IMG/VR virus record: IMGVR_UViG_3300033148_001711
Span: 1 to 39,984 of that record
Origin: a virus
DNA: 39,984 bases
Reading direction: 5' to 3' (one strand)
This document shows positions 1 to 39,984 of the stretch, piece by piece. The notes under the pieces are model-generated. The model was not told the DNA's origin and made no database searches. It was given only the letters and a program-made list of their open reading frames with translations. The position numbers were made by a program, and so were the translations under genes. Position 1 is the first letter of the stretch. Each line of letters opens with the position of its first letter.

Positions 1-383
1 CTGATTGTTATGTTGTTTTTAATGAATGTTTTTATACCAGGCGGTAACTCCTCATTGTTCTCAAGGCGTTCTTTGTAGAAGCCGTGGACTTTGGAAGCGT
101 GTATAGCCATGACGTCTGCCATTTCCCCGTTGTCCTGCATCCAATTCTCGAATACAAGCGGGTCGTCAATGCTATACTTCTTCGTTCGTGTGAGGGAACA
201 CGTGCCCAGTCCTGCTATTTTGACGCTCTCGTGGTCGGTTACTTCCATATACTCAACCAGATCGAACACCATTTGACCAATCTCTTCATTGGTCTCTTTC
301 ACTTCAGACTCCTGCTGTGCTTTCTTCTTTCGCAGGTTCTTCAGGTCTTCCAGTCCTATTAAGAAGTCTTTGTGGTCGAGCAT
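1..383 (-). CDS. Unknown phage protein, cut by the left window edge
   Basis: The frame opens at an ATG at 383 behind a strong GGAGGAAG ribosome site and stays open for 127 codons to the window edge, so the C-terminus is missing. The N-terminal 45 residues are charged and helical (Lys/Glu-rich). They are followed by a segment with the motif GLGTCSLTRTKKYSIDDP and then LPPGIKTFI near the edge. I do not recognise a family. It is the last visible gene of the leftward early block, downstream of the SNF2 helicase, so a role in DNA metabolism is possible from context only. Its start lies 80 bases inside the preceding small ORF in a different frame. Confidence 0.75.
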   Translation of the reverse strand, partial: MLDHKDFLIGLEDLKNLRKKKAQQESEVKETNEEIGQMVFDLVEYMEVTDHESVKIAGLGTCSLTRTKKYSIDDPLVFENWMQDNGEMADVMAIHASKVHGFYKERLENNEELPPGIKTFIKNNITI

Positions 384-501
384 TTTCTTCCTCCGGTTTG
401 TACCACCTAAAGTGGTCTTGGTAAATCTTGTAATGCACTTCCGGACGTTCGTGATATGCTTTTATCAACACGTTCCAGAATAGTTGTATATCGTCTCTCA
501 T
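304..501 (-). CDS. Small hypothetical protein, 65 aa
   Basis: This starts at an ATG at 501, 7-8 bases after AAGGAG, one of the better ribosome sites in this area. The first 40 residues are aromatic and charged (LFWNVLIKAYHERPEVHYKI) and look protein-like. The last 25 overlap the start of the next gene in another frame and are low-information. No family recognised. The overlap of 80 bases is long for this genome, so either the C-terminal tail is dispensable or the ORF is not a functional gene. Confidence 0.5.
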   Translation of the reverse strand: MRDDIQLFWNVLIKAYHERPEVHYKIYQDHFRWYKPEEENARPQRLLNRTGRPEEPAKEESTAGV

Positions 502-566
502 TCCTTATCTCCTTGTAGGGCTAGCATACAAGAAATAAATCCCAGAATTAGAATTAGTGCTTTCAT
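498..566 (-). CDS. Possible 22-aa hydrophobic mini-protein
   Basis: A 22-codon frame starts with an ATGA overlap on the helicase stop codon and ends with an ATGA overlap on the start of the next gene. Its sequence is a single hydrophobic stretch (MKALILILGFISCMLAL) followed by a short charged tail, so it would be a membrane-inserted peptide or, less likely, a tiny lipoprotein (ISC). The two stop/start overlaps argue for translational coupling. The ribosome site is weak. It could also be leader sequence with a chance frame. Confidence 0.35.
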   Translation of the reverse strand: MKALILILGFISCMLALQGDKE

Positions 567-1912
567 ACCATCTTCACAATATCCCCGACGACCATGCCGG
601 CCAGAGATTCTTTCTTCTTTAACAGTCTGTGTATTTTCTCGTCGATCGTGCCCCGTGCTAGGATGTCGATGTAGGTGACGTTCCTAGTTTGACCGATTCT
701 GTGGGTTCTGTCTTCGGCTTGCACCCTTTCACCGTAGCTGTAAGAGTTGGACATGAACACGCAGTATGAGGCGCTTGTGAGGTTGATTCCGATTCCGGCG
801 GTTTGGAGCTGTCCAATGAACACCCTGGTGTTGTCATCAGTGTTGAATTGTTTAACTTTCTCAATTCTTTCGTCAGTTCCTCCGTGCACCGATACGTACC
901 CGATACTAAGCTTTCGTAATGCTTGCTCGACCATGGCGATTTCCCTCCTAAAACGACAGAATACCACAACCTTAGCCTTATGCGGTAGACCATCAATGAA
1001 ATCAATAAGCCAATCAACTTTAGGGTTCTTCTTAAACTCATGTGCTATGCCCTCCGTGTCTTTAGTGAAGCCTGCTGTGATCTGGCTGAACCGCATCAGT
1101 CGTGTCAGTACGATCGGTGCTGTTACAACAGCGTCTTTGAACTCGTATATGAAATCTTGTTTGAGTTTGGTGTAAACCTCTTGCTGTTCTTTGGTTATGT
1201 CAATGTGTACTACTTGGTAGAGTTTGTCTGGCAGGTCTAGGCATTCGTCTTTGGTCTTACGCACAGCGCACATGTATATGCGACGCTTGAGGTCGTCAAG
1301 GTTGCGCCATTGGATAGGTTGTTTGTTCATGTAGCCACCCATAACGGCGTACCGGCCTCTGAAACGATAGTATGATATGCCGAAGATACGTGCGTCAAGT
1401 ATCTTATACTGGGCGAATATATCCAGTGGCGAGTTCATAATGGGCGTCCCACTCATTATGAGCTTGTTCTTTATCACTGTGGATATGTCGTAGCAAGCCT
1501 TTGACTGGAGGGATTTGAAGTTCTTAACGGCTGTACTTTCGTCCAGTATAAGATGATCGAAGCCTTTGTCTCTAAGCTCTTTGTTCAGTGTGCGTGTGCT
1601 CTCATAGTTTATGATGTATATCTGTGCGTCCCACGATAGTTTCTTCAAGCGTGCTGATCGGCTTCCCAGTAGCATTATGCACGATAGATCGCTGTGTTTC
1701 CTGATCTCGTCAGACCAATTTTCTACCAATGTATTTGGGCATACTACAAGCGCCTTGTACTTCTTATTCTTTTCTATGTTGTATGTTATTACGTCGAGGG
1801 CAATCTTCGTTTTTCCGAGGCCAGGTTCTGCGAATAGCCCGTAGTACGCCTCGTCTTTGATGAGGTTAAAGCACTCAAGCTGATGGTCGAAACACTTTGT
1901 CTTAAATTTCAT
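563..1912 (-). CDS. SNF2-family DEAD/DEAH-like helicase (superfamily 2)
   Basis: ATP-dependent DNA translocase of the SNF2/RapA type, expected to act on phage DNA during replication or recombination. The Walker A motif EPGLGKT is at residues 29-35, the Walker B/DEAH-like box LDESTAVKN at about 123-131, and motif III SGTP at 154-157. The C-terminal RecA-like lobe ends with motif VI QAEDRTHRIGQ at 398-408. At 449 residues it is a compact phage-type member with no accessory domain. Its 5' end overlaps the HNH gene by 11 bases, and its TGA stop forms an ATGA with a tiny downstream ORF. SNF2 helicases next to a VRR-NUC nuclease are a common pairing in phage replication modules. Confidence 0.95.
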   Translation of the reverse strand: MKFKTKCFDHQLECFNLIKDEAYYGLFAEPGLGKTKIALDVITYNIEKNKKYKALVVCPNTLVENWSDEIRKHSDLSCIMLLGSRSARLKKLSWDAQIYIINYESTRTLNKELRDKGFDHLILDESTAVKNFKSLQSKACYDISTVIKNKLIMSGTPIMNSPLDIFAQYKILDARIFGISYYRFRGRYAVMGGYMNKQPIQWRNLDDLKRRIYMCAVRKTKDECLDLPDKLYQVVHIDITKEQQEVYTKLKQDFIYEFKDAVVTAPIVLTRLMRFSQITAGFTKDTEGIAHEFKKNPKVDWLIDFIDGLPHKAKVVVFCRFRREIAMVEQALRKLSIGYVSVHGGTDERIEKVKQFNTDDNTRVFIGQLQTAGIGINLTSASYCVFMSNSYSYGERVQAEDRTHRIGQTRNVTYIDILARGTIDEKIHRLLKKKESLAGMVVGDIVKMV

Positions 1913-2414
1913 TTAGCCTCGCAAATTCTCCATAATGTTTCTTAGCTGCTTCGTTATATGCACGTGCCGCTTGTTCCTCTATAACATAAGCTCCTATATG
2001 AAAATTGTTTGTCCCCAACCATATACACGCCTTCCATAGTTTCCTTTCTTTGCTCCAACTAACCCCTTTAAACCTAGAGCTAAACTTTGTCGTTGACTTC
2101 TTTTGATTCCGTGTATTTTCAGACATTGTGCATATTCTTAAATTAGAGCGCCTATTATCTAACGGATCTCCGTTTATATGATCCACAACACCGTCAGTAA
2201 TGCCCATTATAAAACGAGACAGCTCATCTTCTCCAGACCCTTTATAATAGAGGTATCTACATGAGCGCGCGTGCCCACGTCCTAATCCGTTTTCAGCGTA
2301 GTGCCATTTCCTAGGTTTTCCGTAGTTTCTATCCCTTTTGTCTCTACGTGTGACCAGTTCGTAGTCTTCGTCATCTATAATAGCGTGTTTTCCTTGTGTG
2401 AGTTCAATCTTCAA
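1902..2414 (-). CDS. HNH homing-type endonuclease with AP2 DNA-binding domain
   Basis: A free-standing selfish endonuclease of the HNH_3-AP2 type. The HNH core is at residues 78-103 (VDHINGDPLDNRRSNLR followed by EN.RN). A C-terminal AP2/ERF-like domain at about 113-168 begins SRFKGVSWSKERKLWKA and ends YGEFARLN. At 170 residues it matches the family's usual size. It sits exactly between the helicase and VRR-NUC genes and overlaps both by 11 bases, so it has inserted without breaking either frame. Such genes cut related phage genomes lacking the insertion and spread by repair; a cellular role is not implied. Confidence 0.92.
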   Translation of the reverse strand: MKIELTQGKHAIIDDEDYELVTRRDKRDRNYGKPRKWHYAENGLGRGHARSCRYLYYKGSGEDELSRFIMGITDGVVDHINGDPLDNRRSNLRICTMSENTRNQKKSTTKFSSRFKGVSWSKERKLWKACIWLGTNNFHIGAYVIEEQAARAYNEAAKKHYGEFARLNEI

Positions 2415-2745
2415 TATCGTTTCCCCCGTGCTTCGCCTTCTCTATTATATGCGTTACCACGTCACTCGCCGTGTACTCCGTGCCCCGTATCCACCATGAC
2501 TTCTTCTTATTGCTATACGTTACCACTCCGGCATACCCTCCGCACTTGATGATACGGCAGAGAGTGTGCACTTGGAGTGGACTGGGAGAATTGTAGTCTA
2601 TCTTCATCTCAATCCCACAGAAGCGTCCGGCTACACAGCCGACCACGTCCGGTATGCCTGCGACGTATCTATCGCTGGCTTTCCAGAAGTGTCCGTATTC
2701 CTTTAGCTTCCTTAATATAGCGGTCGTTGCTTGGCTCTCGGTCAT
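2404..2745 (-). CDS. VRR-NUC domain nuclease
   Basis: Small stand-alone VRR-NUC (PD-(D/E)XK superfamily) nuclease, 113 aa. The catalytic pattern is visible as GIPDVVG at residues 30-36 and IEMK at 45-48, with the N-terminal helix containing the usual early Glu (TESQ). Stand-alone phage VRR-NUC proteins are thought to act as structure-specific DNases in replication or recombination, and the neighbouring SNF2 helicase fits that. The start overlaps the preceding stop by 4 bases (ATGA), indicating coupling. Confidence 0.9.
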   Translation of the reverse strand: MTESQATTAILRKLKEYGHFWKASDRYVAGIPDVVGCVAGRFCGIEMKIDYNSPSPLQVHTLCRIIKCGGYAGVVTYSNKKKSWWIRGTEYTASDVVTHIIEKAKHGGNDIED

Positions 2746-3065
2746 TTTTTCAATTTGTAATTTAGGCTATCTAGGTCAGCCACAATGCGCTCGTAGTCGT
2801 CTTGGGTAATCTCCTCACCTACTCGGTAGGTCAAACTCTTCCCATCAATGAACCAGAATGTTGCTGTGCTAGACTTTCCTATCTCCTCATAGTCATCCTG
2901 CACTAATTGTCTGCCTATCTCACCACTGTCCACTAACTTCTTGACGGCTGGTTTGACTGCATACTGTGGCATATCCTTGTCAAAGGACTGGCTCACAGAT
3001 AGGCTAAGGTTCACAGTAATTCCCTCACGGATTTTGATCAAAGCTGGTACGCTTAAGTTCAACAT
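2742..3065 (-). CDS. Hypothetical protein, 107 aa
   Basis: No family recognised. I prefer the ATG at 3065, five bases after AAAGGAG, over the in-frame GTG at 3068. The N-terminal half is beta-like (ALIKIREGITVNLSLSVSQS). The C-terminal half mixes a helix (VKPAVKKLVDSGEIG) with strands and ends in a Lys-rich helix. It is coupled by a 4-base overlap to the VRR-NUC gene and may be a partner of it; that is inference from position alone. Confidence 0.75.
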   Translation of the reverse strand: MLNLSVPALIKIREGITVNLSLSVSQSFDKDMPQYAVKPAVKKLVDSGEIGRQLVQDDYEEIGKSSTATFWFIDGKSLTYRVGEEITQDDYERIVADLDSLNYKLKK

Positions 3066-3084
3066 CACTACTCCTTTGGTTGTG

Positions 3085-3135
3085 GACTAAGCAGAGTGCG
3101 TAAGGGTCACAAACGCACTCGCCCTGTGCTTAGTC
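3085..3135 (-). repeat. Intergenic inverted repeat (two-part stem)
   Basis: Two stacked perfect arms: GACTAAGCA (3085-3093) with TGCTTAGTC (3127-3135), and GAGTGCGT (3094-3101) with ACGCACTC (3113-3120), with a six-base bulge on one side. On the minus-strand transcript it would fold just after the stop of the YegP-like gene and before the ribosome site of the next gene. No U-tract follows, so it is not a standard intrinsic terminator. Processing, partial termination or translation control are possible. Confidence 0.7.
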
Positions 3136-3345
3136 GGTGTGGTCGATAAAGGTCAGCGAACAGCGTCGCTTCCCTATATTATTTATTAATTTTTTAACGG
3201 GGATTTCGGCATTTTGCTTGGTCGTGTAGACCTCACTTTGCCATACGATTTTTCGGTTGGAAGATTTGATGAGTGACCAAAAGTATACACCTCTGGCGTT
3301 GCGTTTTTTGTGGATTTCAAAGTGGTAGGTTATGCTTGTCATCAT
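3130..3345 (-). CDS. YegP/DUF1508-like protein
   Basis: 71 aa. The pattern FEIHKKRNARGVYFWSLI, then KIVWQSEVYTTKQNAE, then KKLINNIG matches the single repeat of the YegP/DUF1508 family (strand-turn-strand with Trp, then SE.Y.sk..A and a helix). The biochemical role of the family is poorly known. It starts at the first of two adjacent ATGs behind AAGGAAG. It is the first gene after the consensus promoter at 3369-3397. Confidence 0.6.
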   Translation of the reverse strand: MMTSITYHFEIHKKRNARGVYFWSLIKSSNRKIVWQSEVYTTKQNAEIPVKKLINNIGKRRCSLTFIDHTD

Positions 3346-3368
3346 TTATTCTTCCTTAGATAACGAGC

Positions 3369-3397
3369 ATTATATTCCTGCAGTTTAGTGTTGTCAA
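3369..3397 (-). promoter_or_regulatory. Consensus sigma70 promoter
   Basis: On the minus strand TTGACA (3392-3397) and TATAAT (3369-3374) are separated by exactly 17 bases: both hexamers are perfect. It lies in the 72-base spacer between the SpoVG and YegP-like genes. It would give an extra start for the YegP-like, 107-aa, VRR-NUC, HNH and helicase genes independent of the upstream part of the block. Confidence 0.85.
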
Positions 3398-3417
3398 GTA
3401 TTTATTTTGTCGTCGGG

Positions 3418-3723
3418 CTATTCCTCACTTATCTCTTGGTTGTGTTTGATTATGTCATCTTCGTCCATGCCCTCTTGGTATGCTTGAAGAACCACATCAG
3501 TGATATCCTCACGCACCCCTATGGTTAAGCACCTTATCGTGTCGTACCATTTCTCATCTTTGGCTTGTTCTCTGGGCATGCTCACAAACAGCCCCTTTGA
3601 GCCGTCCATCACTCTTAAGCCTTTGATCAACAGCACACCATTGACTGTTATGTCTACAAACGCTTTGAGTGGTCGGTCAGTCTCAAAGCGATACATACGC
3701 TGTACTTGGATATCTAAGTCCAT
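3418..3723 (-). CDS. spoVG: SpoVG family regulator
   Basis: SpoVG proteins are small DNA- and RNA-binding regulators, first known from Firmicutes but widespread. Residues 20-80 align with the family by eye: KAFVDITVNGVLLIKGLRV, then MDGSKGLFVSMPRE, then a cis-acting helix ending DITDVVLQAYQ. At 101 aa it is the usual size, with an acidic C-terminal tail. In a phage it could tune early transcription or replication, or imitate the host protein. It is preceded by a perfect hairpin and followed by the promoter at 3369-3397. Confidence 0.85.
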   Translation of the reverse strand: MDLDIQVQRMYRFETDRPLKAFVDITVNGVLLIKGLRVMDGSKGLFVSMPREQAKDEKWYDTIRCLTIGVREDITDVVLQAYQEGMDEDDIIKHNQEISEE

Positions 3724-3738
3724 TGTGTCCTTTCATTA

Positions 3739-3764
3739 GGGGCATGAGCCGTAACCCATGCCCC
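3739..3764 (-). repeat. Intergenic hairpin upstream of spoVG
   Basis: Perfect 8-base arms GGGGCATG (3739-3746) and CATGCCCC (3757-3764) with a 10-base loop, in the 50-base gap before the spoVG gene. It sits immediately upstream of the GAAAGGA ribosome site and lacks a U-tract. Confidence 0.75.
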
Positions 3765-3773
3765 GTGTTATTG

Positions 3774-3956
3774 TTATCTGGTAAAGTCAAACTCTATCTG
3801 TTCTTCTTCACACAGTTTTATCACACCACGCTTGATCAGTAGACAAAGGAACTCTTGTGCCTTGTGTATCTCCTCTGTCGTGTCAAAGCACATGCCTGAG
3901 TGCAACACTGTCCTGCTATACACTTTATCCTTTATCTTTGTGTCTGCGTTCGCCAT
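3774..3956 (-). CDS. Hypothetical protein, 60 aa
   Basis: No family recognised. The ATG at 3956 follows GAGGAGATAGAAG, a good ribosome site inside the end of the upstream gene, so the 32-base overlap is probably real. It contains a helix-rich middle (EEIHKAQEFLCLLIKRGVIKL) and an acidic C-terminus; three cysteines are scattered without a metal-site pattern. Confidence 0.7.
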   Translation of the reverse strand: MANADTKIKDKVYSRTVLHSGMCFDTTEEIHKAQEFLCLLIKRGVIKLCEEEQIEFDFTR

Positions 3957-4146
3957 CTTCTATCTCCTCACTATCGGTGTATTGGTTATCTGATTTCATT
4001 ACTACTGCGTCAATCACTTGGCAACAAACCTTGCCACTGTTCTCATCTAACAGTTCCATAGCAAGTGCTTCTGCCGTTTCGTCGTCGGGTGCTTCCACTT
4101 CAACAGTGTAGTCGCCCTCAAAGTACAACTTAACTCTGTATATCAT
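3925..4146 (-). CDS. Hypothetical protein, 73 aa
   Basis: No named family. The N-terminal part reads as a strand-strand-helix unit (MIYRVKLYFEGDYTVEVEA then DDETAEALAMELL), a pattern common in small phage proteins with a ferredoxin- or SH3-like beta core. The C-terminal 20 residues are very acidic, then basic. It ends 32 bases inside the next gene. Confidence 0.65.
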   Translation of the reverse strand: MIYRVKLYFEGDYTVEVEAPDDETAEALAMELLDENSGKVCCQVIDAVVMKSDNQYTDSEEIEDGERRHKDKG

Positions 4147-4154
4147 TGTTCCCC

Positions 4155-4694
4155 CTATTCACTGCATATAACAGTAGTTACAGGCTTAACAGAATATTGA
4201 CACTTAATCTTCTTAGCTGACAATAACTTTATAATCTCATTCATTACCTTTTCTTCGCCTACATACTTCACAAGACCTAAGACCTTAATCCTAAGCGTCT
4301 TGTCCTCTTTGCCTATGTCCATGTTCTTGGTCATACGGGTAAAGAACGCTGTTGTGCCTTTGTAAGACAGCATCAATCGTCTTACGCGCAAATGCCTATG
4401 ATCAAGTGACAATAGCCTACATATCTCACGGCTGTCACTCTTGAGCTTAGCCCGTGTGCCGTGTAGAGTGCCACTTGCTTCCATGCTAGAGCTAGGCTCA
4501 CGCAACGACACTACGCCTAACTTCCTCAATGCCGACGGCACTGACGCTACCACACGCTTCAATGAGAACCCTATCTCAAAGGTTATGCTACCAATGTTTA
4601 AATCACTGGATATTCCCAACACCTCATCAACATAAGTGTTGTCGATACACCATTGAAACAATGGCTTTGCTACTTTCTTCGTTTTCTTCTTCAT
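4155..4694 (-). CDS. Hypothetical basic protein, 179 aa
   Basis: I do not recognise it. It begins with a Lys-rich tail (MKKKTKKVAKP). The central region has many Arg (REICRLLSLDHRHLRVRRL), which would suit nucleic-acid binding. The C-terminal part resembles an alpha/beta unit ending TTVICSE. Its start overlaps the stop of the zinc-finger/HTH gene by 4 bases, so the two are probably co-translated and might act together. Confidence 0.7.
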   Translation of the reverse strand: MKKKTKKVAKPLFQWCIDNTYVDEVLGISSDLNIGSITFEIGFSLKRVVASVPSALRKLGVVSLREPSSSMEASGTLHGTRAKLKSDSREICRLLSLDHRHLRVRRLMLSYKGTTAFFTRMTKNMDIGKEDKTLRIKVLGLVKYVGEEKVMNEIIKLLSAKKIKCQYSVKPVTTVICSE

Positions 4695-5317
4695 GCGTCT
4701 CCCCCTTGTTTACAGATATAAAACATTTTACGGATAGTAATCTCACGGCACTCACTATGTGCAGTCCATGACTTACTCTCCCTTAGTTGTTCAACATACT
4801 CGTCGAGTAAGTTGCACAGTTCTCGCCTAAGAATATCAGGCAATACCACTTGCTTCCTGTATGGTCGCTTGACCATGTTGTTTTGATCAATGCTCACTAA
4901 CACTTTCTCTACTGCCTTTGCTCTTAACTGCTCAGGCAACATCACATCACTCACACCTGCTTTGACTATCTTCATGATACTCACGGCTGTCGGATTCACC
5001 TCACCCTTTCGCCACTTCACTACCATGTTTGCTGATGTGCCTATCAACTTTGCTAACTTGTAATCGCCCATCTTGTACTGCTCTTTGTAACTGATGATGT
5101 CCTGCCTCACTGTTTCATGGATACTCTTTGGTATCATATGCGTGTATCCCATTTTCCTTTGCCCCCTTTTCATTTTACTCCACTTGCGTCGGTTAGTATC
5201 AATACATCTTTGACATTGAAATCTATCTGTTTCTTTGTGCTTTAAGCACTGTGTACAAATGCCAAGACGCTTCGCCTCTATTACTGCCTTTGCTCTCAGT
5301 TCGCTGTTATTCGCCAT
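4691..5317 (-). CDS. Zinc-finger and helix-turn-helix DNA-binding protein
   Basis: 208 aa, likely a transcription regulator. Residues 21-38 hold two CxxC pairs (CTQC and CQRC), followed by a basic stretch (RRKWSKMKRGQRKMG) as in small phage zinc fingers. Residues about 86-110 (YKLAKLIGTSANMVVKWRKG) form a typical XRE-like HTH: two helices, the TSANMV recognition turn and a conserved Trp-Arg-Lys-Gly. It lies directly downstream of the E1-like gene across a spacer with a branched hairpin. It is a candidate ligand for the palindromes in the control region; that is inference. Confidence 0.75.
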   Translation of the reverse strand: MANNSELRAKAVIEAKRLGICTQCLKHKETDRFQCQRCIDTNRRKWSKMKRGQRKMGYTHMIPKSIHETVRQDIISYKEQYKMGDYKLAKLIGTSANMVVKWRKGEVNPTAVSIMKIVKAGVSDVMLPEQLRAKAVEKVLVSIDQNNMVKRPYRKQVVLPDILRRELCNLLDEYVEQLRESKSWTAHSECREITIRKMFYICKQGGDA

Positions 5318-5330
5318 GCTATCCTTTCAT

Positions 5331-5385
5331 GTGGGCAAGGGAACAGTGGCACGAAAGGAAACCACTGCCCCCTTACAACGCCCAC
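5331..5385 (-). repeat. Branched intergenic inverted repeat
   Basis: Three nested pairings: GTGGGC (5331-5336) with GCCCAC (5380-5385), AAGGG (5337-5341) with CCCTT (5370-5374), and CAGTGG (5344-5349) with CCACTG (5362-5367). It fills the 72-base gap between the E1-like gene and the zinc-finger/HTH gene, again just upstream of a GAAAGGA ribosome site. Confidence 0.7.
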
Positions 5386-5389
5386 TGCC

Positions 5390-6061
5390 CTAATTTGGTA
5401 TGTTAATATGTGTTTGTGCTTGGTTCTCAAAGTCATACAGCACAGCACTATGATACGGCTTCTGCTCTGCCATGAGCCGTAATGAGTTAGCTATGCCCGA
5501 CGCTATCCATAACACATTGTACATAACTGCTTTCTGTGTGCATGGCAATTCACTTGCTTCGCTATCCGACCATAGATACCCTGTGTAAAATTGTTTCTGC
5601 TCTGTCTTTGCAAGGTCTACTGTGTACACTTCTGCCTGTTGCCCACCCATACGACCATCAATGAACCCTTGCACATCAACATTACGGCGTATGCTCTCGT
5701 ATATCTCTGTGCGTACAGCCATGCTATCAACAGCCATTATCACATAGTCCGTGTTAATTCCTATGTCCTTTGTCCACAAGCAATCGTTTACAGTTAATGG
5801 AACATTCTCAAAGTCAATGAGCATAGTGTTCAACGCTAATGCCTTGTTCATACCAATGTCCATGTACCGATAGAACTGATTGCTAATGTTTTCTTCTGAC
5901 ACTCTATCATTGTCATACACTTTCATCTTGTGAAAGCCCATCTTAGCCAATGTCAATGCAGTAAAGCTACCGATAGCACCACAACCGATTATGGTTATGG
6001 TGCTATCAAAGATACGCCTATCCACAAGGTCGGCTTGTCTTGACCTGCGTAGATTAGTCAT
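5390..6061 (-). CDS. ThiF/E1-like adenylating enzyme of a ubiquitin-like system
   Basis: E1/ThiF/MoeB superfamily enzyme, predicted to adenylate the C-terminus of the neighbouring ubiquitin-like protein and pass it on as a thioester. The nucleotide-binding loop IIGCGAIG is at residues 24-31. The acidic strand YDNDRV (49-54), Asn58, Gln62 and Lys73 occupy the family's ATP/Mg sites, and AVDS (110-113) is also present. Cys174 in LPCTQKA matches the conserved catalytic cysteine of E1-like enzymes. At 223 aa it is a minimal Rossmann domain with no zinc CxxC pairs and no extra domain. The position of the usual ThiF adenylation Arg is Asn61. It overlaps the JAB gene by 8 bases. Confidence 0.92.
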   Translation of the reverse strand: MTNLRRSRQADLVDRRIFDSTITIIGCGAIGSFTALTLAKMGFHKMKVYDNDRVSEENISNQFYRYMDIGMNKALALNTMLIDFENVPLTVNDCLWTKDIGINTDYVIMAVDSMAVRTEIYESIRRNVDVQGFIDGRMGGQQAEVYTVDLAKTEQKQFYTGYLWSDSEASELPCTQKAVMYNVLWIASGIANSLRLMAEQKPYHSAVLYDFENQAQTHINIPN

Positions 6062-6938
6062 ATAGATACCCTGCTTTCTTTACTTCTTCTGATGTTAATC
6101 GGTGTGCGTGTTTAGTGCTATGTGTTTTCTCTGAACCAATCGTATAGCACTCGTTTGTTCTATTGTTCATGTACCCTATAATGCAATACGAGTAGTCATA
6201 GAACAATGTGATAATACCCTCTTTCTCTCCTGCTACGAGCAATGCTTCAAAGTCGTAGTCCATTGCTAGTCCGTCCATGATGTAGTCGTCCCATGCGTCA
6301 TAGCCACCTTGATAATATGATATAGGCGTAACAGTGCCATGCTCTTGTCTTAATGCTGGTTCATGTGTCTTAACTCTATCATAATTGCTTTTAACCTTGT
6401 CTTCATCTGCCACTGCGTCTACTGGTACTTCAACTTCAATGTTGCATATGTCAATACGCAAAGGCTCATACAAATGCACACTGCCAAGCATATCGCCACG
6501 CTTATTCACGACGAGAGATACTGCATACTCGCCTACTTGTAACTCGTCGTAGTTCTCGTCATCAGTGCCACTATGGAACACACTCATGTCCACATGACTA
6601 TGCCAATGGAACTTTAACTTGGTTGTGTCCTTATCATCATTGACACAATCAGTATTAACCTTGTTCAACTCATCTTCTGGTATGTCCGTTGTGCCACCTG
6701 TGTTGTACTGATTAGGCAAGAACACTTCTGTTACCTTGAACTCTATCGACCTATCATCATAGTCAATGCGTTCAACCATGCCTACACCACTGCATTCGTC
6801 AGGGCTGAACTTGTGTGCATACGCTATCATCTCTGCATACGGCTCAGGCTCAATGCTCAGTGTTATCTTGTGTGCTACTTGATACTGTTCTTCTGTTTCT
6901 GGGTCGTCATCTTGTGGTGTTTGTTCTAAGTGGTTCAT
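6054..6938 (-). CDS. JAMM/JAB metallo-isopeptidase (deubiquitinase-like)
   Basis: Zinc metalloprotease of the JAB1/MPN+/Mov34 fold, predicted to trim the ubiquitin-like precursor and/or remove it from targets. The full JAMM signature is present: Glu48 (in DECSG), then HSH at 113-115, seven residues, then SGTD with Ser123 and Asp126. The domain covers about residues 20-165. The remaining 130 residues (to 294) are an acidic, Tyr-rich extension I do not recognise. It is coupled to the E2-like gene by a 4-base overlap and to the E1-like gene by 8 bases. An ordinary prokaryotic JAB protease, for example of the NlpC-linked tail type, is unlikely in this context. Confidence 0.92.
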   Translation of the reverse strand: MNHLEQTPQDDDPETEEQYQVAHKITLSIEPEPYAEMIAYAHKFSPDECSGVGMVERIDYDDRSIEFKVTEVFLPNQYNTGGTTDIPEDELNKVNTDCVNDDKDTTKLKFHWHSHVDMSVFHSGTDDENYDELQVGEYAVSLVVNKRGDMLGSVHLYEPLRIDICNIEVEVPVDAVADEDKVKSNYDRVKTHEPALRQEHGTVTPISYYQGGYDAWDDYIMDGLAMDYDFEALLVAGEKEGIITLFYDYSYCIIGYMNNRTNECYTIGSEKTHSTKHAHRLTSEEVKKAGYLYD

Positions 6939-8242
6939 GCACTTGTCCTTTCGAGTTGTGTATTAGGGTGTGGTACTACCTGTCCATCTTCTGTTACTGT
7001 TCTATACCTATGGTGTGGGTGGTTGCTTACGCTGTACGCATCGCTATAGGCAAAGCCATTTCCCCTGTCATGATACCAGCACTGCCATTCGTCATCTTCT
7101 ATGTTGCGTACACATTGTGTACAGTTGAAACAGCCATTGTCAGGGAACTCATTGCTCTCTAACCTTTCATAAGTGTCAGGACAGCGTGTACATTCGCAAT
7201 CGTCGTTGCTCCTATCACAATCACTGCACCAATCTTCACGGTCACATTCGCACTCTTCAGAGCAACACTGCCGACAGCCGTCATAGTCGCCATTGTACCA
7301 ATTCATTACTGATTGATACCAGCCGTCTTGGTCGCATTTGCTTAGGAACTCTAAGCATATGTGCATTAAACCTACAATGTCCACTTGATCCGATAGACCA
7401 TAGATAGTTTCATCATAAGACCCCCAGCAACAATGCCCACTGTTGTTCACATGTGGGTGCTGATAGCCGTTGTAGGTATTGCCGTCTAACTTAATCATGT
7501 TGATACTCTCAGTGCCATGTGGCACAAAGGGTATATCAACACGATAGTTGCCCATTGCCACTTCATACCAGCACCCATCTCTATCTTCAAATGAGATAAT
7601 GATAGGCTTAGTGATGATACGCACAGTGTTCTCTAAGAACTCAATGCTCTCTACACGCTTCTCAATCTTCTTGTACTCTTTGAGATTAGGCTCTACCATA
7701 TGTTCCATACGCTTTTCCATATAGTCCATTGCACGCTTAGCATTACGCATATCGTTCTCTCTCTGGTCTACTGCGTGCTTTATCCTGTTCCTTTGGTTCT
7801 GCATGAACATATACAACACATGCTCTTTGCTAACTCCTGTTGTCTTAGCCGTCTTGAAGCATTGCACATAGCCTTCCCATCTCTCACACACACTGGGTAT
7901 TTCACATTGAAACACTTGCCTGTCATTGCCGTCTATGTGCATGCTAAGGATTACGCCCACATGCCCTTTCTTAACACTGCCCCATGAGTGTGTGGCGTCT
8001 ACCACTGTCACATATGTGCCAATGGGTATCTCTGGTGTAGGCTCTGCTGGTGGTGCTTGTTCCGTGCCACTCTCGTATAGTGGGTCTTCTGCAAGTTGTG
8101 TGTATATAGGCTGTGTCGGTTGCTCATGCACAGGTGTAGTTTGCTGTGGCAATTCTAACTCAGGTATTATGTCGTCTTGTAGTGCGTCTTCGTCTATCTC
8201 ACGCACAATGTCTGGGTCTAATTGTGTATTTGGGTCTACCAT
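6935..8242 (-). CDS. E2-like conjugating protein with cysteine-rich C-terminal domain
   Basis: 435 aa, using the ATG at 8242 behind AAAGGAAAGAT rather than the in-frame ATG at 8296. Residues about 1-73 are acidic, Pro-rich and disordered. Residues 74-130 look like an SH3/KOW-type beta barrel (YVTVV..., KKGHVGVILSM). Residues 145-205 are a charged coiled coil. Residues about 206-316 resemble a UBC/E2 fold with HPHV at 262-265, Gly269 and a Cys271-Cys272 pair. The E2 spacing (HPN...G..C) makes Cys272 the likely thioester cysteine. Residues 323-388 contain 14 cysteines in several CxxC-like pairs, probably zinc-binding. It sits between the Ubl and JAB genes. Confidence 0.75.
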   Translation of the reverse strand: MVDPNTQLDPDIVREIDEDALQDDIIPELELPQQTTPVHEQPTQPIYTQLAEDPLYESGTEQAPPAEPTPEIPIGTYVTVVDATHSWGSVKKGHVGVILSMHIDGNDRQVFQCEIPSVCERWEGYVQCFKTAKTTGVSKEHVLYMFMQNQRNRIKHAVDQRENDMRNAKRAMDYMEKRMEHMVEPNLKEYKKIEKRVESIEFLENTVRIITKPIIISFEDRDGCWYEVAMGNYRVDIPFVPHGTESINMIKLDGNTYNGYQHPHVNNSGHCCWGSYDETIYGLSDQVDIVGLMHICLEFLSKCDQDGWYQSVMNWYNGDYDGCRQCCSEECECDREDWCSDCDRSNDDCECTRCPDTYERLESNEFPDNGCFNCTQCVRNIEDDEWQCWYHDRGNGFAYSDAYSVSNHPHHRYRTVTEDGQVVPHPNTQLERTSA

Positions 8243-8259
8243 ATCTTTCCTTTCGTGTT

Positions 8260-8325
8260 TGTGGCACAGCCCACAGTGTTCCGTGAGCCGTGCCACAGGG
8301 ATACCAGTGACTAAGCTACGCTTAG
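8260..8325 (-). repeat. Inverted repeats between Ubl and E2-like genes
   Basis: Arms TGTGGCAC (8260-8267) and GTGCCACA (8290-8297) form an 8-base stem around a 22-base loop. A second small hairpin CTAAGC (8311-8316), TAC, GCTTAG (8320-8325) covers the Ubl stop codon. Neither has a U-tract. The spacing suggests control of E2 translation or mRNA stability relative to the Ubl. Confidence 0.6.
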
Positions 8326-8534
8326 CCCCTGCCCCCTTTCATCTTGTTAGCAAGGGATATGACACCACCCTCTTGCACTGATGTATTGCCAGTTGCAGGC
8401 ACATTGTTCAATGTGATACTGCGACCATCTTCACTGACACCTGCAAGCTCTAACACTTGCTCAATCGTAGTGCCTGCTTCTACATTCACTTCAACTACCA
8501 CTTCGCCCATAGGGGCTACTTTAACCATAACCAT
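8322..8534 (-). CDS. Ubiquitin-like / MoaD-ThiS-like beta-grasp protein
   Basis: A 70-aa small modifier. The ATG at 8534 is nine bases after GGGAG; longer in-frame starts would run into the upstream gene. The pattern is a beta-grasp fold: two strands (MVKVAPMGEVVVEVNVEAG), the helix TTIEQVLELAGV, a strand SITLNN, and a last strand in which GGVISLANKMKGG closely follows the MoaD/ThiS/phage-Ubl ending. Gly67-Gly68 are followed by Arg69-Gly70, so the protein looks like a precursor needing a two-residue trim before activation. It heads the E2-JAB-E1 cluster. Confidence 0.88.
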   Translation of the reverse strand: MVMVKVAPMGEVVVEVNVEAGTTIEQVLELAGVSEDGRSITLNNVPATGNTSVQEGGVISLANKMKGGRG

Positions 8535-8538
8535 TGTC

Positions 8539-8847
8539 TTATTCTCCCATTTGTTCAATTGAACTCTCACCAGTGTCCTTATGATCACTGGGTACTGCAG
8601 TACTGCTATCGTTTAGCGTTTCTTCACTCCTTTCGTTTGTCCTGTATTCTAGCTCTATATGTGAAAGCCCAGTACGGCTGGCTAATGCATATTTCTTATT
8701 GTAGTATTCTTCCCTTGCCACTAAGTACTCTTGGTATTCCTGTTTGGGCACAGCTATGACCTTATCAGCATAGTAATCCACATTCATTGTGTCGTACTCA
8801 CTGATGAACACACTGTCATTCTCATATGTTACATTGAGTAGCATCAT
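8539..8847 (-). CDS. Hypothetical protein, 102 aa
   Basis: No family recognised. The N-terminal 30 residues are beta-like. Residues 34-56 form a Tyr/Glu-rich helix (KQEYQEYLVAREEYYNKKY). The C-terminal third is Ser/Thr/Glu-rich and probably disordered. Its stop lies four bases before the Ubl start, and its ATG shares the last base of the upstream stop (TAATG), so it belongs to the same translation unit as the Ubl cluster. Confidence 0.65.
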   Translation of the reverse strand: MMLLNVTYENDSVFISEYDTMNVDYYADKVIAVPKQEYQEYLVAREEYYNKKYALASRTGLSHIELEYRTNERSEETLNDSSTAVPSDHKDTGESSIEQMGE

Positions 8848-9047
8848 TAGTTATTCCCCCTTGCAAAGTAATCCGTGTCAAGTGCCACAGGGCTATGTGT
8901 GTGGACAGCATCACTGCACACCTCACAGCTATGCTCACTGAGTAATGCTATGTCGTTGTTATCACTAACGATAGCATTGACTATTGTGCCTAGTTCCAAT
9001 TTACTATTACCACTATCGACTACGACTAATTTGAACATTGTAAACAT
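8847..9047 (-). CDS. Hypothetical protein, 66 aa
   Basis: Unrecognised. It begins with strands (FKLVVVDSG, KLELGTIVNAIV), then has an acidic stretch and a possible metal-binding patch with C..C and two His (HSCEVCSDAVHTHS) near residues 39-52. The start follows GAAAGG. It is the first gene after the twin palindromes at 9068-9144. Confidence 0.6.
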   Translation of the reverse strand: MFTMFKLVVVDSGNSKLELGTIVNAIVSDNNDIALLSEHSCEVCSDAVHTHSPVALDTDYFARGNN

Positions 9048-9067
9048 AGTAACCTTTCAAGTCTTGT

Positions 9068-9098
9068 ACCGTAACAGTAACAGAGCTACTGTTACGGT
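9068..9098. repeat. Perfect palindrome, 12-base arms
   Basis: ACCGTAACAGTA (9068-9079) and TACTGTTACGGT (9087-9098) with a seven-base centre. It shares the GTAACAGTA core with the adjacent larger palindrome. It lies in the 104-base spacer between the 66-aa and 106-aa genes and is either an RNA hairpin or a dyad operator. Confidence 0.8.
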
Positions 9099-9108
9099 TA
9101 TTGAATAC

Positions 9109-9144
9109 CAGTAACAGTACACTGTTTCCAGTGTACTGTTACTG
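9109..9144. repeat. Perfect 16-base inverted repeat with TTTC loop
   Basis: CAGTAACAGTACACTG (9109-9124) and CAGTGTACTGTTACTG (9129-9144) separated by four bases; all 16 pairs match. It is the strongest hairpin in the window. In the minus-strand transcript it starts a few bases after the stop of the 106-aa gene, but no U-run follows. Confidence 0.85.
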
Positions 9145-9151
9145 TACTAAA

Positions 9152-9472
9152 TTAGCCTACAAAGGCTGTTTCTGTTGACTTTGTTGTACCGTCTGGTTTG
9201 GGATAGAAATCGACCCTAATTGCATTAGTACCAGTGGGTTTGCCCCCAAATGCCGACCCAACTCTAGCCCAAAACTTAAAGGGCTGTTTATCGGGGTTTT
9301 TTGCCAGTTGCTTTGCACTGGGTTTGTCAATGCCTAGTTGCAAAGGCAAACCTAACAAAATGCACTTGCCGTCGGGCAATTCAATGTTATCATTTGTGCG
9401 AACTCTCTCAAGCTCTTTGCCATTGATAATAACATGTGTTACTTTGTCCAAATCACAGATAATCTTTTCCAT
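9152..9472 (-). CDS. Hypothetical protein, 106 aa, first gene of the leftward block
   Basis: No family recognised. I choose the ATG at 9472 behind AAAGGAAT over the ATG at 9502. The sequence starts with strands (VTHVIINGKELERV), has a Gly/Leu turn region (CILLGLPLQLGI), a Lys/Pro-rich middle and a KFWARVGSAFGG segment, and ends TETAFVG. It is probably a small all-beta protein. As the promoter-proximal gene it should be among the most strongly expressed early products. Confidence 0.65.
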   Translation of the reverse strand: MEKIICDLDKVTHVIINGKELERVRTNDNIELPDGKCILLGLPLQLGIDKPSAKQLAKNPDKQPFKFWARVGSAFGGKPTGTNAIRVDFYPKPDGTTKSTETAFVG

Positions 9473-9609
9473 TGTAATTCCTTTCGTAATGATTAATAAC
9501 ATTGTCTATGTGAAAGCGTTTGCCCCAAGGGTGCTGAGTGCTGGAGGGCTGGGGGCAAAGCTGGATTTTCAAAGAACCGTAACAGCCAAACCCCAGCAAG
9601 AACCGTGCC

Positions 9610-9634
9610 AAGTGCGAAAAGAATTTTCGCACTT
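9610..9634. repeat. Perfect hairpin, 11-base arms
   Basis: AAGTGCGAAAA (9610-9620), loop GAA, TTTTCGCACTT (9624-9634). Located about 140 bases upstream of the first leftward gene; a candidate operator or leader-RNA hairpin. Confidence 0.8.
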
Positions 9635-9643
9635 CTCTACTAA

Positions 9644-9657
9644 CTCGCGCGCGCGAG
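9644..9657. repeat. 14-base self-complementary palindrome
   Basis: CTCGCGCGCGCGAG is perfectly symmetrical and unusually GC-rich for its surroundings. It could be a protein-binding site or a Z-DNA-prone alternating CG tract. Confidence 0.7.
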
Positions 9658-9754
9658 ATCAAACTATATAAGGGGCGTGATGTTGTGGAAACTCAACACG
9701 CATGATGCGAAAAGTGAACACGGTAGGACAGTCATGGACAGACCATGACACGCC

Positions 9755-10080
9755 ACCCGTGTCCCGTATAATAAAATAAAAAAAAGCTCTCTATTTATCA
9801 TAGTCCGTTTTGCGTGTGCCTAATAAATAAATCAATCACGGGATACGGGATACTAATAATAAATAAAAAAAGAAAAACAAAAATCTTTTTATAGTCTTTT
9901 TTTTTATTTTCTTAGTAGTTGTCTATCTAGTTGTAGGGACACGGGTTACGGATTGCGTGTTGCGTGGCACACCCCCCCCCCTATTCGATTCCGTTTGACG
10001 CCACCCCACATACGTAGAGGACCAAAGTGCCTGTTTTGTTCCGTTTTTTCTGTAAGATCTTCCCGCGGCACGGGTTACGG
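9755..10080. repeat. Four copies of an ACGGG-type repeat
   Basis: Direct copies CACGGGTTACGG at 9940-9951 and 10069-10080 are identical over 12 bases. A tandem variant CACGGGATACGGGATAC is at 9837-9853, and an inverted variant is at 9755-9768 (reading TACGGGACACGGGT on the minus strand). The spacing is irregular and they flank the AT-rich tract. Likely iterons or operators; the protein that binds them is not known. Confidence 0.65.
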
Positions 10081-10136
10081 TATATAGAGCCCTATTTCTG
10101 AAATATATATATTTTTAAAAATAGTGTAAACAAACC

Positions 10137-10164
10137 TTGACATTCTGTATATGTATGGTATACT
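10137..10164 (+). promoter_or_regulatory. Rightward sigma70-like promoter
   Basis: TTGACA (10137-10142), 16-base spacer, TATACT (10159-10164), 39 bases before the first rightward ATG. The -10 box is embedded in two GTATAC palindromes five bases apart (10158-10163 and 10169-10174), which could form an operator over the start site. Confidence 0.75.
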
Positions 10165-10202
10165 CGTTGTATACTAACCGTTTACAAAAATAAGGAGTAT
10201 TT

Positions 10203-10670
10203 ATGGAAAAAGACCACATGTTACGTGTCCCGGGACCGCTTTGGGAGGCGCTCCTAAACAAACCGGAGGTTGCTCTGGGTATAAAACCTAGCATTCTAGC
10301 TAGGGAATACCTAACAAATGGCGTTTTAGGCGTGAAACCTTCCCTTAATAAGGGGGCTGCTAAAGAAAAAAATAACAAAAAAACAAGTATGGTAATATGT
10401 AATTTTTTAAATCAGAAGGGTGAGAGAACAATAATAGAACACGACAAGAAGGAACTGGGCAATTTTAAATGGGCTTATGATCAGGCAATGGTTAACCGGC
10501 CGCAGCTGGCGGAACTGATAGAAACGTGTAAGATCGAGCCGGATCAGGACTGGTCAGAGGAGCAGAAGATGGCCGCGAGAGACGTGGCACGGTACATGGC
10601 AGATTGGCGTAAAGGGGTCGTAGAGGCACGGCCTAAGACTGTGGTCAAACGGAGCATAACGGAGGAATAA
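10203..10670 (+). CDS. Hypothetical protein with ribbon-helix-helix-like N-terminus
   Basis: 155 aa, start behind AGGAG. The N-terminal 40 residues (strand MLRVP, helix LWEALLNKPEV, GIKPS turn, helix ILAREYLTNGVLG) resemble a ribbon-helix-helix DNA-binding unit. Residues 45-62 are Lys/Asn-rich. The C-terminal half is helical (KWAYDQAMVNRPQLAELIE, then EEQKMAARDVARYMADWRKG). As the first gene behind a promoter with an overlapping palindrome it could autoregulate; that is inference. The fold call is by pattern only. Confidence 0.65.
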   Translation: MEKDHMLRVPGPLWEALLNKPEVALGIKPSILAREYLTNGVLGVKPSLNKGAAKEKNNKKTSMVICNFLNQKGERTIIEHDKKELGNFKWAYDQAMVNRPQLAELIETCKIEPDQDWSEEQKMAARDVARYMADWRKGVVEARPKTVVKRSITEE

Positions 10671-10671
10671 G

Positions 10672-10839
10672 ATGATACAGATGGAGATAATAAGCGAGAA
10701 ACTGCACAGCCAGCTACAATATGAGGTTAATGAGTTCGCTAGGGAAGCCTTTATTAAAGAGGTGCAATTTATACAGATAGTGAAGGAAGAGGGGTTCTTA
10801 ACAGCTTTTATAATGTATGAGCCAAGGGGGGACAAATGA
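10672..10839 (+). CDS. Small hypothetical protein, 55 aa
   Basis: Starts at the ATG directly after the previous stop, behind GGAGGAATAAG. It ends with a TGA that overlaps the ATG of the GroES-like gene (ATGA). The protein is mostly one long amphipathic helix (LHSQLQYEVNEFAREAFIKE) and ends in a short basic tail. No family recognised. Confidence 0.7.
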   Translation: MIQMEIISEKLHSQLQYEVNEFAREAFIKEVQFIQIVKEEGFLTAFIMYEPRGDK

Positions 10840-11090
10840 AGATGATGAGAGACATGGTCTGTGTAGACCCTGAAAAAACCCCGCGTGTGAGCGAGATAAT
10901 CGACCTTCCGGAAGACACAAAGGCACGTGCCAAGTGCTACGGACTGGTAAAACATGTGGGACCTAAGTGTACGTTCGTAAAGCCAGGTGACTTCGTATGG
11001 TTTGAGGACTACGAACACCAAGTGGGGCCGTTAGAGACCATACTGATAGCCGAGAGTGAGATACTGGCAAGGAGGTGGCGTGATAACTGA
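10836..11090 (+). CDS. GroES-like co-chaperonin
   Basis: 84 aa, resembling the 10-kDa chaperonin cap. The GroES core is visible: a strand with GLVKHVGP, then CTFVKPGDFVWF, then a Glu-containing linker, and ILIAESEILARRW, which mirrors the host motif 'LIMSESDILA'. The N-terminal segment would carry the strands and the shortened mobile loop (SEIIDLPEDTKARAK). Phage GroES homologues (T4 gp31 type) pair with host GroEL to fold the capsid protein. Its place just upstream of the packaging and head genes fits that role. The match is by motif, not alignment. Confidence 0.7.
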   Translation: MKMMRDMVCVDPEKTPRVSEIIDLPEDTKARAKCYGLVKHVGPKCTFVKPGDFVWFEDYEHQVGPLETILIAESEILARRWRDN

Positions 11091-11253
11091 ACATAGAAGA
11101 GCGCAGAAGCGTAAGAGTGATCGTAAGCAGTACCCAGAGATGGCTGAACGGAAGCTGGGGATAGCTGAGGCACACCACGAAGACTATGGCAAGCCACTGG
11201 ACGTGATCTGGCTATGTAAAAAGCACCACGCAGAACTTCATAGAACCCCTTGA
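11080..11253 (+). CDS. Mini HNH-like zinc protein, 57 aa
   Basis: I take the GTG at 11080 as start because AAGGAGG lies six bases upstream, inside the end of the GroES-like gene. The upstream in-frame ATG at 11056 has no ribosome site. The C-terminal half reads EAHHEDYGKPLDVIWLCKKHH followed by ELH in the second part of the motif, the pattern of a small HNH/zinc fold, but the N-terminal CxxC partner is absent. A relative with the Cys pair is at 27341. Catalytic activity is doubtful; it may be a structural or DNA-binding remnant. Confidence 0.65.
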   Translation: MITEHRRAQKRKSDRKQYPEMAERKLGIAEAHHEDYGKPLDVIWLCKKHHAELHRTP

Positions 11254-11278
11254 CACGTATCGACTTATGTGGTACTCT
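11250..11278 (+). promoter_or_regulatory. Rightward promoter ahead of the terminase genes
   Basis: TTGACA (11250-11255), 17-base spacer and TACTCT (11273-11278). The sequence GGTACTCTTTGTATA around the -10 box resembles GGTATACTCGTTGTATA in the promoter at 10137-10164. The -35 box overlaps the stop codon of the mini HNH-like gene. Confidence 0.65.
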
Positions 11279-11306
11279 TTGTATAAGAAGGAGAATGTGT
11301 CCAGGT

Positions 11307-11678
11307 ATGTCTAAGACAGTCCGGGAAAAGTATATACAGTACCGCACGAATCCCGATAACGACGATAAGCACGATACGCACTTTTGTACGTCGCACGGGG
11401 TAAGTCTCGACGAGCTAAGAGAGATGCAACATGCAGATCACAAGCTCGCCAAGGACATTCTGCATGCTCGGAGGGACAAATACTCGACGAGGATGAACAA
11501 AATAGACGAAGCTTTATTTAAGGCCGCTGAACAGGGAGACTGTAAAGCGGCTGATCTTTTATATAGGCGATTTGACGGGTGGAACCCGAAGATCGTCGAG
11601 GAAACGAACAACTACTATAACTTTGCTGACATGGTCAAAGGTATACGTAAGACGACAATCATTAAGAGGCCGATATAA
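11307..11678 (+). CDS. terS: Terminase small subunit (probable)
   Basis: DNA-recognition subunit of the packaging motor. The protein has a phage-TerS-like middle and C-terminal part: KLAKDILHARRDKYSTRMNK, ALFKAAEQGDCKAADLLYRR and FDGWNPK, in an all-helical context with an acidic N-terminus. Position immediately before the large subunit supports the call. The start is uncertain: the GGAG box is 13 bases before this ATG but only one base before the in-frame ATG at 11295. Length 123 aa from the chosen start. Confidence 0.75.
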   Translation: MSKTVREKYIQYRTNPDNDDKHDTHFCTSHGVSLDELREMQHADHKLAKDILHARRDKYSTRMNKIDEALFKAAEQGDCKAADLLYRRFDGWNPKIVEETNNYYNFADMVKGIRKTTIIKRPI

Positions 11679-11971
11679 TGGGTAGAGAAAAACAATACAA
11701 AATTAATATCAGTAAGCATCCGGAAAGATCTCCAGCGGCACGTGATAGGAATAAAGCTACCATTAAAGAGTCTATAAAAGTAGACAAGGCAAGAAGCCTT
11801 AAAGTAGGAAAAGGCATAACAGCAAAGATTAAGGCTAAAAGCCCTATAAACATGTTCAAAGGTAAAGGTGGGACACGAGGTATAAGCGGTAAGGGGGGTG
11901 GAGGAGGAGCAGGAAGCATATTTACCACTGGAACAGGGACTAGGGTAGGGAAGCCTAGAGTAGGTAGATAA
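11678..11971 (+). CDS. Basic glycine-rich protein, 97 aa
   Basis: Highly basic, with many Lys/Arg through residue 65 and a Gly-rich tail (GISGKGGGGGAG and TGTGTRVGKPRVGR). It overlaps the small terminase stop and the large terminase start by one base each (TAATG junctions). No family recognised. The composition suggests nucleic-acid or virion association. Two more very basic small proteins follow the large terminase, so a packaging or DNA-condensing role is possible. Confidence 0.7.
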   Translation: MGREKQYKINISKHPERSPAARDRNKATIKESIKVDKARSLKVGKGITAKIKAKSPINMFKGKGGTRGISGKGGGGGAGSIFTTGTGTRVGKPRVGR

Positions 11972-13398
11972 TGCACAACGAACTTTCCCCAGAAGATGCT
12001 GTGCAATTATTCGAGCACTGTAGAGACAATCCCGTATACTTCTGTGAAGACGTATTAGGGGTTAAACTCTGGGAGAAGCAGGAAGAGATCATTGAGAGTG
12101 TTAGGGACAACCCCAATACCGCTGTAGCCAGTGGTCACGGGGTAGGGAAGACGTTCATATCAGCCTGCACCACACTTTGGTTCAACTGCTGTCACGATCA
12201 GAGCCGAGTGATTACCACTGCGCCAACGAACAGGCAGGTGGAAAGCATCCTGTGGGCGGAAATATGGAACCTGTACAAGAATGCACGGGTACCCCTAGGA
12301 GGGCGTCTTCTTAAGACATCACTTAACTTTGAGGAGAAATGGTTTGCGCTCGGACTTTCGACCGATGATCCGGACAGGTTCGTTGGACATCATGCTAAAG
12401 ATTTACTTTTGGTTATGGACGAAGCTCCCGGTGTGGACCCGAAGATATACGAGGCTGCTCAGGGGATTCTTACTCAGGCGCATTCCAGGGCCTTACTTAT
12501 TGGAAACCCTACAGCATCGTCTGGACCGTTCTTTGATTGTTTCAGAAACAAATTGTGGACAACATTCCACATAAGTTGCTACGATTCGCCAGCAATACGC
12601 GATCCAGAGGCGTTTCCAACGTTGACGACTCAGAAGTGGATTGATGAGCGCAAAGAAGCTTGGGGCGAAACCAGTCCAATTTTCCAGTCTCGTGTACTAG
12701 GGGAGTTCCCGATCGAGGGCGAAGACACCCTTATACCATTGCATTGGTGTGAGGCTGCGGTAGCACGGTGGCATAAGAACCGAGACGCTAAGCGACTCAA
12801 CACGCACGTCTTTTTGGGGCTGGATGTAGCAAGATACGGGACAAATAAGACCGTATTAACAGACTTTGTACCTCCGCGAGTGCGTGAGATAACGAAGATT
12901 CAGAAAAAGTCGACCACGGAAGCAGTAAACTTAGTTATCCAGGCGGGGATATCTGCTGGCGCTAAGCTTCAGCAAGTCACGGTAGACGATACTGGAGTTG
13001 GTGGAGGAGTTACCGATAGACTTCGGGACCTCAAATACCCCGTAATACCTATCAATTTCGCACAGAAGCCGGCCGACCCAATGCATTTCCGATATATCCG
13101 TGATGAGATTTACTGGTATATGCGAGAGTCATTCCGATCGGGAGAGATTGAGATACCGCCGAACGAAGATTTGATCGCACAGTTATCAGCTATTAGGTAC
13201 AAGATTAACGCGCGTAACGGTAAGATTGAGATTGAAACGAAGGACGACATGAGGAAACGGGGCATAGATAGCCCGGACGAATCAGATTCGGTAGCGATTG
13301 CGGTTTACGGGGCACGGAGACACACAGGAACAATCACGTTCAGACGAAGCACGACGCATAAAACACAGAGAGATTATTCGGATATGGTTTACTATTAG
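11971..13398 (+). CDS. terL: Terminase large subunit
   Basis: Packaging ATPase and nuclease, 475 aa. Walker A SGHGVGKT is at residues 54-61, Walker B LLLVMDE at about 145-151, and the coupling motif GNPTASSG at 178-185. The RNase H-like nuclease domain starts at about 280 (FLGLDVARYG, Asp285), with further acidic sites at 339-340 (VTVDDTG) and near 440 (SDSVAIA). This is the full length and domain order of a phage TerL. Confidence 0.97.
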   Translation: MHNELSPEDAVQLFEHCRDNPVYFCEDVLGVKLWEKQEEIIESVRDNPNTAVASGHGVGKTFISACTTLWFNCCHDQSRVITTAPTNRQVESILWAEIWNLYKNARVPLGGRLLKTSLNFEEKWFALGLSTDDPDRFVGHHAKDLLLVMDEAPGVDPKIYEAAQGILTQAHSRALLIGNPTASSGPFFDCFRNKLWTTFHISCYDSPAIRDPEAFPTLTTQKWIDERKEAWGETSPIFQSRVLGEFPIEGEDTLIPLHWCEAAVARWHKNRDAKRLNTHVFLGLDVARYGTNKTVLTDFVPPRVREITKIQKKSTTEAVNLVIQAGISAGAKLQQVTVDDTGVGGGVTDRLRDLKYPVIPINFAQKPADPMHFRYIRDEIYWYMRESFRSGEIEIPPNEDLIAQLSAIRYKINARNGKIEIETKDDMRKRGIDSPDESDSVAIAVYGARRHTGTITFRRSTTHKTQRDYSDMVYY

Positions 13399-13406
13399 GA
13401 GGAAGA

Positions 13407-13637
13407 ATGGGAAGATCTAAAAAGCAATCTATGGTTGACGAGGGAGCACAGATGTTGATGCGCAACTTCACGCCACAGGCTAGAAAAATGAACAAGCTTG
13501 CTACTCAGGATGGTAAGAACGCTAATAGAGTTTACAAGGAGTCCCGTAAGAAGGGCGACAGCTTCATAACAGCAGTAAAGAAGAGTGAGAAAGTCAGGAA
13601 GATAAGCTCGAGGAACCCTAGGAAAAAGGAGAAATAA
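13407..13637 (+). CDS. Small basic protein, 76 aa
   Basis: Starts behind AGGAGGAAG. Lys/Arg-rich throughout with helical character; the C-terminus ends RKISSRNPRKKEK. Located between terL and the portal gene. It could be a DNA-binding virion or packaging accessory protein; no family recognised. Confidence 0.75.
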   Translation: MGRSKKQSMVDEGAQMLMRNFTPQARKMNKLATQDGKNANRVYKESRKKGDSFITAVKKSEKVRKISSRNPRKKEK

Positions 13638-13638
13638 A

Positions 13639-13701
13639 ATGGGCGGAAGTCAAATTAAAGTAAGAAAAGGCATGCGCGGTAAGGGCGGAAAGAAAAAATA
13701 A
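13639..13701 (+). CDS. 20-aa basic mini-protein (possible)
   Basis: A 20-codon frame with an AGGAG box eight bases upstream. It is composed almost only of Lys, Arg and Gly. It ends one base before the portal ATG, so translation through it could deliver ribosomes to the portal gene, whose own ribosome site is weak. It may therefore be a coupling leader rather than a functional protein. Confidence 0.4.
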   Translation: MGGSQIKVRKGMRGKGGKKK

Positions 13702-13702
13702 C

Positions 13703-15961
13703 ATGGCTAATCGAGAGATTAAAGATGCAGAGATGCGTCCTGATCCAGATGATACAGGCCAGGATGTAAACGCAGGTTCAGACGAAGCTAACATGTACAA
13801 TGTTCATCTGATTCAGATGAGCCCAGAAGATCAGCAAAAGCTCGTAGCTATTGTTAAGGAAGACTATAACAATGCGATGAACGCTAGACAGAAGACTGAC
13901 TGGGGTACGGATAGCTTTGGAGACGGCACTGACTTTGATACGAAGTACGCGGATCTGATGACTTTGTATGAAGGACCAGATATGCTTCGACCCGAGAGAT
14001 GGATGTGCGGGCGCAGTCTTAAGATCTCGCAAGCTATCGTTGAGATGCTAGTAGCACGTTTAATGCCGTCTGTATGGAAAGAAGACTTAGTACGGTGGCG
14101 TCCCGTCGAGCATACGGACAAAGCGCGCGTAGAGTCTATCAACCATATAATGCCGTGGGTGTTCGACGTATGGATGAAGATAGAACAGGATGTCGTTAAC
14201 ATTGTACGTTCTTGTATTATGATGGGAACTACCTTCGTCGAGACTTACTGGGAAGTCAAGAAAAAAGATTTAGATCAAGTAGAAACAACTGAGATGGTTG
14301 ATGAGCAAGGACAACCGATCGTCGACGAACTTGGAAACAATATGCTCGTCGAGACGCGTATGTTAAAGGTTGAAGAGAAGCCGGCTGTAAGAATTATTCC
14401 AGTAACGAAACTTCTTACTCAACCTGGTTGTATTAATATACAGAAAGAACCTATTATTAAGTTAGAAGATTTCTATTACCATGAGTTAGAATCAATGGCT
14501 AAAGAAGGATTGATGCAGAACGTAACGGACGTTTTGAAAAACTCCGTCGACAAAACAGTACAGTCAAAGTTTTCGGAGGTCCTCGAGAGTGCGGAGAGAT
14601 TAGCAGATGTCGACGCCAAGAGGCGTATGCATCTAGTCGAGTCATTAATATGGTATGGTAATTACGATGCAGATAAAGATGGATTCGCAGAAGAGATATG
14701 TTGCACAGTAACACTAAAAGAAGATATTTATTTAAGAGCATACAAAACATCAAAGGTACAAAGACGCGGTGAAAGACCAATTCGTAAAATTAATTTTATT
14801 GATCGCCTTTATAAGCTGCTTGGAATTGGTGTCCTGGAACAGGTCAAGCCGCTCGCGGAAGAAATAGATGCTGTATTCAGACAAATACAAGACGCTAATA
14901 CGCTGTCAATCCTTAAATGGGGATTTTATGATCCTAATTCTGATTATAACCCCGACGAGCACATTGCCAAACCAAGAGCCATGTATCCGGTTACAAATCC
15001 ATCGCAGAATGTATACTTCCCCGATATGCAGGTGCCAACAGAAAGGCTACTGAATGCTATACGACTCGTCTTGGAGTTTGTGGAACGACTCACTGCAGCT
15101 TCAAGTTTTGTTATGGGAAAAGAAGGCAACTTCTCAGGAGGAAGCGGAACAGCTACGAAGACTGCAGCTATTGTTACTTCCGCAGAACAGCGCTTCAACC
15201 TTCCTACAGCAAATATACGGAGAGGGATGGGACAGATTCTAACAGACATCTTTAACCTTTGTCATTTGAATATGCCGGCAGGTTTAGAGAAGAGAATTCT
15301 AGGAGAGGACAACGAGCCTATCTTTGAAACATCTGAAGAAGTTAAGGACGCGTTCCTTCAAGAGATGGACGCATACTTGCTTCCTAATGCTTCTTTCGGT
15401 AATGTTGATACAGAGCGTGAACTGGCAGTCATGTTATATGAGAAGTTTGTCTTAGGCGGGAACCCTCTTGTCGTGGGTAATCCAGCTAAATTATATAAAG
15501 CTACAGCTAATGTATTCAGAGCATTCAGAGAGAATCCAGAAGAGTGGTTAGGAAAAGCTCCGACGGAGAAGACGTCTAGTGATCCGGATGATGAGCATAC
15601 TATGCTCCGAGAGGGGATGGTAATTCACGCTGAACCTCAAGAGAATCATTTAGAACATCTTATGATGCACCAGAAGTTCTTGAACAGCCCCGATATACTC
15701 CTTTGGAGTAAAGAGATGATTGAAGTGCTCCGAGCCCACATCGAAGAGCATATGCAAATGATGCAAATGATGATGCAATTCCAGGCTGGGCAGAAAAAAG
15801 GAGGCGATCTTGGCCAACAAGGCGGAGGACCAGCAGAAGCTGGAGGCGGCGCTAAACCAGCTGCAGGGCAACCAGGTGTTCAAGGATCTGCAAACCCTGC
15901 TGATGCAGCGGCAAAGAATCAAACGACAGGAACAACGCTCGGCACTCCTCAAGTCAGATAG
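13703..15961 (+). CDS. Portal protein
   Basis: 752 aa, the expected size of a large podovirus portal, in the standard place after terL. Features include an acidic N-terminus, a core starting near residue 80 (KYADLMTLYEGPDMLRPERW), a helical stem region around 250-330, and YKLLGIGVLEQVKPLAEEID with a GGSGTATKTAAIVTSAEQR segment at about 480-500, as in P22-like portals. The C-terminus is a Met/Gln helix followed by a Gly/Pro/Ala/Gln-rich tail. That tail overlaps the next gene by 152 bases in another frame. It forms the dodecameric DNA gate at one capsid vertex. Confidence 0.88.
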   Translation: MANREIKDAEMRPDPDDTGQDVNAGSDEANMYNVHLIQMSPEDQQKLVAIVKEDYNNAMNARQKTDWGTDSFGDGTDFDTKYADLMTLYEGPDMLRPERWMCGRSLKISQAIVEMLVARLMPSVWKEDLVRWRPVEHTDKARVESINHIMPWVFDVWMKIEQDVVNIVRSCIMMGTTFVETYWEVKKKDLDQVETTEMVDEQGQPIVDELGNNMLVETRMLKVEEKPAVRIIPVTKLLTQPGCINIQKEPIIKLEDFYYHELESMAKEGLMQNVTDVLKNSVDKTVQSKFSEVLESAERLADVDAKRRMHLVESLIWYGNYDADKDGFAEEICCTVTLKEDIYLRAYKTSKVQRRGERPIRKINFIDRLYKLLGIGVLEQVKPLAEEIDAVFRQIQDANTLSILKWGFYDPNSDYNPDEHIAKPRAMYPVTNPSQNVYFPDMQVPTERLLNAIRLVLEFVERLTAASSFVMGKEGNFSGGSGTATKTAAIVTSAEQRFNLPTANIRRGMGQILTDIFNLCHLNMPAGLEKRILGEDNEPIFETSEEVKDAFLQEMDAYLLPNASFGNVDTERELAVMLYEKFVLGGNPLVVGNPAKLYKATANVFRAFRENPEEWLGKAPTEKTSSDPDDEHTMLREGMVIHAEPQENHLEHLMMHQKFLNSPDILLWSKEMIEVLRAHIEEHMQMMQMMMQFQAGQKKGGDLGQQGGGPAEAGGGAKPAAGQPGVQGSANPADAAAKNQTTGTTLGTPQVR

Positions 15962-16085
15962 CATGGGAGTGTTTAGGTTGGAAGCAGAGATAGAAGGAGT
16001 GAATGAGTTCTTTAGAGCATACGACGGACTCATAAAGAAGTTGGATAAATTAAGAGAAGTCTCGCCCACAGACTTCAAATACTAA
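15810..16085 (+). CDS. Coiled-coil protein overlapping the portal gene, 91 aa
   Basis: Starts at a TTG six to seven bases after AAGGAGG within the portal gene. Its first 50 codons overlap the portal's low-complexity tail in another frame, and the rest runs on alone. The protein is almost all helix with heptad character (EDQQKLEAALNQLQGNQVFK, then EAEIEGVNEFFRAYDGLIKK). The strong ribosome site and ordered sequence argue it is real. A small head or portal accessory factor is possible from context. Confidence 0.7.
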   Translation: MANKAEDQQKLEAALNQLQGNQVFKDLQTLLMQRQRIKRQEQRSALLKSDSMGVFRLEAEIEGVNEFFRAYDGLIKKLDKLREVSPTDFKY

Positions 16086-16100
16086 AAAGTGGAGGTAGAC

Positions 16101-16973
16101 ATGAGAAAGTTCTTTGACATATTGAAGGACAATCGTGGCTCGGTAGGCGAACCGGACGACGACGAAGATGATGACAACATGCTTGACACAGGAGACGACG
16201 ACGATACAGGAGATGACGAAGGTAGCGTTGAGATAGATCTTGATGAGGAGGACGATGATGGAACGCAGACGCCTTCTGATAAAGCATTCGCCGCAATGCG
16301 TGTTGAGAATAAAGAGCTCAAGCAGACAGTTGATGCGCTCAAGCAATCTGTTGACAACTTAAATCAAGTTGACGATACACCGGCTTATGTACCACCTACT
16401 GATACAAACAAGTACGACCCGAATAACTCTCGTACTTGGACTGAGCAGCAGTGGGACGATTTAGCTAAGACGGACTGGAAGAAAGCAGTAGACCTTCGGT
16501 CTCAAATCCAGGCAGAGGATCGGATACAACAGTCAACAAACACGACAGAGTTCAACAAAGTCTTAGAAGACTCAAAACAGAAAGTTCTGATACGTCATCC
16601 AGAATTAAACGATCCGACAAGTGAAAAGTCCAAGGTATTCAAGAACATCGTTACAGCGAATCCAGACTACACTAATCAGAAGAAAGGCCCGTTGAGTGCC
16701 ATGTATGAGATGGAAGATTACATGGAGAAGAACATGGGTTACAAGCGTGAGGACATTGTGAAAGCAGAACTTCGCGCAAGGCAAGACGAATCGGATCGTC
16801 AAGGTAGAGTTCAGCTGACCTCCACAACAGGTCGTAATATAAGTGAAGGAAACAAAATCATTATAGCGAAGGATGAGCTAGATTTTTGTAAACTTCAAGG
16901 AATCGACCCAAAAGTCTACGCGGCCAATAAGAAACGGCTCGCGAAGGAAAATAAAGGAGGGATGCAATTATGA
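16101..16973 (+). CDS. Scaffolding protein (probable)
   Basis: 290 aa from the ATG at 16101 behind GGAGGT. Residues 13-62 are extremely Asp/Glu-rich. A coiled coil follows at about 70-95 (VENKELKQTVDALKQSVDNL), then a Trp-containing helical region and a basic C-terminus. Acidic, helical proteins between portal and major capsid genes are typically scaffolds that guide procapsid assembly and are then lost. No protease gene is seen nearby. Confidence 0.75.
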   Translation: MRKFFDILKDNRGSVGEPDDDEDDDNMLDTGDDDDTGDDEGSVEIDLDEEDDDGTQTPSDKAFAAMRVENKELKQTVDALKQSVDNLNQVDDTPAYVPPTDTNKYDPNNSRTWTEQQWDDLAKTDWKKAVDLRSQIQAEDRIQQSTNTTEFNKVLEDSKQKVLIRHPELNDPTSEKSKVFKNIVTANPDYTNQKKGPLSAMYEMEDYMEKNMGYKREDIVKAELRARQDESDRQGRVQLTSTTGRNISEGNKIIIAKDELDFCKLQGIDPKVYAANKKRLAKENKGGMQL

Positions 16974-17539
16974 ACAAGAAAAAGACTTCAGAACCGGTAG
17001 CTCCGGTTCAGCCAGAAGAAACCAAAGTCCAAGAAACAACTGAGGCACCCTCGGCAAGTCCTCAGCCCACAACAATTCTTTCTACGCAGGACACCTTCGT
17101 ATCTGACTTAGTAAAAGAGCAGCCGAAGACAGTGTCAGAGTTAACTGAGATGAACGAATTGAAAATGCGGGATATTCTTGCGTTGCCAGAAGAATGTTTG
17201 GCGCTTCATAGGAAAACGTATCGCTATAGATGGTTGGCGAAAAACAAAAACCTGGAAGCGACGCTGCGCAGTAGCATATGGTCACTGTGCACAAGGGACA
17301 ATTCTCCCTATATCAAACCACACCGGTTTAAGTCTCATGGTGCGGTAGAACAAGCTGGGATGCTTTTAGCGTTTGCGACCGAAGCAATGGGCGTACACAG
17401 AGAAGCGGCTCCGGCTAAACGAAGCAGAGACTTGGTTAAGCATTATACAGAGGACTTATCCAAGAACGAAGCTAAGGGGTTCTATCAACCTGATACTGCG
17501 GATGGTTCGGAGGATGGAGAAGGAATCGAAATGGACTAG
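16970..17539 (+). CDS. Hypothetical head-module protein, 189 aa
   Basis: Behind AAAGGAGGG and overlapping the scaffold stop by 4 bases. The first 60 residues are Pro/Glu/Thr/Gln-rich and disordered. The middle, about 65-150, is a folded helical domain (ILALPEECLALHRKTYRYRW, WSLCTRDNSPYI). The tail is acidic. No family recognised; it may be a capsid-associated or second scaffold-type protein. Confidence 0.7.
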   Translation: MNKKKTSEPVAPVQPEETKVQETTEAPSASPQPTTILSTQDTFVSDLVKEQPKTVSELTEMNELKMRDILALPEECLALHRKTYRYRWLAKNKNLEATLRSSIWSLCTRDNSPYIKPHRFKSHGAVEQAGMLLAFATEAMGVHREAAPAKRSRDLVKHYTEDLSKNEAKGFYQPDTADGSEDGEGIEMD

Positions 17540-17563
17540 AACTAAAATTACTAAGGAGTCAAC

Positions 17564-18124
17564 ATGGCTAATACCAATTATCCACGCGGTTTAGAGCCGT
17601 ATGGTAATTGCCTTAGAGTTACAGAATATACGTTGTCCGCAGCATATGCTCAGGACCTCTTTATTTGGGATCCAGTTGAGATTGACGCTACTGGCCGCAA
17701 TGTTGTTATTGCGACAGCTGGCACTGGAAACCCACTCACAGGTTGCATCACAGCAATCTATGATGAGAATAAAGTTCCTCTTGCTATGTGGGACAGTGGG
17801 CATTCGGGAATCGGTTATGTAATGGTAGCCGACGATCCGAAGCAAATTTTCGTTTCTCAGGGTGATGGTGACACCACTATCCTTACAACCATTGATGCTA
17901 ATGGTAACGTCAATCTTATTGACGGTACTGGAAGCACAGTCAACAACAGAAGTGGTTGGCAGATTGATGATTCGGATACAGGTGGAGCTACTGCAGGCGA
18001 TCAGATTCGTTTGATTCGTCCTGTAGAACGGGTAGACAACGAAGTAGGCTTAGCCTACTGCGATTGGCTATATCAAATTAACAACCATACGCAATCCGTC
18101 GGTATTGTCGGCGTAGGCGTCTAA
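17564..18124 (+). CDS. Capsid decoration-like structural protein
   Basis: 186 aa behind AAGGAGT. Begins with the segment MANTNYPRGLEPYG seen at the start of many phage head proteins, then is rich in beta strands and Gly/Thr/Asp, as expected for a cement or decoration protein. It sits just upstream of the capsid gene with a 12-base gap, so both would be made in large amounts. The role is inferred from position and composition. Confidence 0.65.
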   Translation: MANTNYPRGLEPYGNCLRVTEYTLSAAYAQDLFIWDPVEIDATGRNVVIATAGTGNPLTGCITAIYDENKVPLAMWDSGHSGIGYVMVADDPKQIFVSQGDGDTTILTTIDANGNVNLIDGTGSTVNNRSGWQIDDSDTGGATAGDQIRLIRPVERVDNEVGLAYCDWLYQINNHTQSVGIVGVGV

Positions 18125-18136
18125 GGAGATTAAACC

Positions 18137-19033
18137 ATGAATAGATCACAGTTTAACAAAGCCGTGGTTCCTGGTCTCTTCTCCTTCATGTCTAGCTCGT
18201 ATCAAGAAAATGCTCCGTACTGGAAGCAGCTTGTTACGACAAAGTCGTCTAGGAGAGCGTACGAGGAATCTGCATATTACACTGGTCTTGGGTTACTACC
18301 TGAGAAACCAGAGGGCGAACCGATCAAGTACGATGATTTCATCCAGGGTCCAACCAAACGATGGGTGCACACCACCTTTGCGCTTGGTGTAAGGATTACG
18401 GAAGAAATGATCGAGGATGCTCTTTACCCTGATATCCCTACAGAGATGGGCGATATGACTAAAGAGCTCGGAAGATCGGCCCGTGAAACAACTGAAATTC
18501 TGGTACACGATATTTATAACGGTACCACAAAAACTGCTGGTGACGGCGTTGCTGTCTTCAGCGCTAGCCATACCAAACTTGGTGGCGGCACATGGTCCAA
18601 CTTGTTGAGCCCGGCTGCTGATTTGTCTACCGCTTCATTGCGACAGGCGATCACGCAGATCGAGACTACAACGGACGATCGTGATAAACAACAGGTAGTG
18701 AAGCCTAAATACCTGTTGGTTGCTCCCGACGGCGAATGGACAGCACGTGAGATCTTGAACTCCGCATACGATCCTGAGAGCGCTAATAACGCTATCAATC
18801 CGTTGCAGAGCCGCAACCTTACGTTGCTTGTAGACCCTTACCTGACTGATAGTGATGCTTGGTTTTTGCTTCCTGAAAAGGGACAGAATCCAATCATTAC
18901 CTTCACAAGACGTAAGGTGAAATTCGCTAAAGATGGCGATTTCGAGACCGGAGATGCGAAGTTTAAGTCAAGCTTCCGTATTTCTACAGAAGTTAATTAC
19001 CCTATGGGTCTGTTGAAGTCTGCCGGAGCCTAA
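18137..19033 (+). CDS. Major capsid protein
   Basis: 298 aa. HK97-fold shell protein by position and by sequence features reminiscent of the Mu gpT-type capsid group: an N-terminal arm (MNRSQFNKAVVPGLFSFMSS), RITEEMIEDALYPD, GVAVFSASHTKLGGG, YLLVAPDGEWTAREIL and a C-terminal strand STEVNYPMGLLKSAGA. It has the strong AAGGAG site and is followed by a GC-rich hairpin, typical of a highly expressed capsid gene. The GroES-like gene upstream may serve its folding. Confidence 0.85.
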   Translation: MNRSQFNKAVVPGLFSFMSSSYQENAPYWKQLVTTKSSRRAYEESAYYTGLGLLPEKPEGEPIKYDDFIQGPTKRWVHTTFALGVRITEEMIEDALYPDIPTEMGDMTKELGRSARETTEILVHDIYNGTTKTAGDGVAVFSASHTKLGGGTWSNLLSPAADLSTASLRQAITQIETTTDDRDKQQVVKPKYLLVAPDGEWTAREILNSAYDPESANNAINPLQSRNLTLLVDPYLTDSDAWFLLPEKGQNPIITFTRRKVKFAKDGDFETGDAKFKSSFRISTEVNYPMGLLKSAGA

Positions 19034-19039
19034 TAATAT

Positions 19040-19065
19040 GGGGGAGGATTAATAGTCCTCCCCCC
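19040..19065 (+). terminator. GC-rich hairpin after the capsid gene
   Basis: Perfect 9-base arms GGGGGAGGA (19040-19048) and TCCTCCCCC (19056-19064), loop of seven, starting a few bases past the capsid stop. A U-tract is missing, so it may attenuate rather than end transcription, or protect the 3' end of the capsid message. Confidence 0.55.
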
Positions 19066-19084
19066 TATGTTCCTGGAGGGTAAG

Positions 19085-19103
19085 CTACGGTTCGATTCCG
19101 TAG
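19085..19103 (+). other. tRNA T-arm-like hairpin
   Basis: CTACGG, seven-base loop TTCGATT, CCGTAG: the exact geometry and loop sequence type of a tRNA T-arm. No matching acceptor, D or anticodon arms are found upstream, so this is not a tRNA gene. It ends eight bases before the GGAGG of the next gene. Confidence 0.5.
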
Positions 19104-19119
19104 GGCAGGGAGGAATATA

Positions 19120-19503
19120 ATGGGACTTACTTATTTACCACAAGGATTAGGAACAGATAACGACGGAGCTCTTTCTGGAGTAATCGTTGACGTATCAAGT
19201 GCAGCTAGTTCTTGGACTGGTGCGTTACCTTTTGATGTAGAAATCACTGGTGCTTATGTAACTATCGACACAGCTATTACGGTAGCTGATGCGGATATTA
19301 CGTTTGAAATTGGTGGAGTAGCTATCACTTCAATGTTAGCGACTATTGTGAATGGAACATCAGCAGCCGGCGCTTCTTACGCCGCAGTAGCCCCAACAGC
19401 ATTATATGCGTTGGACGCTGGTACTGCAGTTGAGATTATTACAGATGGTGGTTCGACAGACGCTTCATTAGGTACAGTTTGTATTACATATAAACGTGTC
19501 TAA
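19120..19503 (+). CDS. Head or tail decoration-type protein, 127 aa
   Basis: Small Ala/Thr/Gly/Val-rich all-beta protein (DVEITGAYVTIDTAITVADA, then TFEIGGVAITSM) with almost no charged residues, a composition typical of virion surface proteins. It is flanked by two GC-rich hairpins, so it may have its own mRNA segment. No family recognised. Confidence 0.7.
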   Translation: MGLTYLPQGLGTDNDGALSGVIVDVSSAASSWTGALPFDVEITGAYVTIDTAITVADADITFEIGGVAITSMLATIVNGTSAAGASYAAVAPTALYALDAGTAVEIITDGGSTDASLGTVCITYKRV

Positions 19504-19508
19504 TCTTT

Positions 19509-19530
19509 AGGGGGGCGTAAAATCCCCCCT
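19509..19530 (+). terminator. GC-rich hairpin after the 127-aa gene
   Basis: AGGGGGG (19509-19515) and CCCCCCT (19524-19530) with an eight-base loop, followed by TATATAAAGG rather than a U-run. Similar in design to the hairpin after the capsid gene. Confidence 0.55.
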
Positions 19531-19544
19531 ATATAAAGGAAGCT

Positions 19545-20147
19545 ATGCCGAATACACCTATCGAAAAATACACGTGCGATCGGTGCGGGTTTGACTACAA
19601 AAAGGGCAAACTTAAACGACAGAGAGGGATGTACCTCTCTCATGACTGTTTTGATGTCTTAGACAGGATACCGACGCAACGCCCACGTTTTGGAGCGCCA
19701 CGAGACAATAGCAATACTGTTACTGTACCGCCTGGTTCAACTCCGGAGGTCTTTACTGTGTCAGCCGGCACAGGAGTTTATCAATTAATCCAATCAAATG
19801 AATACGTTACCCGACGAGACGGACGTCATAAGAGTATTTTTATGAAGATCGTTAGCGATGGAGGCCCTATTGTAATTACTGCGATTGACGCGATTGTGAA
19901 TGGTGAGTTTGAAGGAGACCTCTTAACTCTTAAAGGAACATCAAATACAGATACCGTGACTATACCAACTGGAATGAATGTTGCATTAAAAGATTCACAT
20001 CCAATGACATTATCAGACGGAGATTCAATTAGCTTTGTTTTTACGCCCTCTAATGCGGCATGGGGCGAGGGCCCTTGGGGAGGATTTCCATGGGGCGTTA
20101 ATGAGGTCATTTGGAATGAAACATCACGGTTCAAAGGAGGGGTATAG
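19545..20147 (+). CDS. Virion protein with N-terminal zinc-ribbon-like segment, 200 aa
   Basis: Residues 9-36 contain CDRCG and a distant DC within YKKGKLKRQRGMYLSHDC, a small partial zinc-knuckle pattern with basic residues between. From about 60 onward it is beta-rich (NTVTVPPGSTPEVFTVSAG), ending in a Trp/Gly segment (WGEGPWGGFPWG). Its stop overlaps the GTG of the tail-fibre gene. A head-tail or fibre-attachment protein is likely from context. Confidence 0.65.
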   Translation: MPNTPIEKYTCDRCGFDYKKGKLKRQRGMYLSHDCFDVLDRIPTQRPRFGAPRDNSNTVTVPPGSTPEVFTVSAGTGVYQLIQSNEYVTRRDGRHKSIFMKIVSDGGPIVITAIDAIVNGEFEGDLLTLKGTSNTDTVTIPTGMNVALKDSHPMTLSDGDSISFVFTPSNAAWGEGPWGGFPWGVNEVIWNETSRFKGGV

Positions 20148-22417
20148 TGGGAACTACAACAAGTAATCTAGGATTATATAAGCCGGATGTTGGGGAAGTA
20201 AGTTGGGGCGATCTCAGGAATAATAATGAAGATGTAGTTGATGTAGCCCTTGGCGCACAACACGCGACGTCTGGTATTCACAATTTCATCACGGTTACAG
20301 ATGATACTGGGTATGTTCAACTCCCATCTCTAAGCACTACACAACGAGATGCTCTTCCTGCAGCTAACGGAATGATGATATACAACATAACGGTAGGACA
20401 GATTCAGTCTTACGAGTCTGGTGTATGGGCTAACACAGCTGTTGGTACGGCTACATTTAGCGACGCAGATTTCAGAGTCTATGACGATGGCGACCCAACA
20501 AAACGAGTTGCTATTCAAGCTTCTGCGATAACGACAGCGACCACGCGTACTATTACAATGCCTGATGAAGATATAGACCTCGGCGACGTTTCCGCGAATA
20601 CTACTCATAGAACTAGCGATGGTAAAGACCATAGCGATGTAGTTACGAACAATGCTAAAGTCACCAACGCTACGCATACAACGGATGTAACCGGTTCTGC
20701 AGCTCTTACGCTTGATCCAGTTGCTATCACTAATAAACCTGCGGCGGCGGTTGCTAACGGAGACCTTGTCGTAGTATCTGACATTGACGATTCAAACGCT
20801 TTGAAGCAGGTGACAGCACAATCTATCGCAAACCTCGGAGCTGGTGGAGCGCCTATTACAGTCGAGGATGAGGGAACACCTCTTACGAACGCGTGTGTTT
20901 TGTTCGATTTCGCAGGGGCAGGTGTTACGGTAACCGAGCCAGTAGCAGATCAAGTGCTTGTGACGATCCCAGGAGGCGGCGGGTATGTCGATCCAATGAC
21001 AACGCGTGGGGATGTTCTTATACGGAACCCTTCCAATGTAACGGATAGGTTAGCGATTGGCGGAGTTGGGGAAGTTCTTACTAGCGACGGAACAGATGTA
21101 TCTTGGGCTGCCGGTGGCGGCGGAGGAGCAACGCTCACTGAGGACGTTAATCAAAGCACGCACGGATTTTCCGTAAACGATTGGTTATACAATAATGGAA
21201 CAATCTACGTATTGGCAGACGCTTCTGCCCCTAGCACTTCTGAGTCTATTGGTATCGTCTCTGCTGTGGCTGGTGTGGATGATTTCACCATACAATTCGG
21301 AGGGTATATCACAGGGTTATCAGGACTTACGGCCGGTGAATCACACTTCCTATCTGAAACCGCGGGAGAAATCACGGCAACGGCGCCTAGCACAGAAGGA
21401 TCAGTAGTAAAGCCAGTATTGATTGCTGACTCTACCACTACTGGATTTATCTTTAATATGCGTGGTATTGAAGTAACAGGGACTACCAGTTGGTATCAGG
21501 AGTTCGGCAGCGGAGACTTAGCTGCTGGTGTGTTAACCGTAAACCATAACCTTGGTCATATATATTGTGTCGTTCAGGTATACGATGAGAACGATGCTTT
21601 AATCCAGCCTGATGATGTTACTCTTACGGATGCTAACAATCTTGACATTGACCTATCAAGCTTCACTGTTACTGCAAGCGGATGGCATGCTGTAGTCTTA
21701 GATATCGGTACGACAACAAGCTCTCCGAACCTTACTGGTGATGTTACCAGCGTCGGGATAGTAACGACTAATGTTACCAATGCTAACTTAACCGGAGTGG
21801 TTACCTCGGTTGGAAACGCAACGGCTATCGCTGACAAAGCTCTGGCTATTGCTAAACTAGCTGATGGTGTAGATGGTGAGTTAATAACTTGGGATGGTTC
21901 AGGTGTTATTGATACCGTTGCAGCTGGAAACGTTGGTGATGTTCTTACGAGTGCTGGAGCTGGAGATGTTCCAACGTTTCAGGCACCCTCAGGTGGTGGT
22001 GGAAGCAGCCTAGTATACTCGTATACTGGACTTGATCTTAATTCGTCGTGGAGTGGTGAGAGCCGTAATCCGCCGAATAGTTCAACAGACACTGTTCTTA
22101 ATACTATGTGCACTGTTGGTAAAATAACAACCGCATACTTTAAGTATAAGAAAGAAGCGTCTGTATCAACATTAACTTGCTACACAAGAGCATGGTATGC
22201 TTCCGCAGAGGGAACGTACGAAATGAAATATACAGTTGGAGGGCAAACGCACGCATCTTTGACTGGAACTAACACTTCCCCAGCGTGGATGCCAACGAGA
22301 ACGATTGATGTTAGCGGATTATCTGACGGAACGGTTTATGATGGAACGGTGTATATGGGTCCTACAAACAGTTCAATTCACGTTTTTTGTTTAAGTATTG
22401 CTATTTTTGGAAGTTAA
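20147..22417 (+). CDS. Tail fibre / appendage protein
   Basis: 756 aa from a GTG at 20147 behind AAAGGAGGGG, sharing bases with the previous TAG. Long, modular, Thr/Gly/Val/Asp-rich beta sequence: an N-terminal segment GLYKPDVGEVSWGDLRNN seen in phage tail proteins, repeated GDVL...GGVGEVLTS-type modules at about 280-325 and again at about 580-620, Gly-rich linkers, and a compact C-terminal domain after residue 625. It probably acts in host binding. The short module 'GDVL.y.g..W.rl..G..G.vL' recurs in the two glycine-rich proteins. Confidence 0.8.
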   Translation: MGTTTSNLGLYKPDVGEVSWGDLRNNNEDVVDVALGAQHATSGIHNFITVTDDTGYVQLPSLSTTQRDALPAANGMMIYNITVGQIQSYESGVWANTAVGTATFSDADFRVYDDGDPTKRVAIQASAITTATTRTITMPDEDIDLGDVSANTTHRTSDGKDHSDVVTNNAKVTNATHTTDVTGSAALTLDPVAITNKPAAAVANGDLVVVSDIDDSNALKQVTAQSIANLGAGGAPITVEDEGTPLTNACVLFDFAGAGVTVTEPVADQVLVTIPGGGGYVDPMTTRGDVLIRNPSNVTDRLAIGGVGEVLTSDGTDVSWAAGGGGGATLTEDVNQSTHGFSVNDWLYNNGTIYVLADASAPSTSESIGIVSAVAGVDDFTIQFGGYITGLSGLTAGESHFLSETAGEITATAPSTEGSVVKPVLIADSTTTGFIFNMRGIEVTGTTSWYQEFGSGDLAAGVLTVNHNLGHIYCVVQVYDENDALIQPDDVTLTDANNLDIDLSSFTVTASGWHAVVLDIGTTTSSPNLTGDVTSVGIVTTNVTNANLTGVVTSVGNATAIADKALAIAKLADGVDGELITWDGSGVIDTVAAGNVGDVLTSAGAGDVPTFQAPSGGGGSSLVYSYTGLDLNSSWSGESRNPPNSSTDTVLNTMCTVGKITTAYFKYKKEASVSTLTCYTRAWYASAEGTYEMKYTVGGQTHASLTGTNTSPAWMPTRTIDVSGLSDGTVYDGTVYMGPTNSSIHVFCLSIAIFGS

Positions 22418-22429
22418 AAGGAGATAATC

Positions 22430-23161
22430 ATGGACCAAGGAAATACAAACGTATTAGGAACACACACCCCTCTGCCAGATGACTTAGACATTACAAGCCA
22501 AACAACCGGTGACATGCTCTATTACGACGGAGCGAACTGGGTAAGGCTTGCTGGAGGTACGGATGGAGATGTATTAACAGCAACTGGAGCTGGCTCAGTA
22601 CCTGCGTATGAGACGCCAGCTGCCGGTGGTGGGATTGTTAACAATATACAAACCTTCACGTCTAGCGGAACTTGGACCAAGCCTGCTGGGATTTCTTCTG
22701 TTTGGGTTAAGGTATGGGGTGGAGGTGGTTCTGGTGGTAGAGGAGGAACTGGTTCTGGTGGTGGCGGTGGTGGTGGCGGATACTCTGAAGGAATTATATC
22801 TGTAACGGGAAATGTATCCCTTACTGTAGGGTTAGGCGGAATTACTTCTACGACAGTAAGCGGAGGAACAACATCATTCCCTGGTACGACAACAATACAA
22901 GCTACTGGTGGTACTGGTGGAGCACATGGAAGTTCGGGTGGTGCTGGTGGTGCTGGAGGCGTTGGTTCTAACGGAGGTGTAAACCTTACTGGGTATCAAG
23001 GAGGAAACACGGGTGGTGCTGGTGGAGACCCTCCAATGAACGGCATGGGTAGTAGCACGCATCAACGTGCTGGTAAGTACGGCGGTGGTGGAAAAGGAAG
23101 CAGTATAACTTCAGCAGACGGTGGTGCTGGAGGAGCTGGATTAGTTATTGTAATGTATTAA
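22430..23161 (+). CDS. Glycine-rich tail tip adhesin
   Basis: 243 aa. Residues 1-75 carry the fibre module (QTTGDMLYYDGANWVRLAGG). Then comes QTFTSSGTWTKPAGISSVWV, the hallmark of the phage glycine-rich tail domain, and a C-terminal half in which glycine clusters alternate with Thr/Ser. Such domains in known adhesins (for example T-even gp38) form polyglycine-II helix bundles that contact the host. Directly downstream of the long fibre gene, so it probably caps or joins that fibre. Confidence 0.75.
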   Translation: MDQGNTNVLGTHTPLPDDLDITSQTTGDMLYYDGANWVRLAGGTDGDVLTATGAGSVPAYETPAAGGGIVNNIQTFTSSGTWTKPAGISSVWVKVWGGGGSGGRGGTGSGGGGGGGGYSEGIISVTGNVSLTVGLGGITSTTVSGGTTSFPGTTTIQATGGTGGAHGSSGGAGGAGGVGSNGGVNLTGYQGGNTGGAGGDPPMNGMGSSTHQRAGKYGGGGKGSSITSADGGAGGAGLVIVMY

Positions 23162-23175
23162 CAAGGAGGGATGAA

Positions 23176-23523
23176 ATGGGAACAACAATGTATGCAGGGC
23201 GTATATTCGACGCAGAAGCAATCGTAGGAGGTGGGGCAGCGACGGCAGTAGCCACGCCAATACGTATGGATAAGGCATCGTCCATGTCCATACAGACCCA
23301 GGTAGCTACAACATCGGGGAATATAGATTTAACTTATACGTATGATCTATCGTCTAACATTGACGGTCCGTGGGCAGCTGGTTCAGTATCAATCTCAGAT
23401 CATACAACTTTAGCTCTTACGGACTTTGTACCGGAAGCGGCTAAGTATATCCGTATGACCGTTCTGAATAACGATGCTGCTGCAGTAACACTAACGTCAG
23501 TATTGACTATCCAGGAGGATTAA
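23176..23523 (+). CDS. Virion structural protein, 115 aa
   Basis: Behind AAGGAGGG. Beta-rich small protein (SSMSIQTQVATTSGNIDLTY, then YIRMTVLNNDAAAVTLTSVL) with an aromatic/Asp middle, as in small phage fibre-associated or discoidin-like proteins. No named family. Confidence 0.65.
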   Translation: MGTTMYAGRIFDAEAIVGGGAATAVATPIRMDKASSMSIQTQVATTSGNIDLTYTYDLSSNIDGPWAAGSVSISDHTTLALTDFVPEAAKYIRMTVLNNDAAAVTLTSVLTIQED

Positions 23524-23524
23524 A

Positions 23525-24034
23525 ATGGGACTAAAGCGCGGAACCCAAGATAAGATTAAGACCACAGTGACAGAGCGCGTCATCGAAAAGGTCGTGCAGG
23601 TACCAAAGTTCGTTGACGTTGTGATCGAACGGCCGGTATATAAAGAGAAGATAATCGAGGTTCCTGTTATCAAGGAAGTCCAGGTTATCAAAGAAGTCAT
23701 TAAGATCGTTGAAGTGGAAAAGATCGTATCTGTGCCTAAGTACGTTCATGAGACGGTGACAGTAACTGATGTCAAGGTACATCCTGTCGTGGTACACGAT
23801 GCGAAGATCGTTCAAAGAATCGTACCGGTATCAAAGCCAGAGATACGTATCAAGCATATTGAAGAGGTTGTGCGCGTACCTAAGATTGTATATGATGAAG
23901 TTCATAAGGACATAATCGTACCTGTTCTTAAAGAGAAGGACGTTATCGTCAATAGGCCTAAGTTCATTGAGAAGACCATTGAGATCATAAAGCCGAAGTA
24001 CACCTGTCAAAACTGTGGGCATGAGGTAAGGTAA
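23525..24034 (+). CDS. EK-V-VP repeat protein (alveolin-like pattern) with C-terminal CxxC
   Basis: 169 aa, almost wholly built of alternating Val/Ile, Glu/Lys and Pro: ERVIEKVVQVPKFVDVVIER, KEKIIEVPVIKEV, VEKIVSVPKYV, EEVVRVPKIVYDE. The period is roughly 10-12 residues. The chain ends with YTCQNCGHEV, half of a zinc ribbon. The EKIVEVP-type repeat resembles that of alveolins, membrane-skeleton proteins of protists. Here it probably makes an extended beta fibre in the tail. Similarity may be convergent. One-base gap to the preceding stop. Confidence 0.7.
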   Translation: MGLKRGTQDKIKTTVTERVIEKVVQVPKFVDVVIERPVYKEKIIEVPVIKEVQVIKEVIKIVEVEKIVSVPKYVHETVTVTDVKVHPVVVHDAKIVQRIVPVSKPEIRIKHIEEVVRVPKIVYDEVHKDIIVPVLKEKDVIVNRPKFIEKTIEIIKPKYTCQNCGHEVR

Positions 24035-24642
24035 TGGCACAACACACACGTCATACTAAAGAAGTTGGAGATTACGCGTATTACCAAGCGTATACTCTGA
24101 CAAACCTATACGTTGAACAGGTATTCGGTGGCAAGATATCGACTATCAATTTGACGAACGATTCAACGACTGACACTGTCCAGTATAGCTTCGATGGAGC
24201 GACGCTGCACGGTGAGGTTGGGCCGGGGGAATCAGTTAAGGTTAACGTAGACCAGAGGGAAAGCATCTACGTTAAGGGAACAGCAGGAGGAGACGTTGTA
24301 AGGATATGGAGCTATACAGATGTCAGCGCTTCATCTGTAACAGCATCGTTTGCTCCGTTGGGAGTGGTGAACAAGAGCTATGAGGGAACACTGGTCGTCG
24401 GAGTATCTCCGTTGATCATTGACTTTAACGCTGATGCAGGACGTAACTCTAAGGAAGGGTGGGTTACGTGCGATGGAGTAGGCGTTGAGATGACAGTAGC
24501 ATTCTCAAGAGACAGCATAACGTTCGGAGATGCGTGGACCATTAGGTCTGGGGAGAACACGAACTTACAGAACTTTGATATTGATACACTACGATTAACT
24601 CATACAGGAGACGATGTTCCATACCGCATCGTGTTAATTTAA
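24034..24642 (+). CDS. Virion structural protein, 202 aa
   Basis: Overlaps its neighbours by one base on each side (TAATG junctions), so it is part of a tightly coupled tail cluster. Two beta domains are suggested: residues 1-95 (KISTINLTNDSTTDTVQYSF) and 110-202 (LVVGVSPLIIDFNADAGRNS). No family recognised; probably fibre- or baseplate-associated. Confidence 0.65.
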   Translation: MAQHTRHTKEVGDYAYYQAYTLTNLYVEQVFGGKISTINLTNDSTTDTVQYSFDGATLHGEVGPGESVKVNVDQRESIYVKGTAGGDVVRIWSYTDVSASSVTASFAPLGVVNKSYEGTLVVGVSPLIIDFNADAGRNSKEGWVTCDGVGVEMTVAFSRDSITFGDAWTIRSGENTNLQNFDIDTLRLTHTGDDVPYRIVLI

Positions 24643-26315
24643 TGGCGGATTTCAAACCATCACAAGTAACCTTAGATGCTGGTACTGTCACCGTAGACGG
24701 AGGGTATATAAATGCCTCTGTAGACGGAATATCATCGACGACTATAAAGGCTACCGGATCAATAACTGGTGTCGGTGAGAATACGCGGATGACTATATTG
24801 ACAAAGTTTGCGGATGATGACTTCATGAACATGTCGATTGTTAGTGTATCGGGAGCAGATTATGCCAAGTATTTCCTTGTCATCAATACTAAAGACCTTG
24901 ACATAAGAAGGTCTGGGCCAGACAGAAACCTTCAGTTTGATTTCACAGGAGCCCCGATAGCTCTAAATTATGGAGACATTGTAGATGTTCAGGTTGAGCA
25001 TTTCGTACCAGGTCAGTTTCTTGATTTTGAGGCTACTCTATATGGGTATGGTATTATAGGGTGGGTGACAGAGCTTGCCAATACGATAGAAGCAACCCTT
25101 ACGCTTAACGCTCCAACGTATTCCATTGATGATGATTTCTCAGGTTCACTATTACCGATGGCGCTGACAGTAGAAGCTCCAACAGTTATAACAGTTCTTA
25201 ATGAAACTGTGCTACCTTTGACTCTTCAGCTCTTTGGATCTCTTAACGCCCCTATACACGTGGCGAGATATGACAATCCATCAAGCTTAGCGCTTACTGT
25301 TGCAGTACAACAGCCGCGAGCATTGCCTGACGTTATAACAATATCTTCAAAGATTGACCTTCAGCGCACACTATGGGAGTCAGACTTTGGTCTTGGTTGC
25401 AGTGCAAATGGTCAGATTGCGTATGCTTGTCAATCAACTCCGTACTACGGGAAGACATGGAAAACAACAGATTACGGAGCGAATTGGAACCATGTGACAT
25501 CTCTTGGTACAGGCGCCCAATTCGGGACTGTGCGATGTAGCAAGGATGGACTGACTGTTGTTGTTGGATCGAATACTGGTGTTTGGACATCGGCAAATGG
25601 AAGCTCGTTTACTCAGAGGTATCCTGGCGGAGGAACTGGTAACAGAAGGATATTTGACTCTGCGGTGAATGCAGACGGAAGCATCATGTATGTTGGCATA
25701 GGCGATTACTTCTCAACGATTCCTGGTAGGATGTATAAATCTACAGACAAAGGTGTTAGTTGGTCTGAAGTGCAGCCTGCTGGGAATGTAAATAAGGATT
25801 GGTTCTGGAGCAGGTGTGATGATAGTGGCAATAAGGTAATTGTTACAGCAATGCACAGCTATAATGGAGATGGATTAGCTGGTGGTGTTTGGGTATCTGA
25901 TGATGCAGGTGCGACGTGGACAGAGACATTCCCTGATGGCTCTCCACAAGGAACAAAAGACTGGCGTAGATCTACTATATCTGGAGATGGCAACGTACTC
26001 TACTCAGGAAGATGGGGAGGAAGGCTTTATCGGTCTTATGACTTTGGTTCAAGTTGGACAGAGATACAGCCAGCTGGAGCTGCTGATAAGAACTGGTACA
26101 TGCTGGATACTAACTATCTCGGGAATGTTTGTGCGTTCGGCGCTCAGTACGATCAGATGCCATGGCTTTCATTTGACTATGGAAACACCTTTACTCAGAT
26201 ATTCCCCTCTGGTGTAGTAAACTATCGATGGGGTAACGCTAGCTTAAGCGATTCTGGTACATTTATTTACTTGATGGAACAAAGCAACAAACTGTGGACC
26301 ATTACTATTACTTAG
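24642..26315 (+). CDS. Asp-box (BNR-like) beta-propeller tail protein
   Basis: 557 aa. The N-terminal 230 residues are beta-rich attachment domains. From about 245 onward, at least five Asp-boxes (S/T-x-D-x-G-x-x-W/F) are visible: TTDYGANW, STDKGVSW, SDDAGATW, SYDFGSSW and SFDYGNTF, spaced about 45-60 residues apart as in sialidase/BNR propellers. It could bind or cleave surface glycans. No sialidase catalytic Arg triad or FRIP motif was identified, so receptor binding is the safer call. Confidence 0.8.
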   Translation: MADFKPSQVTLDAGTVTVDGGYINASVDGISSTTIKATGSITGVGENTRMTILTKFADDDFMNMSIVSVSGADYAKYFLVINTKDLDIRRSGPDRNLQFDFTGAPIALNYGDIVDVQVEHFVPGQFLDFEATLYGYGIIGWVTELANTIEATLTLNAPTYSIDDDFSGSLLPMALTVEAPTVITVLNETVLPLTLQLFGSLNAPIHVARYDNPSSLALTVAVQQPRALPDVITISSKIDLQRTLWESDFGLGCSANGQIAYACQSTPYYGKTWKTTDYGANWNHVTSLGTGAQFGTVRCSKDGLTVVVGSNTGVWTSANGSSFTQRYPGGGTGNRRIFDSAVNADGSIMYVGIGDYFSTIPGRMYKSTDKGVSWSEVQPAGNVNKDWFWSRCDDSGNKVIVTAMHSYNGDGLAGGVWVSDDAGATWTETFPDGSPQGTKDWRRSTISGDGNVLYSGRWGGRLYRSYDFGSSWTEIQPAGAADKNWYMLDTNYLGNVCAFGAQYDQMPWLSFDYGNTFTQIFPSGVVNYRWGNASLSDSGTFIYLMEQSNKLWTITIT

Positions 26316-26322
26316 GAGAACT

Positions 26323-26625
26323 ATGGCGGATCTAGGCAGAGGAGACGGAGTTAATGCATTACCAAACGTAAAGGTTCACAGGCTCTGGACTGAGAAGCAG
26401 ATAGCAGAAGTTGAGATGAAGATAAAGAGGCTTGAGATAGAAGCAGAGGAAATAATTAGGGGCAAGCTCAAAGGGATAGAGGCAGAGATTATAATGCTAA
26501 AAAGAAAAGCAGCTCTTCTGTACAACAAGTCCGACAATCTTGACAAGTTCGGGATAGAGGATGTCGTTGACATAGAGGGAATAAACGTTAAGCAGTTACC
26601 AAACAAAGGAGAGGGAAATGGCTGA
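26323..26625 (+). CDS. Coiled-coil protein, 100 aa
   Basis: Residues 23-70 form a strong Lys/Glu/Ile coiled coil (EKQIAEVEMKIKRLEIEAEE). The ends are short and polar, and the C-terminus includes VVDIEGINVKQLPNKGEG. It overlaps the next gene by 8 bases. Possibly a trimeric fibre connector or chaperone; no family recognised. Confidence 0.7.
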   Translation: MADLGRGDGVNALPNVKVHRLWTEKQIAEVEMKIKRLEIEAEEIIRGKLKGIEAEIIMLKRKAALLYNKSDNLDKFGIEDVVDIEGINVKQLPNKGEGNG

Positions 26626-27340
26626 TGGTCAATACCCAAGTCTAGTATCAAAAAGTAGAGATATAAACGCAGTTACTAACCCTATCTTTGTGGAAATTAC
26701 AAACGGAACAGCCTCAAACAGTGTAGCGTATGTTGATGATACGGTGTTCGTAGTTGCAACGGATTATGTATCGGCTACTGGTTATATCGCTGATGAGACT
26801 GCACCTGATTCTGTAGATGAGGGCGATGTTGGTATTGCTCGCATGACGCTTGACAGAAAGCAGTTGTTCGTTCTTGTTGATTCAGCTACTGATAGCCAAC
26901 GCTTGTCCATTGATGCCACAGGAGCTGCATCAGTAGACCTTCCGTTAAACACAGAGACAAATCCTGTCTATGTATACACGGTCAACACTGTTGTATCAGG
27001 GAACGAGGTTCATGACTACGACACAGCGGCTTCTGTTGCCTCTGATGCAACTAGCGATCACGACTACACTGTGGTTGGAACGACGTTCCTTCTTAGTTCA
27101 GTCATTGCTTCTGGAAGTGGTAGTGTTAAGTTTGAAATACAGACAGGTCCGCTACTTTCTTTAGCGACGGTAGCTGTGGGCTTCTTAACAGGACGTCAGG
27201 GAGATACGCAGCAAGTATTCTTTGACCCTGCTGTTGAAGTCCCAGGTGCTAGTGATGGAACAGTTCGTGTTATCCGTACTAACAGGCAGGGTGCGGCAAC
27301 AGATGTTTATTCAACGATTATTGGAAGTGACGTAGCTTAA
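26618..27340 (+). CDS. Virion/tail structural protein, 240 aa
   Basis: Begins with a polar segment, then alternating strands with many Ala/Thr/Val/Asp (YVDDTVFVVATDYVSATGYI, VVGTTFLLSSVIASGSGSVK). The last part (FFDPAVEVPGASDGTVRVIR) also looks like a beta sandwich. Typical of phage proteins that decorate fibres. No named family. Confidence 0.65.
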   Translation: MADGQYPSLVSKSRDINAVTNPIFVEITNGTASNSVAYVDDTVFVVATDYVSATGYIADETAPDSVDEGDVGIARMTLDRKQLFVLVDSATDSQRLSIDATGAASVDLPLNTETNPVYVYTVNTVVSGNEVHDYDTAASVASDATSDHDYTVVGTTFLLSSVIASGSGSVKFEIQTGPLLSLATVAVGFLTGRQGDTQQVFFDPAVEVPGASDGTVRVIRTNRQGAATDVYSTIIGSDVA

Positions 27341-27694
27341 ATGGACAGAAAAGAGTACAAACACGAGCATTACCTTGCAAACAGAGAGAAGTATAGAGCC
27401 TTAGCTAAGGAGCGTTACCAGCGCGACAAAGGAACTCCTGAGTTTCTTGAACAACAGCGTAGGCACGCCAAGCTCTATGCCGATAGACACCCTGAAAAGG
27501 TAAAGGCAAGATATACTCTTAGGCATGCCATAAACTATCATAAGATTTTAGAGAGAGGTCTTTGCTATTGCGGCAAGAGTGGTGAAGCACATCACAGTGA
27601 TTACTCTAAGCCTTTTGATGTTGAGTGGTTATGTTCTGACCATCACAAAGAGAAGCATTTTGAGGAGAGAGTTGAAGAGCGAATCGTACAATGA
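27341..27694 (+). CDS. HNH-like zinc protein, 117 aa
   Basis: Starts one base after the previous stop. The first 70 residues are a basic helical region (KEYKHEHYLANREKYRALAK). The C-terminal part has CYCGKSGEAHHSDYSKPFDV then EWLCSDHHKEKH, which gives a Cys pair, the HH-D-Y core and a C..HH pair as in small HNH-type domains. It may be a selfish endonuclease or a non-catalytic zinc protein; it lies inside the tail cluster, a common place for such insertions. A shortened relative is at 11080. Confidence 0.75.
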   Translation: MDRKEYKHEHYLANREKYRALAKERYQRDKGTPEFLEQQRRHAKLYADRHPEKVKARYTLRHAINYHKILERGLCYCGKSGEAHHSDYSKPFDVEWLCSDHHKEKHFEERVEERIVQ

Positions 27695-27914
27695 TAATGC
27701 GAGGCTTCACAAAGAGCTAGGGTTTCTACTCTTCGCCCTCTCCTTATTCTTAGCCGGTTGTGTAACGGTACAAGACAAGTTGGATTATTATAACTGCTAT
27801 TGGGGTTGTCCCAATGAGTCCGGAGAGATGGGTTGGTGTTGTGAGAAAGAAGTACCGGAAGCTGACCATCATATCTTCGACTGTGAGAACGCAAAAGAAA
27901 GGGTAATCAAATGA
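27672..27914 (+). CDS. Small lipoprotein, 80 aa
   Basis: I choose the TTG at 27672, five to six bases after GAGGAG, because longer in-frame starts lie inside the HNH-like gene and lack a ribosome site. The product has a charged N-tail, a hydrophobic segment GFLLFALSLFLAGC ending in an ideal lipobox (LAGC), then a Cys-rich exported domain (NCYWGCPN, GWCCEKE). Lipoproteins of phages often act in lysis (outer spanin) or superinfection exclusion. No partner is obvious. Confidence 0.6.
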   Translation: MKSESYNDNARLHKELGFLLFALSLFLAGCVTVQDKLDYYNCYWGCPNESGEMGWCCEKEVPEADHHIFDCENAKERVIK

Positions 27915-28084
27915 CAAAGAAGACTGGCAAGGCTGTCCGAGACGTTCAAGGTCCGACAGAGGAAACGCCTGTTCCTTCAAATGGGGTACAGGTTCATGCA
28001 GGAAACATAGGAGTGTTAACGGTTAAGTTGCTTAATGACATTAACACTAAGCTCGGTAAGTTGTTGGAGGTGGCTAATGGCTGA
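27911..28084 (+). CDS. Small hypothetical protein, 57 aa
   Basis: Starts with an ATGA overlap on the lipoprotein stop. Polar N-terminus, then GVQVHAGNIGVLTVKLLNDI and a helix NTKLGKLLEVANG. No family recognised. Its last codons overlap the next gene by eight bases. Confidence 0.65.
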   Translation: MTKKTGKAVRDVQGPTEETPVPSNGVQVHAGNIGVLTVKLLNDINTKLGKLLEVANG

Positions 28085-28574
28085 TATAACTGACGATACG
28101 CTAAACACAACGCTGTACGATGAGCTTGGTAATGCTGTTACAGTTGTTCTAGGAACAAAGAATCAGCTAGCCGTTGATGCTACGATCTCAGGAGACGAGT
28201 CTCCAACGAAATATCAACTGCGTTGGGATATTGATGCCGTCGGTGACTCTGTACCAAGCACAGATACCTTGCTGTTCTCGTTCTCTGGTACAGGTATACT
28301 TGACTTCATAGCTACATCATCCGGTAATGCTGGGTATGACATATCCATAATCATAGATGGGTCTGAAAGGTTTAGGACAACCATGGCAGAGCTTGGAGCC
28401 ATTGGTCTTTCTAACGCAGTAAACGTACCTGTATGGGCTGAGACTGCGTTGAAGAACTTTAGGATCAATCCTTCTGAAGGGTTCGGGTTCTCTACTGGGT
28501 TTGATGTATATGCTAAATCAACTGGAGCGGCAAGAACAATTACGCACGCAGTCATGTGGAGGGAGAAAACCTAA
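28077..28574 (+). CDS. Virion structural protein, 165 aa
   Basis: Start at the ATG at 28077 behind TTGGAGG. Beta-rich throughout (LNTTLYDELGNAVTVVLGTK; SFSGTGILDFIATSSGNAGY) and ends at a TAA that shares a base with the next ATG. Probably a fibre- or decoration-type protein. Confidence 0.65.
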   Translation: MADITDDTLNTTLYDELGNAVTVVLGTKNQLAVDATISGDESPTKYQLRWDIDAVGDSVPSTDTLLFSFSGTGILDFIATSSGNAGYDISIIIDGSERFRTTMAELGAIGLSNAVNVPVWAETALKNFRINPSEGFGFSTGFDVYAKSTGAARTITHAVMWREKT

Positions 28575-28909
28575 TGGGACAGGTAAACACTGAGAACACT
28601 TTTAATGCTCTTGAGATAAGAGATACGTCTATTCATGATGGTGCAGTAATTAACCTCTATGACTTTCAGTTAAAGACCATTATCATTGAGAACTCCCTTG
28701 ACCAGCCCGTTACGTTTCAGTGCCAAGGTTCTGCTCACGATGACTTCTCTAACAGCTTTGACATCAACAGCACTTGGGATATACCAGCATCAACAAATGC
28801 TTACCAGACTTGCGACAGCTACTTTCCATACATGAGGCTTGTTGCCACTTGTGATACAGCTCCAACGTCCGGTACAATAACAGTAATCTTTGTTCAATAC
28901 GGGGTGTGA
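28574..28909 (+). CDS. Virion structural protein, 111 aa
   Basis: Start at 28574 behind GGAGGGAGA, overlapping the previous stop. Compact all-beta protein (VINLYDFQLKTIIIENSLDQ; ATCDTAPTSGTITVIFVQYG), similar in style to small fibre-associated jelly-roll proteins. No named family. Confidence 0.65.
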   Translation: MGQVNTENTFNALEIRDTSIHDGAVINLYDFQLKTIIIENSLDQPVTFQCQGSAHDDFSNSFDINSTWDIPASTNAYQTCDSYFPYMRLVATCDTAPTSGTITVIFVQYGV

Positions 28910-28910
28910 T

Positions 28911-29078
28911 ATGGGTTCATTAGATAAGAAAGACCAGCAGGTGTGTAAGGTTGAAGAGCTTAGTGGTGGTAATGCTCCTGACATTGAGGGAGAGATAAAC
29001 AACAAGCTCAAAGATGGATGGAATTACAAAGACATCATCGTTAAGGCTAACAAAGTCTATATCGTATTCTTGAGGTAA
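28911..29078 (+). CDS. Small DUF4177-like protein, 55 aa
   Basis: Starts at 28911 right after the previous TGA. The pattern VEELSGGNAPDIEGEINNKL followed by KDGWNYKDIIVKANKVYIVF (helix, Gly-Trp, strand, strand) resembles the DUF4177 type of small proteins. Function unknown. The ribosome site is weak (GGGGTG), so coupling to the upstream gene is likely. Confidence 0.5.
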   Translation: MGSLDKKDQQVCKVEELSGGNAPDIEGEINNKLKDGWNYKDIIVKANKVYIVFLR

Positions 29079-29081
29079 TGC

Positions 29082-29213
29082 ATGCAACAGGTATCAATTG
29101 ATATAACGGAACCTAATTACTGGTGGTTGATGCTTATTGCAGTCATACCAGTTGTGCTTGCTCCTTTTGTAGCAACCTGGGTTCAGAAGAGGAGGAAGAA
29201 TGTCAAGCGTTGA
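29082..29213 (+). CDS. Small single-span membrane protein, 43 aa
   Basis: Polar N-terminus, one transmembrane helix (WWLMLIAVIPVVLAPFVATW) and a strongly basic tail (QKRRKNVKR), giving an N-out/C-in topology. The end overlaps the next membrane-protein gene by 14 bases. A small holin or pinholin-type protein is possible but unproven. Confidence 0.6.
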   Translation: MQQVSIDITEPNYWWLMLIAVIPVVLAPFVATWVQKRRKNVKR

Positions 29214-29457
29214 ACTCTACGCGACGGGTATAGGGACGGCTGTGGCAATTATAGGAGCAGTTACGCTTATGGCTAAAGACTGCGGGAATAAGATCAATAA
29301 GATGTATGGTCGCTTTGATTCTCACAAGAGGCTCATGGAAAGCAACTTCGTTAGTGACAAGGTCTGCAAGATTATAAACGAGCAGATGAGAGAGGACATC
29401 CTTGAGATTAAGTCGGATGTTAAGGAGTTGTTGAAGAGAGACAAGGGCAAGGTGTGA
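29200..29457 (+). CDS. Membrane-anchored coiled-coil protein, 85 aa
   Basis: Behind GAGGAGGAAG. An N-terminal hydrophobic helix at about residues 7-25 (ATGIGTAVAIIGAVTLMA) is followed by a basic stretch and a C-terminal coiled coil (EDILEIKSDVKELLKRDKGK). This layout is found in small phage holin-like and inner-spanin-like proteins. The cluster of membrane proteins here supports a lysis role, though no endolysin is visible. Confidence 0.65.
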   Translation: MSSVELYATGIGTAVAIIGAVTLMAKDCGNKINKMYGRFDSHKRLMESNFVSDKVCKIINEQMREDILEIKSDVKELLKRDKGKV

Positions 29458-29615
29458 GCGAGCATAGCTTGAAGATAGACGTTCAGGAGGTTGCTCACTG
29501 TATCAAGAGAATACATATAGAGCTTAACCTGATTGACCATATATTTCAGCAATCCTTAATGGAGGAGAGCAATGCCGAAACCAACGGAGAAGGACAAGAA
29601 GGAAAAGAAAACTAA
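29454..29615 (+). CDS. Possible small protein with GTG start, 53 aa
   Basis: The GTG at 29454 overlaps the previous stop (GTGTGA). The frame codes a helix (VQEVAHCIKRIHIELNLIDH) and a Glu/Gly/Asn-rich tail. The tail overlaps the next gene by 44 bases, and the ribosome site (AAGG) is weak. Real translation would depend on coupling. Confidence 0.4.
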   Translation: MSEHSLKIDVQEVAHCIKRIHIELNLIDHIFQQSLMEESNAETNGEGQEGKEN

Positions 29616-29757
29616 GCATGTCAGTAAGGGCAAGGTCATGTTTGGTAACGTAGAAGAAGAAGTTGACATTGAAGTAGAAACAACACCCAACTCTAACGGC
29701 GGGTATGATACTGTGGTTTCATTACCAACGTGTCCTATAACGGCTGTTAAAAACTAA
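29572..29757 (+). CDS. Small hypothetical protein, 61 aa
   Basis: Good ribosome site GGAGGAG. Lys-rich first 20 residues, then a beta hairpin (GKVMFGNVEEEVDIEVETTP) and a short C-terminal strand (YDTVVSLPTCPITAV). No family recognised. Confidence 0.65.
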   Translation: MPKPTEKDKKEKKTKHVSKGKVMFGNVEEEVDIEVETTPNSNGGYDTVVSLPTCPITAVKN

Positions 29758-29768
29758 GGAGGAGTACA

Positions 29769-30170
29769 ATGGCTTCGGGCATATATAATCGGTATAAAGC
29801 AAATCTCATGAACGGGGTTGTTGACTCCGTGAATGACACAATCAACGTAGCGCTGTATGACAACAGCCATTCCTTTACGGATACTGATACAGACTACACC
29901 ACAACCAATGAGCTAGCAACTACTGGTGGTTATACTCAGGGTGGACAAGCCTTGGCTAGTAAATCTGTAACGGAAGCAGCAACGACTTACTTCGATGCAG
30001 ATGATGCTAGCTGGACTTCAGCAACGTTCACGGCATACCATTGTGTTATCTACGATTCAACTGCGACGAATGACCTTATTTGTAGCATTGACTTCGGTGG
30101 AGCACAGACAGTAACATCTGGGACATTCACAATCCAGTGGCATGCAAATGGAATAATCTCATTAGCATAA
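29769..30170 (+). CDS. Conserved phage virion protein, 133 aa
   Basis: Begins MASGIYNRYKANLMNG and contains the pattern VALYDNSHSF, then GGYTQGGQALASKSVT, then DADDASWTSATFTAYHCVIY and a closing strand FTIQWHANGIISLA. I recognise this as a common small structural protein of many phages and prophages, beta-rich and of unassigned role, usually near tail or adhesin genes. Start behind AGGAGGA. Confidence 0.8.
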   Translation: MASGIYNRYKANLMNGVVDSVNDTINVALYDNSHSFTDTDTDYTTTNELATTGGYTQGGQALASKSVTEAATTYFDADDASWTSATFTAYHCVIYDSTATNDLICSIDFGGAQTVTSGTFTIQWHANGIISLA

Positions 30171-30180
30171 GGAGACTAAA

Positions 30181-30645
30181 ATGAGTGAAGCCACTTTACA
30201 GATCATAGCGATTCTTAAAGTCCTGCTCGTAGCAGGGTTTGCAGCTCTCTATGGATATGGTGGGATGAGCGGCAAATGGAAACGGCGATTTATCGCCCCG
30301 GTACTTCTTGGTGCCGGTATAGCGGGGTTTACATTATGGACGGATACCTTCAATGCGTGGTCCTTACTTTGTGTGCCGCTGTTATTTGGGGCCTTGAGTC
30401 TCGGATACGGGGCAAGCACCACCGCGGAAAAGATTAAAAAACGAACAATAGCAGGAGCTGCGGCAGCAATATGCTTCACCCCATTATTCTGGGTGACAGG
30501 CGCGTGGTCTCTACTATTTTTACATATAATGGTTTGTACGGCGACATCAGTTGTGGCAGGCGTATGGAACCAGACGTCCTCAGCAAGGACGGAAGAGACA
30601 CTGATTGGAGCGATGTACGCTTTGATACCAATGTTGACAATATAG
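30181..30645 (+). CDS. Multi-pass membrane protein, 154 aa
   Basis: Four to five hydrophobic helices are visible: residues 5-25, 37-53, 58-77, 90-107 and 108-127. Short basic loops (KWKRR, KIKKR) place those loops inside. No named family. Possibly a holin-like or superinfection-exclusion membrane protein. Behind AAGGAG. Confidence 0.65.
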   Translation: MSEATLQIIAILKVLLVAGFAALYGYGGMSGKWKRRFIAPVLLGAGIAGFTLWTDTFNAWSLLCVPLLFGALSLGYGASTTAEKIKKRTIAGAAAAICFTPLFWVTGAWSLLFLHIMVCTATSVVAGVWNQTSSARTEETLIGAMYALIPMLTI

Positions 30646-30653
30646 GAGGACTT

Positions 30654-30842
30654 ATGAGAAACAAAGGAGAAGTTGTAATAGGAGTCATCGTAACAGCGGC
30701 TCTGATATCATCGCTGGCAACACTAGGATTGTATAAAACTAAGGAAAACGGAGTACTAAAAAATAACGGCAAGAAGATTTTGTGTAAGATGCAGAACAAG
30801 GGCGAAGACTTTTGTAATGCAGAATACCCGAATCCTGCCTAG
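30654..30842 (+). CDS. Small membrane protein, 62 aa
   Basis: Start at 30654 behind AGGAGGA. One N-terminal transmembrane helix (EVVIGVIVTAALISSLATLG), then a Lys-rich exported or cytosolic part with two cysteines. Possibly part of the lysis or membrane set. Confidence 0.65.
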   Translation: MRNKGEVVIGVIVTAALISSLATLGLYKTKENGVLKNNGKKILCKMQNKGEDFCNAEYPNPA

Positions 30843-30852
30843 GGGAGAACAT

Positions 30853-31215
30853 ATGAGAAAATTGATTTTTGTATTACTAATCGCTTGTGTAGCTTTTGTA
30901 GGATGCCAAGCAAAAGAAGCAGAAGCAAGTCGTGGACATAGGGGAGACCCGTGTGAATCATTCTTAAGCTCTGTGCTTAACGAGTGTGGACAACATCCGC
31001 AAGCGGAAGAGAAGTTAGAAGCTGGCGTCGGAGTTGATATTCTTCTTTGGGAGAATGATAAACTTGTCGTTGACCAAGAGAACAGACTGAACCTGAATGA
31101 TGGAGCGATTGACGAAGGTGACTGGTCTACATACACAGTATTCAAACCAAAAATGGAAAAGGGTCTCTTACAGACTATCGGCGACTTCTTCTCCGGGTTA
31201 TTTAATAAGGAATAA
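30853..31215 (+). CDS. Lipoprotein, 120 aa
   Basis: Start at 30853 behind GGGGAG. A classic type II signal MRKLIFVLLIACVAFVGC places Cys18 as the lipidated residue. The mature part is polar, with two further cysteines, an acidic centre and an amphipathic C-terminal helix (LLQTIGDFFSGLFNKE). Candidate outer-membrane lysis factor or exclusion protein; unrecognised family. Confidence 0.7.
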   Translation: MRKLIFVLLIACVAFVGCQAKEAEASRGHRGDPCESFLSSVLNECGQHPQAEEKLEAGVGVDILLWENDKLVVDQENRLNLNDGAIDEGDWSTYTVFKPKMEKGLLQTIGDFFSGLFNKE

Positions 31216-31218
31216 ATT

Positions 31219-31914
31219 ATGGCTATCGTATGGACGAAGTATTGGGGACCATCTGACGACGGAACAGTTCTGAAAGGGATTGATCTTCGGAACATTCAGG
31301 ATGACATCAACACGACCGGACTGGCCGACGCTGATGCTATCCAGGGCGTTCCTGTAGATGAACCTACTCCGGCCGACGATGGTAAAGCACTTATTTATAA
31401 CGACTCTATACCTGCGTTTGAATATGGTAACTTGAGTGGTATTCCATCTGGTTTCGGACCATCTCCGTGGCCCACAGACACAGCCCCTGCGGGCTGGTTG
31501 TTGTGCTATGGACAGGAGGTCTCACGGGTAACGTACTCTTCTCTCTTCGCTGTAATTGGAACTGATTTCGGCGTGGGAGATGGGTCAACGACGTTTAACA
31601 TGCCTGACTATCGTGGACGAACTCCTTTTGGTAAGGACAATATGGGCGGAGTATCAGCTGATATTATAACCGATCCAGAGGCGGACACGATTGGCGGTGT
31701 ATTTGGTGATGAGGAGCATACGTTAACAATAGCGGAAACTCCTGCACATAGTCATGACTCTAAATGGTATTCTGGGTCTGCTACGTCAGCACCTTCTTCT
31801 GGAGGTGATATAGAAACGGCTGGTACAGTAGAGGCAACAACATCTATTGGAGGAGGCGATCCTCACAACAACTTGCCGCCAGGTATAACGTCTAATTGGA
31901 TAATGAAAACATAG
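31219..31914 (+). CDS. Tail collar-domain fibre protein
   Basis: 231 aa. Residues 1-30 (MAIVWTKYWGPSDDGTVLKG then IDLRNIQDD) are shared with the glycine-rich protein at 35660 and probably anchor both to the tail. Residues about 78-145 are a phage tail collar domain: AGWLLCYGQEVSRVTYSSLF, then GTDFGVGDGSTTFNMPDYRG and GKDNMGG. The C-terminus (TPAHSHDSKW, DPHNNLPPG) is the usual His-containing receptor-tip ending. Short tail fibre / receptor-binding role likely. Confidence 0.85.
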   Translation: MAIVWTKYWGPSDDGTVLKGIDLRNIQDDINTTGLADADAIQGVPVDEPTPADDGKALIYNDSIPAFEYGNLSGIPSGFGPSPWPTDTAPAGWLLCYGQEVSRVTYSSLFAVIGTDFGVGDGSTTFNMPDYRGRTPFGKDNMGGVSADIITDPEADTIGGVFGDEEHTLTIAETPAHSHDSKWYSGSATSAPSSGGDIETAGTVEATTSIGGGDPHNNLPPGITSNWIMKT

Positions 31915-31923
31915 GAGGAAATT

Positions 31924-32082
31924 ATGTTAAAAGGATATAAAACTTATATCATCGCAATCGTTGGTGTTCTTGTGAACGGCGCTATTGCAATGGGATACAT
32001 CCCAGTTGAATACTTAGCAACCATCAACAGCGTTCTTGGTTTCTTAGGTTTAGGAACATTGAGAGCTGGAGTTAAAAAATAA
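31924..32082 (+). CDS. Holin-like small membrane protein, 52 aa
   Basis: Begins MLKGYKTYIIAIVGVLVNGA and has two hydrophobic segments separated by a short YIPVEY turn, ending in a basic tail (RAGVKK). This is the common small phage protein that starts MLKGYKTY and is often annotated as holin-like. Its stop shares a base with the next ATG. It is the best holin candidate here, though no endolysin is adjacent. Confidence 0.7.
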   Translation: MLKGYKTYIIAIVGVLVNGAIAMGYIPVEYLATINSVLGFLGLGTLRAGVKK

Positions 32083-32303
32083 TGGCAGTCGGACAGATCG
32101 CTAATGCAATCACGGAAGGCTTCAAACTCATACGACACATACGAGAGACGTCTGCACTCCGTAAGATGCGTAAGGCGATTGAATTCGGCGAAAAGTATAT
32201 TCAAGTCAATGAGAAAGAAGGTGGGTATGACTATCTCAACGACGAGCAACAGAAAAAGAAGTTGAAGTTTTATCAACGAAAGTTTTTCAAGTATAATAAT
32301 TAA
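32082..32303 (+). CDS. Small basic helical protein, 73 aa
   Basis: Partner of the holin-like gene (TAATG overlap). Basic helices (FKLIRHIRETSALRKMRKAI) and an acidic-basic C-terminus. Proteins of this appearance often follow small holin-like genes in phages. No known activity. Confidence 0.65.
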   Translation: MAVGQIANAITEGFKLIRHIRETSALRKMRKAIEFGEKYIQVNEKEGGYDYLNDEQQKKKLKFYQRKFFKYNN

Positions 32304-32310
32304 GCTATGG

Positions 32311-32384
32311 GTGGCGCAAGACAAGGATAAACATACCAAAAACAAGCCCTAGGGCATTGCCTAAACGTCTTGTACTTGCGTCAC
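32311..32384 (+). other. Structured intergenic element
   Basis: GTGGCGCAAGACAAG (32311-32325) pairs imperfectly with CTTGTACTTGCGTCAC (32369-32384), closing a loop that holds the palindrome GCCCTAGGGC (32345-32354). The 99-base gap has no gene. It may separate the fibre transcript from the adaptor/nozzle genes. Confidence 0.5.
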
Positions 32385-32402
32385 TCTTAAAAGGAGATAG
32401 AT

Positions 32403-33581
32403 ATGGGAGTCATCAAAGGAACATCAGTGATTGTGGGAGTCATCCCGTTCACGGAGCTGTATGAAAGATTACTGAACCTTGGGCGCATTGACTCTCCAAA
32501 CAACGAAGATTACGCTAAAGGAATCATCAACGACTCTTACACCCGTACGTTACCGCGCGTTGAGGATTGGAATGCAATCATAGCGAGAAGCAGCCTTACT
32601 ACAGTAGATACATACAAGACCGGAACTGTTGCAGCCACTGTCGGCTCTACCACTATTACAGGAACGAGCACGGTGTGGACGACTGACATGATATCCTCTC
32701 AGGGATACAAGATAAAGATTAACGGGAACCGTGACCTATACAGATTTGATTATGTGTCGGCTACATCGGCGACTATTACGCCAGCGTTATCAGGGCCGAA
32801 CGACATTACATCAGCAAACTTTCAGGTGTATAAAGACGAGTACGACGTACAGCCAGACTTTGACAGGTTCCTGAAGAACGGATCACTGTATGTGTATTCC
32901 GATGGACGAATTCAGGACGTTATTAAGGAAGTTCCACGGGACATGTTCCAAGAGGAATCAGTTGCAAGCAGACAGGACCCCGTGCGTCGTATCATTCAGA
33001 CTAGGGTAAACCCTGTGACAGGCAGGAAGATGATTCAGATCAATCCGTGGCCGAATAGCGTCTACAATTACTCTTATGAATACACTAAGAAACTTTCCCC
33101 CATGAGCGAGTATCGCACCGGTACAGTAACCGTAACAAATGCGTCAGCCACTGTTACCGGTGCGGATACCTTCTTCTCGGCTAATACGGCAGTAGGTGCT
33201 TACTTCCGAGTGGACGGTAACGGAATAGCAGACTCTTCCATCTGGTATAAGATTGCTAGCGTAGACAGTGATACACAGCTAACATTGGAAGTTGTTTATG
33301 GGGATGCAAGCGAAGCTGCTCTTGACTATACTGTGTCAGAGGCTCCAGATCAGTTCCCTACAGAGTTCCACGAATTCATTTTGTATGATGGGCTAGTGGT
33401 AGTTGTCGGGGAGCAAGGAGACCCATCTGGTGTAAGCTTTGTAGCTAGACGGGACGAGATATTGACTAATCTTAAACTGAACTACAAGTCTCGCAGGACT
33501 AACACTCAATATAGAGTAGGCGATGACGGCATCCGAAGTGGACGATACTCGCGAGATGACGACGTAAGCTATAGGAGATAG
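32403..33581 (+). CDS. Head-tail adaptor/tail protein with inserted beta domains
   Basis: 392 aa. The N-terminal 70 residues and C-terminal 70 residues form one mixed domain (FTELYERLLNLGRID; FPTEFHEFILYDGLVVVVG). Two beta inserts begin YKTGTVAATVGSTTITGTST (about 71-145) and YRTGTVTVTNASATVTGADT (about 238-315). The same insert occurs in the next gene. Position before the nozzle-like gene and the outer-domain pattern suggest a P22 gp4/gp10- or T7 gp11-type adaptor. Confidence 0.65.
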   Translation: MGVIKGTSVIVGVIPFTELYERLLNLGRIDSPNNEDYAKGIINDSYTRTLPRVEDWNAIIARSSLTTVDTYKTGTVAATVGSTTITGTSTVWTTDMISSQGYKIKINGNRDLYRFDYVSATSATITPALSGPNDITSANFQVYKDEYDVQPDFDRFLKNGSLYVYSDGRIQDVIKEVPRDMFQEESVASRQDPVRRIIQTRVNPVTGRKMIQINPWPNSVYNYSYEYTKKLSPMSEYRTGTVTVTNASATVTGADTFFSANTAVGAYFRVDGNGIADSSIWYKIASVDSDTQLTLEVVYGDASEAALDYTVSEAPDQFPTEFHEFILYDGLVVVVGEQGDPSGVSFVARRDEILTNLKLNYKSRRTNTQYRVGDDGIRSGRYSRDDDVSYRR

Positions 33582-33582
33582 T

Positions 33583-35412
33583 ATGGCTATAGGACCAACA
33601 ACAAATATAGGTACAGTAAACTTAACCGATCTTGGTGGGTTTGGGTGTAACTACGACGAGGATCCGACTTCCTTACAGAAGTCTGAGTGCCCAAACTCTA
33701 TCGACATAGAGTTCGATGAGACGGTAATACGTAAGCGTCGTGGATACAATAGCATAACGGAGACCACTGGTGCGAGTGATCATGGCTATGCTCTGTACAA
33801 TTTTGGTAATGACTCTGGTGTACAGAAGCTCATGGCTCACCAGGGTAACGCTGTGTACACGCTGGACAATCTAACACAAGATGGTGCGCAGACTGTCATA
33901 CGATCGGACGTGCCACGGAACCAGTCGTATTTCGCAGGTGTGGCTGGGTATGTTATCCATACATTCAGAAACCACACTCCGGAGTATTATTGGGACGGTG
34001 ATGCAGCGACCATGTCTCTGTTGAGCGCCAGTGCTCCTGGGTTTACGCATTGTGTAGAGGTCGCTGGGTATATCTTAGGAGCGAACATTGTAGGAGAACC
34101 ACTCCGCATTTACTACGAAGACACGAATACGATGATCGGTGGGACATACACGGAATACTTTACTCTATCAGGTGGGCGTGATGACGAGATTACAGGGTTC
34201 TTTATCCACAATGGTAAGACATATTGCACGACTACAAGCGCTATCTTCCGTATCAGTTTTGTAGGGGGTGTTACGGTATGGGAGTTCCAGAAGGTTGTGG
34301 ATACGACTGGAGCCGTAACGAGGACGGCAAAGGTTGTATCAACTGATGCATTGGGAGAGGTCTGCATATTCCTAGGATATGATCTGAATGTGTATATGTT
34401 CAACGATAACAATGCAAGGATAATTTCCGACAAGTACCGAAAGCCTAACAATGACACACCGATAGCTCTAGCGTATATAGACAGAGGAAAGATCGAGAAC
34501 TGTCACGCTGAGTATGACGTTATAGGAAGAGCGTACAGACTATTTATTACCAAGAAGGGCGACGACGATAACAACTATTGTATGAACATCGACGTACGTA
34601 GCTTCAGTTATTACCCGTTCCAGAACATGTCGTTTGGTGCAGCTACAATCGCTCAGGACGGTGTCGGTAGGCTGTTCTTAGTAGGCGCTGACTTTGCAGG
34701 GATAATACACAAGATGTTCATTGATGTGAACTCCGATGACGGGGTAGTTATTGTAGAAAACTATGAGGCTCCGCCGCTATACAAAATGATCGAGAGGTAC
34801 AAGAAGGTCGAGACTATAGACCTCCACTTCTCTCCGGTCGGTAAATACAAATTGAACTTTTCGGACCGAACTGACTTTGATAAGACGTGGAGAGCACGTA
34901 CTACGATACCTATGTATAACACGCGTGATAGATACCTAGGAGAAAACTTTGTGCTAGCGACAACTGGCGTGCTTGGCAGTGATGTGTCCGTACTCGGGCC
35001 TCACGTTAACATACCTGTTACAAACAATACCTACAGATTCCGACTTAATACTAATGGTACGACGGGAGATATTTGCAGATATAGGACGGGAACGGTAGAC
35101 GGTGCTGGTGGGGGTACTACCTTAACTGGTACTTCCACAGTATGGACGTCAGACATGACGGCCGAGAATGGGTGGAAGATATGGGTAGAAGACGGCGAAC
35201 ACAAAAATTATGTGTATACTTTCACGTACGTCTCCGCAACATCTGCGACTGTCAGTACTATGACGGGTACATCACCAGCGGACGACTTTACCGGCGCGAG
35301 CTACGAGGTATACAAGACTGGCGATGCCAGTTGTGCAAAGCGATGGGAGATGTTAAGAATAGATTACAACGTAAAACCATTAAGCGTAGGCAAGGGGACT
35401 AAGATAAGATAA
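33583..35412 (+). CDS. Tail nozzle-like protein
   Basis: 609 aa. The opening, TVNLTDLGGFGCNYDEDPTS then CPNSIDIEFDETVIRKRRGY, follows the podovirus tail-nozzle layout, where a list-like strand region binds the adaptor and a beta-propeller-like body follows. The body (about 60-440) is all beta. A GTSTVWT-type insert sits near 500-580, related to those in the adaptor gene. It likely forms the tip of the short tail. Assignment by pattern and position. Confidence 0.65.
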   Translation: MAIGPTTNIGTVNLTDLGGFGCNYDEDPTSLQKSECPNSIDIEFDETVIRKRRGYNSITETTGASDHGYALYNFGNDSGVQKLMAHQGNAVYTLDNLTQDGAQTVIRSDVPRNQSYFAGVAGYVIHTFRNHTPEYYWDGDAATMSLLSASAPGFTHCVEVAGYILGANIVGEPLRIYYEDTNTMIGGTYTEYFTLSGGRDDEITGFFIHNGKTYCTTTSAIFRISFVGGVTVWEFQKVVDTTGAVTRTAKVVSTDALGEVCIFLGYDLNVYMFNDNNARIISDKYRKPNNDTPIALAYIDRGKIENCHAEYDVIGRAYRLFITKKGDDDNNYCMNIDVRSFSYYPFQNMSFGAATIAQDGVGRLFLVGADFAGIIHKMFIDVNSDDGVVIVENYEAPPLYKMIERYKKVETIDLHFSPVGKYKLNFSDRTDFDKTWRARTTIPMYNTRDRYLGENFVLATTGVLGSDVSVLGPHVNIPVTNNTYRFRLNTNGTTGDICRYRTGTVDGAGGGTTLTGTSTVWTSDMTAENGWKIWVEDGEHKNYVYTFTYVSATSATVSTMTGTSPADDFTGASYEVYKTGDASCAKRWEMLRIDYNVKPLSVGKGTKIR

Positions 35413-35651
35413 TGGCTAAAGTACAAGATTACGATATAACAAAAGAACAGATATCATTGCAAGACATGTTGTACGAAATTCGTTCCATTCTTAACAATGG
35501 TAACGTAGAGATTGACGTGACGAATGCGTCGTCTCCAGCATTTGACGCGCCTAACGAGACGAAGGTAGTTCTATCTGTCTTTGGAGCTCAGTACAGGCTC
35601 TATGTCAGTTACCTTGGTGACTGGTACTACACAACGATGACAAAACTATAG
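35412..35651 (+). CDS. Small virion-associated protein, 79 aa
   Basis: Starts on the last base of the nozzle gene stop. A helical N-terminus (ITKEQISLQDMLYEIRSILN) and a beta C-terminus (ETKVVLSVFGAQYRLYVSYL). No family recognised; probably a tail-associated small protein. Confidence 0.65.
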   Translation: MAKVQDYDITKEQISLQDMLYEIRSILNNGNVEIDVTNASSPAFDAPNETKVVLSVFGAQYRLYVSYLGDWYYTTMTKL

Positions 35652-35659
35652 GAGTAAAT

Positions 35660-36619
35660 ATGGCTATTGTATGGACAAAATACTGGCAGGGCGCCGACGA
35701 CGGCACGGTTCTCCAAGCCATAGACCTACGCAACATTCAAGATGATTTAGCCGATGTTGTTACTACAGACGATGTGCTGTCCATACCAAATCAAACGCAA
35801 GGGGACGTATTATATTATAACGGGTCTATCTGGACAAGACTACCCAACGGAACTGATGGACAGGCCTTGATAACAAAGGGTCTGGCAGCTAATCCTGAGT
35901 GGGGAGATCCTACTGCACTGAACATATCCGGACAGGCTACCGACAATTTACTTCAGTACGACGGGGCTGACTGGGTAGCTGTTACTCCGGGATCAGTAAG
36001 TTTAGGAACTCGTCAAGAGACATTCTATGCAAGTGGAACGTGGACTTGTCCTGATGGGATAACGACTGCGTATCTTACTCTTTTAGGCGGTGGTGGCGGT
36101 GGTGGTATAGGTGGGACTGGGTGGTCATCTGGTGGAGGTGGAGGTGGAGGAGCCATGGTAGACTATCCAGTGACAGTTGTTCCATCTACTGTATACACTG
36201 TAACTGTAGGAGCTGCTGGAGCCTCAGTCACTAGCGCTGGTCAAGCTGGTGGTGGAGCTGGAGGAGACTCTATCTTTGACCCAAGTGGTCTTAACATAAT
36301 AGGAGAAGGAGGCAATGGAGGTGGCTACGTTCTTAACACATCCATACCAGGAGCATCGGCTGGAGGCATTGGCGGTGGGTACATAGATGGGGTTAGAGAT
36401 ATGGGAATAGTAGGTCATACCGGTGGAACTGGTACTGTTAGCACTGCTCCGCCTGGAAGGGTTGGTGGGGGTAGTCTTTACGGTACTGGCGGAACTTACG
36501 GTGCTGGCGGGATTCACACTGGTGAAGATGGCACAGGCTATGGAGCTGGTGGAGGAGGAAGCCAGCAAACCAGATTGTCTGGAGCGGGTACTATTGGAAT
36601 AGCAATCGTTAAATGGTAA
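35660..36619 (+). CDS. Glycine-rich receptor-binding protein with shared anchor
   Basis: 319 aa. Residues 1-32 match the collar protein's start (MAIVWTKYW..., DDGTVL, IDLRNIQDDL). Residues 40-75 contain the fibre module GDVLYYNGSIWTRLPNG. From about 118 (TFYASGTWTCPDG) to the end it is a glycine-rich domain with GGGGGGGIGGTG-like clusters, like the tip protein at 22430. It probably shares a tail attachment site with the collar fibre and displays a polyglycine-type adhesin. Confidence 0.8.
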   Translation: MAIVWTKYWQGADDGTVLQAIDLRNIQDDLADVVTTDDVLSIPNQTQGDVLYYNGSIWTRLPNGTDGQALITKGLAANPEWGDPTALNISGQATDNLLQYDGADWVAVTPGSVSLGTRQETFYASGTWTCPDGITTAYLTLLGGGGGGGIGGTGWSSGGGGGGGAMVDYPVTVVPSTVYTVTVGAAGASVTSAGQAGGGAGGDSIFDPSGLNIIGEGGNGGGYVLNTSIPGASAGGIGGGYIDGVRDMGIVGHTGGTGTVSTAPPGRVGGGSLYGTGGTYGAGGIHTGEDGTGYGAGGGGSQQTRLSGAGTIGIAIVKW

Positions 36620-36628
36620 GGAGAGGAT

Positions 36629-37288
36629 ATGAAACCAAGTAAAGAGTTTACAATAAAAATACTTAGTAACGAGGATTTCGATAATCTTCCTTATCCTAAA
36701 GCTAAGGAGTCTCTCGGTATGTCCGTGATGGCTGAGAAGACCGCGTACATCCGACAGACCGGTGTTAAGGAAATGGATCAGGGAACTATCAGCCATGAGT
36801 TCGATGAGTTGATGCAGACCACGTCGCCACATGAGGAGAACGGGATACGATATAAAGCGTGGATACCGTGGTTGATCTCCATGGCAGGGGCCGCTTCAAG
36901 AACTTACGCTGTATATAGCGCTGGTAAAGGTGCGTACGATGCAGGTATGGCAAACACCAGAAAGAAACAAGCAGAGTCCGATCAGCGAAAACAGTGGGAT
37001 GCGATGAGATCGTCCTTCTCTAATGCAACCAACGCATTTGCGCCACAGCAGGGAGCAGGGACGGGAGCACCAACTCCACTTGGTCAGGAGGACTTCAACA
37101 CTAGCTTGTCTAATATGACCAAGAATGCTGGTCTTAGACAGAAGGGTGTCATGGACCAGTTCAGGGGACAGACTATGGAAGGAAACACTGCATTTAACAC
37201 TGCGTCTAGTAACGCAAGGACCAGTTCTGAATTAGAGCGTAGAAATTTCCTTGATGATCAACGTAAGCTAGGATCGACGTTTGCATAA
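36629..37288 (+). CDS. Probable ejection/virion protein with HExDEL-type N-terminal domain
   Basis: 219 aa. Residues 7-75 form a domain shared with the protein at 37643: IKILSNEDFDNLP, ...YIRQTG..., then GTISHEFDELMQTTSPHEEN then GIRYK. The HExxE pattern recalls part of a zincin site but lacks the second His, so catalysis is doubtful. The C-terminal part is helical and Ala/Gln-rich (RKKQAESDQRKQWDAMRSSF), as in internal virion proteins ejected with DNA. Confidence 0.6.
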   Translation: MKPSKEFTIKILSNEDFDNLPYPKAKESLGMSVMAEKTAYIRQTGVKEMDQGTISHEFDELMQTTSPHEENGIRYKAWIPWLISMAGAASRTYAVYSAGKGAYDAGMANTRKKQAESDQRKQWDAMRSSFSNATNAFAPQQGAGTGAPTPLGQEDFNTSLSNMTKNAGLRQKGVMDQFRGQTMEGNTAFNTASSNARTSSELERRNFLDDQRKLGSTFA

Positions 37289-37680
37289 TGAACAGAACGC
37301 AGACACAGTACTACCGAGACATGATGGCACGAGAGCGCGGGGTGCTGATAGTAAGAGAAGGTCATTTGTGTGGAGTAGTAACGTTCTTTATAGGGGATGA
37401 CGACGATAGATTTTTAAAGTATCACGTGCCATGGGAAGTTATTGATGATGACCCAATGGGAAAGACATTATACATTGATCAGTTCGTAGCGCATAAGAAA
37501 AATAGTATGGGCAAACATATTCATCAAGAGTTTGCCGATGGACTAAAGGAACTTAAGGATAAGTTCCCTAATATAACAACAGTTAAATGGGTACGAGTTG
37601 GAGCCCAATTCCGTAAACACGGTAAAATTGAAGGAGTAACCAATGGCAGGCGAATACACAGTAAAGATATTAGATTCTGA
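37288..37680 (+). CDS. GNAT-like acetyltransferase (possible)
   Basis: 130 aa. GNAT topology is suggested: strands RGVLIVREGHLCGVVTFFIG, then LYIDQFVAHKKNSMGKHIHQ (motif A-like, Gly-Lys in the acetyl-CoA loop, followed by helix EFADGLKELKDKF) and TVKWVRVGAQFRKHG. It is placed between two proteins with the same N-terminal domain and overlaps the second by 38 bases. GNAT-like folds occur in phage ejection modules; enzymatic activity is not assured. Confidence 0.55.
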   Translation: MNRTQTQYYRDMMARERGVLIVREGHLCGVVTFFIGDDDDRFLKYHVPWEVIDDDPMGKTLYIDQFVAHKKNSMGKHIHQEFADGLKELKDKFPNITTVKWVRVGAQFRKHGKIEGVTNGRRIHSKDIRF

Positions 37681-38950
37681 GGAGTTCAATAAGCTGCCCT
37701 TCAAACGTATACAAGATAACCCTGACTCTGTCTATGGAGCTGCTGACAAGAAGAATAGGATTGCTTACGTACGTGACACGGGCTACAACGACATAACCAA
37801 AGCGAACATCGGACACGAGCTCGACGAGCTTATGCAGGACGTCTCTGAGCACGAGGAAGATGGCATTCGCTACAAAGATTTCAGCCAATCGTTTGGCAAC
37901 TTTGGAAGCAAGATACCAGTTATCGGTAAGTTAACCGGCGGATTAGGGAAGATGTTTGGGGGCGGTATAGATATGCTTGGATCTGGTGCTAGTAAGCTAG
38001 GTCTTCCAAACTTTAATATCGGCAATCAAAGCGCAGGTCAAATGGGTCCGGTATATGGGCCTCAAACTCAGACACAGGCTTCTACAAGCAGTGGTATTAA
38101 CAAAGCATCGCAGGGAACATTCGGTGATGCGTGGAAGAGCGGAGTGGCTAAAGCGAGCGCAGCTCCACGTGCCGGAGGAGTACCAACTTCAACGGCGTCA
38201 AGTGGCGGCGGAAACTGGTGGGATTCTCTTATGGGAGGTGTCGGAGATATGTTCGGCGGTAGCGGCGGAGGCGGGGACTATGATTTTGTCGCTAACGGAA
38301 AAAGCGGAGGAGGAACTAGCGTAGGAGGGTTTGACCTTGGTCAGCAGCTGAAGGGAGCGGCGCCTGGTGCTATCGTATCCATGCTTGGTAATTTGTTTAC
38401 TAACAAAGTGGACTCGCCAGACTTCAGTGGTGTCGGGGACAAAATGGAAAGTAGGATCGGTGGAAAGGACGGGTTAGGATCAGAGCCGTTCAACTTAGGC
38501 ATGACTGAAGCTCGACGACAACTTGGCACGGAGCCCGGGACAATTCCACCTGCTGTGTTAGCTGAATACGACCTGCGTGAAAAAGAAGAGATTGAGAACT
38601 TAACATCCAGGTTCAGAGGAGCGCAAGGTAGCGGTGAGATGAGTGAGTCGGACACGTCTCGATACGGTACGTTACGTGCTGAGATCGTTCGTAAGTGGGA
38701 CCAATTAAAGAATCAAGCAGAGTTTGAATACCAGAATGCACAAGAGGCACGTCACATTGAGACCATGCAGACTGTGCTTAACTTAGACCAAGCTCAGTTT
38801 AATCAGTACGCACAGCTGGCTAACTTGGAGATATCTGAGATCATGATGAGATATGGTAACGATGTACAGACCGCTACGCAATTCAAAGAATTGTTTGGTA
38901 ACATTGGCGGAAGTATGATGGATAACGCTTTTCAACAGCAACAAGCATAG
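37643..38950 (+). CDS. Probable ejection/virion protein, 435 aa, with HExDEL-type N-terminal domain
   Basis: The first 75 residues repeat the domain of the gene at 36629 (EYTVKILDSEEFNKLPFKRI; GHELDELMQDVSEHEEDGIR). It is then Gly/Ser-rich with a hydrophobic stretch, and the last 120 residues are a long helix (EFEYQNAQEARHIETMQTVL). This resembles internal proteins that form a channel in the host envelope. Ribosome site AAGGAG in the end of the GNAT-like gene. Confidence 0.65.
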   Translation: MAGEYTVKILDSEEFNKLPFKRIQDNPDSVYGAADKKNRIAYVRDTGYNDITKANIGHELDELMQDVSEHEEDGIRYKDFSQSFGNFGSKIPVIGKLTGGLGKMFGGGIDMLGSGASKLGLPNFNIGNQSAGQMGPVYGPQTQTQASTSSGINKASQGTFGDAWKSGVAKASAAPRAGGVPTSTASSGGGNWWDSLMGGVGDMFGGSGGGGDYDFVANGKSGGGTSVGGFDLGQQLKGAAPGAIVSMLGNLFTNKVDSPDFSGVGDKMESRIGGKDGLGSEPFNLGMTEARRQLGTEPGTIPPAVLAEYDLREKEEIENLTSRFRGAQGSGEMSESDTSRYGTLRAEIVRKWDQLKNQAEFEYQNAQEARHIETMQTVLNLDQAQFNQYAQLANLEISEIMMRYGNDVQTATQFKELFGNIGGSMMDNAFQQQQA

Positions 38951-38959
38951 GAGATAAAC

Positions 38960-39466
38960 ATGCCAATAAACGCACCCAGCCCACTGGAATCCTTTCAAAT
39001 GGGAAAAGAAGGCGGCAGAGCCAACAGCCCTATTACTGGCATAGGACTTGCTATACAAAACATCGTCGATGACGCACGTAAGAAAGGGTTGTTGAAAGCA
39101 CAGTCTCAGTTCCAGATGGAAGGAGCTGATCAGAACGCTATCCTTAAAGAAGGACGTGCAGAGGAGCGCTTAGGTTTACCAAAGACAACAACGTTCATCG
39201 GAGCGACTGAAGACCAAGACCGTACGTACACAGGAACACGCGGAGAAGATGTAAAGTCTCTTCCTAAAGAAGACAAGAGCAGTGCCTTGATGGAAGCTAT
39301 ACTCCGCAAGATGATGCCAGGAGAAACTGATCCAGCATCTACTGATAAAAATCTTACTGGATCTCTAATGGATAGAAAAGTAGCACGGGCTAACCAATTA
39401 ATGCAAGAGGAAGGACTTAGCAAAGAAGCAGCCATACAACAAGCATCTACGGAGATAACAGAATAA
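38960..39466 (+). CDS. Virion-associated protein, 168 aa
   Basis: Helical and charged (SPLESFQMGKEGGRANSPIT; EILRKMMPGETDP-like C-terminal helix with MDRKVARANQLMQEEGLSKE). Its start has AGGAGAT. The position between two likely ejection proteins suggests the same class. No family recognised. Confidence 0.6.
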   Translation: MPINAPSPLESFQMGKEGGRANSPITGIGLAIQNIVDDARKKGLLKAQSQFQMEGADQNAILKEGRAEERLGLPKTTTFIGATEDQDRTYTGTRGEDVKSLPKEDKSSALMEAILRKMMPGETDPASTDKNLTGSLMDRKVARANQLMQEEGLSKEAAIQQASTEITE

Positions 39467-39984
39467 TGGCAATTACCGCTGCAGACTTCGAGACCATCAA
39501 TAAAGGTTCCGGCGCAATAACAGCTGCTGACTTTGTAACAGCTGACGACTTTGCGGAAGATACCGGGCCTTCTTTCTTACAGAACATTGGAAGCAAGTTA
39601 AACACTCCTACTATCGCTAATCCTCAAACAGACGTGAGTCTTATCGGTGACGTTATGAAAGGAATTGGAGGGGGCGTATCTGATGCCTTCTCTCGTTTCA
39701 AGGAACGCTCTACTCCGTTAACATATGAGGAGACACAGCGTAAAGGAGACCCGAACGACCTTGAAGGAGCACCATCAAAGAACTTCCTCGGTGATATACG
39801 AAGCAATATAACAATGGAAGAAGGATTTCCAATGACACAGGCTGCCCGTGAAGGGGACATACCGCTCGTGTCATCTTTAATCCCACAGACAAAAGGAGTT
39901 GTACCAGGGGCGGCACGCATAGGAACCAGTGCCATTGGCTTCGGGTTAGTCTCCATGTTCAACCTATTCCGCACCGCTCCGTCG
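39466..39984 (+). CDS. Internal virion / ejection protein, cut by the right window edge
   Basis: The ATG at 39466 overlaps the previous TAA. The frame is open for 173 codons to the edge. The sequence has a repeated AADFxTxxxF opening (MAITAADFETI; ITAADFVTADDFAED), a Gly-rich stretch (LIGDVMKGIGGGVSDAFSRF) and a hydrophobic segment near the edge (RIGTSAIGFGLVSMFNLFRT). The full gene may be very long, as podovirus ejection proteins often are; what follows cannot be seen. Confidence 0.75.
   Translation, partial: MAITAADFETINKGSGAITAADFVTADDFAEDTGPSFLQNIGSKLNTPTIANPQTDVSLIGDVMKGIGGGVSDAFSRFKERSTPLTYEETQRKGDPNDLEGAPSKNFLGDIRSNITMEEGFPMTQAAREGDIPLVSSLIPQTKGVVPGAARIGTSAIGFGLVSMFNLFRTAPS

Follow-up and report, generated by a model that had tools for sequence, protein, structure and literature searches.

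A four-gene phage cassette with the predicted components of a ubiquitin-like conjugation cycle and its recurrence in crAss-like and other phages

Most of what is known about bacterial conjugation of ubiquitin-like proteins (Ubls) comes from operons for host defence and from those of plasmids. In the Bil system, whose features are taken here from a review and whose gene order was read from the lettering of the operon, BilA, BilB, BilC and BilD are the Ubl, E2, JAB and E1, respectively (PMC11354881). Cap2 of CBASS conjugates the CD-NTase itself (PMC10097602). The operon type 6d of Iyer et al. 2006 corresponds, in our own reading, to PRTRC, and the same study described phage JAB and Ubl proteins in tail assembly (PMC1779556). 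In the present study we analysed a window comprising an entire viral record (39,984 bases), which carries genes for predicted counterparts of all four components. Terminase and portal genes are also present in the window, and the label 'phage' given to it in the initial annotation is therefore right.

The four cassette genes are all encoded on the minus strand (from 8534 to 5390), in the order Ubl-E2-JAB-E1, i.e. at the positions assigned to four open reading frames in the initial annotation, which had also noted short overlaps of E2, JAB and E1 (4 bases for E2/JAB and 8 bases for JAB/E1; Table 1). Shine-Dalgarno-like purine-rich stretches were found upstream of Ubl, E2 and JAB. Comparison of relatives, in most pairs of which synonymous sites are near saturation, gave pN/pS values of 0.11–0.39 for Ubl, 0.23–0.34 for E1, 0.34–0.47 for JAB and 0.52–0.63 for E2; all four genes are under purifying selection. 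Chance open reading frames were ruled out by conservation and family matches. The cassette is located in a minus-strand arm together with genes for an SNF2 helicase, SpoVG and an HTH protein, facing a plus-strand structural arm, and for this reason it presumably belongs to the 'early block' of the phage. A tail module of the lambda type was also ruled out, since the cassette lies in the other genome arm and includes E1 and E2. An HTH gene adjoins E1 in relatives as well.

Table 1. Features of the cassette and its neighbour (positions within the window; a slash separates the glycine end of the Ubl from its tail)
Feature	Position	Strand	Basis or remark
HTH protein with Cys pairs (neighbour)	4691..5317	-	adjoins E1; not counted as part of the cassette
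Minimal E1, 223 aa, one ThiF/adenylation domain	5390..6061	-	Pfam ThiF
Predicted catalytic Cys174 of E1 (LPCTQKA)	5540..5542	-	conservation
JAB/JAMM metallopeptidase, 294 aa	6054..6938	-	Pfam Prok-JAB
JAMM zinc motif, H113-S-H115-x7-S123-x2-D126	6561..6602	-	invariant in 10 diverged JABs
E2-like protein, 435 aa	6935..8242	-	variable N-terminus, helical coiled-coil, UBC-like core, Cys-rich C-terminus
Cys-rich predicted Zn-binding region, E2 residues 323-388	7079..7276	-	two C-x2-C-x(4-8)-C-x-C units
UBC-like core, E2 residues 184-306	7325..7693	-	predicted order and VIA matches
E2 active-site block HPHVNNSGHCC, H262-C272	7427..7459	-	conservation; C272 predicted catalytic
Ubl, 70-aa beta-grasp modifier, end ...NKMKGG/RG	8322..8534	-	predicted model, relatives

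The product of the first gene had been described as a beta-grasp Ubl ending in Gly-Gly-Arg-Gly, with structure prediction proposed as a check. The GGRG end is present, and the AF2 model (pLDDT 83.3; strand-strand-helix-strand-strand) predicts a beta-grasp fold with a C-terminal glycine. In a Foldseek search the best match of this model was Caldiarchaeum ubiquitin, with Ub, NEDD8, SUMO and TtuB also among the best, and VIA structure matches reached a Z score of 9.9 (9.6 for SAMP1). The two glycines are conserved, while the tail beyond them is variable (RG, C, N and C in four relatives). Counting against a conjugation cycle, several diverged Ubls carry one glycine instead of two, and the candidate Ubl of contig L005 ends with ...NALAA, without a terminal glycine.

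Both the full JAMM signature (Glu48, HSH 113-115, Ser123, Asp126) and the minimal E1 with Cys174 claimed in the initial annotation were found, with the same numbering. The JAB passed the Pfam cut-off for Prok-JAB (E = 1.3e-6); all of 10 diverged phage or viral JABs share H113, H115, S123 and D126, with E48 kept in nearly all. No PDB match was obtained with the single JAB sequence, unlike the alignment profile, for which Caldiarchaeum Rpn11 was the best PDB match (2.1e-10). The metal site and the family match place this protein, by sequence, in the JAMM/JAB peptidase family. The E1 passed the cut-off for Pfam ThiF (1.3e-18) as a single domain (residues 15-186), its profile best matched UBA5 and ThiF, and Cys174 is invariant in 11 aligned phage E1s. 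With its adenylation domain, nucleotide-binding motif and predicted catalytic Cys, it is assigned to the E1/ThiF superfamily. A Cys-bearing E1 by itself would also be compatible with sulfur transfer.

The E2 member of the set was more difficult to classify. In the family HMM comparison, which succeeded for Prok-JAB and ThiF, the 435-aa protein matched no Pfam family, and PDB sequence searches with E2 profiles retrieved no E2. When the E2 model (mean pLDDT of 46) was compared by Foldseek with PDB and BFVD, nothing significant emerged; however, the model is too poor for this result to count against a UBC fold. The predicted order of elements (low confidence) is helix, beta-meander, HPHxC and two helices, and a second look with VIA revealed that residues 184-306 match almost exclusively UBC/RWD folds. 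Comparison with relatives indicated that the conserved Cys of the active-site block (GYQHPHVNNSGHCCWGSY) is the second one, C272. Residues H262, P263, H264, C272 and G274 are invariant in six aligned E2s; the active-site Cys was found in all of the cassettes compared (16/16) and the H-x-H block in most of them. Thus, of the proposal that this protein is E2-like, the conserved HPH...C motif and the UBC/RWD-type matches stand, whereas significant sequence or Foldseek matches and a good model are lacking, and we regard it, with moderate confidence, as a putative E2 with a predicted UBC-like core.

The C-terminal Cys units number 2–3 per close relative (versus 0.04–0.14 in shuffled sequences); tandem units are also present in the jumbo-phage E2, and none were detected in three other lineages tested. 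Profile comparison of the E2 cores linked the window with contigs L014/L015 (97%) and the crAss-like phages with Flavobacterium phage FpV4 (98.6%), but matches elsewhere were weak (62% and below), so that a single E2 family across the lineages is not demonstrated.

The initial annotation had proposed a survey of related phages for co-occurrence of the genes, and the four were indeed found together. The order Ubl-E2-JAB-E1 is retained in the related contigs L002 and L004, and in L010 the contig ends within JAB, after Ubl and E2. The arrangement E2-JAB-E1 with a Ubl-like gene upstream was observed in L012, L014, L015, L005, FpV4 and the crAss-like L008, L026, L027 and L028. These relatives were recovered by E1 searches and alignments; direct searches with E2 gave nothing in viral contigs or phage records, and those with JAB nothing in phage records. 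Prok-E2_B was looked for in 96 genomes without a match; since the controls gave none either, this result is uninformative. Diverged versions of the cassette were seen in FpV4, in one gut phage, in the crAss-like phages common in the gut, crAss001 included, and, with no JAB detected, in jumbo phages. In crAss001, a phage of Bacteroides intestinalis, the cassette corresponds to gp76-gp79. In the crAss-like phages, the Ubl-like gp79 and the E2-like gp78 match 45 records each, with an identical tally by organism name (versus 98 records for the neighbouring primase), and JAB and E1 match in the same groups. The cassette is therefore not peculiar to the window phage, and its recurrence in unrelated viruses suggests protein tagging to be part of infection in many phages. 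In the E1 tree the phage sequences form a cluster (support 84/89), which nevertheless requires two label changes and has long branches, and a single origin is thus not demonstrated.

The form of the Ubl terminus parallels the presence of JAB. Ubls with a tail beyond the last glycine (GG/RG, GG/C, GG/N, G/A, SG/IVA, or SG with a long extension) are accompanied by a JAB. In PhiXhv-12 and Ep032, two near-identical jumbo phages that constitute the only case of the opposite kind, the Ubl ends with SGG, E2 and E1 are present, and no JAB was detected in 227 kb. This co-occurrence fits a role of the JAB as the Ubl maturation enzyme, probably acting in deconjugation as well; BilC matures BilA likewise, exposing its C-terminal Gly (PMC11354881).

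Taken together, family models for JAB and E1, a confident beta-grasp model for the Ubl and the recurrence of the four-gene set support the view, already put forward in the initial annotation, that the phage encodes a complete miniature Ubl conjugation cycle, the E2 being its moderately supported member. From the gene content and order, motifs, conservation, co-inheritance and predicted Ubl fold, which were established directly, we infer the biochemical steps and biological role of a dedicated, reversible cycle (probability of roughly 0.7). The JAB would trim the Ubl back to its last glycine, after which the E1 would adenylate the freed Gly-Gly end and bind it through a thioester at Cys174. Cys272 of the E2 would take the Ubl over, and the E2 would attach it to amino groups on target proteins, where the JAB could later cleave it off. 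The Cys-rich tail of the E2 may bind zinc and aid target choice or holding of the Ubl, possibly in place of an E3. Replication proteins or early host proteins are the likelier targets, given that the cassette is grouped with genes for replication and regulation and that many crAss-like phages maintain the whole set.

The same position and maintenance argue against phage-borne defence or exclusion, in which virion parts of competing phages would be tagged in the manner of Bil. This role, which we consider unlikely, would agree with the BilABCD letter order, with the equal predicted chemistry and with the report of a Bil-like system in a Bacteroides strain carrying a hankyphage (PMC12135933), but the single Ubl, the single-domain E1 and the absence of the CEHH motif are unlike Bil. 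Somewhat less probable still is counter-defence, i.e. the jamming of host CBASS Cap2 or Bil by Ubl, E1 or E2 decoys or by a JAB stripping host tags. Matches of the E1 adenylation core to CBASS E1-E2 models (6.1e-14) and of the JAB to E1-E2/JAB models would fit this reading; however, a full cascade in which every catalytic residue is conserved goes beyond what a decoy needs, and the jumbo phages retain E1 and E2 with no detectable JAB. We give slightly less credence to a sulfur-carrier pathway, in which E1 and Ubl would produce a thiocarboxylate as sulfur donor for a nucleotide, DNA or a cofactor and JAB would process the carrier: ThiF, ThiS/MoaD and SAMP-like relatives carry sulfur too, yet the scan of neighbouring genes revealed no sulfurtransferase, the gene between Ubl and JAB is a conserved E2-like one whose product has an active-site Cys, and the best solved relatives of the JAB are Rpn11-type deubiquitinases. 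A plasmid-maintenance module of the PRTRC type is very improbable: although PRTRC_ThiF ranks among the better matches of the E1 (1.5e-11), PRTRC E1s provide most of the named plasmid matches and the next group in the weakly supported E1 tree, and the PRTRC Ubl likewise has a glycine and short tail (GAG/TKA), the gene order is different, no Prok-E2_D match or, among the neighbours scanned, ParB was found, and the scores are far under the PRTRC cut-offs (11.4 bits for JAB against PRTRC_A, cut-off 101.8; 44.1 bits for E1 against PRTRC_ThiF, cut-off 144.75).

The reading of the cassette as a dedicated conjugation cycle may be extended: unrelated groups of tailed phages, including the crAss-like ones, might share a phage lineage of Ubl conjugation, apart from Bil, CBASS and PRTRC, that would modify replication or host proteins within the infection programme, with the zinc tail of the E2 replacing an E3 in the window lineage. 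We regard this extension as tentative. If phages carry and keep a complete modifier cycle, infection would be run by reversible protein tagging. In an open-access literature search we found no paper describing a crAss-like ubiquitin cassette, and the copies in crAss001 and FpV4 carry no annotation beyond 'thiamine biosynthesis protein', 'metalloprotease domain containing protein' or 'hypothetical protein'. Since both are named isolates with hosts, tagging by phages is directly testable.

In each case, some of the traits that define Bil, CBASS Cap2/3 or PRTRC are absent from the cassette. The initial annotation had held that its gene order differs from that of Bil, a claim that found no support: the Bil lettering gives the identical order (Ubl, E2, JAB, E1), and the difference lies in the architecture. 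BilA has two consecutive Ubl domains and BilD contains inactive and active adenylation domains with a Cys domain, whereas one beta-grasp domain (70 aa) and one ThiF domain (223 aa) are present here; the CEHH motif of BilB (Glu, His and His at +6, +8 and +13 from the Cys) has no counterpart in the window E2, which lacks His at these positions after C272 and carries HPH before the Cys; and the Cys-rich E2 tail is a feature of the window cassette. CBASS shares the E1, E2 and JAB chemistry and an E1 adenylation core related to Cap2, but Cap2 is an E2-E1 fusion, while in the window two ORFs encode E1 and E2 alongside a dedicated Ubl; a Pfam scan of neighbouring genes (part of the window genes) revealed no CD-NTase. 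In PRTRC, as in the cassette, a mobile element carries Ubl, E2, JAB and ThiF as individual genes, and the Ubl has a glycine and short tail. It differs in its E2, which is of the Prok-E2_D type without HPH (the window E2 gave no match to PF14460 at E<=1; control PRTRC B, 6.5e-60), in its order (Ubl-x-E2-E1, with JAB elsewhere) and in its ParB partner, absent from the neighbouring genes scanned (part of the window genes). Lambda and T1 also encode a phage Ubl (TAPI) and JAB (JAB-NlpC, TAPK) (PMC1779556), but their tail-assembly module has no E1 or E2, and the window set is separate, in the other genome arm. The ubiquitin operon of Caldiarchaeum, with which the minimal four-gene set offers a useful comparison for the origin of eukaryotic and archaeal systems, is archaeal and cellular, has a separate RING E3 and shows no sequence-level match to the window E2; it nonetheless has the same minimal composition (Ub, E2, E1 and an Rpn11-type JAMM), and its proteins are the best matches of both the Ubl (Foldseek) and the JAB (PDB).

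The E1 and JAB assignments of the initial annotation were upheld, since their matches to the Pfam families ThiF (1.3e-18) and Prok-JAB (1.3e-6), respectively, pass the Pfam cut-offs. The best solved relatives of the E1 profile are UBA5 and ThiF, and that of the phage-JAB profile is Caldiarchaeum Rpn11 (2.1e-10). The predicted structure of Ubl, built from seven sequences (pLDDT 83), has the element order strand-strand-helix-strand-strand, and its top Foldseek matches (Caldiarchaeum ubiquitin, human ubiquitin, NEDD8, SUMO and TtuB) bear out the beta-grasp assignment; VIA-align with SAMP1 gave Z 9.6 at 1.5 A over 65 residues.

The E2-like protein matched no Pfam family, and its poor model (pLDDT 46; predicted helix, beta-meander, HPH...C block, two helices) gave no significant Foldseek match. 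However, a second examination of residues 184 to ~306 using VIA revealed UBC or RWD folds in nearly every row, i.e. Knl1 RWD (Z 6.1, 3.7 A, 91 residues), a Plasmodium E2 (Z 4.6, 3.7 A, 98 residues) and the bacterial E2 of 8tyz (Z 3.9, 4.0 A, 88 residues), as well as UBE2E2, Pex4, UbcH5, UbcH7, Ufc1 and Tsg101. With each individual Z below 8, and hence weak, the case for a UBC-type fold rests on the concordance of this list. C-x2-C-x(4-8)-C-x-C units number 2–3 in the E2-like proteins of relatives, versus 0.04–0.14 expected from shuffles, and none was found in those of three other lineages (0/3). The number of tandem units at the C-terminus differs among relatives. At a guess, the Cys-rich tail might bind zinc and act in an E3-like manner.

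The window, at 39,984 bases, is the entire single viral record. Terminase and portal genes occupy its plus-strand arm, and the minus-strand arm carries the four-gene cassette (Ubl, E2-like, JAB, E1, in this order), read from 8534 to 5390 with overlaps of 4 bases (E2-like/JAB) and 8 bases (JAB/E1), together with genes for an SNF2 helicase, an HNH/AP2 endonuclease, a homologue of SpoVG (a family of bacterial DNA-binding regulators) and an HTH protein. The HNH/AP2 gene may be a mobile insertion, because close relatives L002 and L004 have no such gene immediately before the helicase. A tRNA search of the window found none.

Features of the window and of related contigs
Feature	Position	Strand	Remarks
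HNH endonuclease with AP2 domain	window 1902-2414	-	adjoins SNF2 helicase
SpoVG homologue, phage-encoded	window 3418-3723	-	Pfam 3.9e-18
HTH/Cys-pair protein and 179-aa protein, after E1	window 4155-5317	-	like genes after E1 in L002, L003, L004
E1	window 5390-6061	-	
JAB	window 6054-6938	-	
E2-like	window 6935-8242	-	
E2-like tail	window 7079-7276	-	two C-x2-C-x(4-8)-C-x-C units
Ubl	window 8322-8534	-	
Jumbo-phage E2 C-terminus	L007 4710-4916		several tandem C-x2-C-x(4-8)-C-x-C units
crAss001 gp75, directly after E1	L026 8336-9148		gene in like position in L008, L027, L028 (crAss-like phages)
JAB of the cassette's family	L013 1878-2588		95-kb phage contig; E1 not found in contig
Ubl (...NGGQ), E2, E1, JAB, in this order	L024 4044-6561		contig binned in Polyangiaceae MAG; E1 without Cys at usual position

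The four genes co-occur in close relatives and in more distant phages. Gene order is kept in L002, L004 and the fragment L010, with identities of 57–66% (Ubl), 53–60% (JAB), 61–66% (E1) and 31–34% (E2-like), and pN/pS is below 0.65 for all cassette genes in all pairs. A Ubl-like gene upstream of E2-JAB-E1 was also detected in three further IMG/VR contigs (L012, L014, L015), gut phage MT835544, Flavobacterium phage FpV4 and crAss-like phages. In crAss001 the cassette comprises gp79 (Ubl, extended at its C-terminus), gp78 (E2-like), gp77 (JAB) and gp76 (E1). Of 98 phage records that carry a primase of the crAss001 type, 45 are matched by gp79 and 45 by gp78 (many near copies, with about a dozen distinct lineages behind them); the two tallies by organism name are identical, and the JAB and E1 searches also have hits in these groups.

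In the lineage of the window, Ubl ends in NK(M/S)KGG with a tail of RG, C, N or C; the GG is retained and the residues past it vary. JAB is present in cassettes whose Ubl has residues past the last glycine. PhiXhv-12 and Ep032, jumbo phages that count as one case, have a Ubl-like protein upstream of E2 that terminates exactly at SGG, and no JAB was found across 227 kb. This pattern fits the expectation if JAB matures the modifier, but the Ubl candidate of L005, a cassette carrier, lacks a C-terminal glycine. Judging from the established chemistry of these families, JAB probably exposes the Gly-Gly of Ubl, E1 would adenylate this end and then hold Ubl on Cys174, and the E2-like protein would accept it on Cys272 and transfer it to an amine of the target; JAB would also reverse conjugation.

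The gene order, previously said to differ from that of Bil, is in fact identical when the Bil operon is read by its letters, so that claim is unsupported. In contrast, the cassette lacks features that define Bil, namely a tandem Ubl, an E1 with two domains and the CEHH motif. PRTRC has another gene order, and the cassette proteins score far under the PRTRC model cut-offs; Prok-E2_D did not match the E2-like protein (control match 6.5e-60). In the E1 tree the phage proteins cluster weakly (84/89), with PRTRC as the next group (83/69). In CBASS, unlike in the cassette, E1 and E2 are fused. Taken together, these comparisons place the cassette outside Bil by Bil's defining features, although it probably works in a Bil-like manner.
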